A DNA stretch of 64,000 bases from Mesodorylaimus sp. YZB2_4 (Eukaryota > Nematoda > Enoplea > Dorylaimida > Dorylaimidae): NCBI GenBank assembly GCA_030248295.1, contig JASANH010000420.1, positions 1 through 64,000 of the forward strand. Reading direction: 5' to 3'. Both the position numbers and the translations under genes were made by a program. The notes beneath the pieces are model-generated. The model saw only the letters and a program-made list of their open reading frames with translations. It had not been told where the DNA came from and did not search any database. This document shows, piece by piece, positions 1 through 64,000 of the stretch; the stretch's first letter is position 1; each line of letters begins with the position of its first letter.

Positions 1-53
1 TATTCCATTCCTTTCAATCGAGCAAAGGGATATTCATTCACTAGTCTGATGCA

Positions 54-2485
54 ATGGCCGAATCGGATGATTCTTCAAAAGACAATAAGCGGAAACGGAC
101 CGAAAGCAATAGTAGCACGGATGCTGGATTGCCTTCGTGGGTAACTGGTAAGGGATCGCATTTTTCATTTATCCTTGAGTTTGCGTCTGCGCCTGACTGA
201 GGAAGAGTCGTTGCTGTGCCTCGGGTCTTGGGTGGCTCGTGAGACTATTGTACGTTAGCACCCAGGCACATCGATTTTCTTAGACGTGATTTTCTTGGGT
301 ATGCTCGATATCAATTCAAATCGATGGTCTTTCTGGCGCATGGAATGAGCCGTCTAATGTTTGACCTGACCATCGTTTCCTCGTCATACCGCGGTCACCT
401 GTGCCTTGGGCTAAAAAGGGCGTTCATTTCAGCTGCGTCTCCACCTCGCTTTGTCAGCTTGGAAGAGCTTATGAGTACTGCGGATAATTTGGACAAAATG
501 GCGTTGGCGCATGAAATCGCTGTCAATTCCGATTTCAAATTCGAACCAGCAATGTTACCCGAAGGCTCTTTGGCCCGACGTGTTCACGACATGGTGCATC
601 AAGCCTTTTGGGACGTGCTGCGCGAAGAATTGTCTCGGACGCCGCCAGAGTACGAACACGCCTTGGTCTTATTAGCAGAAATCAAAGAAGTAGGTTGACT
701 CGGCCTGGAACGAACTTTAGTTACTTTTGATTTTTTAGACAATGAGCTCTCTCCTTCTTCCGCATCACACAAAACTGCGATCAGAAATCGACGAGCGACT
801 CGATCTGCAGCTTTTTCGACAGCAGTGCGAACAAAATGTTATCGAATTCCAGCCGATCGCTCAGTACATTCTGAGTGTCATGAAAAAATTATGCGCTCCT
901 GTCCGCGATTCTACAATCGATACTCTGATGCACTGCACGGATATTATTGATCTTTACAAGTGAGTCGTTTTTGCCTATGCTGTAGGCTTGCAGGGTGGGC
1001 GCCATTTTCTGCAGAATTCCTACATTTTGTCCGCATTATATTGTGAAATTTTGCCTTTCTGCAGCTGATTTAAAGCAATGGCTGAGAGCCATAATCCTCG
1101 AGCACTGAATTTTTTGACATCTTCCTCTTCTCTTATCTCTTTTTTCGGGGGAAGCATTCATGCATGTTATCTACGAAGACTTTTTTCAGGGGCATCTTCG
1201 AAACACTGGATCTGATGAAGTTAGATATGGCCAATTTTACCATAGCGACTATGCGACCCGTCATTCAGCAGCATAGCGTCGAATATGAGCGGCAGCGTTT
1301 CGCCAAGCTTCTCGAAACAAATCCAAGTATGTTTTTTTTGTTGACGTTATTTTATGTTCGGTCGTACCAATGGATACGTGTTTACAGACGGACTGGACAC
1401 AACAGAAAGGTGGCTACGTCGTGCATTAGCAAATATCGTTCGCCAACACGAAGAGAAACAACGGAATTCGGAAGAAACGAAACGACATGCTTCGTCGCTT
1501 CCAGATACGCCAGATACGGAAGAAGCGCCGCCAATGCCTCATTTATCTTCGCCGACACCGAGTGGTCCTGCGGTCTTGACTGCCGCCTACTGGTCGCTGT
1601 TGGATATTAACGAGGATGAGTTGAGGGCACTGGAGTTTCCAGAAGTAAGCATTCTAATTTCGAACACTGCTGAATTCAAGCAAAATACTTTTATAGACTT
1701 TATCTGTTGACCGGGATCGGATTTCTCAAATGCGTCGCTCGTGTCGTCAAGTGGTCGGAGTGGCATCCGTCGTCGCTGTTACGTGCAGCGCCGCCGGAAG
1801 AGCTGTTGCTGACGTGCGTGAATTTAAAGAAAAATTGAAAGAGAAGTTGGAAGCTGTCCTTGCTGATTGCGAGTCGTCAGAGTAAGCCTGATTTATGTAT
1901 TCGCAGTTACTTTTTGGTTGATTCTTGTGTCTTTTTTAGACAATTCGCGGAACGTCTAGCGAGTGTCGCTGAATTGATTCCAGGCGAAATCATGCAGGCG
2001 TTAAATCAGCTTGATCTCCCAGAATGGGATGCAGCCCGTAAAGAAACTTTGAAGAAACAAATTGTTCAATTGGCAGAACCGGATCAACCTGTGCGCAAGT
2101 TAATGAGTAAGTGAAGACGTGGCCATCTTACCGGTCAAAGTATTCGAAGTTTGACTCCCGCCCAGCTGTTTGAATTTTTGTGCTCCTACTTTTTGGCGCG
2201 GACAGAGAGGGACTGGGTGGGATTTGGATTCCGGAAATCTTTGACATATCATTTTTAGAAATTGGAGCAAGTTTTTTTGCAGATGACCGAGTCAAAGCAT
2301 TTGTTCTAAACGTCATATCGACCCCTTCCGCCAGTCCCATAAAAGTCCCACCCGGACTGAGCGTCGTTCAGAAAGAATTGGCTCGTATAACGGGGGCATT
2401 TCTTCACGTCGTTTCGCACAATCGTTCCGTTTTCGCGCCCTACTATGATTCGTTATTGGAAAAAATACTCAATTCGAGCACTTAG
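54..2485 (+). CDS. TCP11L1: TCP11-like (T-complex protein 11-like 1) protein, 8 exons
   Basis: Exons 54-147, 433-689, 739-959, 1190-1326, 1388-1644, 1697-1881, 1940-2106 and 2283-2485 join in one frame to about 506 aa, the usual TCP11L1 length. The start is the first in-frame ATG, before a charged, Ser/Lys-rich N-terminus. Family landmarks appear in order: ASPPRFVSLEEL, MALAHEIAVNSDF, LLLPHHTKLRSEID, LDLMKLDMANF, QHSVEYER and, near the C-terminus, GLSVVQKEL and FAPYYDSLLEKIL. These match vertebrate TCP11L1 closely. The molecular role is poorly defined; TCP11 proteins are linked to sperm cAMP/PKA signalling and TCP11L1 is widely expressed. All introns are GT-AG. An AG acceptor-like site (CACTAG) ends 9 nt before the ATG. 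TCP11L1 rather than TCP11 or TCP11L2 is a judgement from remembered similarity. Confidence 0.9.
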
Positions 2486-3094
2486 TGCATGCACTATGGT
2501 TTGTGTAGGATTGGTTTCAAGATTTGGTTCTACATTTATAATATTCATTTGCAGTGCCCTTTAGGCTCGTCAGTTTTCTTTTGTAACTCTTAATTTGAAT
2601 TTAATATTAACCTGAGTGTGTAGCGTGCCAAGTGTTCGTTTGTGACTGATTTATGAATGTTGTGTAAAAGATATAGGCCGGTGATGGAGTAATGTTGTAC
2701 ATACTCCAGGCAGGAGTGATGGCATTCCGTGATTGTTCCCCATCAGAAATGCATTACGAGCGGAAGCCGCCTTTGGCGGTGGCTGACTCACAAACCACGA
2801 TCGATATCCCCGAGAGAAGGAATTGATTTGTGCCGAGAGCTCTTTGGCACTCGCTGGAGCTGCCTTCAACTAAATGGCCAGCTTAGAATTGAGTCAAGCA
2901 AATTTGCTTGTTCTTTGGCTTATGCGATGGGAGAGAGGGATAATATGAAAGAGGAAGGGGTGTGCTCTTATGTGCTGTTGGAGAATCATTAGCAAGGCTC
3001 GTTTATTGGAAGAGCTGTGTAAAAGGTGACAAAAACAACCGAGGCACGTGTGCAGCACGCCATATATGGTCCCTAAGCTATGAGTCAGTGATGA
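2486..3094. other. Intergenic, convergent 3' ends
   Basis: This gap lies between the stop of the TCP11-like gene (+) and the stop of ClC channel A (-). Short open frames on both strands show no family resemblance and no sensible splice context. I see no gene here; it should hold the 3' UTRs of both genes. Confidence 0.6.
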
Positions 3095-6000
3095 TCACGC
3101 ATTCGAGTAGCCATCTGTTTTGCCCCTGCGGGACGGTCCGGTCTCGCCTTGATCGTCGTTCGCATCATTGTCCTCCTGATCGCTGGGCGGCCCGTCGGCG
3201 GTGGTACCACTGTAGAAGCCGACCGGTATGCCTTCCCTGTCATCGGATAGTATATCACCCCTGCTTTTGTCATCGTCACTGAGTTCGTCGTCGTCTACTT
3301 CGGATAGGCAATCCCCTTCGCCCTCTCTGGCTGGTCCCTCGGAAGTGCCATCACGTCGTTTCGATTCCGGTGTAGACGGCAAGGACACGTTGATGGCTTC
3401 CGATTGGCCAGGAATCAAAATGACGGATGGGGCGATGGATGCCAGACGACCGCGCAGGGATGATGTCTTCATCCATTGAGGCCGTACAGATAGTCTTTGA
3501 CGATAAGTGCGGAAACTGGGTCGTTGCATCATCGAACCATCAAACGTGGCCTTGCGTCTGGGCGTGGCTTGGTTGCATGGCTGGGCTCTCTCCAAACTTT
3601 GACGGAGCTGCAATGTGTGACATACCCGTACTTATGGCTACTTCATAAGGCTCTTATCTGCTGCATCGGCTTCATAATTTTCCTTTAACCTCGAGGTTTC
3701 CTTTGAGTTTCTGGAATACGGCCTCTGGTTCTGTGTAAAGCGCATATGTTATTCAACGAGCCTGGCAAACAGACCAATCACCCTCAACGTTGAGACATGC
3801 AGCCCATAGTCATACAGCATATCTAGTTGTTCTACATTCAGGATATATCCTGACTGATTGTGCAAGTGACCAACTATCCAAGTTAGGGCAACACACGCCA
3901 TGTTCTGCCACGCGTGTGTTCACTCTCACAACGTCAGCTGACCGTGCTGATGCCGCTGCACCAGCACAGAGCTGATCAGCTCCCCAGATAAATAGATCTC
4001 CTCACCTCGCGCAAGGCCACCACTCCAACCAGTCTTCCCAGGCAGGTCACATACGCTCTGTTCAGACCCAACAGCCAAAACAGTGAGTGCACTTTGTACA
4101 GCGAAGTGCGCTCGACCAATTGAAAGGGGGCCGGATCGATAGTAATCTTGTCAAAGTTCAGTCTTTGATCCAGTTGTTTCTTCTCCCACTCTTTGCGCTG
4201 AAAAACACATTTCGGGGAATGTAATCCGGCCTCATCTTAATTTGCAAGCATACTTCGAGTGGCGACAAATCGTATTCGAAGTGATGTACTGCAGGCACTC
4301 CACGTCGCAACGACATGCGTAGCTTATGAGGTAACGAATGCATGTAATCTGGAAAGACACAAACAGGGGTCAACCAAAGCCAAACCAGCGTCCCCTGGTG
4401 GTTTAACATGCACACAGCGAGCACACCATTGGGCTACATTTGTGCAATAATGGGTGTGTATGCACTGCCACATATGACGTAGTTGCATACTGTGCGTCAA
4501 CGTCCATACCAAGGGAAACCTTAGTCAGAGATTGATTTGCATGAACTGTGAATTTTGACGTCCGCCCATCCCGAAGGGTACTACGCCCAAGATCTCTCGA
4601 ATGCTAGGATCATACCTTAGCTGTCCAAAGTAGTCTTTACTTTTATTGCGCTTTTGGATTTCCCACCCATTAGCTCGCGCGGCTCCTACAGTCCTTGTTT
4701 CAAGACGGGTCGGATGGGTGACCACCAGCGCTAATGGTGACATACTTACTTCCAACAGCATGAACAGTATTCAGGAACTTTCTGGAGGATATTGAATGCA
4801 AAGTATTGGCGTGACTGAGGTGTCCGTTTCCATTCCCCTCTGTTTGCTGTAATGGTAACGCCGCAGGTCGAATAGTCGAAAGCTGTTTTGCTGGCTCTGC
4901 CATCTTATCTCCGCTCAATTCTTGTATGTTCTGTTGCATGGCATCTTTTCGATGCACGTTCACATCTGCCAATGCTTCTTGCGATCGGACGCGCCGAACT
5001 TGAAATCGCGACTCCTTCCTTTTTGGGAGTTCATCATTGGAAGCATCAAGTGGCTCTTCCGATTTTGTAGGTTCCTCAACCATGGTTGGAACAAACTTGT
5101 TAAGAATGTTCTCCCTTCTCCTCCGTTCTGCTTCCAGATGTCGTGAATGTTCTCCCACTTGATTCTCGAGTAACTTTTCCATTTGGTTTCGACGCACTGA
5201 TCCCAAAAGGATAGCGGAGGCTACAGGGGAAGGTAGGTCTGATAAATACTGGCACGCTATTCTAAAGTACCATATGCCCACTAGCAGTGCCCACCTGCTC
5301 ACATAAATTGGCTTTCCTGTGCCTGCACCAGTTATCATATGGCCTGCATCCCGCCAGAGGATGCAGGCACAGATGACACCACATACATCCTTGGAGGGCC
5401 ATACTCAAGTGCACATGCCCAAACCAGTGCGCACTGTCCACTTACATGGTCTGTCCACCAAAGGAAACGATTTCAGCTTGGGCATGGCGATCAGCAGGTC
5501 TTGCACTTCTCGATATGTCGAACTGAGACTGACGAATTTTACATCACGAACACAGAGGTCACCAGCATACACCTTGTGAACAGAGGATGAAGTAGGCAGT
5601 ATCCTTGGTAAGTAGGGAAGGCGTTTTAGCTTAATGATACTGTCATAAATGGAAGGCTGAAGACGAGCGCAGACGGCATTTGCTAAGAGTGCAGCCAACT
5701 GAAAGCACTTATGTTAACGTATGACCTGCGCAGTTCGTAGCAGGGGCTCATACCGTAATAGGTAGTATGTAGATGATTTGACCCGTAATTTCCACCACAA
5801 CCACAGATACTGAAATTGCGTGCGTGACCGCGCCCGAAAATGCCGTGGCTCCTGAAACCATAAATGTCCATAAAGTGCGCTGACCTGCTACTACTAGGCG
5901 AAATAGTCCCACATTGGAGAAGATACCGCGGGGAGCGGATGATCTCTAAAACTTTGCAGGCAGACCATCTAGCCCTAGTTGCCTGAGACATCAACCCGAC

Positions 6001-9000
6001 GGGTTTCTGCCTCGCCTGGAGGAGTGTGTCGAGCAGACAACGAAGGCGAGCCAATACACTACTCCGCGTATAAGGCGGCCAGTCAAGCCAACCACATACA
6101 CTACCTTCTCCGCAGGCCAAACACGGCTGCTAGACTAACCCTATCAGGACCTGCTAACATTAGCTTGATTGGTGTCCTAGGCCATCGCATCATATTGCTT
6201 TCTTGCGCACAAACAGCCAAAGGCAATCGGGATGTTCACCCAGGCCAATCATAAACTAGTTGCATAAAGCCGGTGATTTAGCTCGTGTTTGCCTGCTAGA
6301 CTAGTCAAAAAAGCACGTAAGAGTGTGAGTGCCTAAGTCGAACATAATTTCAACATCAAAATTCTCTCCAGGCCCGAAAAAGTCGAGCCAGAACTAGACT
6401 GCCAAATGTTCCATTACCTCACGCCTCAGCCGACATTATTTCTAAAAACCGACACAGCGAATGACGCAAGAGCATAAAGTAAAGCGCATGCGTGAAACTA
6501 CTTTTGACAAATGTGCTTTGAACCCGACGATCTGAAATGTGATTTATGCATTTTTACGACCGCAGTTGTCAAACAAGAATGTGTTGTAGTTAGGTATGAC
6601 AGAGCTATTGAGAAGACAAACTGGGAGGTCTGCAAAAATAATTAATGAGGTCGACTCAACCAAAATAAGACTCACCCACAAGTGCATAAGCCCCTGGCAC
6701 TATTTTCGTCACAATACCATCGGTACGGACACCGTTCGGGAAAAGTATGTACATTGTCTCGCCCACAAGACGGCCGAATGCTGCTCCTATGAAATACATA
6801 ATGGGCGTGGTTGTAAAACACACAGTGACTGTCTGCACGTGAATTGTACGTGTCTGCAGTGTAAGGTCTAATGGAACTTACCAGTCACGAAAATGGGAAT
6901 GAAAACACCGCACGGAACTGGCAATGTTATGGCGATGGCTGTCATCCAAAACTAGGAAATGGTAAAAAAGAGTGTCACTAGCCATTGGACTGGTACATGC
7001 GAAACAGCTCCACCCATGTTTGCAGGAACTCATGCTGATATTGATATGAAGATTTTGATGGGTAATCCATGTGGAAATACAGATGACAGCGACAGAGTAC
7101 ATGATTAGGATATAACTGAAAGGTGGCATCAAAAGCACTCACCATATTCAAAGCATACAAAGCCAAAACCACAAAAATACTGGAAGTGCCCTTCGCCCAA
7201 AAAGCTAATAGTTCTTCAGCTTCCGTATTGTTCACACCGGGATCGTTCCAAGAGAAGTTACTAAATAAATTACCCAAGGCTTCTCGAGGTGTCAGCTAAA
7301 GGAAGCTTATCATAAGAATGATCACTGAATCAAATTAAGGGACCTTACTCCACCAGCAAAGAACTTCCCGTATCCTAGCGGGCATTTCAAGGAGGCGATA
7401 AGGAAAGTGACGAAGGCAGGGTAGATAATAAAGCTGAATAAGGAAATTTTTTAGTGCCATTTGAAAGTTAAGCCTGACTTGAATGCTTACTTCTTTGCTA
7501 GAAGAGCCTTTATGTGCTTGTTTTGGAGAACAAGAGTAACGTATTTTCGATGGAACCAAACGAACAAGGCACCAGCGAACCCGCAAATGATTCTGAAACA
7601 GGCATTAGTTCACTCGCACAATGGCTTGATAGCCGTTGGTCACTACGGCATACGAGCTGCTTCTGCACTAGCTTATCCCCATTATGGTGCTTACCCGATT
7701 AAAACAAACACAATCAGTTCTTTCGGATCAAATGGATAGTCAGAAGGGAAACTGGTGGCGCTAAATGCTACAACGGTTTCTGAAATCAAAAGATTTTTGT
7801 TAGTACCAAAGAACCGAGCAAAAATTTTACCTTGCTCTTCAAACCACACTGCCAACAGTCGAAACACAACAGCGCTGCTCACTGTCGCCAAAAAACCACG
7901 CCAGTAATTACGCAACGGAAAGAAGACCGATGTTACTTCGATGCTGAACAGGACACCTAAAAGAAATCTGTGACCCATATGCTTTGAAGGAAGGCATGGT
8001 CCAGACAGTACCTCCAACCGCCGCTCCATATGTACTTGCCACACCGACAGCAGCAGCCGCAGCTAACATTTCACTGCTTCTGCTCTCGTTCTGAGTAGAG
8101 AAAGGGCATTGACGCTATTGTTCTTATGTCTGATACACATCACTACTGCTGTGATAAACCGTAACGTACTTCATATATGCCTTGAAAGGAGAAGACTAAC
8201 TTGCTTAGCAGCCTTGCCAGCATACTTGCGATGTGCACAAAGGGACCCTAAAATGCAGTGTAGTTCGCTACTATGCCTTTCTGTCCACTGTTTATACCTC
8301 CTTTCCCAAGGGCAAGCCACTGCCCAGTGCCATGACGAGGCCCACAAACTTGGTCACCAATGTTCTGAACGTCAAATACTCTTTTAAGACCACGCCCCGT
8401 AATATGGTTTTCAATTCAGGTATGCCCGAACCTGTCATTAAGAAACCCAGATTCATTCAAAATACACCAAATCAACTGGAGAACAACATGTCAAAAAAAT
8501 TTCTCACCAACGGCTTGAGGTGCAAGATAGTGACAGAGCGCGGCAGATACTAGGATGAGCACCAATGAGAATAGTACCCACGTCGAATACTGCAATGTCC
8601 AGTGAATACTGCCCGTTTCACGAAAGATGTAAAAATGCACTGAAAACAGGTACAGCCTGGATAGTGTAATACCCGAGCGGGAGGAAGGCTGTCTTTGACA
8701 ACCCAGCCCAGCCTTGAAGGTCACATCTTGTCGAAGTAGTCTAACTTACATCCACGCAGTTTAGTGATTCCGATATCGATAGCGAAGCTAAAAATACCCA
8801 TGACCACCCCGAGTAGAACCAAGTACAACCAATCTTCTCCCAACAGGTCCATCACCGACTTGGAAAATTTGCGGGTCCATTCTGTAACGTTAGTGTGTTT
8901 TATTCACGATTACTGTTTGACCAAACCAAAAAACTTACGTTGATAAAAGGGCCTCTTTCTCATTTCCTCCTCGGCATCGATAGGTGGTTTTTCTGCGGCA

Positions 9001-9140
9001 GGCATATCATCCACGAAGACGATATCTGGCATTTTCCTTTGCAATAAAGTGTCACTGGCTTCTTCCCCTTCCACTGGGGGTAGCAGGCTACCCGATGGCT
9101 TTCGTCGTTCTCGCCGGACTCGTCTTTGCTTGGACATCAT
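3095..9140 (-). CDS. ClC-family voltage-gated chloride channel A (ClC-2-like), 20 exons
   Basis: Exons, in reading order: 8939-9140, 8750-8881, 8508-8639, 8298-8431, 8170-8247, 8012-8090, 7831-7956, 7695-7779, 7491-7592, 7349-7433, 7143-7295, 6882-6951, 6676-6786, 5754-5851, 5446-5698, 4750-5220, 4641-4685, 4254-4348, 4006-4197, 3095-3607. They join without a break to about 1051 aa. ClC landmarks: GSGLPLGKE plus GPFVH (pore Ser, gating Glu), [24 protein letters not shown], and the helix-R tyrosine in SIYDSII. Two cytoplasmic CBS domains follow ([16 protein letters not shown] and [18 protein letters not shown]), then a long acidic tail. This belongs to the plasma-membrane ClC-1/2/K branch of Cl- channels. 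There are two tandem ATGs; the outer one is used here. The 824-nt intron at 5852-6675 contains a dispersed repeat. The nearest paralogue is channel B, head-to-head at 22131-27392. Confidence 0.93.
5905..6130. repeat. Dispersed repeat D, copy 1 (in a ClC-A intron)
   Basis: About 220 bp shares long stretches with 33235-33440 in the same orientation. Examples are ACATTGGAGAAG, a stretch around GACATCAACCCGACGGG, and a closing CCGGCCAAAC/CGCAGGCCAAAC block. Both copies lie in introns. No terminal repeats or coding capacity are visible, so the class is unknown. Confidence 0.65.
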
Positions 9141-11318
9141 GATGTTACTGTATCAGAACTACCTTTTGTGACCAACAAGCAATATCGCAGGATTGGTTTG
9201 TACACAGGTACCCAAATACCATTGGATCGGGTCTCGACGAGCTGCGCGTCTCCTGCCGATCGTCCGACCCTGACTTTGCCTTTTGCTGGAACTGAATTAA
9301 AAGTGGTCCAGTCAACGCCCTTCGATTCAATGCTCAATAAATGAACCAATTTTCGACGTTCTCCGGGCTGTCGCGCATCAATTGAATGCCACCTCGTCGA
9401 CGTACAATAATGCCCGTACAAGGTGTACTCACGCGCGTACCCGCTTTGAAAAAACGGCTTTCTTTTTGTTGTATCAGCTTGTCCACAAAATTACGATGTT
9501 CTACAAACACGCTCTTGATCCCAAATTGTTTTCGTCGCTGTTTAGCAAACCGATGGCAAAAATTTTATGGAAAATTCTGGCCTACCACCTTCAACCAAAA
9601 CAGAATGACGAGCGGGCGAGAATGAACGCCTAAAACGACTTGAGTACGACGTCTTGATGGAGGAGACGGCTGGGCATTTCCAAAACTAGATTTATCCAGA
9701 TATGGTTGGGAAATGCATCTTTTACACAGTTCGCACTTCCTTCACTGTACGAACTAAAACACTCGCTCCATTCTCCACAAGCCAACTCATCAATTCGACT
9801 CTTGTTTGACAATCGACGGCTGAAATGCGTGGAAAGCCAGCCGCCGCCAAGACTGCATCGTTACTTTTCTCACCCGCTAAGAACAGACCCTATACGGCTT
9901 GCACTGCTACTATAGCAATCCGAAATGCTAAAATTCTTGCGTAACTTTTGGTCTACGAGCAAATGAGATCCAAGCACCGCCTAGTCACGATCTGGTATTT
10001 CAACTCCGATCAGGCAGCGCACGTCCATTGTTGTACGGTAGACTTGCACAGTAGCTAAACACTCTTCTGTATGAAGCGGCTAAATGCGGTTTTTTCCTGC
10101 CGAAAGAAAGGAAGGCTTGTCCCATAAGTGGCCTAGAATATTGTCTGGGTTCATTGTCAGCCTCGACACCGTCTGATGAGTGATCAGTGTATGATTGATC
10201 ATATGGCATGCACAGCCGGTGTCGCGTCGTAATGCGTCCTGATCGATGGTTAGGTTGCCCTAAAGCGTCTGGGGTCATCGTAAAACGTCCGAGATCAATA
10301 TCAGAGGGGTCACAATGCATTCTCAAAGGCCTATATAACGCGCTTGGTGGAGTAAGTAAATAAGGCGAAGACGGGTATAGCAATGGGAATCGCGAAGTAA
10401 GCTGTCTTTACAGCTTGTTACCAATTTCGCACGTTTTCACACAACTGATGAAGAGATAAATTCTGTACAGCAACTTGGCTGCTGCTCAAGTCCGGTGCGA
10501 CCAGCAGTGTAAAATTCTTTCGATCAGAAGTTGTAAATTTTATCATGGAAACTTGTTTGACGTCCCGTGGTAGAATTATTGCAATTGTGAGCCAGTGTGC
10601 CATATGATTTATGGATAAGCACTGCAGCAAAATCTGCCACTGCCGCATACGTCTGTGATAGGCGCGGATATCTTATCTGCACCTATCAATGCACTGATTT
10701 AGGGAACGGATCTGCCTCTTCTTCGCCAGAACCACAAAACGAGACCGAGGTCGGATGACTGATTTGGCTTGCATGCATCGGACGTCAACTAGTCTTGAGT
10801 TCTTGTCTAAATTGCTTTCCGGGCACTTTGGAGCCAGCGCTCTCACAATCTCGCTGACGGCCGACACGCGCGTGTGTGTTTGCCTAAACGGCCCTTGCGT
10901 GTGATCAGTGAACAATCTATACATGTCGAGTGACTTTTTCTGTTTGGTTTGAGCTTTTCTCAGGTGCGCCCTAGTTCACCCTTTGAACCCCGATCATCGT
11001 AGTAAGTACAACGTTCTGCCTTTTTCACACGAAACTCTGCTGTACACCGCAGATTTCGCTCTTTGTTTTCCAGCGCTCCTGCAGGATGCTTATTATTGGC
11101 CAAATACGCCTCGAGCTTCTCTCCGACATGGGTGAAGCAGCACTGGAAGTCGGAATAGTTCAACTGAGTATGTGACGCCGGATATTTCGAGCAGACGCCA
11201 TGTTTTTTCTGATATGTCAGGCTTTGATTTTTTACTCCACAAGAATCGGAATCAGACGTAGCTCAAGAGCACACTTCAGAAGGTCGTCACACTCGTCAGC
11301 ATCATCACATCGACGTCT
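9141..11318. other. Intergenic between ClC-A start and kinase 3' end
   Basis: About 2.2 kb. The open frames here are short, mostly begin with non-ATG codons and match no family. A minus-strand frame at 9137-9421 abuts the ClC-A start, but it stops exactly over the ATG and cannot be an in-frame N-terminal extension. It presumably holds the ClC-A promoter and the kinase 3' UTR. I see no RNA gene. Confidence 0.5.
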
Positions 11319-12844
11319 TCACGGCAGGCTCATTCCGGCGTGGTAGTTCTTGATGACGACGACCACCTCGCTCATGGTCGGACGTTCGGGGGCTTTCAGC
11401 AAGCATCGGGTGGCCAATTGCCCCAGCTCCTTCGGCATGGTCGCCGGCAACGGCAGACGGAAACCGCTCTTCAGCTGCTCCAGCACTTCTTTCAACTTCG
11501 TCCCCAGTCCGAGGTAATGCGCTTCGTACGGATTCTTGCCCATGTTGTACACCTGAAAGGAAGAAGTTCATTTCCAGCACCAAAGAAAAAAAGTGAATCA
11601 CTCACCTCGTGCATGAGGATCCCGAAGCTCCACACGTCCGACGCCGACGTCCACTCGCGCACCTCCAACGCATCTGGTGCCGTGCTGTAGACTGGCAGGC
11701 GACGCTTCGTGGCCAGTTCGTAGTGATCGGGAGCCAAGCGCGAGAGACCGAAGTCGCCGATCTTGACAATGAACTTGCGGTCCGTCTTCGTCACCAGGCA
11801 GTTCCGACTCGCAATGTCCCTGAAAGACCGAGTGAGTACCCTTCGTCGAGCACCCTGGGGCGGGATTACCTGTGGATGATGTCGTGTTTGTGAAGGTACT
11901 CGATTCCCTTCGCCGAGTCCAGCAACGACCTGACGCACCCTCGCTCTTCCAGCATGTTCTTCTCGAGCAACTTGTCCAACGATCCGTCTACAAAAAACCA
12001 GAGTGAAGCCTAATCAGTGAGAAATGGCAGTTGACTCACAGTTGCAGAACTCCAGGATGATCAGCAGGCGTGGCACCTCGCCCGGATTCTGCGACCAGAA
12101 GCTGAGGCCCTTCAGTCGGACGACGTTCTCATGGTCTAGCAGCGTCATCAACTTGGCTTCGGCCATGCACTCGGCTTTGTCTTTATCGCTGGCGGCACCG
12201 CTCAGGATCTTGATGGCGACGATCTCGCGTTCTGGCAGCAGTTCGGCCTTCCATACTTCCCCGAAGTTGCCCTAAATCGAATCCATTCAGCTTGCTGGTG
12301 GTCGAAGGCAGCCAGCACTTACCTTGCCCAGTTCCTGTTTGAAGTTCACTCGAGCCCCGTCGATCATCTGGAACGTGTTGTAGATGGGCGTCAGCAACTT
12401 CGCAGGCGATTTCACCGCCAACGTTTGTCCCGACTCGTAGTAGTGGTTGACCAGAGCTTCCAACGACGCGAACTGCTGAGATTCGATGGCGAAGGCCTGA
12501 AATTAGACGGTCTATCAATTATATCGAACAAAAGGACCTCTTCGTCAGGCTTTAAGACTCGCTCCCCTTATCCTCACCGACGCCGCCTTACCTTGTCATT
12601 CACACCGAACTTGTAGTGTTGTATCTTTTTCTCGCACTTGACGCTGAGAACACGAGCACCGACCCCCACGCCGCGACGCAGAAGGAAATCGCCATGGGTT
12701 TTTAGCAATTGCGGAACGAACTCGCGATGCAGGTTTGGGTAGTAGAGCTTTTTGAAGTCTAGTTTCGCTTTCTGAAAAGCATCTTTCCAGAATATGGCAC
12801 CATTGGGGCCTCTGACTTACCCGTCCGCTTCCCGACGACGACAT
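11319..12844 (-). CDS. SH2 domain-containing non-receptor tyrosine kinase (Fes/Fer-like)
   Basis: Seven exons (12821-12844, 12592-12771, 12323-12496, 12040-12271, 11870-11987, 11606-11819, 11319-11552) give about 391 aa. The SH2 domain spans roughly residues 18-110 (YYPNLHREFVPQLL, GDFLLRRG, SLEALVNHYYESGQ). The kinase spans about 118-385: glycine loop GKGNFGEVW, VAIK lysine near residue 147, HRDIASRN catalytic loop completed across an intron, and DFGLSR. APD stands where APE is usual, followed by SDVWSFGILMHEV and a C-lobe ending near RPTMSEVVVVIKNYH. Nothing precedes the SH2 except a short SSSGSGR leader, so there is no F-BAR region. This compact layout is typical of the expanded nematode Fer-like kinases. 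All catalytic residues are present, so it is probably active. It should phosphorylate tyrosines in cytosolic signalling. Confidence 0.92.
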
Positions 12845-14169
12845 CTCGAACCGACTCAACGAGCACCGACCGACTGCCCCTCACGACGACGAGGACGACA
12901 ATGAGGACAGCAAGCATCTTACCACGCTCTGGGTACTCGAAGTGTAAAGGCGAATTGTATCTTCCTCAATGGTGCAACCATCACATGCCCATTCCTCAGG
13001 CCAGCCGGAACAGTAGATAAATGAATCGTCGATAACACATCTTGCCGATTCATCGTCGACAGCGGAAGATCGGTGGCTTCATTGCGGTAGTTTGCTTCGA
13101 AATCAATTCCATCAGCAGCAGGCTCTGATCAGAGAAGATATGTGAGAGCCTGAGCGTGGAGTAGTGTCGAGTGACCACCTGATTATAAGTTGTGTCAGAA
13201 GTGGCAGCCTACAGTCTGTAACGAGGGAGAAGTACGCTGTCTGCTGACTAGGAAGTGCTTCAACTGCATGAAAGCGATTTCCTAGAGCGAAGCAAGCTGT
13301 TGGTTCATTTTTTGAATACTGGAATGGCCATGTATGGTAGGTTGGACGGCCCTACGGCAAAACGGCACCATTGTAGTCACAAAATGCCTCTCTTCTGTTG
13401 GTTGCTGTTCTCTAAGAGGTGTCAAGTCCTTGGAAGACAGACGCACCGTGAGACGACGACGCCTGGCAATCAACCACTCTCTGACAAGCAAATGTATCAT
13501 CTTGTTTTCTAGCACTAGCTATGCACTGGTCTTGGCCTGCTGCCGTATCCAGTTCCAGAGCCAATAAAAATTCATCTTTCTTGAATCGTTTGCGCGGTGA
13601 CGACGGATGGTTCGGCCATTTGATCTTGGATGGTACTGGTGTTTCCTGTGCGAGACTTTCAAGCGGCTACTAACTAGCTTTAAGCGTGGGTGGGGCTAAA
13701 AAGACACAAATTATGGGTTTTGGAAAGATTCCCATTCTTTCGTTATTACCATAGAGCCTTGCAGTGCCGATGTACGCACTGACGAGTGAGCAAGCCTACT
13801 GTATGAAACTGGACAGGATTGTCCATGCCTATTTTTAAAGCCTTACACTTCTCTTGCGGTACATCCAGTAGGTTTTTACAGCCCTCATCTCAATGCACCT
13901 TCATTACTCACGGCCAACCCCGTCTTACCTTCAGTTTCTTCTTCCTCATATTCCTCGTCCAGGACATTGACTATAGGTTGTGGCTTCCAATCGTTGTATT
14001 TGGCCTGACAGCCAAGTCCAGAAGGGCACAAGCAACTACGTTTTCGTCATTTCTAATTTCTTAAGTATTTCTATTTCACAGGATCACTTCTACTACTTCG
14101 TCCACTTGGGGTGCATCACGAATTTCGCTGTGTATGATCAATTGCCTAACCCACCAGCCTCGTGGCCTG

Positions 14170-14637
14170 GGCGGCCGCGGTGGTGCAGCGGTTCGGCATT
14201 CGTCTCTCCGTATTTGCTTGAAGGCGAGTGGCTGGACTCGTCCCGGGTTCGATCCCCGGTTAGAGATCGGTTTGCGAACCGTAAACCCTCGCTGACCCTG
14301 CACGCCAGGCGTGCGTGACTCGCCCAGTACCGACGAGGTGTTCCAAGTGGAAAGACGGAAGCCAAACGAGTAGACAGTCTCGGCTGTCGAACACCGACAG
14401 GGTTCAAAGCCCACCCGCCATCGTCCGAGGAAGTCTGTGTCAAGTCCAGGATGCCCTCGCGTGGAGGTGCTCCTAGCGGAGACGCGCAGAGGGACGCTGC
14501 CGTAAGAGCTGGTCACCTCACGGCCTTGCTTATCATCATGACTGCTGGCCGGCTATAGGCAAAAAACGGGTTAGAAGTCCCGTGGGGAAACTGGGGCGGC
14601 GCGGGGCCCAACCAAAAAACTTTTTTTTTTTTAAAAA
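14170..14637 (+). mobile_element. tRNA-derived SINE, family A, nearly full copy
   Basis: The 5' head GCGGCCGCGGTGGTGCAG carries a box-A-like block, and GGGTTCGATCCCC about 60 nt later is a canonical box B. This is a tRNA-like head with a long variable arm. A body of about 370 bp ends in a T-run/A-run. The same head and body recur at 45589-45987 and, rearranged, at 38205-39052. A related 3' part lies at 63140-63445. The tRNA-head, unique-body structure is that of a SINE moved by a LINE reverse transcriptase. I see no target-site duplication. Confidence 0.8.
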
Positions 14638-14800
14638 GCCTCGTGGCCTAGTGGGTTAGACGTCTGCCTCTCACGCTAGACTCGCCGTACTTACGGCGAG
14701 TGTTCGACTCGCGGGCCGGTAAATCATTTCGTGTAAAATGTGTCCCTTTATCCTCGAGTGCGCATAAGCGTTTGGTGATGTGGTAAAACATGAACATAAA
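14638..14800 (+). mobile_element. tRNA-derived SINE, family C
   Basis: It starts directly after the poly-T end of the family A copy. The head reads TGGCCTAGTGGGTTAGACG, then GCCTCTCACGC in the anticodon-loop position and TGTTCGACTCGCGGG as box B, resembling a tRNA-Glu-type head. The tail, with GAGTGCGCATAAGCG and TTTGGTGATGTGGTAAAACA, is shared with 59515-59615. The extra tail and poor cloverleaf argue against a functional tRNA gene. Confidence 0.65.
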
Positions 14801-15236
14801 CATGAACATGATTGTACCTGATCAGCGATGGATGAAGTATGACATGACACATGACACTGGCTCTTGTACTCAATACAACGACAGAGCAAAATGAAAGAGC
14901 ATGTGAGCAATTTAGGGGATATACAGCAACAGTGCAAGTGGGCTTGTTAGCTAGGGCTAGGTTAAAAAGAGCAATCGTAAAATGGACCATGAATGCCAGT
15001 GATCTGGCTCGTGCAGGTCTAAATCACTCCGAAACTGCCATGTACCATGCAAATGGTGCCGAGATGTTGGGTGGAGATCAATTCAGTGATCTTGCCGACT
15101 GCCTATCGCTGCGATTGCTATCGTAACGAAGTACCGCTTTCCCTTTACATTGTTCAGTGACCTGCCTTTCTGATCCGAGCTTCAGGAGGCCAGTGTATGG
15201 TTGGTGTTCCTTTCATCTGGTCAACGATCAGCAACA

Positions 15237-17018
15237 ATGGCGTCCATGGTCTATCGCGAACTGTTCTCTGAAATGCCTTACGCGGCCGCTTTGAATACTG
15301 AGTACGTGAGCACCCGATGCTCGCATTGCTTCGCCGACGAGGCCACCATTCCGTGCAGCGAGGACGGTTGCGGCAGGATCTTCTACTGCTCTCAACAGTG
15401 CCGCGATGTCGATGGACCGAACCACACGAACGAATGCCTCGCCTTCAAGAAAGTCGGAGCTGGAAGCATCAATTCCTTCGTCCGTCTCCTGTGCCGCATC
15501 ATGACCCGCCGACTGGTCGATGGCGGAATCGTGCACTTATCCGAGAACTTCCCCGAAAACGTGAAGGCGAGTCGATCTTTTCAGTTTCTTCCGATTCACA
15601 GATATTCAATCAATTTCTACGTTTCTAGGATCGATGCCTGGCCGATCTGATTTCTCATCAAGACGAAATCGAGGAGAACGAGTGCCGCTCGGAGGAAATG
15701 AACAGGGCCATCAACGAGTTCCTCGACGTCTTCTCGGGCACGCCCCTGGTTGAGGACCAGAAACTGGTCAGGCGCATGTACTGCGTCATGTGGATCAACT
15801 GCTTCTCCGTCTCGGGGCCCATCAGCCTGACGTACGGTCACGATTCGTCGCCCGGCCTCGGCTTCTACCTGAACGTGTCGCGGTTCAATCACAGCTGCCG
15901 CCCCGACCTGCAAGTGCTCTTCGACGGGGCCCGGCTGGTCCTGCAGTACCCGTCCAGTGTGTTCGACGAGAGGGCAGTGGCCAAGGAGCGATCGGGTTTG
16001 ACCAAGTCGGCCAAGAAGTTCAATGACCTGAAGATCAGCTACGGCTACTCGGGCTGTTTCTCCAACGACAGCTACTTCCCTCTGCGCAGTCAGAGGCGCC
16101 AGTCGCTCTCGTTCGGCTACTACTTCAAGTGCCAGTGCGTCCTTTGCTCCGACAAGCGAAAGGCCGACTTGGAGGAACGAGCTGCTCCCATCGAGTGCGC
16201 CAAATGCGGCGAGCCGTACGTGTGGAAGGAAAGCGGTCGCCGCGCCTCCCTCGTCTGCTGGGCATCTTCGGCCAAGAACTCCAGGATCCAGTGCAAGAAG
16301 ACCTGCTCGTGCGGCTCGGACCAGGCAGAGCTGGAGGCTGTGAAGGACTTTGTCAAAGGCGTCAATCCCGACCAGGAGCTGAAAGTGCTGGAGAAGGAGG
16401 TGAGCGCTTGTGTGTCTCTCCAACTGACAAAACAGGTGTTGCCCTTTTAGTGGCTGGAGGCAACTGACTTCCGCCTTAAAGACACCTACGCCACTCAGAT
16501 GATCGGATGGTGCGAGCCAGTGTGGCAGAAGGCGCGATCGTTGTGGCATCGGACGGCCAATTTGCGCATGAATCATCTGCACGAGCGTCTGTTCATCGCC
16601 TACGACGCCATCGTCATGAGCGACTGGAACAAGCACGGTGAGCAGACCAACAGTCCAAACAGGCCTTCTCGAATCAGAGCTCCTTTCAGGCAAAGTGGAT
16701 CGGCGCTCCCTGGACATGGCGATGGAGATGGCCGAGGCGAGCTTGGGATGGTACGCCAGGGAAGGCGACCCCACGTGCGACTCGATCGTGGTGGCCACGG
16801 CCTACGAGTTGGCTCAGTTGTACATGGTCGCCGCCGCCAGTGCTAGTTCGAACGAGGAGTGCGCGGACGCCTGGAACCGCCGTCTGTCCTGGATCATGTT
16901 CACGGCCTCCATCTGGCAAATGTACGGAAAATACGCCAAACATGTAGTGAACGAACTCATGGCTGCTGCCGGAGAGGCCAAGCTGGCCATTGACGCCTTG
17001 AAGAACCCGCCCGTGTGA
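15237..17018 (+). CDS. SMYD-family SET/MYND protein methyltransferase
   Basis: Exons 15237-15566, 15629-16399, 16451-16637 and 16690-17018 encode about 538 aa. A MYND zinc finger lies near residues 23-65 (CSHCFADEATIPC through FYCSQQC to NHTNEC). The SET core contains GFYLNVSRFNHSCRPDLQ, the SAM-site NHSC signature. The post-SET cysteines follow (YYFKCQCVLC), then an alpha-helical C-terminal domain. The family methylates lysines on histones or cytosolic proteins such as HSP90 and muscle proteins. The S-sequence is split by MYND as usual. Intron 1 has a GC donor (AAG followed by GCGAGT). The ATG was chosen because the frame upstream holds no better start and MASMVYRELF gives a normal N-terminus. 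The exact SMYD class is not assigned. Confidence 0.9.
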
Positions 17019-17473
17019 TCGGATGATGGCATCGTGTTTGCATGGTCTGAATGCGTGTGTACCTGTTGCTTGTTCCTTTGCTGAATTTCTTATCGCAACG
17101 CATCGGACATTGGACCATGACAAAAGGTGTGTCTTACGCGTATCATAACACGGGTTTTTGAACCGTCAGGATTCTGCAGCTCGGCTTTCTGCTGGTCGTT
17201 CTGACATGTGGTGACGCGGAAACACTGGCGGAACATAGTGGCGCGAGATCACGTCAAACATTCTACTCTGCTGCCTGCACGCAAAGTTTGAAAAGTTTGC
17301 CGTTTCTGTTGCCTAGCAACGATGAAGACAGCAGCACTACGTCTTGCTTGTCTTTTGCAGACTGTTTACGCAGTCTGCATCTGGGACGGGTTTCGCCTGT
17401 TTTGTGTTGGGCGCTACAATACTTAAAAATTGTCCTGGGAAAGTCTTTTTCAGCAGGTGTTTGCATCGAAAAA
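17019..17473. promoter_or_regulatory. Spacer between SMYD and glutathione peroxidase genes
   Basis: A 455-nt gap between co-directional genes. No ORF with family similarity is visible. A clean acceptor-like TTTTTCAG ends at 17453, 20 nt before the peroxidase ATG, and could be a trans-splice site or the end of a 5' UTR intron. No TATA box is obvious. Confidence 0.35.
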
Positions 17474-18510
17474 ATGAGGAGTAATTACCCATTTCTGCAG
17501 TGCCTGTTATTATGCGTGGTTATGGCGAGTGAGGAGGAGACGGAGCATAACTTTTATTCATTCACAGTCAAGGATATCGATGGGCGTGATGTGAATTTGG
17601 AGAAATATCGAGGAACAGTGAGCCAAATTTGAAAACTTTTGCTTGCGAATTTTACATTTCTCAGCTGAATTTAGTCCATGCGCTAATTTGAGGAAAAAAA
17701 TGTAAAAAACCGCTTCATAATTTCAAATTTTAGATCTCATTGGTTGTCAATGTGGCTAGTGAATGTGGTTACACGGACACGCATTACAAAGCACTGGTTA
17801 AATTGCATAATGAACTATCGCCAACCGGAAAGTTCCAAGTTCTAGCGTTCCCATGCAATCAATTCGGTGCTCAAGAGCCGCACGGGAATGAAGATATTTT
17901 GAAATTTGCCCAAAAACATTATGCTGTAAATTTTCCAGTCTTCTCGAAAATTGACGTAGTGGGTAATCACGCAGATATAGCATTCGCTTCGCTGATAGGT
18001 ATGTGATCTTGTTGATGTCATGGAAGAGGCAACCAGCAGAGATCTACAGGAACTGTCGCCAATGTGCTGGGCAGTCTCCAGCAGGTCTACAGTGTGTATG
18101 CATAGGACTTATGGGGGCCTTATGTGAACCGTGCAAGGCTATTTGAGGTCCGCTACTTCTCTGTTACAGCACAATGCACCAAATTTTCTTTGCCGGAAAT
18201 GAATGATGTATGTAGACTCCGATTTTACCTCATCAAGTTTACCTCACTTGCATCCAGGGGGAGAGAAATGTAAGAGTCTAGGAAAATCAGTTGCACAGTG
18301 GACTCACGGATTTCAGATCAGTCAGGAAAACCGCCAAATTGGAATTTTTGGAAATACTTAGTCAACACGGACGGAAAAGTAATCGGTGCTTGGGGTCCGC
18401 AGCAAAGTGTCGAGTCGATTGCTGACATTGTTCGACAAGAAGTAGCCGTAGCCAGCAATACTATTCTAGAACCAGGGACGGATGAGAAAGTCATTCATCC
18501 AGAGCTATGA
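17474..18510 (+). CDS. Secreted cysteine-type glutathione peroxidase
   Basis: Exons 17474-17617, 17734-17998 and 18317-18510 give about 200 aa, the usual GPx size. Residues 1-18 (FLQCLLLCVVM core) look like a signal peptide, so the product is probably secreted. The GPx fold follows: FTVKDIDGRDVNLEKYRG, the active-site segment NVASECGYTDTHY with Cys near residue 59, FPCNQFGAQEPH with Gln near 91, and PPNWNFWKYL with the catalytic Trp near 145 and its Asn. The peroxidatic residue is encoded as Cys, not as a UGA selenocysteine codon, so no SECIS is expected. It reduces hydroperoxides with thioredoxin or glutathione. It lies 455 nt after SMYD and 240 nt before a hydrolase on the same strand. Confidence 0.93.
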
Positions 18511-18750
18511 GACCATCTTGAGAGTAGTCCTTTGGTTATTTTCTGTGCTCCCAGTTTTGGGCTTGGAGGATATATGTTGACTGTTTCTGTGTTTTTGCCT
18601 TTTAAGAGTAAACTTGCGAGAGTGGTCGTGCCGTTTCTATTTGTTGAAGCCATATGGCATCGATAGTAGCCTTTTCCTGCGTTACACCCTTTTGTAAAAG
18701 CTGCTGTCTCGCAATCTCTTTTAGCATTCCAATCGCCTTTCACTAACGCA

Positions 18751-20684
18751 ATGGCTGCGGCGGACGTATCGACGAGAAAAACCGAGCTGATTGAGTACAA
18801 GGATGAGGGAACAGGAAAAGTGTTCGAGGCATTTATTGCTCGAGACGCGTCTAAAACCGGCCATTCGCCTGTCGTCCTTATTTTCCATACGTATGCTGGC
18901 CGGACCCAATTCGAAGAGAGCAAGGCGCATCTCTTGGCTGATATGGGCTACGTGGGTTTTGCCGCCGACATGTACGGCAAAGGCATTCGAGGATCGAATC
19001 CCGAAGAAAACACAGCTTTGCTAAAACCGCTAATGGATGATCGGACTGACAGTCTGCTTACTCGTTTGAAGCTTGCCGTGGAAACTGCGAGGAAGCTGCC
19101 TTATGTCGATCCTAGCAAGGTAAGCTTGTCTTTTTCGCAATCCGTCTTGGTTTTTCTCCCATTTTCTACCGACTATGCTTTCTTGTGTTAGGTGGCAGCC
19201 ATTGGCTACTGCTTTGGTGGTCTCTGCTGTTTGGACATAGCTCGAAATCTGGTTGATCCGACTCAAACTTTGTTGGGCGTCGTCAGCCTTCACGGAATAC
19301 TGTCAAAGGCTGATACGGACAAGTCGTCTGGAAAGATACTTTCGAAAGTGCTTGCCTTACACGGATACGCGGATCCAATGGTGCAGCCGGATAAGGTTTG
19401 TGGGGTGCAGGATGAGGGCAAGGTCCTGAACATCTACGCATGGTCCACACAACAGAGAAAGGGTCTGGTCCTTTTTTTTGAGCGAGGCTCACTCAAGGGT
19501 GACGGGGACACATCATACTGTACCAACCAAGGCTTCAAAAAACGCCAAAAACTCAACAGTAGTCTCCCGACTGGTTCTGTGCTGAAATATCGCCCTGGAT
19601 AGTGATTCTGCTGCTGATTCGTGCAGAGGTTTTTTGCCGGACTACAGCCTTTACTTGCAGCGCTTCAGGGAGGGAAGATTTTGTCAAATGCGTAGTTTTG
19701 AGTCTCCTTCAAGGCGCATTTATGGTCGACAAAATTTTCACTCCTACCCCTAGGGTAGGAGTAATAGCATGCGTAGTATATGGCCATTACTCCTACCCGA
19801 GGGGTAGGTGTAGAAATTTTGTCGACTATAAATGCGCCTTCAGCGAAAGAGGTACATGAAGGCACATACGTAGATACAGCGTATCACCATTTTTTGGAAC
19901 CCTCCGGTTCGTTCCAGGGAGGGGTCGATTTTTGGCTCTTTTCCCGCGGGCTTGGGGCTTGTTAGTTGACCCTATCTTGCCATCGACTATGATCAGTCCA
20001 GGGTGCATGCCGGGCAAGAGCGCGTGTTGGTCGCTACTCCGCGATGTCGGCCATACCTAGTCTGTGCTCTGTGAGGGGACCCGGATTCGAGAGTTTCCAT
20101 CCGTAAGGCCTCTCCTCGTTTATCGACCCCAGGGGGATGAATGGTGAGATACCCACCGTCAGGTGTGCAAGGCGAAGAAAGAACTTCATCAAGTTCTCAG
20201 ACAGCCAGATTTGAACCCAGGGCTCACCGGTTTCCAGCTCTGCCAAGCAAATTGTGATACACGCCTTTCACCGCTGCACCACCAGGCGGCCAGCATATAG
20301 TCATGACTGGGCCAAGCAAAGACTGCAGTCGCAGAAGTGAACTTGACCATCACGCCTGGCCCACTCCATTGACGAGTCTCATGATCAGTCAAACTTTTTC
20401 TTCACACATTAGCCCTAATTGCATCCTTGTCGAAGTCAGAGGACCCACCCGACCACTGGTGCAATGCATTCCCTCGATGCTATTTCTAATTCCAGGTTGT
20501 GGCCTTTGGTCAGGAAATGACCGATCGTGGAGCCGATTGGCAACTGCACGCCTATGGCGGTGTCTACCACGCCTTCACAAATCCAAAAGCGAATGATGAA
20601 AAACGTGGGGCCAAATATAATGCGGATGCGGATCGTCGTTCGTGGGAGGCCACACGTTATTTCTTACGTGAATGCTTGTCTTGA
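18751..20684 (+). CDS. Dienelactone hydrolase-family protein
   Basis: Exons 18751-19119, 19192-19395 and 20496-20684 give about 253 aa. It is an alpha/beta hydrolase. The nucleophile elbow is GYCFGGLCCLD with Cys near residue 130, the acid is probably Asp near 184 in HGYADPMVQ, and the His is near 216 in YGGVYHAFTNP, the Cys-Asp-His triad of the dienelactone hydrolase family. The N-terminal IFHTYAGRTQFEES and YVGFAADMYGKG are also typical. Animal members include carboxymethylenebutenolidase-like enzymes; the substrate here is unknown. Intron 2 is 1.1 kb and holds a foldback element and a SINE copy. TTAG ends at 18724, 26 nt before the ATG. The family is best known from bacteria, but the introns show that this gene is settled in an animal genome. 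Confidence 0.9.
19711..19840. mobile_element. 130-bp foldback (MITE-like) palindrome
   Basis: The ends are AAGGCGCATTTAT and its inverted copy ATAAATGCGCCTT. The inverted similarity runs about 37 bp inward through GTCGACAAAATTT and ACTCCTACCC. Each arm also carries its own small palindrome around CCTACCCCTAGGGTAGG. The whole element could fold into one long hairpin. It lies in intron 2 of the hydrolase gene. No coding capacity and no clear target-site duplication are visible. Confidence 0.8.
19885..20303 (-). mobile_element. tRNA-headed SINE, family B, copy 1
   Basis: On the minus strand it starts with GCCGCCTGGTGGTGCAGCGG (box A region) and has CTGGGTTCAAATCTGG as box B. A body of about 330 bp ends near GGTTCCAAAAAATGG, an A-rich 3' end. 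Body blocks such as GGGTCGATAAACGAGGAGAG and GATGGCAAGATAGGGTCAAC recur in 61872-62535. It lies in an intron of the hydrolase gene, on the opposite strand. Confidence 0.75.
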
Positions 20685-22130
20685 ACTTTCCCAAGGGCAT
20701 GATAATCATGGTGAATGATAAGTTGATTCTGTGGGAGTAGTGACGCAAGTTAGCCATTTCGATGAGATTGATTGGTGATTCCTAAATTATTACATTAATC
20801 AATATTGAGTTGACCATTGGTTTAACTCACGATCAGCAGTGATGCCAAATATCTCAGTCGAAACCACTCACCGTGCTGTCACTCACAAATCACCTCTGAA
20901 CTAGAAAGAAACGGAACTACCAGCGAAACCTTGCCAGCTCCAGCTACAATAGAATGGCCTGGTTTTTAATTCGAAAACGAAACAGCGAAATGCCAGTGAT
21001 TGACAACATTGTACTCGTCATTGCTAAGGGCGTAGACACTGCGATCAAATATGGCGATAAAGCCTTGTGAACCTCCTTTTTAGCTGATTTTGTGAAGCTG
21101 ACACTAGTCGTAACTGATCCCTGTAGCGCCTAGAGCTCTTTTCTAATCTTAGGCATGTCCTGTTGTCTCGCTGATTGGAGATGAATAGCTTGCGTTGCTA
21201 GTGGTGGCAGGTTTGAAACATTGCTATGATCATGCATGGAGTCAAACATTTCGCGATTGTCCTGCCTGGGCCAACTTATTTGCGCGTTGTCTTGTTCTGA
21301 TTGTTATTCAGATTACGCTGAGAGAACGCCCCGACTATCTACTAATCGTTGGCATGTTACGACCAAAGAATATCACGAGATGTTGTCATGCGCCTTGACA
21401 GAAAAGATAGACAGACCTGCATAATGGGTTGCACGGTATGATCAAATGGAATCTAAAGACTTCATGACATCACAGGCTCGGCTTCACCGAATTTAGTAAA
21501 CAAGTTGCTTGAATTGCGAGTCTTTCCATTACAGCCAGGCTGAACTAATATTGTGGGCATAGTTGGCATACCGATATCTATGCGTCCATTCTTACGTAGG
21601 CCGATACTTTGGTAGTCGCGATCCGCAAGCGTATCGCATTTTGCTTTGTGCTTGCACACTCGTTCTGACGTTCTATTTAATCAACAAGTCAATCAGCTAA
21701 CGTAAGCTAGAAGCTTACAGAACAGGACAAGCCAGTCAGACGAAAGAGCTGCGGGCTCTCAAAGATGCCAGTAGCCTACTCGAAAAGGCATTTTTTAGAG
21801 CCTTTTTGTCTTCCATATACGTGTCTAACGGAACAAAGAGGGTCTGGTTTTGGCGATCAGTGGGAGCACACAGACTCTATAGGAACCAGTGGGATAACAG
21901 GTCGGTACGCTTCTGGCCGCCTACATAACTGAATGCGGGCGTCGATTGATGTTGAAACTGGATGGCGTAAGACTTTATCTTGTCTCCATTTCGGCTTCGC
22001 CTTATTATTGAGTCAATAGTGAAAACAGTGAGACGAGGCAAGCACTCTGTGTCAAGCCCCCTTGTCACTTGACCTACGGCTTGGCCTATCATTTTTGAAA
22101 TTCACTCACTACAGACGGAAAAAGAAAGTT
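20685..22130. other. Intergenic upstream of ClC-B
   Basis: About 1.4 kb with no credible gene. Open frames are short, mostly without ATG starts, and resemble nothing known. It should include the 3' UTR of the hydrolase and the ClC-B promoter. CTACAG ends at 22114, 16 nt before the ClC-B ATG. Confidence 0.5.
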
Positions 22131-25100
22131 ATGGAGGCAGGAACGGCCAATGAGCACGGACACGCATCAACGACTTCAATGGACCATGACGGACAAGAGA
22201 GCAATGTCAGTGGAAGCGCAGCTGAAGACGTAAGGCCGAAGTGGAAGATTTTTCTGGCAGGTAAGGCTTCTTCATGGATCTGACTCGGCTATGTATGAGT
22301 GCAGGAATATGAAGTATGCATGACTGCCTTGTCGTAGCTTGACTTCTGTTCCACAAGACGGCGTGCTTTAGTAAGTTTATCACTGAGCCGTAAACACAAC
22401 TTGATCTGCTTCCCATTCAAATCTTCCATCTTTAGCTGAATCTGCTGTTTTCCTAGATGCACCTGCGCAGTACACGAAATGGCGCTTGCACGTACGCCAC
22501 CATCTTCTCACTTCTTCACAGATCGTTTTTATGATTTCAGGATATTATTCAAAAACAAAGGTCGGTCTGGGAAAGCTACTGAGTGGAGACTGGATGTTCT
22601 TAGCCTTGTTAGGTATAGTCATGGCATTTTGCAGTTTCGCGATGGACTACTGCATTGAAAAAATCCAAGAGAGTATGTCTTCGCATGCTGTACTCATCTT
22701 GTCAGCACAGAACCATACTTCATTCTTCAGTTCACCATTGGCTCTACGGCGCCGCTGGTTCTACTGGTGTCCAATACATCACCTGGATAATGTTTACTAT
22801 TATACTCGTGTTGTTTTCGGCTGGATTCTGTCACCTAATTGCGCCTCAGGCTATTGGTAAGACGATCTAACTTTGATAAACTGCTACAAAATAAGTAATT
22901 AGACTGTCTTCTTTTCAGGCTCAGGCATTCCAGAAATGAAGACCATTCTGCGCGGGGTCGTCCTGCCTGAATACCTTTCCTTTCGTACCCTCATATCCAA
23001 GGTGGTTGGCCTGACGCTATGTTTAGGCAGTGGGATTCCAATTGGCAAGGAGGTACGCTGGTTCAGCAAGACGCATTAAGTCTGGTTTCATGGATCAATT
23101 TTTAGGGCCCTTTTGTACATGTGTCAAGCGTCGTCACGACTTTGCTGTGTAAGCTGATTAGTGGCTTTCGACCGATTTATGAAGTAAGGGTGGTCAAAGG
23201 CAGAGGCCGATTAGTTCCCTACCGTTAGTTTGCATCCGATCGTAAGTGATTCTTGTATTTTTAGAATGAAAGTCGAAGAACTGAGATGCTGGCAGCAGCG
23301 TGCGCTGTTGGTGTGGCGTGCACTTTCGGTGCCCCCATTGGAGGTATTGTAGATACCAATCTTCTGCTGCATATTTTCTGACCCATCTGTTCCTTGGCTT
23401 TCCAGGTGTGTTATTCAGCATCGAAGTAACCACGGTCTATTTTGCTGTACGCAACTACTGGCGCGCCTTCTTCGCCGCTACTTGTAGTGCAATCATTTTC
23501 CGCTTGGCTGACGTCTGGTTCAATAAGCAAGGTACTTGCACGTAGATGTAGGATAACAGACAGTGAGCCACGAGGGCATCCTTTTTAGCTACTATAGTAC
23601 CTTTCAACAAAACCTGGTTCCTGACTGATTTTCCATTCGATTCTCGAGAGCTATTTTTTTATGCGATCGTGGGGTAAGCGCAACATGCATCGCTGACCAA
23701 TGGGCAGCCATTAGTGCATTTGTTACAGAGTGGTGTGCGGTTTCGGAGGACCACTCTTCGTTTACACAAATCGAAGGATCGTCCTCTTAATGCGTCAACA
23801 AAAGACGTTGAAGAAAATTTTTTCGAAGAAGTGAGCAAAGCTTACCTTAGATATGCTATCAGTGGCACTTGATATCGGGCTTATCTGCGAATACGGCTTA
23901 TTGCGCTATGCACCCCTGACACCTTCCTTACGCCACCGTTTCTTCTAGCCGCTTCATCTACCCAGGCATTGTGGCATTCGTCATTTCGTCGTTGACATTC
24001 CCGCCTGGATATGGACAATTCATTGTTGGAATGGTACGCAGCCTTTGGCCCTCTTTTTAACGCCTGTCAGATAAACTGTTTGCCAGATGGGTACCAAATC
24101 GGCAATCGCGGACTTATTCTCGAATTTCTCATGGTCTGATCCAAATATGGACATTCTGCAAGCTCAGATAGTCCAACGTTGGTCCCCCATGGGTGTACCA
24201 TTTTTTGTCACATTGGCACTCTTCACTCTGTACTACGTAAGGGATCCGGTTGGTCGAGGCTTGCTTTTGTGACATATTCATGCTTGTTTAGTTCTGTGCT
24301 ACAGCCTTGGCCAGCACATTGCCTGTGCCGAATGGAATTTTTATTCCCGTTTTCACAATCGGTGAGTGCAGAGATGCCGTGTGAAACCTAAACATTTTAT
24401 ACAAAACGGGATTTTGCAGGTGCTTCATTTGGAAGAATTGTGGGCGAGCTATTGTATTTGTGGTTCCCCAACGATTTCCGAAACAGTGACAGTGTATCAA
24501 AAGTCGTACCAGGAAGTTACGCCGTGGTTGGTAAGTCCGAATCCAAGTCCCCATTAAGCAAAACGGTCTTAGTCACCTCTTTTAGGGGCCGCTGCTTTCA
24601 GCGGCAGCGTGACGCATACTGTGTCCACGGCAATGATCGTATTTGAGCTAACTGGGCAGATAGTGTACATGATTCCCGTCATGGTAAGTGCGACATCAGA
24701 AGGCAGCACGCATCACAAGACTGGTCTAATGAAAGTTCTTTTCAGCTTGCCGTTCTTATAGCAAATGCCATCGCGTCCTACCTTCAGCCTTCGTTTTATG
24801 ACAGCCTTATCAGAATTAAGAAATTGCCCTATTTGCCCCATATGCTGCCGACTGCTACTTCGTAAGTTCTCATTAGAAGCTTCTCGTATTTGATTGCAGG
24901 CCATATTGTGTTTAAGGGTTCACAACACCTTCGTCCACGACTTCATGGTGACTGATGTCAAGTATATTAGTCTTTCGACTACGTACCACGAGTTACAAGA
25001 TATGCTTATTGATTTGCCGAGACTAAAGATTTTTCCTTTGGTGGACTCGTCAGGTGAGGTGAAGGGATGCGTTCGCGATGGTCTGATCACTCGTATCGCT

Positions 25101-27392
25101 TACTTGTTAGTAGAAAGTGGCTCAGCTCATCCCGGGTTCAATCCCAGGCGACGGAGGTCATTTTGTAAAAACCTGAGATCCCCTGATCTCACACGCCGAG
25201 CAATGCGTGAATTCACTAAATACCACCGAGCCGCTAATACTGGAGAGACTAAAGCCAAAGGAATAGTTAAGAGTTCCTTGCATGACAGCCAGGCCCAACC
25301 GATCATGTGGTCATGACTCATAGTCGAAGATCACGCATGACCACAAAAAATTCACTTTCAGCCTCCCTGATTCTTCTTGGTTCAGTACCTCGGAGTCAGC
25401 TAGTGGCTGAATTGGAGCGGCAAGTGGGCGAAAAAGCGCGTCGTGAAGAAGCCAAGCGACGGCGCTTCAAATACAGCGAAGGATCTCAGGCTGCCGAAGA
25501 CGAACTTCTGCAATCCGTTCTGCGCGCTGGAAGAAAAAATACGGAATCAGAGACAGAGCGACCTGCGGAAAGCAGTCAGGAACAGACGGCGAAGCCGGGT
25601 CGGTTTAGTGTCGTGCCTGTCGACCCAAGTACTTTGGATAAACTGGATCGGGTAGATAACCATGAAAGGAGACCGCTTGTACTGAGCCTCTATACGGCTC
25701 GGACATTTTAGATTCGAAAAGCGTCCGTATCTCGGCTAGCTAACAACAAGTCGAATACCATTCGTCAGTCGAGGTCATCTCAGGGGGCTGAAGATTTGGG
25801 CACCAATCTATCACAGCGGCACCTTGGTGACACTTCAGTCCACTCTACTCCGCAGAGGACTGCCCGAAGTATTAGCCAGGCGACATTGGCTTGTAAGACA
25901 AATTGCAAAAAAACAGGGAAGAAAATACAGTGCGATATCATTTTTTTAGTGGCAGTCAAGAACTTTGTGAGGAAACTCCGCAAAAGGCATCACAAGGACG
26001 AGGTATGCCCGTCCACAGCTTAGAAAAATCTTAATTGCTTCCGTATTTCAGGAATCGTTCGACTGCGATATGGATGGTGAGGAAGTAAGTCAAAGTCTAT
26101 ATTCAGGAGCCGACAGTTTCTCGAGCAATATGGGAGTGCATATATCAGCCATCACTGGATATATCCCCCACCTATATGTAGCCCTAGTATACAGTGGATG
26201 GGGAGTATACTGTTCGCAAATAGAACATGTAGAGAGCCACAATCCCCCCCCTTCCCCCTGTATAAGTGCAAGTTTGTGCTTCTCCATGCAATTCAACTTA
26301 CGGCTACAAACTTGCATCCCTGACTTCCGGTAACTGCCCAACTGCGAATAAGATTTTTACGTTCTTTCAGAGAAAACACTGGGAGGAGGAACGTTTGGAG
26401 GAAGCACTAAATTTCGAGCGGATAAATATTGACAATGCGCCCTTCCAATTGGTGGAGCAGACTTCACTGTACAAAGTGCACTCCCTATTTTCATTGTTGG
26501 GGCTCAACCGCGCATACGTGACCAGCTTGGGCCGTCTAGTCGGTGTGGTAACCCTCAACGAAGTGAGTAGACTCTTTCCTATCGTGGTCTGTTGTGCAGT
26601 CTAGTATGAGTTTTTTGCACCCCTCAGATAGCTTCCGTGGGCTTGGTCAAAATATGGGTGCAGTAATATAGCCCTTAATGCACCTTGTGTTGACTGTGAG
26701 AAGGCATGGTATGCTATGACATGTGCCGGCGAGGTGAGGCAGCATGGCAGATGTGGGAAAAAACTTACAGTTACATTCGAGGCGAACTGACGCGTACCGC
26801 TTATTGCAGTAGCGTAAGGCAAAAACTAACGCAAGGTCAGCCAGGAAAAATAGCAAAGTAAGCAGTATTCGAGTGGCAGTCCAGTCCGAAGTCTTCATAA
26901 ATTACCGTCTGCGAGATTCTTTGAAAATCTTTTTTTTACTGGGGCATCGTCGACGGTTTATGTTTCAATGTTGCTTTATTTCAGATCCGTCTCGCTCTGG
27001 AAAAATCTCTGGCTTACAAAACTGAAACAATAATAAGCGACCATACCGAACGGCAGACTGGCTCAGAAAAGGTTTTGGATGTGTTGGACAAGGAGGGTTT
27101 TATCAAAGTGGCCTTACAACCTATGCCTTCTCGCAAGTCGGCCATAGCCCTTAGTGCAAGCAACATAAGCATATCTGATGCCGATGGAGTCGACGTGCCT
27201 GCCCCGTCCATGAAACGGCGTCCAGCATTCTCGTCTCCATTCACTGGACTGCCCCGAAACACAATTGTTCCCGAAATAAAGGTGTATATCGCCGATGAGG
27301 ATGCACCAGAGGGTGATGACAGAGACGAAAAAGACGATTCTTGCAATAGTACTTCAACACCTACGCAAAAAAGGAAACTTCAAAAGTATTAA
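22131..27392 (+). CDS. ClC-family voltage-gated chloride channel B (ClC-2-like), 22 exons
   Basis: Exons: 22131-22260, 22541-22672, 22731-22856, 22919-23052, 23106-23183, 23265-23343, 23406-23531, 23589-23673, 23729-23830, 23949-24033, 24087-24236, 24292-24361, 24420-24530, 24586-24683, 24746-24861, 24917-25053, 25362-25651, 25712-25892, 25950-26002, 26052-26084, 26371-26562, 26985-27392; about 971 aa. Key sites: GSGIPIGKE plus GPFVH (gating Glu), [13 protein letters not shown], and SFYDSLI tyrosine. The CBS segments are [15 protein letters not shown] and [18 protein letters not shown]. The pore-lining PVPCG of channel A is PVPNG here. The donor of exon 17 is uncertain: 25651, or 25678 with a 33-nt intron; both keep frame. 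The 25054-25361 intron holds a SINE-like fragment. Function: plasma-membrane Cl- conductance. Exon sizes and phases match channel A almost throughout. Confidence 0.93.
25107..25200 (+). repeat. SINE head fragment in ClC-B intron
   Basis: TCATCCCGGGTTCAATCCC followed by AGGCGACGGAGGTC matches the box-B segment of the family A SINE (CGTCCCGGGTTCGATCCCC and GATGGAGGTCGG in other copies). Only the head appears kept. It gives a spurious open frame that runs on from the CBS1 exon. Confidence 0.55.
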
Positions 27393-28177
27393 TGCATACA
27401 ATATTTTGCTCATGATCTTTTGTATGGACAAGTCTCAAATTGATGCTGGACTTTGTTATTGTACTTCAGCATGTTTATTTTGAAAGTGGAACTACTGTCA
27501 TTGATCTGTAATTGCCACACCAACCTTACAGTATATCAGTGCACTACAGACTCATCGCTCGACTGTCCTGGGTTCCCACTACTCACACTTTGACAGCCCA
27601 TCCCACGCACCGTTACTGCGAGCCGTACTGTACGTGGTCGCACCAAGCCTACACTAATGCACCTGGTGCTTCGACCTTTGTCATAGTCAGGCTGTATGCT
27701 GACGCAACTGCTCTCGATGAGCAGGAAGCTGCTGAAGCTGCTTAGACTGCTAATGTCGAAAGGTTGCGCACAGTTCCAACAGGTCTGAAAAACGACTGCG
27801 AGCATCTGATGAGAAGCAAACTCATTTTTGTTGGCATTATACTTTGTTCATAGGCCAACAAAGAGAAGAAGGCAGCACTCGAGTACAGCCATTGTGTACC
27901 TGTCTAGATTTTGGGTGGTGCTCGTGGGTTTGGAAGTGCTCGTCTCGATCCTATGAACAAGCAAGAGCACGTTAGACTTTGTACACAAGGCAAATAAATG
28001 TGTAGACACAAGGTCCTGTCGACGGCTTTCTTACGCTGATAATGAAGGCAGCTAAAGGACTGTCCCTTTGCTCATATATAGAGCGCCATAGCTATGTTTC
28101 TTTCACTACACCCCGGCGGGACATTAGCCTGTTCCATTGTCACTGCGTTCTAGCCGTTTAACAGTTCGTAACCAAAT
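27393..28177 (+). promoter_or_regulatory. Spacer with a TATA-like element upstream of the FABP gene
   Basis: The 785-nt gap between ClC-B and the fatty-acid-binding protein has no supported ORF. An ATATATAG box at 28073-28081 lies about 97 nt before the FABP ATG, a plausible TATA box. GTTCTAG ends at 28153, 24 nt before the ATG, and looks like a splice acceptor. AATAAA occurs at 27993-27998, but its link to ClC-B is unproven. Confidence 0.4.
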
Positions 28178-29176
28178 ATGGCCGAGAAGTTCGCTGGAAG
28201 ATTCAGTTTGGTCTCATCAGACAACTTTGACAAATACTTGGAAAAGTTGGGTATGTGCTTTGTGCGTCTTGAGCTGGTCCCTCATCTCGGGTATGGCGTA
28301 GTCATTGGGGCGTTAGGAAGCCGCGATGCTACTGCTGAAGCTTTTTTTATTTGTGGGTGTCAAATTACTGGAATTTGTCCACTAGGAGCGGCTAAAGTTT
28401 GCGCGTTTGTGTCACTTGGTCACGATGCGCGAGGCTTCACACGCTGATTTGACCACACCACACTCGTTTTCAGGTGTCGGATTCATGACTAGGAAAATCG
28501 CCGCAACGGCCAAGCCTGATGTGGAATTCATTATCAATGGCGATAAGTGGACTTTTAAGACAATCAGCTCTGTGAAAAATTACGAAGTATCCTTCCAACT
28601 GAATAACGAGTTTGAGGAGACGACTGGTGACGGGCGCAAAGTGCTGGTAAGGCAGATTCTAGAGCTATACTTTTTGTTTTGCCAAGGGATCCTTCTGGCA
28701 AATTATTATCTGTCTCTGAGGGTCTCATAATTCAAGACATGAGCGTGCAGCTCTAGCTAATAAGTGCTATAAGTTGATTCGTGCCGACCCATGCCTTTTA
28801 CGTTTGTTTTTCATTCCCTGTTCCGCAGTGCACTAGGGTACGAAGTGACCTGTTTCAGACTGATATGCTATCTGAACAAGTCCTGTCTCCGTCTAGCCCT
28901 TCTTACGAAAATCAAAGTGAAATTTGTTTTGCAGAGCACTTTCACTTTGGAAAATGGCAATAGACTCGTGCAGCGCCAAAAGGCAACAAAGCCCGGGGAA
29001 AAGGATAGCGTCATTGTGCGAGAGTTAAACGGCGATGACCTCGTGGTGGTAAGTAGACAATTTGTCTTAGCTTTATTACAAACATAAAACTATACAAGCT
29101 ACTGGCTTAACATTTTTTACAGATCATGCAAGTGGAAGATGTCGAGGCGAAACGCATCTACAAACGCTCTGCCTAG
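28178..29176 (+). CDS. Fatty-acid-binding protein (cytosolic lipocalin-like)
   Basis: Exons 28178-28250, 28474-28646, 28935-29048 and 29123-29176 give 137 aa, with the four-exon layout classical for FABP genes. MAEKFAGRFSLVSSDNFDKY and LGVGFMTRKIA are the family opening, followed by NGDKWTFKTISSVKN, FQLNNEFEETTGDGRKV, LVQRQK and VEAKRIYKR. There is no signal peptide, so it is probably a cytosolic carrier of fatty acids or retinoids. The C-terminal R-x-Y (RIYKR) that binds the carboxylate is present. It stands 785 nt after ClC-B and converges with the acetylcholine receptor gene, whose stop is 167 nt away. Confidence 0.96.
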
Positions 29177-29343
29177 ATAGCACGCCCGCAACGCCAGCCT
29201 AATAGGTACCATTGACTTGGAAAGTGACGTCAGTAGATTGGAGGGGTCGTTCCCGATCCGCCTTAGCAATTAATAGTATCCTCTCATACTTGACGAATAG
29301 AACTCCTACTTAATTGGATGGTGCACTTTGATTGCAAACTTCT

Positions 29344-32300
29344 TCACATGAGCGGCTTGCGTGTGTCGTACAAGGATGGTGCTTGTAATATGATACAGCA
29401 AGTGCCTACGACGCAAGCCACCCCAAAAATGTAAAGGAATACTCGATCGATCACCAAGCCCACATAGCTCCAGTCTTGCTGGATCTGTAACAGATAAAGG
29501 CACCGTTGTTGTGCATACAGGAGAGCCCCTGATGCTGAACCCTGCTATCTTGAGCGAGCATCTTTTTGATGCCGCCTCGGCTTATTTGAGGAAGCTCCCC
29601 TGAGACTTGACCCAAATCAACGTTGGATTGCAAGAAAACAATGTCGGGCGTAACTGCTCTGCCCGATAGTACATCTCATGCTCAGGTCTGAATGCACAAT
29701 CTTACCTCTTTCTCCTGCGCATCTCGGCAGACCTTGTGCGCAATCAAACCAACGCAGCTAGCCGCGTATCGAACAGCACTGGTCTTATCTCCAGCCTCAA
29801 CACCAGGACGGCTCGCTTCACGGATTTCCAAAAGAGGAAATAAAGATTGCCTTCGTTCCCACACTTCGTGCACCAATCGTGCCTCCAGGAATTCACTAGA
29901 TTTCGACTTGGATACGATTTCATTTGCGTCTTCAGACTCGTCTTGCATTTCGTCATCAGTCAATCCCACATCGGATTCATGAGTCCAAACGGACAACAGT
30001 GGGTCCGTGTTGACGCGTCGATGCTGTACAGGAGTAACGTGCTCATTGACCGGTAATCTGAAACTCCAAGAGCTTCTTTGTTACCATAAGAGTTCCAAAT
30101 TTGCTCCGCCTTACTCATCACTTTCGTTGACAATAATTGTGGGTACCGGTGGTGGCTGCACGGTAGTCGCGTCTTTACGGGTCATAGATATGTGGTTATT
30201 GGTTATGACCAATCCAGTGCCGTATTTCGTCCCCATCACATCTTTTATGAGGCCAAAACTTGAACTTAATTTTGGCTTCTTCATGGACTTGACATCATTA
30301 AAATTGACGTCCGTGGTTAACACAGATTTCAGCGGCTTGATACCAAGCAGTCTGGGCAGTCGCCGCAAGAACCATCGTCTGATCCAAGGTGGCATGGTGT
30401 GTGTTGTGGGAGCCCTGTAGTGGATGCTCAGTGTCATCACAGTAATGGCCACGCTAAGGGTCACCAATATCATTGTGAATACTAGATATCGAGCTATCAA
30501 AGGCATCACCAGGCTAGTGCTGGGGATGAGCTCGATAAGCAAAAGCAAAAATACATTCAAGGAAATCAGAATCGATATGCACATGACGATCTTCTCACCA
30601 CTGTTGGCTGGTAGGTAGAATACGAACATAGTCAAGAAGCTGATTCCTGGAATAAAAACGATAGAAGGCCAGCCTCCCCCCACCACCCTGCAAGCCTCAT
30701 TGGCTTACCGATGCACGGAATAATAAGATTGACGGTGTAAAAGAGAGGCTTTCTGCGCAGGGAGATGTAATAGGTGATGTCAACGAAAGGGGCCTTGCAG
30801 CACGGGTAGAAGAGGAAATGTCTTTCTCCCGGCACAGCCATTATGTCCCACTCGACACTTTGATAGTACACGGACAAATCGATAGCTCTCTCGACCAACC
30901 ACACTTTTTGATCACGCTCGTCCTTGAGTTCTTTAACTTCCGAAATGTCGTTGTAATGGATCAAATCCACCTGAAGCATGTAGCTTCTCTGAAGGAAGAT
31001 GTTGATGGAGCTTTTGTACCGCACCAAAAACCTCGGCTGCGGATTCGTCTTTGGATCTACTGCCAAAGGAGCCTATACAATGAGTAGGATAAGAGGAGGC
31101 AAGACTACAGTAGGACACGTCCACGAGTCGCCTTATTGGAGCGCAGTGCGACTGAGGACTTGCCAAATGATCCAGCTGCAGAGACGGACCAAGGCATGGC
31201 CAACCAATTCTTACCATAAACCCGTCGTATGTCCAACTTCCAATCTTCATCTTGCACCTAAAACCGCTTTTTGTAGCGGTTACAACCTGGCAAAGTTCAT
31301 GCTCTTGCCTTTGCTCATCCAACGGAAACCACATGACATTCATTTCGCACACTGATCGAAAAACTGCAGGAGGTTCCCAAACGACCAGTCCATCATATCT
31401 GACCATAGCCTTGGTCATTATTTTCACTTCGTAGTTTCCATCCGCTCTGAAACCAATCTCCTTTAGAGATCACGGTCAAGTGACTATAATGTGCAAAGTT
31501 GGTGCCCTGAGGCAAGGTCAAGCCAACTGAGCAGGGGGCAACTCCATGCAGAGAACCCATCACATGTGTGCTATCGCTTCAAAGCCCACTCGTTTTTCAT
31601 TATGTCATCTGGAAATCGATCCCCTACATGGAACTGACTGTTGGTAGCGCCACCCATCAGGGTGATGTTTCAGCCCTGGACCAGGTCGGACGACTTGGTT
31701 GACTGACCTGGGTTCTTAGCGTGGTGCAAAAGCTCCACCGGACACTCCCGGCGATACGGGCCCAGACATATTATACTCACGTGTTGTACAAAACCAAATC
31801 CGGCCTCCAGAGCAAGCTAGCTGGCACGTAAATGGTTTCTATCCCGCCATAGTCTTTCGGGGACCATACCATCTTATGGTCGTACCATTCCTAGGCACAC
31901 AAAAACATGTGCGTGAAGTGTGCACAGCGATAACAGACAGCCTCTTACTTGATGCAGCCAAACGTTCTGAAGACCAGTGCAAGCCTTGGATTCTTTCAGA
32001 CTGGTGCAGACTCTGCTCATTTACCAAGCAAACTGCAGTTTTTGGTTTTTTTAGACTTTTTTGATTCGAGAGGATCTCGTTCTACCTAGCCGGTCAAACT
32101 TTGCCATGGGGAGGACTGACCACACCCCGAGTTGCTGCTCCAGTTCTAGCAAGCTGACATCAAACCACGAACAATCAGGCATGTTGAAAGCGACAGTCAG
32201 ATCGTTTGTGGTCCTGCCTATCCTCGTTGGTAACCGGGCTTGCCTGACATTACGTTCACCCAGTACTCGGCCTTTTTTTAATGCACTCCGCCCACTTGTG

Positions 32301-33752
32301 CGCAGCCTTTTTGCCTACATATAGCTTACCATGTCGCGCCTTACATGATACCATGCCTCACACACCAGGCCTCCTACACGAGGCATTCCCAACCAGGCCT
32401 ACACTCTCCTAGGCTCCATACCATTGCATCCTGCCGATAATCGAGCGTCTGACCTGGCTAATCGTGAGACTGACTGCGTTTTCACCGTCAGCTCAGGCCA
32501 CCTCGACGGTGCTGGATTAGTCGCCCTCCACCCGTCAGAGATGGCTTATACAAATCAACTCCCTGTCGCTGCGCGTATTGAGCTCGGCCAAGCTCAGCCG
32601 CGCACTTCTGGTCACTGGCACCCGACACTAGGTCCTACTGTGGTACTCAGTTTCCCCGCGGGGCTTCCAGTCCGTTGTTGCCAGTCGCCCATAGTCATGC
32701 TACCAGCGAGGCCCTAAGAGACCAATTCGCTTGGGCAGGTTTCCTTCAACGCCTCCCCCCGGAGCACCACCGCTTCCGCTCCTGTGCCTGCATCAGCGTC
32801 CATGACACTGGGCGAGAAGGGAGGGCACTTCACGACTGGTAATCGAGGGCTAGTACTTGTTCGGCATCAATTGGCTGGTTAGTCGCCTCGAGCCAGCGGC
32901 GGGCTCATTAAATTGCCGTTGAACACCAACTGACTGCCTCTTCATGTGAGCTGCACTAACAATAAGCTGCCATGCTGACCATCAGCGGGAATAGAGCAGC
33001 GGCCTCCCAGTCAGGGTTGCTGGGCCAACGCCTAACCAACTGAGCCACTGCACTGCCCGTCGCACTACCCATAACAGACAACACACTACACGTCACAGTA
33101 AGGCGCCCACCTATCGCCTCTTGGCTCATGATCATTTCAACAGTGAGTGAAGGAATCCAAGGCCTACCGTCGTCATAATCTGATCCTTTTCGTGCTGAAA
33201 TGGGTTTCAAATATCACATCACGCATTTGCAACAGGGTGAATGACCCTACATTGGAGAAGGCAACGCTGGGAACGGATGCTCTCGAAAAGCCTCCAGGCA
33301 GGCCTCCTAGTCGCAAAGACTGAGACATCAACCCGACGGGTTTCTGCCTCTCCTCTGTAACACGCGCCCACCACCTACGTCCTGCCTGGGCGCCTGACGC
33401 CCAGGCTGGCACTCAACCTTCCCACCGGCCAAACGCAGTGAACTGAACACATCTGGGTCCTAGTTCACTCCGACACCAGGGCACGTCATCCCAATGCCCC
33501 TACATACCACATCCAACAGCTGCGACAACTTCAGGTTCAGTCGAACCTGCAATGTCTGGCTGTGATTCCTGACTGGTCGCACCAATCGATTGTAGTGGGT
33601 CAGCAGATCATCGAATAAAAGCCGAGCACTGTCGTGACTCCGCACAGGACCTGCAAGACGCCATTGCAACCCCCTCCCGTCAAACCCACCTACTTTTATT
33701 TCTTACCCCACGAAATCACAACGCACACACAAATAAGCAGAAGTCGCATCAT
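29344..33752 (-). CDS. Nicotinic acetylcholine receptor subunit, alpha type
   Basis: Exons seen, in reading order: 33707-33752, 33508-33650, [one exon not found], 31949-31966, 31781-31890, 31309-31446, 31216-31258, 30709-30970, 30115-30646, 29706-30057, 29344-29484. [16 protein letters not shown] is the signal peptide. [20 protein letters not shown] opens the ligand-binding domain, followed by NVWLHQEWYDHK and the Cys-loop (Cys, 13 residues, Cys) from [13 protein letters not shown] onward. [15 protein letters not shown] has the vicinal cysteines of an alpha subunit, so this subunit should bind acetylcholine. M1-M3 follow ([36 protein letters not shown]), then a long M3-M4 loop and M4 ([15 protein letters not shown]) ending LYDTRKPLM. 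The short segment between SQLLDV and NVWLHQ, about ten residues in relatives, was not located. One intron is GC-AG. Confidence 0.92.
32060..33440. repeat. Repeat-rich nAChR intron, with repeat D copy 2
   Basis: This is most of the large intron after the second nAChR exon. 33235-33440 is the second copy of repeat D (the other is 5905-6130). 32755-32905 resembles, in reverse, the body of the family A SINE, including a GGGCGAGAAGGGAGGG block also found near 38480. 32990-33055 has a minus-strand tRNA-like head (CAGTCAGGGTTGCTGGGCC) shared with 38640. A missing short nAChR exon should also lie between 31967 and 33507. Confidence 0.55.
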
Positions 33753-34295
33753 TTTTCAGGCTGATAAGAGAAGCTAGCCAAGCCGTACCGACCGCCCTCT
33801 AACCTGCGCATGGCAGTACGAGTCTAAAAGGCGTCGAGTGGCCTGGCATGATTTAGGGCCTTATTAAATCAGGGCACCTCCTATCTCACTCGGCTTGATT
33901 ACAGGCCTCATCAGGCCCGCTCCATCCCGCAATCAGCACGTAAGTAATGTCCCTTCAGGGAACTCGACTCATCGCCTTTTATCGTCTTCCGCACAGAAAA
34001 ATGAAGCTAGGAAAAAAGACGCATGGGCGTAGCTCGAATGATTTCTGGCGCAATTAATTTCAATGAAAATTATAAGAAAACCAATTGAACACAATCATGA
34101 ACAAAATTCCCACTTTCACGGAGTGAACAAAAAAGTTGAAAAACAAATAACAAGGAACCAGGAGAAAACAATATTACGAATAAAGAAGACCGGAATCAAA
34201 ACTAGAAATTAAAATGGATGAAAAAATAGAGAATAACTCGTTGAATACAGTACGTAGTACTCGCCCTTTGAGTTCACAAACGGTGCATTCGATAA
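33753..34295. other. Intergenic between Speedy-like 3' end and nAChR start
   Basis: The nAChR ATG at 33752 is preceded (reading minus) by TTATCAG ending at 33761, 8 nt upstream. The rest, especially 34020-34250, is A-rich with no ORF. It probably holds the nAChR promoter and the 3' UTR of the Speedy-like gene. Confidence 0.45.
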
Positions 34296-36807
34296 TCAGC
34301 GATTAGCGGGCGTCTTGTTGTACGGAATATAACGCTTCTTTATTGGTAAATAACGTTCTCGTCGAATTGCGGTCGGCAAAGCGGCCGATCGCAACTTTCG
34401 AACGCAACATTCGCACCTAGGCTAAAACAGAAAGTGGTGTCATTATCATCAAAACAGCAAAATCTCTGAACATTTGTGCATTTCACCAAGGTCTCCATCA
34501 AACTGTCTGGTCTCAATACAGCCCACGGTCAGTTCAGAAGTTGTCAGCGGTCTGCAGTAGTTCTCCGATCCGATCTGGCTGATCCGCTCCACAAAATAAA
34601 AGATTGATGGGGATGGCGTATTTGGCACTGCGTCCTCACCAACATGCTCTGTTTCCTCGCTGTCACTCTTTATCAGACCACTCCAGAGGACACAGGAGAG
34701 CTGCCTAGCGCCTCAAGCGGGATTAAGTGCTGATTTGAGATAAACTACGGGACTTTCTTATTACAATATGGCACATCTCATAATTTTCCAGAAGATAACG
34801 CGCAAAAAATTTTAGTTACCAATCAGGCCGATCCAGCAGTCAGATTAAATCGGCTCGGCCAGATCGGTCGATGCTAGCCCCCTCCATATTACCCCTCTGG
34901 AGACTCACGGAAATGCATGTTTACCCCCAAGATGATGGCTTCAGAAAAAAGAGTAAATCATTAGAATGTCAAGTTATAGCGTTTTTAAAAATGGCTATAA
35001 ATGTTTAAATTATAAGTGGGAACTTTGCAGGTATGTTAATTATCCCTCATTTCCTTAGCGTTCGAAGCTTACCCACTCCACTAGCCTTTCGACACAGCCT
35101 CAGAACCTTACCGGAGTCTCAAAACAGCCTTTGGGCGAAGTGAATTCACTGTCACGAATGTAACGCAGTAACACCCCGCCATGATTTTCCAATCGTACGC
35201 GAGCCCAAAGAGAATTTTCTGAATCGATCAGAAAGAACTAAACAAATGATTGTTAAAATCCCTGAAATTTCACGCTAATAGTTTTACCTGCTCCAACGTT
35301 TCACGCAAAACGAATGTTTCGTATTTGAGCAAAAGAAAATATTCGAATCGGCTGCGAAGAAACCTGAGAAAACGCAAATACGCGTAATCATGCAGATGAC
35401 GTAGTACATTCAGCTTACTCGCCACGAAACTCTTTCCAATTATCGCCGTGCACGGTAGCGATGATACTATCCCGATAGCAATTGTCATCATCTTCGTTAG
35501 TTTCGTTCGCCAAATACCTAAATCGAATTCAGAGCAAACATGCAGATTAGTCAGCTCACATTCATAGTTGTCTCCAAGGAAATCCAGTAAATTCAAAACT
35601 TGGATATAAGACGCCAATCCAAGCTAAGGGGATAAAATTAAATAATATTGCTCACAAGAACTTGAAGAAAGCATCTTCTGTGAACTCGGATTGCTTCGAA
35701 CGAATGAAATAAACGCAAACGACCGCCAGAAGATATTTGTCAGACAAGCGATTGCAATAGTCGAAACGCAAGAATTTACTGATGACCATATTTGTCGCTA
35801 AAAAAATTACGTAGGTGGTTCTGCAGAGACCTTTAATCAATAAGAATCAAATTATACTTACACAAGAAGAACAGATAGTTCTTAACCACCTCGGGCGGAA
35901 TCAGTAACGGCTGATTCACTGGTTTTGCTCTGTGATCCACAATACAGCAATAAAAGATCGGTGAACTTTGAAACGGAGGTGTTTTGGGTGATGAGTCGTT
36001 AGATTGCACCGCAATTTCATTCAAAGGAGCAGCGACAAAAAACTCTTCAACCTTGTTGTTGCCAGAGTTATCTGCCGAAACATTGGCCGCATCAGAACCA
36101 TCAAAACTTGCTAAAATCTTTGCAGTGCAGTCGCGAAGAGGAAACAACTGATTACAATTCTTCGTATCCACTGACGAATTCTCTGAATTGTTCGATTCTT
36201 CTGGATCGACTTCCTGTTCGTTTTCATCCAAGGTCTCGTTAACGACTTCGGTTTCGTCAGCATTTTTAATAGACTCATTCAAGCTTGCCGATATACTCTC
36301 ACTGCGGTCGCTAAATAAATCACCGAGCGGATCAGCATTCTTTGCGGAAATTGATTCATTCTCCGATTGTTCGGCTTCGTTGTCGTGTTCGTTCAATGTT
36401 TGATTGGCAATTTTACTTTCATTTTGCGAAAGCAGCGTATTCGGAGTTTCATCTAAGCTCTCGTTGAAAAGGCTATCGCTGAAAAAACTTTCTCTTTCCG
36501 CTCGTTCCACCGCATCGCTGCCAAAATAACTGTCGTCGTCCATATCCTCGACACTTTCATCCGAATCGTATTGAGACGGGTTACGAACACCGTAATCATT
36601 TTCACAAGCTTTCGCTAATTTCATAAATTTTGCAGGAGGCATATCGACCCAATTGGCTCCAAATCTCATCAAAATTTTTAGCGCTTTTTGCCGCAATTCA
36701 GATCGACGTCGCGACTTCTCAATCACACTTCTCGCCCATGCCTTCAAATCTTCAGATACATTCTGGGATTTATCGGAATCAGTCGGCACAGAGTTTTCTT
36801 TCTCCAT
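34296..36807 (-). CDS. Speedy/RINGO-like CDK activator with long acidic N-terminus
   Basis: Exons 35862-36807, 35656-35797, 35419-35517, 35288-35363, 35112-35237 and 34296-34421 join in frame to about 504 aa. The RINGO core begins near residue 300: MVISKFLRFDYCNRLSDKYL, LLAVVCVYFIRSK, FFKFLYLANETNEDDD, DNWKEFRGEFL, LKYETFVLRETLEQ. It parallels vertebrate Speedy (FLWMDCCCKIADKYLLAM, FFIALYLANTVEEDEE, ALGKNWRKLFPNFLKLRD, DYRAIVSRRCCEEV). The C-terminus has a CECC cluster where Speedy has CSLC. RINGO proteins bind and activate CDK1/2 without cyclin homology, in meiosis and the cell cycle. The first 300 residues are acidic and Asn/Ser-rich, with many NES repeats, and are unlike the short vertebrate N-terminus. 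TTGCAG ends 4 nt before the ATG. The ATG lies 293 nt after the TFIIIA stop. Confidence 0.8.
34520..34877. mobile_element. TIR element E, decayed copy (in Speedy-like intron)
   Basis: Strong similarity to 46190-46543 runs through GGCACTGCGTCCTCACCAAC, CTGTTTCCTCGCTGTCACTC, GGGATTAAGTGCTGATTTGAG, AAATTTTAGTTACC and CCGATCCAGCAG. The right end (GATCGGTCGATGCTAGC) matches that element's terminal repeat. The left terminal repeat is not recognisable, so this copy is degraded. It lies in the intron between 34421 and 35112. Confidence 0.7.
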
Positions 36808-37100
36808 GATGCTGCAAGTAGAATGCACCAAGATTACTTCAAATCGATGATCAAACCGAAAAAAGGCAGCCCGCCAAGGCGGGAACTACAGTAGAATGCT
36901 GGTTTTTAAGCGGAGATACTCACCACGAATTCGCTGTACCTGAGCATCAAAGGCGGGAACTCTAAATTTGACCAAATCTTGACTCCTGACCAAATATCCA
37001 TTTTAAAATGACTGGAAATCGAGTCAAACAACTTACGTACAATCATCAACAACTTTATTTTCCAAAATTTATCCACTTTTACCAAACCTGATCGTCTCCC

Positions 37101-39657
37101 TCACTCCACATCACTCGCCTGGCTGCCCTCACCCTCACTTATTTGCCCCCTTCCATTGCCCTGCATGGCAGCCAGCTCTTCGACCAGTTCATACTCGTGT
37201 AACATTTTCATATGCCTCCACTTGACATGCCGTTGCAAAGCTGATCGACCAGCAAACTGTGCCGAGCACGTTTTTTGTGGACACCTGAACGGTTGCATGC
37301 CTCGATGGCAATTCATATGCGCTTCCAAATTAGCTTGGCTCATGAATCTTCGCGTGCACTTGCCCACACTACAAGCGTACTTCGGGATTCGAGTTGGAGG
37401 CGTTTTTGACTCGTCTTCATTCTTCTCGTGTAAATTTCGATTGTGCAACCGCAAATTCCTTTGTTTGGCGAACGTCTTGCCACATTGAGTACATTCAAAT
37501 CTGAGTGGTGTCATGGGATTCTCGTCACCCAATACTGCCACGATCACATCGTCCATCTGTTGCAACTGCCTTCCATCCGGTAATGAACTGAAGTGAGCAG
37601 TCTGAAAAGAATAAACCAATACAGTGCAACGTGCCCGTGCCTTTGCAAACTTAAAGTCCACGCCCCCCTCAACCCACAGACTGATTATAACTCCACTATA
37701 GATTATATTGCCAGTCAAAATAGGACAGCGCAAAGATATGGTCCCTCCCACTCGTCGACAGGTCACAGAGTCCTGACTATTTTGGCAGATACACTATACT
37801 ATAAGGAGCGGGTTCGATTCCCGCTCAGGTCATAAGTTTATTGTCTTTATTCTCCAACTTTTTGAAAAGGCCCAACAAATTTCTTAAGATGGCCAAAACC
37901 ATTTACTACTAAATTCAAACCGAATTGGCAGACTTACTGAATCCTGTACTTCTCGACGTGGAAAAAAAAAAGTGAAAGCCGGGATTTCAAGCGAGGATTT
38001 ACAGCATGACACCCTGACATCCATTTTTGCAGCACCCTATGGTACTTGATGTATGCACATACTGTACAGTTGCCTCTAGCGCATGTGACACGATTTCCAA
38101 ATCTGCCAAATGCATCTGTAGTCCAAATCCCGACCAGGACTGACTGACTCCTAGTCCCAATCATGGACGAAATCTAGCCAGAAGTCGGTATCTCAAAGTC
38201 TATTCTATGCGGCGGCCGCGGTGGTGCAGTGGTTGGGCATTCGTCTACCTCTTTCTGCTTGCCCCGTCACCCCAGTTCCCCCCACAGATCGATCATACCC
38301 TCCACTATAGATTATAACAGCCAAAATAGGAATCCTAGAGTGCCTCTAGCCAGCCAACAGTCATGTTATGATAAGCGAGGCCGTGAGGCGACCAGCTTCC
38401 CTGTGTGTGTCTCCACTAGGAGCACCTCCACACGAGGGCCCTGTACCAGCACCAGCATCCCAGGATGATACTGGGCGAAAAGGGAGGGACCTTCCCGACT
38501 GGTGTTTCGAGGACCAGTTTCCTGATTCTCCACTCGTTTAGTGTCCGCCACTCGACGGTACCCGGTGAGTCGCCCAGAGCCAGGTGTGCAAGGCCAGCGA
38601 CGGACCTATTTAACTGCCATCCTCAGCCAAAAAAGAACTGGGCCTCCCAGTCAGGGTTGCTGGCCCAATCAATGCGGGACCAACATCTTAACTGAGCCAC
38701 CGCGGCTCATGCTTTGGACCGAATGGCTGAGCTCGTCCCGAGTTCAATCTCCGGTGATGGAGGTCGGTTTGCGAGCCATAAACCCTCGCTGACCTTGCAC
38801 GCCAGGCCGTGGGTGACTCACTTGGTACCGTCGAGGTGCTCCGAATGGAGAGACGCCGAACGAGGAGACAACCTCGGCTGTCAAACATCGACGACAGGGT
38901 TCACAGCTCGCCGCCATCGTCCGAGGAAGTCGGTGTCCTGTCCAGGATGCCCACGTGCTCCTGGTGGAGACACAGGGAGGGAGCCATGAGAGATGGTCAC
39001 CTCACAGCCTTGCTACCCAGGTTGGAAGTACCTTGAGGGGACCCACGAAAGTCTATTCTTTGAGTTCAGAGCTGCCAACTGGACCCACCTGTCCCCATCC
39101 CCCACCCAAATCCTTACCTTGACATGCTTGGCCATCTTCCACGGGGGGACTTTCTCCGTGCAATTTTCTTTTGGGCATGTGATCGCTTTTTCGTGCAATC
39201 TTTGATGTTTCTTCAACGTATACGGTTTTGCGAATTTCTTCCCGCATTCTTCGCATTTGTGCTCGATCGGATGAGCATCGGCTTTATGTTTTCTCAATGC
39301 CGACCAAGTATCGGCTCGAAATTGGCAATCTGGGCAAGGATAAGTATTATGCCGTTTCATATGACGCGTTAATCGCGATGGAAAAGCGAATTTCGCCGAA
39401 CACATTTCACACGAATATTTTTGCCTAACTTTTTCATTATGGATCAATAATCGATGATCGTTCAGCTGCTTTCGTTTTCGAAATACTTTATCGCATCCAT
39501 CCACATCGCATTCATAATGTAATTCCACCTTTTTCTCCTTTTCATGAATATTTATCGTATGCCGCCGTAAATTAGCCAATTTCGTAAATGTTTCTAAACA
39601 ATTTGGTACTGAACAGAAATATTTCGGTGCCAACAACGGTTGTTTCGATCGACCCAT
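37101..39657 (-). CDS. GTF3A: Transcription factor IIIA, nine C2H2 zinc fingers
   Basis: Two exons, 39118-39657 and 37101-37601, give about 346 aa, the normal TFIIIA length. There are nine C2H2 fingers: YFCSVPNC, YECDVDGC, YSCEMC, YPCPDC, HKCEEC, ITCPKENC, FECTQC, YACSVGKC and FRCPQKTC. The count and irregular spacing are those of TFIIIA. Finger 6 is split by the intron: exon 1 ends KMAKHVK and exon 2 begins TAHFSS, which supplies the last histidine, so splicing is well supported. A short acidic C-terminus follows. TFIIIA binds the internal control region of 5S rRNA genes and 5S RNA itself. The ATG sits 2 nt after the stop codon of CMC4, so the two may share one transcript. The 1.5-kb intron is filled with SINE sequence. 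Confidence 0.88.
38205..39052. mobile_element. Rearranged family A SINE cluster in TFIIIA intron
   Basis: 38209-38262 is a plus-strand head (GCGGCCGCGGTGGTGCAGTG). 38360-38590 is a minus-strand body fragment, shown by CGAGGCCGTGAGGCGACC and CTCCACTAGGAGCACCTCC. 38702-39052 is a plus-strand copy with box B (CGAGTTCAATCTCC), TGGAGGTCGGTTTGCGAGCC and GTCCAGGATGCCCACGTG. 38640-38700 adds a minus-strand tRNA-like head. This looks like nested insertion of related elements. Confidence 0.7.
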
Positions 39658-39659
39658 TT

Positions 39660-39869
39660 TTAATTGCTTTTCTTTTCTTTCGCTTTCTCTTCTTTTTCAA
39701 TATCGATCATAAATCCTTCGCAACAGGCCGCCTTGTGACGAAATTTCCTACAGCACTCTAATAATTGATCATAAATCGCTCGACACTTCTCCTCGTTATA
39801 GCTATTCCGTTGCAAACACGTTTGGTAATCACACGCGTGCTTCAGACACGGATCGTTACGAGAAGACAT
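39660..39869 (-). CDS. CMC4: CMC4, twin-cysteine mitochondrial intermembrane-space protein
   Basis: A single-exon ORF of 69 aa, the expected CMC4 (p8/MTCP1NB) length. The cysteine pattern follows human CMC4: DPCLKHACDYQTC, then CLQRNSYNEEKC, LLECC and AACC, forming a coiled-coil-helix-coiled-coil-helix fold. Such proteins are imported into the intermembrane space by the MIA40 relay and are linked to respiratory-chain biogenesis. The start is a good ATG (MSSRNDPC). A TTTTAG acceptor-like site ends at 39897, 27 nt upstream. The stop codon (39660-39662) is separated from the TFIIIA ATG by 2 nt, so no promoter, poly(A) site or intercistronic trans-splice site fits between them. In human, CMC4 is also encoded in a two-product locus, with MTCP1. 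Confidence 0.93.
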   Translation of the reverse strand: MSSRNDPCLKHACDYQTCLQRNSYNEEKCRAIYDQLLECCRKFRHKAACCEGFMIDIEKEEKAKEKKSN

Positions 39870-40102
39870 ACGGGTGCAATCGATCCGGAAATGACCCTAA
39901 AACCTGAACCAATCCGAGCACGTAGAAAACAACATCCAGTCTTTCAGATAGCATCTAGATCAAACTCAAATTTAAGCAAAAAAAGACCATTTCTTGAAGT
40001 TATTTACAGGCCCAAAACGAGTCGAACACGTGACCTAATTAACATTGAACAAGCATTAAATTCATTTTCGAAGGTCATTCTCGAATTTTGTCGATCTACT
40101 AT

Positions 40103-41852
40103 CTACCAACGGTCATTCTCTTCGTATCGATCACGAGTGCTTCTCTTACCCAAACGATGGCGTAGATTTCGTCCAGATGAAGCCCGATCATTGGGCACAG
40201 TGATCTTCATCCTAGCATCATCCAAGACTCCACGTAAATCTCGTTCATCTCTTTGCGAAACGCGCCAATCGCCGTCGATTCCACTTGCTTCATTACGATT
40301 AGATTTAATTCGGCGTAATTGGCGTCGCTTTTCTTCTTTTTTATTTTCTTCTTCATCCGCTCGCATTCGCATTTTTGGTTTCTTTTTGCTTCGTCCTTCT
40401 TCTTCCTCCATTGCTTCGTCATCCGATGAAAAATATGTCAATTTAATTTCGCCCGTTTCCGTATCTTCCTCTTCCACCAATTCGCCCGGTTCCAATTCGC
40501 TACTTCGACGAACATCGTCACGAAGCAGATTCCAACGAGCCCGATCGCTGATTGTTTTCCGTAGATCCGATGTCTCACCCATCGGCCTGTCATCATGTTC
40601 ATTTCGACGTCGTTTTCTCGAAAAACGTTCCATATACGAACGACTTATCAAACCAGTTTGACCACCGAAGTTTGGATTCCCGTATTCTTGATAATATCGA
40701 CTCTTCCTCTGGGCACCACGAGTCTTCACATCGTCCACTGTGGCGAAACGCATCAAGATCAATTGAGATGATTGACTGACTTTTCCAATTCTCCACCGAC
40801 CGGGTGGCACCGTTAATTGACTCACGTCCACGTCCAATGGTTCTTCGTCTTCCAAAATTCGATCCACTTGCTCGTCTCCTTTCGATTCGCTGATATCGTC
40901 GGGCGAGACTCGTCCTTCCGGTTCAGAAGTTGACTGCCGTTTTAAAGGAGACTCGAATGCCTCGGCATCCGAGTCATCGCTATCTCGAGTTTTCTCGCTT
41001 CGTCGTGCTTTCGATGGCCAAATACGACGCAACGGACTGGACATACCGAGCAAACCACGGGCAGCTGCTGTTCGTTCAGTCCATACCAAATTGCAGGACG
41101 TATCATCGATCCATTCCAGAAAGGATGGGATGTACGGACCGAAGAAATCGAAGATCTTATCAGTTGACATATTGTCGACGCCGCGCAAATAAACAGTATT
41201 CAAACGATACTTTGCCTTGTGTCGTGCGTTTTCGGCATCGATTTCATAAAATTCGTATAATTTCTTCAGAAGTTCTGGTGTGGGCTCGTCAATTATTGAT
41301 ACGGCTGATGATGATGATTCTGGAGCAGCAGGATCTGAAAGAGAAACCCGCATCAGAAAAAGGGGACTTCCAGTTACATATCATGCAATTCAGAATGCCA
41401 AATACAAAAAATGGTTTACCTAATCCAAATCGTTTGGCTCGTTCAGCTCGACGAGCCTTTTGTTCGTCGCTGTTTAAAAAGCTTTCGAATTCGTCCTGTT
41501 GCTTTAGTCTCGGATTTGTATAACGTTTGATATTCGGTGGTGCTCCAAGCTTTTCCGCGTCAAAGACCATTTCAATTTTTGTTTTTCGTCGAATCTCGCC
41601 ACCGGAAGTGTCCAAATGTGTTTCATCCACTGCAAACGTATCCACATCTTCGACCGGGGCAAATCCTTGATCAGCTTGTTCATTGGATTCATTTCTTTTC
41701 GGCGATCCCGTATCCGATAGCATTTCTTCATCGTCCTCGCTGTAATCCAAGGAAATTTCCTTGGTCAACGAATCTTCAACATCATCTTGGTTGCCATTAT
41801 TCGACGTAGGAGCCGTTTCAAAACTGACCAACAGACTTTTTCCCGATTCCAT
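40103..41852 (-). CDS. NCBP3: Nuclear cap-binding protein subunit 3
   Basis: Exons 41420-41852 and 40103-41334 give about 554 aa. The N-terminal third is acidic, with IKRYTNPRLKQQDEFESFLN before the intron. The RNA-recognition-like region is YRLNTVYLRGVDNMSTDKIF, FFGPYIPSFLEWIDDTSCN and LVWTERTAAARGLLGMSS; WxDDTSCNVVW is the NCBP3 hallmark. VPPGRWRIGK and ILMRFATVDDVK follow. The C-terminus is highly charged (Arg/Asp/Glu/Lys). NCBP3 pairs with NCBP1 on the mRNA cap and supports mRNA export. It heads a minus-strand run with CMC4 233 nt downstream, and is divergent from ATXN3. The ATG is the first in frame and gives MESGKSLLVSFETAP. Confidence 0.92.
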
Positions 41853-42270
41853 CCTTTTTACAGCATTGATCGATCAAAAATTTACCAAAGGTAAACTGTT
41901 ACAAAGAAAAAAAGAGGATTATCTCGCGAAAACCGATTTTGGGAGGAGCGAAAATTTGAAGTGGGTAAAATAAAGGTTCAGACACAATTGTCAAGTGTTA
42001 TCGTTATTCCTCACTCGCTGTCTCTCATGTTATAAACATTTTTGGGCAGTATTCGCGCAACAATAAAATTAATCTGACAAAAAAATTTAAATTTATGTTT
42101 TTAAACCCTTTCAAACACAACAAAAAGTTTTTTTTATAGATATTTTTAAAAAATAAAAAGGTGTTAAATACTTCTGTTGGCGCCGATATATCTATATCTA
42201 GATGGATTTTAGTTTCGGAATTTGGAATTTGGCTATTGGTGAAGGACGAAACGATATTCAGGACTGACAA
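41853..42270. promoter_or_regulatory. Divergent promoter region, NCBP3/ATXN3
   Basis: 418 nt separate the NCBP3 ATG (-) from the ATXN3 ATG (+). No ORF is supported. The central part is A/T-rich with several T-runs. ATATTCAG ends at 42261, 9 nt before the ATXN3 ATG. A shared bidirectional promoter is likely from position alone; no TATA or initiator motif stands out. Confidence 0.5.
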
Positions 42271-44021
42271 ATGGAATCGATATTTTTTGAAAAGGTGAGT
42301 TTATTGTTCCGAGCATATTTTCCAGGCGGGGGAATTATCGGGATGTGAGGCAGTCGGGAACTAGAATCTTCGGAAAGACGCTCGCAAATCAGGCCTGCAG
42401 TCAGTACTGTACATAGTGTCATCCTTCCTTTGCTGACGATAAGCTTGTATGTGCTGTACACACGTACTGTAAGTACCCGACTCGTACGTTTCCGGAAGCA
42501 TCTCGTATGTGCTACTTGTTGATCCAACCATCGGTCCTACGTTGACGACTTGGCAAGTAGGTTGTGTTCTGACGATGAAAGAGGATTTCGTTCTGTGGAT
42601 TCAGTTTTTCCCTTCTGTAGGCTTCTTGAAATTTTTTATTGCGACGAAACAGATGAGGGCCTAGCGTTAGGGCGACTCCTCTTTTTTCTGAGCATTTATT
42701 TAGTCATGCATCGTACTTCGTAGGTTCAAAATTCCATTTTTTAGCAAGAAGGCGCTCTTTGCGCTCAACATGCCTTGAATGCCTTACTACAAGGAGCGTA
42801 TTTCACGGCTGTTGATCTGGCTTCGATTGCAAGAACATTGGATGCTGAAGAACGAGAAGTGATGGGCCAAGGTGGCGTTGATAATCCAGAGTATTTACGA
42901 GCTTTCCAAGTAAGCTGCTATTATTTTCAAATTGTGGGTTTTTAGTGCCCTGTAGAATCAGGCTCATGTATCCAACATACAGTATGTTGACAGTCCTTAT
43001 CACTTCCTTTTTTCCAGCACGACTCGTATAATATGGACGACACCGGTTTCTTTTCTGTCCAAGTGATCAGTGCGGCTTTGCGAGTGTGGAATTTGCATTT
43101 GATCCCTTACACTGCGAACGAGTCTCAAGCTGCGATGGCCCGAGCCGATCCAACGCAAGTCATATTTTATTTGCTGTTTTTTGTCTGAAATATTTGATTT
43201 TTAGATGCCAGAATGCGTATATATGCAATTTCCGTGAACACTGGTTTACCATACGAAAGTTCGCTTCACAGCAATGGTTTAATTTAAATTCGGTTTTGAA
43301 TGGACCTGAATTAATTAGTCCGACTTATTTGCACTTATTTTTATCTCAACTGCAAAACGATGGTACGTCTTTTTTTAACCTGCCGTTTCTAAATTAACCT
43401 TTCGTTTAATATAGGTTACAGTATTTTCATCGTTGACGGATCTTTGCCGCAGTGCCAAGCCGATGTGGACTTGTTGCTTCGACCGCCCATTCCGAATGCT
43501 GCTGCTTCATCTAGCGGCTTACAGCAGGAGGAAGATCCGGAATTGGCTGCCGCCTTAGCTTTAAGTCTTGGTCAATCAGTTCCACCTGGCGGTGCGGGTC
43601 GACGTCCGAGCACACCCGATGCTCAACTCAAAGCCGCTTTAGCCGCGAGTGCCCGCGAACTGGACGACGATGATCAAAGTTTGAAGGAAGCACTGGCGAG
43701 AAGCATAGCCGACCGCGATGAGCAGGATTTGAAAGCTGCCTTGCTATTGAGTATGCAAAGTAAGTTGACTGCAATTTTCTTTTCTTTTTCTGCACTTTTA
43801 TTAGTTTTGTATTTTCGATTTCAGACGGAGATGATTCGCAGCCTTCGACAAGTGGGACGCAGAAGGCAGTCAGCACCAACAATCTGACCAATCAGCAAGC
43901 TTCGTCTGAGTCATCAGCTGCTCCGAATCCTGAAGATATACGTGCCAAACGAGCTGCTTTTCTGGACCGGCTACAAAGCGCTAAGCCAACAGATGCAAAG
44001 GAAACGGAAGAGAAGAAATGA
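42271..44021 (+). CDS. ATXN3: Ataxin-3, Josephin-domain deubiquitinase
   Basis: Exons 42271-42294, 42745-42909, 43018-43154, 43205-43362, 43415-43759 and 43825-44021 give about 341 aa. The Josephin domain fills residues 1-180: MESIFFEKQEGALCAQHALN places the catalytic Cys at 14, exactly as in human. The catalytic His is near 121 in REHWFTIRKF and the Asn near 135-137 in QQWFNLNS. After GYSIFIVDGSLPQC come several UIM-like helices: DPELAAALALSLGQ, DQSLKEALARSIADRD and EQDLKAALLLSM. No polyglutamine tract is present. It trims ubiquitin chains and works with p97/VCP in proteostasis. Intron 3 has a GC donor (CCAAC followed by GCAAGT). CLASRP starts 208 nt downstream on the same strand. Confidence 0.96.
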
Positions 44022-44229
44022 TTTTTTGAGTAGGTATTAGAATGGATTGTTGCTTGTGCATTTACCTAGTTCTGTGCTTTCGATTCAAACGGTTTTAGCT
44101 TATATTTATCCAAGTAAATACTTTGATTCTTTTGCAGATTTTGATGAGCAGCCTGGGTTTTATCCTTGCAATATCGATCGGAAAGTTTGAATTTAGGGTT
44201 GTTAGATTTTTGTATTTAGGTGTTTGAAA

Positions 44230-47200
44230 ATGTGGTTCGAGGCGAGGAAGCAAGAACGAAAGATTAGATCGGCTATGGTCGATCATAAAAGACGACAAGA
44301 GCGTCGACGTAATTTTTATGAACGAATTGTATGTGCTTGGAGTTGGACTGGAATATTTGGAGAGTATGGATGAATGCGTTGCTCCATTTTAGCGTAAGGA
44401 TCCGACTGAATTTATGCAAGTTCATGGACGTCAGTGCAAGATATACGTGGATCCATCGATCGCTCAGGCGGCTGAAAGTGCAGCCATATTGTAAATTATC
44501 GATTTTGTTGACTTGTTGGATTGTATTAGGTGGTTTTTCTTGTGTAGGCGTTCATGGCAAGGTGACCCGCAGGTATTGATCGATCGGTTCGATGCTCGAT
44601 CACATCTGGATACGATTGTAGAATATAAATCGGAGGATGGTGCAAGGTAAGGTTCGATCCTCGCCAAGGGTTTCATTCCAGTTTTTCATTGTGTCTTTGG
44701 TAATTCTGAGCCCCTTTTAATTCATAATTTTTTGTGCCTGTAATGCGGGGTTTTTTAGCGAAGCGACAGCAGCAAGTTCGACAGAGCGACGTCAGGAAAG
44801 AAGGGCCAATTATGAGCGTTATCGTATTTTAGTGCTTAACGATTTTGAGAAAGGTAAATTCCTTCACTTTTGAAGGTGAATTATCGAATCTTGTTTTGTA
44901 GTCACGGAAGACAAGTATTTGAAACAGATCCATATTAACGAGTATTTCGGAGGGTTGCCTCCTCAGCACGATGATAAAAAGAAGTGAGTCATTTTTTAAT
45001 GAATTGTATGAGGTTCGCTGGGAGTCACTCAACTCATGAGGATGAGTGTGCTGTAGGTTTTAAGACATTGACAGAGGAGCCTTGCAGGCAACCCTGCACA
45101 TGGGTTGGACGCAGAGGCTGGCCGTGTGTAACAAGCGTAGAAAGGCGGTTGGAATTAACTAACCTAAGTCCATAAACAAAGAAGGGCCAACTCAGGGCTC
45201 AAGGCTGGAAAGGGACTGAAACATCAAACGTATGGGTGCGATGCTTTCCTGCTGGGGTTCGGAAATATTGACCCGCGGGTGTCGCACGAGTCGCTGCACG
45301 ATGGCATCGTGTGCGGTACTGCAGAGAGAGTCTGCGTTCTTATGGTTCTGTGTGCAGTGCCCAAGCGGATCGTCACCCGTCAAGGGGATGTATCAGCCTC
45401 ACAATCAGACTGGGAAGACTGCTGGAGTTCTGGCCTGTGCAGATATTTCGTCCAGTATTTTGAACCCGGACATATCCCTCAACGATTCGTGGTCGATTCA
45501 CCTAACACACCAGGGTCGAGACCTGCATTTGGTGTAGGGTGTAATAGGCCCGCCCACCAAGTCTGCAGAGCAGGTCTACATAGGTCCTGGCGGCCGCGGT
45601 GGTGCAGTTGTTCGGCATTTGTCTTCCCATCTTGCTTGCTACTGGTCGCGGGTTCGATCCCTGGTGATGGAGGTCTGTTTGCGAGCATCGCTAGCCTTGC
45701 TTGCAGGGCCGTGGGTGGCTCACTCGGTACCGTCGAGGTGAGGTAGTCCAAGTGGAGAGACGGAAGCCAAACAAGGAGACAGTCTCGACTGCCAAACACC
45801 AGGGAGGGTCACAGCCCGCCTGCCATCGTTCGAGGAAGTCGGAGTCCTGTCCAGGATGCCCTCACGTGGCGGTGCTCCTAGTGGAGATGCTGCTATTACA
45901 GCTGGTCACCTCACGGCCTCGCTTAGCAAAAAGGGTTGGAAGTCCCTTGGAAACGCGTGGTGGCCCAACCCACAAAAAATTTAAAAAGGTCCGGGCCTAT
46001 TTCTTGAAACATCGAAGGGTTGTGTGCTAGGCTCCCCTGCTAATGTGTTAACAGACAATTGACCACGGTTAGACTCAATTTTACGCTTGTCCTACATCGA
46101 TTCAAATCTTATAAATGATTCGGATTCTCGTTTGAAACACCTCCTTGCCAGCATCGACCCATCCGACCCTGGGCCTGGATCCCGATCCCGATCCGATCCG
46201 ACCGATGCTATTCATAGAATACAAGATTGGTGTGGATGACGTCTTTGGCACTCAGGCCTCACCAACCTGCCCTGTTTCTTCGCTGTAACTCTTTTCTATC
46301 AGACCCCTCCAAAGACAGGCAAGAGCTAACAGCGCCTGAAGTGGGATTAAATGCTGATTTGAGAGGAAAAAATTGGACTTTCTGATCATAGTATGCAGCT
46401 CTTTATCGTTTTCTAGCTGATGAAGCGAGAAAAATTTTAGTTGCCGATCCGGCCGATCCAGTAGTTGGATCGGATCTGGAACCGACCCACCCCCTGGACC
46501 GGCGGATCGCTTTGACCGGATCGGTGGATCGGTCGATGCTGGCCTCCTCGTCGTTATAGGACTCTCATCCTTAGGCAGTGGTGATTGAACTGTGACTGCT
46601 TCCATTTTCTGCTTTTAGAAAACCCCAGGAGCAAAAGGCTGCAATCGCCTACACGTACGAAGATAGTACCGGTCCTACGGCGTCTCATTCCAAGGACACG
46701 AAAGAAGACGAGGTCGAGGATGACATTGACGAAGAAGAGTTAGCTGAAGAATTATTACAGGCGACAGGTGAGTATTGTGATTTTTTAAGTTGAATGATTC
46801 TTTAAATGATTAATTTCTGATGGTTTAGAACGTCGCATCGATGTCACAACTTTGTCAAAAGACCAGTGGAAGGAACTGAATATACTATCTGCCAATTACT
46901 CGATCGCGCCTGGAGATTTTACCAAGTATGGGGTTTGGTTTGAGGGCATTCTCTTCTCGTAGATTAGATTGTGCGTTGGTGGTGTGCTGTTGAGGATGGG
47001 CAATATTTGGGAACATGTGAGGCAAGGCTTGATTTCCAGTCGGCTGGCAATCAAGCCTTGCCTCACGCGTAGGGATTTACGATGGAGGACTGCCTGCACC
47101 CCTCAGGGCTCGATAAAATCAGGGCCTGGAGGCTGTCACAGACGGTGCCTACTGTGGGTTGACGCCACCATATCGGGGTTGAGACAGACACTTCCTCTTG

Positions 47201-50184
47201 TCCTGAATCAGTCCAGTATGTGGCAGGGTTTTTCCAGCCCGCGGGAAAGAGACCCAAAAGTTGATCTTTAAAGAGCTACTATAGGATGGGGAAATGTGTT
47301 CATGTAACCTGGTGCAAATGGGTTCCTCGTTTCGTTTTTAGATTAATGTGGGAAGACCACGATGAAGAAGAGTATTTACAACAGCTGAAAGAACTAGAAC
47401 AGGAGAAAGCTAATTTGTCAGTAAGTACAGTATCTGAAACAATTCATTCTAAATTAGATGGTACTATTATGGTCTTTCAGGGAAAGCAGTCCAGGCGAGA
47501 GCGGAAATTGCTCAAAGAGATTCATGCGAGAGCTCGGGGTCGATACGAAGGCGCTACAGGGTATGTTCAATCGTTTATAAAATTTTAAATGTCAAGGCTG
47601 GATAATTTTCAGGCTCTTTGGCTTGATCCAACCTTTACGCGATCGGGCACGTTCCACATCCGCGCACGGGTCAAACAGCGATGATAGTTCGGGGAGTGAA
47701 AGCGAATCTGGCAATTCGTCGCCTGAAAATGGAATCCGATTAGGATCAGAGAAGGTGGAATACGTAACCAGTTTTGGTGGCGATGATGACAAGCCAGTAA
47801 TCAAGCCAGAACCGAAGGCCACAATGAAGAGAAAGAGAAGTACGTCTTCGTCGGCGTCTTCGGTGGTTTCGAGAAAAAGGAGTCAAACGGAATCATCATA
47901 GTCAGTAAATAGTTTTTATTTTTGGAAATCCTGTCGTAAGTTTTTGGGGTCACGGAAGCTGTGATAGGAATGGTGCTAGTAGGTTTAGTATTAGGGAAAA
48001 ATGGGTGCCTTGGATTATCTTATAATAATTCCAAATATTTGGATTGAAAATGGATAGATTTATGATAATTGCGAGTTTTTTGGTTTTAGCCGCGATTCGA
48101 AACGGGATTATCGACGAAGTCATTCGCGGAGTCGCGAGCGGCGTTATCGAGACACAAGGAACGACAGGCGTTCGCCGTCTCCTTACCATAGAAGATCACG
48201 TCGATCGCCCGAGGATAATCGTCGTCGGCGTCGATCCTCGTCATCGTCGTCATCAAACGAGAGTCAACATCGGAAAACTTCAAGAAATTCTACGTCATCC
48301 ACGCTTAATTCGAGACCATCTGCAATCGATCGTAGATCGGTCAGTCGAGGGAACAGTCAAGAGAAGGACGTTAGTGGACGAAGCAGTGATTCGGAGAGCG
48401 AATTGTCAATGATGAGCGTACGATCGAGTATGAGCGAATCGGAACAGGAGAGGAGGCAAATTGAGAATACGAAACGACGATTGAAGAATACGAAGCGCAA
48501 AGTCAGGTAAAAAGTTGCTTGATTTTATGGATTTGATGTTGCTAGGGGAGACTGGAAGCGTTTGGTTTTTAGATCGAGTGCGCGACAGCAAAATATTCAT
48601 AAGGACCTGTCGAACGTGACGGGAGCGAAAGTCAGTAAGAATTTATCAAATTCTTTTCATTACTTAGATGATTTTTGAATTATTCCTGCAAACTAGTGCG
48701 AGATGACATGAGAGACCAGATGGTGCTATAAATCCTCACTTGGTTCTGGGATATTGGATTTTCCAATGGGTCCGATTTGGGGTTCTAAGTGAGCATTTAC
48801 GAATTGATACTGAAGTCAGGAGAACCGAAATTTCGTGGCCTTCTGCATAGTGTCGGTGACAATTTTTCTGCGTACAGTATTGTTGAAAAGGTCGGTCGGC
48901 ACCTTTTGCTAGTTTTTCTAACCAGCAGTAGGCATCCTAGTCAGGGACAGGAGTCCTGGGTGACAGGGTCTTGAACCGTATAGATACTCCATCTTTAGCC
49001 TTTGCTGGTCCTCATAGCAAAACCTTATGTGGACACTGGCTCTTTATCATGCCTTCGCACACCCACGCACCTTCTTCTTGTTCGTGTCTGGTGTGAATCG
49101 TAGGCCGGCCGTGCCATTGCCATCGCATGTGATTGAAATAACACGATTTTGTTTTCAGGCGAAAACGTTGACACTGCGAGAGCGATTGGCGTTGCAGACT
49201 CAGAAGGCTTTGAAAAAAACTGGTGAGTGCTAGATGCTTTAGAGGGGAGCTGAGGGATTCGGCTTTAGTTCAGTCTTGGAGTAGGTATCCTTGTTGTTGG
49301 TTAATTTCCACCAAGGCCCTGGAAAGTGGGAGAAGTGCTGCTGTGCCAGGAACATGGCTCGGAATGAACTTATCGTTTTGTGCCAAAAATTTTTATGGTA
49401 TGACATCAAATGTGACATGTGTTTGCGTGTTTCAGTGGCAAAGGACAAAGAGGAAGAGAGCAAACGTCGAGAAGAGCTGCTGCGTGAACAAATGGTAAGA
49501 ATTCAGTTGGGATGGTTTACTGGTGGCTAGTAGAAGCTATGGCCAGGTTCAAGTCTCGCTCACGATTTATGGTTTTTACTGTGTTCAAGCTTGAACTTTT
49601 CTGTGTTCTACAGTAATCTATTTTACAGGAACGCGAGGAGGAAATGCGCGAAATGACGAATTTGATAAGGCAGAAGTAAGACAGGGACCTATCCTCTAAT
49701 TTGTGAATCATGAATTCTTGCTCTTTAGGGAACGAGAGAAGCGTGATCGAGAAGTGGAGGAGGAGGCAAAGGCTGTGGCTGAAAGACTGAACAGACGGGA
49801 AAGGAGTGGGAGTAAGAAGCGATCGAGAAGTTCTTCTTCGAGCAGTGATGGAGGACGATGGAGGAAACGTCGAAGCACAAGTCGTCATGGACATGGTCGA
49901 CGATCGCGGTCGAGGTCGGGCTCTCGATCAAAGCGCAGAAAGTCGCCAGAGAGGGACAGGTAGGGTCTTGGGTGGGTGTTTATTTTTGAGGCGTCTCTTT
50001 AGAAGATTGACAACAGTTGTGACTGTTGCCCTTTTTTAGGAGTCGTAGGCGAAGCGGTGACAGGAGTCGTCACGATGATAGACACAGACGTAGCAGGCAT
50101 CGAAGTCGAAGTCGCGATCGTGATCGAAGAAGCGGCGGGCAGACGACCGCCGTCATTGCCGCGAAGAAGTTGGTGGACTATTGA
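44230..50184 (+). CDS. CLASRP: CLASRP (SFRS16/SWAP2-type SR-rich splicing protein), 17 exons
   Basis: Exons: 44230-44328, 44393-44490, 44548-44646, 44759-44853, 44902-44983, 46619-46767, 46829-46925, 47342-47420, 47481-47560, 47613-47900, 48090-48506, 48573-48630, 49159-49222, 49436-49494, 49629-49675, 49729-49959, 50040-50184; about 728 aa. The N-terminal SWAP-like region matches human CLASRP: MWFEARKQERK, QVHGRQCKIYVDP, SWQGDPQVLIDRFDARSHLD, NYERYR, and AIAYTYEDST. EYVTSFGG follows, then RS-rich stretches and the conserved TLRERLALQTQKALKK helix, with a further RS tail. CLASRP is a nuclear splicing regulator that binds CLK4 kinase. Two introns use a GTCAGT donor. The 1.6-kb intron 5 holds a SINE and a TIR element. 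GTATTTAG ends 10 nt before the ATG. Confidence 0.94.
45589..45987 (+). mobile_element. tRNA-derived SINE, family A, copy in CLASRP intron 5
   Basis: The head GGCGGCCGCGGTGGTGCAG, box B GCGGGTTCGATCCCTGG and body blocks GTCCTGTCCAGGATGCCCTC, GGTCACCTCACGGCC and GGTTGGAAGTCCCTTGG match 14170-14637 in order. It ends in an A-rich stretch. It has the same orientation as the host gene. Confidence 0.8.
46146..46543. mobile_element. TIR element E, complete non-autonomous DNA transposon-like copy
   Basis: The left end GCCAGCATCGACCCATCC is the inverted copy of the right end GGTGGATCGGTCGATGCTGGC, apart from small differences. CTCCT flanks both sides (46141-46145 and 46544-46548), consistent with a 5-bp target duplication. 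Inside are GATCC-rich blocks near both ends and a unique 250-bp centre without an ORF. A decayed copy lies at 34520-34877. It sits in CLASRP intron 5, 150 nt after a SINE. Confidence 0.75.
47016..47065. repeat. Perfect 18-bp hairpin in CLASRP intron 7
   Basis: GTGAGGCAAGGCTTGATT at 47016-47033 is followed after 14 nt by its exact reverse complement at 47048-47065. There is no mismatch in the stem. It could be a tiny foldback repeat or an RNA hairpin. Nothing in the CLASRP coding model uses it. Confidence 0.7.
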
Positions 50185-51410
50185 CGTAGGTTATTTGATG
50201 GACGTGTGAATGGGCGACGTGTTTATGGACTAATTGTTCAGTTTCTGTGGTTTATGGCGATTCTATCCAAGTATGGTACAGTATTGTACATGATCCAGCC
50301 ATTGTGACCGGGAGCACAGTAAGAATGTGAACGATGTGGAGTAAACTTGCCGAGAGACGGGCTGATGTTACGGATGTTCGTGAATGAACTGGGCCACATA
50401 AAAACTTGCCGGGATGATGTAACGAGTATAGTACACACCAAAGGCCTTCGTCCTTGAACTTTCGAGTGTTGAAGTCAGCAAACTTTGAACAGCACACCTT
50501 TGGACTTTGTTTAGAAGAGGCCTAGTAGTAAGTCGGTGAAGATGGATAGCCGTGTTTGGGCATAGTCTCCATATTCAGTCTCATTCACACAACCCAGGCC
50601 TATTGTCTCGGAATGTGGTGGAGGTTTTTTCTAATCCACTATCAAACTTGTCTTCGAGTCAGCACCTTGCATCAGGCAATTACTCTAGGCATCGATGTTC
50701 ATGTGAGAGGTTTAGGCACTGTCGACGTATCCCGGGAGATGAATGATTGATTGATAAGGAGAGCGTGCATACGCGTTTGGAGAGAGGCGGTTAGGATGCC
50801 CGCAGGAAGGAGGGTGCCGTTTTTGGGATCACCCATTCACGCAATCATATTCGATGCACGAGCACGTGAAAGGCAGTCGAGTAGAAAAGCCGAGTGCCAC
50901 TCTTATTTTACTCATCGAATTACATACGCTTGGTCAAAAATCTTGAATTTAGAGGAAAACATGGGAGGCGTTTCACGAGACCCAATGAATCGGCCTGGAC
51001 CAATCAGCCACTCGCTCCCCGCCCGCCGCCTGCGTCTGGCCAACGTGTGCTGTGGTGGTCGGGACAAAGTGTTCGCGTGAGAGAGTTTCGAAAAAACCGG
51101 CCGTTTTGCTGGTATTTGTCGCGGTGCACACGCTCGTTTCCACTTATTGCCTTATCGATAACCCGAACACTGGTCTCATTCAACCCATTTCAGGATGCCA
51201 CTTTCGTCAATTCTCATCAAATAAAACGTCAACGTCCTTCATCCGCAAAATCGTCGTTCGCCTGCTCCTGCATCTTTTGATCTTGGGTTTGAGTGCGACG
51301 AAAAACAAAACGAGTCGAATCGTTCGCAGAGCCGGAACAGCCAGTGAAAAAGAAGACGGCGCCGATTCGTCTATTAGGCCGAAAGGAATATTACCTGGGC
51401 ATCAGCCTCG
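50185..51410. promoter_or_regulatory. Intergenic, upstream region of the KLF gene
   Basis: About 1.2 kb between the CLASRP stop and the first in-frame ATG of the KLF gene. Open frames at 50751-51080 and 50894-51280 lack family similarity, and the KLF frame has an in-frame stop just before 51411. It should contain the KLF promoter and 5' leader; no core promoter motif can be assigned with confidence. Confidence 0.4.
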
Positions 51411-58180
<6,770 letters not shown>

Positions 58181-61063
58181 GTTTGCTCATGAGCCAGTAT
58201 TGGAATTCTTGGTCGTATCTTGAAGATGCTTGTTGTTTCTTGTACTCACAATTTTCATGTGAGCGATCACAAGAGTTGGGTTAGTCCATTTTGGTCGGTC
58301 ACGTGCGACGTGTGCTTTTTATCAGTTCATACATGTTAGAATTAGTGTCTGCTGTGGCCATACGTAAGCTAGGATTCAGTCACAAGTGAAGCGGGCGGAA
58401 TGAGTGTATCTCAAGGAGGTTTATTCGTTTTTGTTTCAGATTTCGTTACTTCTTTTTCTGGCAGCTGCGTGGTTTTTGCTTTGTTCAAAATAGTTTGATT
58501 TTATGAAAGCAGTATGTATATACAATATGCTGGCATCGTTTCGAGGCAAGATATTTGTCGAGATAGTTTTATTGTCGTCAACTTTTCTTGAACTTCTTCT
58601 GATGCGTACAGGCACGGCGTTTGTGCATTTGAGTAAGTACGTGTATTGCATGTGCCAGAAATTGATTCTATCGCACGAGAGCATACTGTAGTCAAATAGG
58701 CACCATCATCTTTTGGCATATTTTTGTGCACGAATTTTTGTCACGTGCGGTGCTTTTGAATTTGGTTACATTTACATCTTTGTTAATCGTAGTTTTTTTG
58801 TGTGTTGGAGGAGTAAATGTGTTGGAAGTTCGAGTTTTACTACGTCTGCTGACTCGAGGGTAAAAGGGCACAACACGAAATGAGAGTCATATGGCATACT
58901 TTATGCATAGCCGAGCACTATACCGCGCCAAGCTCAAGGGCCCAAGGGATATTTGACAATCATTTTGTACCGAGGCGGGAGTCGAACCCACCCCTGTATA
59001 AGTGCGCACCCAAGCGTGAGAGGCAAACGCCCGCCGCGAGACTGGGCTGAGATCTAGGACTTCTGATGACCGATGTATGTACTGAAGCTCGAACCGACGA
59101 GTGTTACGGGAAGAAGACTGACGATGAGAATAGGCTAGGAATATAAACTAGCTAGGCTAGGCAGACCTGCCAACACTGCCACGCAATCAGGGCACCAGCT
59201 GGAACGAAAAGGAGAGGGAACCTTTTACTCACCTCATATTGGGGCGGGGCGGGCTGGGGCAACTCTCGACTGACCAACGCAATGCACTCACACTCACAGA
59301 AAGCAGGTTAGGGCCAATACAAATCGAGAACCAGTCAGGATTAGTCAAATAATATGTTCACAGGTTGGAGGCCAAGGGCCAAGGGTTCCATGTTCGAAAC
59401 CCACCTCCTCCGCGTGAGTTGAAAAACTGAACCTGGGTTGCAACACCAGCCGCCAATGTCTGGCAGCACTTGGTGAGATTCAAAAAAAGTGAGCAAATAG
59501 GGATCACTTGAGGCTGGGTGTTCGATTCGCGGCCCGCTAAACGTATGATGTCGCATGGTCAAGACCTTGACCCTTGAGTGCGCAAAGTTGCGTTTGGTGA
59601 TGTGGTAAAACATTATTAGGGCAAAAGGAGCTTCAGCCAAAACCAGTTCGCGACTGCGCCTATCCTCTTTTTCTTGAATGATATCCTGCGCTCGACGGGT
59701 TCTGGACTGAAGATGAAAAAATGTTAACATGTGTTAGTATGACAGGGACATATACAGTATGTCGTAAGCCCAAGCTTCTCCTGGCGACGACAGCGAGTCG
59801 TGCACACCAGCCGCCGCTGTCCCTAACAGTTCGAAAGATTAAAAAGCAACTACGCTTATAAGCAGCAAACACTTAGGCTGAAGCTTACACAGCCTCGGCT
59901 GCCTTGACCCCTGGTTAGAGCGCCTCAATAGGGACTCGGAGAATTGTACATTTGAGAGTCCGCTGACACCACTATGGCCTTTGACATAGTCAAGAGGTGA
60001 TCGATGTAGACCAGAGGTCGTCGTAGTCAAAATGGCGTCTAAGAACGGAGAAAACCTTCAATTTTGCCACAACTTTTCGTTAGTGGAGCAACGTTATCGA
60101 AAGATTGGCTCCTGTGCTTTGCAACCTCGTCGCATAGGGCTCGAGTCTCGTGCTTGATGGTTTAAGGGTGGAAGGACCAGCGCCGAAATCATGGAGTGTT
60201 TTCAAACAGAAGTGACGCTGGCCCATAAGTCAGTCACCTTCAGCTCCTGTTAGTCTTGGAATGGGAAGAGAGGCGGTGTGAGCAGTTTGTGTGAGACCAT
60301 GTGGGAGAGGATCCTGTCATATCTGTCATCGTTATAATCTCAAAAACCCCTTTCAAATTAGAAGTTTTTGGCTAAAAACTGATTGCAAATTTTGATGCCG
60401 AATTTGGCATTGAAGCACAGAGCTCAAGGCCGAGGCCTTCAGATTTGACAGCACACGCCCCGAGCCTGGCGTGCCGCTGTCTCGTATACCTGTACCCCAC
60501 TTAAATTAGAACGGAGTGCTCTAGCCACAGCTTCAAAGTCTAGGAGGATTAGAGCAGATGACTTGGCGTAATTTGTGTTGTACGACTGGTACAGCAATGA
60601 AATCTTTTCATTGTTCATGAACAGCTAGAACCCCTGTACTGACCAAAACATTATTGTGAAGCTCGGCTGCACACACACACTTGTACAGAATGCAGGTGCG
60701 TACGGTACGCGAATATGCAAAACGTAGGAAGTATCATCGCATCATACGCATTTTGGCACAGTGTGGGTGCATAACTAAATAGGTTGTGGTATGCTCGCAC
60801 AAGAAACAACAGTATACCTGATGCATCTGTAGCCCTTTACATACATCCTGATTGGCCCACACACACAACACTAACATTTGCAAAATAATGCAGACACATG
60901 TTTCCAACTTCGTTCCTTGCATCTGGCTCTTGCCGACCTCCGCCAGCATTAGCGCTTTATATGGTGTAGGAAATACAGGCACGTTGCCTACAGAATACCC
61001 TTGGTGCTGTACGACTTTTGGAATCATTGCTTGTATTCAGTCAGACTACGGATTGCGAGCAGA
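58181..61063. other. Intergenic, repeat-bearing
   Basis: 2.9 kb without a supported gene. 58975-59040 is a minus-strand tRNA-like head (GGGTGGGTTCGACTCCCGC read on that strand, with GCCTCTCACGC), related to SINE family C. 59515-59615 is a family C tail copy, listed separately. The segment 60660-61000 gives several short open frames on both strands that match nothing. ATTCAG ends at 61040, 23 nt before the next gene's ATG. Confidence 0.5.
59515..59615 (+). repeat. SINE family C, partial copy
   Basis: TGTTCGATTCGCGGCCCGC (box B) followed by CCTTGAGTGCGCAAAG and GTTTGGTGATGTGGTAAAAC matches 14700-14795. The 5' head is incomplete. Confidence 0.65.
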
Positions 61064-64000
61064 ATGAGAGACCCGAAAGAATTAATATTTCTGCTTTTAA
61101 CCCTGTCCCATGCATTGGTGGCCTATAATGACGACGACATCGTTGGTAAGAGGAATATTTGCCCTAGACTAGGCTTTTTTATTTTCAACTCTGCATGGGA
61201 TATTTTTAAGTTTGTTTTATCGTTTTAGTTCCGGAATGGTTTGCGTATATGTAAAAGGCTGCTTTGGTTGAAGACTGACAGATTGCCGTTTAGGTTTAGA
61301 GGAGCCATATTTCTACGACATATTCGGCGATTTGAACCATTTAGTATTGACTGGCGGCAACGTTTTACTGACGTGCTCTCATCCAGATTCAAAGAACATA
61401 CCATGTACCAACAAATCAACCGCGTCTTTAATAGTCAGCCCCGACTGGACTCCAGTGCTTCCACCGCAGAAAGCTAATTGCGAAAACCACGGGCAACCTT
61501 TTCCTCTCTTGAACATAACAAGGGACTTCCGGCTGGGAACATACAAATGCAAGATCGACGGTGTCCTTTCGCTCGATACGTTTGACGTACCAATACGCTA
61601 TCGCATATGTGAGTCAACATAGTCTTAAAATTCTTAGCTCGCCCTATGTAGGTCTACAGTATCAAGGGCTGACCAGAGTATGGCTGAAGCCTGGAACGAT
61701 CCCACGCAGCCCACCACACCTCGTGCTCGGTTGATTGCAACGCGCCACAAGGCCTATAGAATCTCAAGTAAGGGAGCGGCCGCACGTGTCAGCCGTGAAT
61801 GGGGTTCTGACGGACCTGAGCCCGAAGTGCTCACAGAGCAGTTCAGGCCAGAAACTCAAGAGCAGTCCTCAGCCGCCTTAGTGGTGAAAGTCGTCTGTCA
61901 CGGTTTGCTTGGCAGAGCTGGCAACCAGTTGGCCCTGAGCTCAACTCTGGCCCTCTGATTGTGAGACTTGGTCTCTGCGCCTTGCACGCTTAGGGTCGAT
62001 AAACGAGGAGAGGCCTTATGGGGCGGTAGGCTCTCAAATCCGGGTCCCCTCACGGGGCACAAGCTGGGTATGGTTACCCGATGGGGTAACCACCGAAATC
62101 TCGGGGTAACGACTAACACGCACCCTTGCCCGGCATGAATCCCCACGTCGATTTAAGGTGTCACCTCAGCGCCCTACTTTCTAAAGGTCGGGCACAAGTA
62201 ACTCTTTGTTTAACGCAAAATGGCGAACTACAAGTTGTGAAGAATGAAAATCTCGACGCACTGTAGTTCGATTTCTTGCTTTACACTGCTCACTTGATCG
62301 TAAGTAGCCCCATCAAAGTTTCAGGAACCGTCACTTTACGTTGCACACACTTAAGGATACCCTTAGCGCGTCGGGCGTACTGCTCACGCGAGATAGGAAT
62401 CTAAACCTTCGTGTCCCGGATTGACCCTAGTCGATGGCAAGATAGGGTCAACTAACAAGCCCCCCAGCCCGCAGGTAAAGAGCGAAAAATCGACGCTCTC
62501 CCGATCTGACCAGGATGGGTAAAAAAAAAACAATCCTTAACCGATGTCTGTAAACCAGACCAGTTGCTCGACCTCGATCTCTCTCTCACGATCAGTTTCC
62601 ATTCTGGTTGGACTTTAGGGAGACGGGTCTTCTATCCCCTAAACCAGCGCGCTGATACAGTAGCTTATTATAATCTTACCATTTCAAGAACAATAAGCAT
62701 AAGCAAGAGACCCTGTTTCCTAAGCGCAACATTGAATTTGACGCCGCCACATCATGGCCAGCTCTAGTCTTGAGGTTTTCCGGTTTCTTTCCCAATGAAG
62801 CGACGCGGCATCAAGTCGATGCTACGAGCCGGTGGCTTATCATCAATTGCGAGACGCTAGTCCCGCATTGCCTGGGCCGGAATGCGTTTTTGCAGCTAGG
62901 AGCGGCATCGCAGTAAGCCCGTCCTCAGAGTGGTCCAAGCTTGGTAGGCGCAGGGGAGAGTGTAACCGATTGAAGTCAGCGGGATGATAACTTCGACTGG
63001 ATCAAGGCAGGTCTTGCGATTTTGCATACTTGCGGAAACATCAACCAGAGGGGTTGACTGTTCTAAGCCGTGGGAGATCGATTAGGTACTCTCCCATTTG
63101 CACTATAACCAGGCGCCAGGGTTACAGTAGGATCCGATCTTCGACGGCAATTTAGTATGTCAGTCGCTGCCCTTGCACACAGGGCTCTAGGTGACTCACC
63201 CACGGTACGGTCAAGTGGCGGACAGGCAGTCGTCCTCGATCATCAGTCGGGAAGATCCCTCCCTTCTCGCCTAGTATCATCCTGTGGGCCGCTGGTGCTG
63301 GCACAGGATGCCCTCCTAGAGTCAGAGGGAACCTGCCCAGCGAGTTAATCGCTTAAAGGCCTCTCTTCATATCGTGTCATATCAGCCGCCCGGCTGTAGG
63401 CAAAAATGGGTAGGAAGTGGGAAACTAGATCTGCACGTGGTCCAACCCACCAGAATCTACTGCAGCAAAATCAAGTCGATTCTGACGTTCGAGGAAACAG
63501 GGCTAGGCACCAGTATTTTTTTATGTGATATTTTTTGTATCCCTCAAAGCTACAGCCTGGCAACTCTGGTGGTAAAGACATGTCTATGTTGTATTCACTT
63601 GTTGTGGCGCACCCTACGTATCTGTAAGCTTGTAGCCCTGGAGAACCATTTTATTGTTTTTGGTCAGGTCGGGTCGGGCGCGCTCATTAGCTTCAATGGG
63701 CGAGATACGCATGCAACAGCCATCTGTTGCAACTCGCTTGAATTAGACTATGCGTTCCTCGATAGCATTTTCAAGCTGGAGTCGAATAGTTAAAATTAAA
63801 AATACATCTAATCTTTCTATTTTTTAAAATAGGTGATGATCAAGAACCAGCTTGCGCGAACGAGAATACATGCTCCACGAAGAATGCATTTTGTTTCGTC
63901 ACGGAGAGGCAAACGTTTCCCTGCGCTACGATCCCAGATCTCTCGTACTGCAAACCTCATGTGCAAGGCATCATGATCTTGCCTGTCGGAGCTCACTCCT
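61064..64000 (+). CDS. Secreted or membrane Ig-like protein, incomplete at right edge
   Basis: Exons 61064-61145, 61294-61608 and 63833 to beyond 64000 agree in phase. MRDPKELIFLLLTLSHALVA is a clear signal peptide. The second exon has an Ig-like core: HLVLTGGNVLLTCSHPDS, several N-linked glycosylation sites (TNKS, LNIT), and LGTYKCKIDGV, the D/G-x-Y-x-C of an Ig F strand. The third exon is Cys-rich (EPACANENTCSTKNAFCF, CATIPDLSYCKPHV). Signal, Ig and a Cys-rich module would suit a receptor ectodomain or a neuregulin-like ligand, but the Cys spacing is not a clear EGF domain. I do not recognise the family. The 2.2-kb second intron carries SINE sequence. The gene continues past the window. Confidence 0.7.
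61872..62535 (+). mobile_element. tRNA-headed SINE, family B, copy 2, with internal insertion
   Basis: The head GCCGCCTTAGTGGTGAAAG and GTTTGCTTGGCAGAGCTGG match copy 1 (19885-20303, minus). So do GGGTCGATAAACGAGGAGAG, CCGGGTCCCCTCAC and, further on, GATGGCAAGATAGGGTCAAC and AGCCCGCAGGTAAAGAGCG. The copy ends in an A-run near 62530. Between about 62145 and 62425 it has some 280 bp absent from copy 1, either an insertion here or a deletion there. Confidence 0.7.
63140..63445. repeat. Family A SINE-related fragment
   Basis: CCGGCTGTAGGCAAAAATGGG followed by GTAGGAAGTGGGAAACTAG and GGTCCAACCCACC parallels the 3' end of the family A copy at 14170-14637. The upstream part, with CAGGATGCCCTCCTAGAG, also resembles the family body but is shuffled. 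It lies in the last intron of the Ig-like gene. Confidence 0.5.

Follow-up and report, generated by a model that had tools for sequence, protein, structure and literature searches.

Two nucleotides separate CMC4 from a TFIIIA-like gene in the nematode Mesodorylaimus, suggesting two cistrons of a shared mRNA

Introduction

Among the described arrangements closest to the locus reported here is the Drosophila sloth1/sloth2 pair, in which two reading frames are separated by a 5-nt gap (GCAAA), the first start codon stands in a weak context (ACACATG) and the second in an optimal one (CAAAATG), and leaky scanning was tested with reporters (PMC9681215). FlyBase release 6.04 held 159 dicistronic pairs, 45 of which seem to make both proteins solely from dicistronic RNA, and its curators point out that scanning has requirements which the majority of the fly pairs fail to satisfy (PMC4528330). 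With regard to the first cistron, an in-frame AUG was reported to attenuate translation of the second in two fly dicistrons (Wall 2005, as cited in PMC3372440). For stoned and snapin, the first cistron is described as holding no in-frame AUG; such a codon appears to be an attenuator, its absence not being a strict requirement.

Human bicistronic transcripts are known as well, among them MIURF-MIEF1 and SLC35A4; the upstream product of the latter, STREMI, is mitochondrial (PMC13303939, PMC4383229). The human CMC4 locus is organized differently: MTCP1 lies within the first intron of CMC4, and two distinct transcripts share a common 5' UTR (PMC8566464).

Here, we describe a locus of Mesodorylaimus sp. 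YZB2_4 in which a first-pass annotation had noticed the close succession of CMC4 and TFIIIA. The window, which is the whole stretch of DNA that was analysed, comprises 64,000 nt (positions 1 to 64,000 of contig JASANH010000420.1). Genome searches covered the assembly, GCA_030248295.1 (145 Mb, 1,067 contigs).

Results

Gene content and the junction

On the minus strand, the CMC4 reading frame is followed by the dinucleotide AA and then by a TFIIIA-like reading frame, 2 nt lying between stop and start. The order of genes on this strand is NCBP3, CMC4, TFIIIA and a 324-aa ORF, with distances from each stop to the next ATG of 233, 2 and 293 nt.

40103 to 41852, minus strand: NCBP3 gene, 233 nt upstream of CMC4 (PF10309, E=4.4e-16)
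39660 to 39869, minus strand: CMC4 ORF, 69 aa, twin Cx9C, PF08991; ATG 39869-39867, TAA 39662-39660
39658 to 39659, minus strand: gap between the CMC4 stop and the TFIIIA start, AA
39118 to 39657, minus strand: TFIIIA exon 1, 180 codons, PF22110; limits from the sequence and the frame
37602 to 39117, minus strand: predicted TFIIIA intron, 1,516 nt, AAG/GTAAGG ... TTCTTTTCAG/AC (slashes mark the exon boundaries); from the sequence and the frame
37101 to 37601, minus strand: TFIIIA exon 2, three C2H2 fingers and the stop codon; from the sequence and the frame, Pfam and the finger pattern
35833 to 36807, minus strand: ORF downstream of TFIIIA, 324 aa; ORF limits

The CMC4 product matched PF08991 with E=1.6e-13 and 51.2 bits (cut-off 28.9) and was the sole match to this family in the whole assembly (one match, 7 candidates scored). 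The twin Cx9C motif can be read from its sequence as C8-x9-C18 and C29-x9-C39, and the ORF matched the human CMC4 structure 1hp8 with E=6.1e-12. The TFIIIA product, in which exon 1 and exon 2 are joined across a single intron that carries interspersed repeat sequence, is 346 aa long. PF22110 (TFIIIA_zf-C2H2) matched exon 1 with E=1.4e-10 and 41.4 bits and the joined protein with 35.0 bits (cut-off 27 in both cases), and the TFIIIA ORF was again the sole match in the assembly (one match, 17 candidates). When exon 1 was searched as protein, it matched itself and 10 weaker places in the genome (best E=1.1e-6, 29-41% identical), as expected for zinc fingers.

The junction reads TAA (39662-39660), AA and then ATG GGT from 39657, and CMC4 and TFIIIA lie in frames offset by 2; the two are therefore not a single ORF interrupted by a stop. 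Two conserved genes at this spacing are not chance ORFs. The spacing proposed by the first-pass annotation (TAA 39662-39660, AA, ATG 39657-39655) was thus borne out by the sequence, as was its view of CMC4 and TFIIIA as two separate conserved genes, with their Pfam matches, their different frames and a sole genome match for each.

In the neighbourhood, a Pfam scan of 127 stop-to-stop ORFs, out of 362 with at least 66 aa, matched 5 families; the ORFs of the locus were scanned separately. The 324-aa downstream ORF had no Pfam match; TTGCAG ends 4 nt before its ATG (36807). A 1,011-bp DNA query from the locus matched only itself in the assembly, with no second copy or haplotype. In searches for relatives, the TFIIIA query gave 3 pattern stretches in viral contigs and the CMC4 query 228 in a genome contig collection, none of which was confirmed. 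As a side observation, cox1 had 15 matches in the assembly, most of them broken; one mitochondrial cox1 frame was open under tables 4, 5, 9, 13 and 14, of which we favour table 5 on the basis of conserved residues.

The fingers and the start of TFIIIA

Nine C2H2-like units were counted in TFIIIA, of which a strict C2H2 pattern recovered seven; the sixth unit is degenerate, and the intron falls within it. The best phmmer alignment placed residues 13-129 on Xenopus TFIIIA 73-188 (51.3 bits), a region which, by finger numbering, we take to be fingers 3-6. Fingers 1-4 of the nematode protein thus align best with Xenopus fingers 3-6, and the best alignment contains no counterpart of vertebrate fingers 1-2. 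Two weaker alignments, of residues 1-75 from Met1 (17.4 bits) and of residues 13-77 on 43-102 (20.3 bits), place the start of the protein on Xenopus fingers 1-2 and 2-3, respectively. Among structures, TFIIIA (1tf6) ranked first when the first 129 aa served as query; with a 179-aa query, the repetitive ZNF568 chains scored 83.0 bits versus 65.7 for TFIIIA.

The possibility was considered that the missing fingers 1-2 are encoded in an upstream exon, which would place CMC4 inside a TFIIIA intron. No minus-strand C2H2 pattern was found upstream within the window, using the strict pattern, which missed two of the nine fingers in TFIIIA itself; the one stray minus-strand pattern in the window, at 123, lies downstream of TFIIIA. 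Going upstream in the TFIIIA frame, the first stop is met immediately past 39696, with no further ATG on the way, which, together with the weak alignment of Met1 with Met1 of Xenopus TFIIIA, makes ATG 39657 the likely start. The protein therefore probably begins at this ATG, without counterparts of fingers 1-2. Both proteins had been annotated as full-length; for TFIIIA the chosen start is likely right, whereas completeness is less clear, as its first four fingers fit Xenopus fingers 3-6 best. A TFIIIA mRNA translated from ATG 39657 must, as had been pointed out, either contain CMC4 sequence or carry a leader joined inside CMC4.

Start-codon contexts

Four AUGs occur from the CMC4 start to the TFIIIA start, the first three in weak contexts (39869, 39772 and 39710) and the last in a strong one (39657).

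39869, minus strand: CMC4 AUG, C at -3 and T at +4; weak
39770 to 39772, minus strand: AUG inside CMC4, out of frame, opening a 4-codon ORF, T at -3 and A at +4; weak
39708 to 39710, minus strand: AUG inside CMC4, in frame with CMC4, T at -3 and A at +4; weak
39657, minus strand: TFIIIA AUG, A at -3 and G at +4; strong

Weak contexts were found for 797 (36.6%) and strong contexts for 294 (13.5%) of all 2,176 ATGs in the window. The weak-weak-weak-strong order has a p of ~0.007, a rough value that treats the four as independent background ATGs, which real starts are not. The starts of NCBP3 (41852) and of the downstream ORF (36807) also stand in strong contexts; together with that of TFIIIA, they are the 3 strong ones among 16 ATGs of long ORFs, a crude set with some internal or antisense members, the others being adequate (8) or weak (5). 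A leader reaching upstream of 39900 would hold AUGs, one of which, at 39990, is strong, and the leaky-scanning model therefore needs a 5' end or an acceptor downstream of 39990. The sloth-type feature of a first cistron without in-frame AUG is not shared by CMC4, which contains the weak AUG 39710.

From the geometry, the gene identities, the frames and these AUG contexts, all of which are read directly from the DNA, we infer a single mature RNA that carries both ORFs, with leaky scanning as the route to TFIIIA. On balance, we favour the reading that CMC4 and TFIIIA would be the two cistrons of one spliced mRNA from which TFIIIA is translated by leaky scanning; that both genes are read from one shared mRNA is probable.

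Poly(A) signals and separate transcripts

39659 to 39664, minus strand: ATTAAA hexamer, possible CMC4 poly(A) signal, overlapping the CMC4 stop and the gap
37054 to 37059, minus strand: AATAAA hexamer, candidate poly(A) signal, 42-47 nt after the TFIIIA stop

AATAAA is absent from the CMC4 ORF and from the gap between NCBP3 and CMC4, where AATGAA occurs at 40066; GATAAA is present at 39556, inside TFIIIA exon 1. The annotation had considered the gap too short for a poly(A) site plus promoter or for a trans-splice acceptor. For the poly(A) signal this does not hold: the candidate ATTAAA (39664-39659) overlaps the CMC4 stop, and CMC4 could therefore be polyadenylated on its own.

This bears on the chief rival, which is possible and in our estimate unlikely: two overlapping units, with a capped TFIIIA mRNA starting inside CMC4 and a CMC4 mRNA ending in TFIIIA exon 1 by means of ATTAAA. 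The positions of the ATTAAA and GATAAA hexamers are those required for a CMC4 3' end of this kind, and many fly dicistronic loci also yield monocistronic transcripts (PMC4528330). Nevertheless, ATTAAA lies within an A-rich run, in which this hexamer is likely to occur by chance, and the 45 nt preceding the TFIIIA ATG are 84% purine and mostly encode the Lys/Glu-rich tail of CMC4.

Splice acceptors and spliced leaders

Another way to provide TFIIIA with its own mRNA would be a 5' exon (in cis) or a spliced leader (in trans) joined inside CMC4, NCBP3, CMC4 and TFIIIA then forming an operon or a shared-promoter locus. The succession of these three genes and a further ORF on the same strand at 233, 2 and 293 nt is consistent with this, as are the TTGCAG 4 nt ahead of the ATG at 36807 and the best AG inside CMC4, TTTATGATCAATTATTAG before 39757, which is 62% pyrimidine. 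Ciona operons, moreover, often have no intercistronic region, their boundaries being poly(A) and trans-splice sites (PMC7986045).

The acceptor sequences speak against it. From 40079 to 39608, 27 AGs were tabulated (positions quoted are those of the first base after the AG). Eleven AGs fall within 39757 to 39657, each preceded by a stretch of at most 50% pyrimidine (6-12% for the last four); no 3' acceptor was found close upstream of the TFIIIA ATG, where the nearest AGs follow purine-rich sequence. Further on, TTTCTGTTCAG before 39608 sits within the first finger, and its use as an acceptor would remove the TFIIIA start codon. Candidate leader acceptors were noted ahead of CMC4.

39897 to 39908, minus strand: TTCAG (preceding 39903) and TTTTAG (preceding 39896), their ends 34 and 27 nt upstream of the CMC4 ATG

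The leader searches, which are weak tests, covered Rfam SL1 and SL2 and a nematode-type signature. SL1 and SL2 gave 0 matches in the assembly; the control genomes also gave 0, so this result does not speak for absence. The signature, built on what we take to be the general layout of nematode leaders, gave 57 matches versus 65 in a backwards control, which is a chance level, and inspection by eye of 30 of the 57 loci revealed no common leader family. 5S genes were represented by 5,618 first-look candidates, of which 47 were scored and all 47 matched; many are in a tandem array of ~304-bp units, and no leader RNA was seen by eye among the array spacers read. Trans-splicing at CMC4-TFIIIA is thus unsupported, and we regard splicing into CMC4 as improbable.

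Reinitiation, internal entry and fusion

The annotation had proposed reinitiation or an IRES as the route to TFIIIA on a dicistronic mRNA. The AUG contexts favour leaky scanning instead, since the CMC4 AUGs are weak and the TFIIIA AUG is strong, and we give the proposed routes hardly any credence. Polypurine A-rich tracts are known as sites of internal entry, and the purine content before the TFIIIA ATG would suit it; this content needs no other reason, however, because the tract encodes the Lys/Glu-rich tail. For reinitiation, 69 codons are long for a uORF, and a 2-nt spacer gives almost no distance in which to reacquire initiator tRNA. The help provided by DENR-MCT-1 is described as declining as the uORF lengthens (PMC5972666).

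Finally, one fused ORF, broken by an assembly error or read through by ribosomal frameshifting, is scarcely credible: the TFIIIA frame does run without a stop from 39696 to its ATG, in the A/G-rich low-complexity tail of CMC4, but the CMC4 stop comes before the junction A-run, whose length is therefore irrelevant to fusion, no canonical -1 slippery heptamer was seen by eye at the junction, the TFIIIA ATG context is strong, and there is little logic in joining a mitochondrial Cx9C protein to a nuclear factor.

Discussion

A dicistronic mRNA read by leaky scanning, which is an ordinary though uncommon arrangement, is the most likely explanation of this locus, with overlapping separate transcripts as its main competitor; of the options listed in the first-pass annotation, a dicistronic mRNA has fared best. 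In this model, transcription would start, or a leader would be spliced on, within the 233-nt interval that separates CMC4 from NCBP3, and the RNA would traverse CMC4 and then TFIIIA, ending past the AATAAA at 37059-37054. Ribosomes would often pass over three weak AUGs, that of CMC4 and two more within this gene, and would initiate at the strong TFIIIA AUG, 2 nt beyond the CMC4 stop. Some CMC4-only mRNA could arise from the ATTAAA that overlaps this stop.

The 2-nt gap between two unique conserved genes, the passage from weak to strong AUGs and the precedent of sloth1/sloth2 are best read as support for a dicistron. So are the lack of any mainly-pyrimidine AG from 39757 to the TFIIIA ATG and the placement of AATAAA, absent from the CMC4 ORF and present after TFIIIA. 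The ATTAAA at the CMC4 stop could count against a dicistron, as could the in-frame AUG 39710, the context of which is weak. Against leaky scanning stand the small sample of four contexts, the mixed 16-ATG set and the upstream AUGs, including the strong one at 39990; by analogy, the failure of most fly dicistronic pairs to fit scanning requirements may also weigh against the model (PMC4528330).

If real, the arrangement would be a further case, besides sloth1/sloth2 and SLC35A4, of a pair in which the upstream product is a small mitochondrial protein, and would raise the question of why proteins of this sort are found in that position. MIURF is mitochondrial as well. It also cautions annotators, who may easily lose one of the two ORFs in a pair like this. 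The link between mitochondria and 5S rRNA that had been proposed is speculative. We consider very doubtful the fuller scenario of a lineage-fixed dicistron in which leaky scanning ties the supply of CMC4, a protein of the mitochondrial intermembrane space, to 5S rRNA transcription, the ratio shifts with the stringency of start-codon selection and TFIIIA lacks its first two fingers. Conservation of the arrangement together with a regulatory link would raise the interest of CMC4-TFIIIA.

With regard to known systems, the locus resembles sloth1/sloth2 in that a small mitochondrial protein comes first (79 aa for sloth1, 69 aa for CMC4), the gap is tiny, the frames differ, and the first Kozak context is weak and the second optimal or strong. 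In contrast to CMC4 and TFIIIA, which are unrelated, sloth1 and sloth2 are described as likely paralogs acting in one complex. Drosophila lemmingA/lemmingB is similar in that one mRNA carries a small upstream ORF, essential in lemming, followed by an ORF unrelated to it; its spacer, however, is 92 nt long, and its second ORF is translated inefficiently (PMC3372440). A conserved small protein upstream of a main ORF on one mRNA, as suggested here, is also found in SLC35A4 and MIURF-MIEF1. Those vertebrate pairs are backed by ribosome profiling and long reads, and for sloth1/sloth2 there are experimental tests of both the transcript and leaky scanning, whereas for CMC4-TFIIIA both are predicted from sequence. 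Same-strand genes at short spacing are shared with the spliced-leader operons of nematodes and tunicates, in which a leader is used (PMC7986045); at this locus, no leader and no good acceptor at the TFIIIA ATG were found.

The human locus had been put forward as a parallel in which CMC4 is again the 5' partner. CMC4 does share a locus with an unrelated ORF in both species, with a shared 5' UTR in human. As the locus is described, however, the partner does not come after CMC4 in human, and CMC4 does not form the first cistron of a dicistronic mRNA, because MTCP1 sits in the first intron of CMC4 (PMC8566464). The CMC4-TFIIIA pairing was not found in the literature searched, part of which was judged by titles alone. 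The type of arrangement is known from flies and humans, and the gene pair is new.

Repeat sequence in the TFIIIA intron

The intron of TFIIIA (37602-39117) contains interspersed repeat sequence. Pieces of this sequence were also found at loci L006 and L035, and further copies are located in the window as follows:
14225-14456, copy of a TFIIIA intron repeat piece, 82% identical
45642-45861, copy of a TFIIIA intron repeat piece, 78% identical
63143-63315, copy of a TFIIIA intron repeat piece, 80-85% identical

Other genes in the window and the assembly

An ORF of 324 aa (35833-36807) is situated 3' of TFIIIA on the same strand. It is preceded by TTCTACTTGCAG, which ends four bases before the ATG, and showed no match in Pfam. 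No tRNA genes were found in the window using ARAGORN.

The 5S genes at loci L036 (G000:C295:1-8000), L026, L029 and L033 fall into two classes: a tandem array with a unit of approximately 304 bp, and dispersed copies on other contigs, embedded in longer similar flanks.

Fifteen matches to cox1 were identified in the assembly. Locus L014 (G000:C73:246001-256000) exhibits two cox1 copies in inverted orientation on a single 488-kb contig, one of which (7283-8854) has an intact frame under genetic code 5, while the second is partial and adjoins nad4. The arrangement may stem from a recent transfer of mitochondrial DNA into the nuclear genome, or from a mis-join.

Comparison with vertebrate TFIIIA

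In the best alignment, the vertebrate fingers 1-2 are without counterparts in the TFIIIA of the window (37101-39657), the first four fingers of which align with fingers 3-6 of Xenopus TFIIIA; exon 2 encodes three further fingers.
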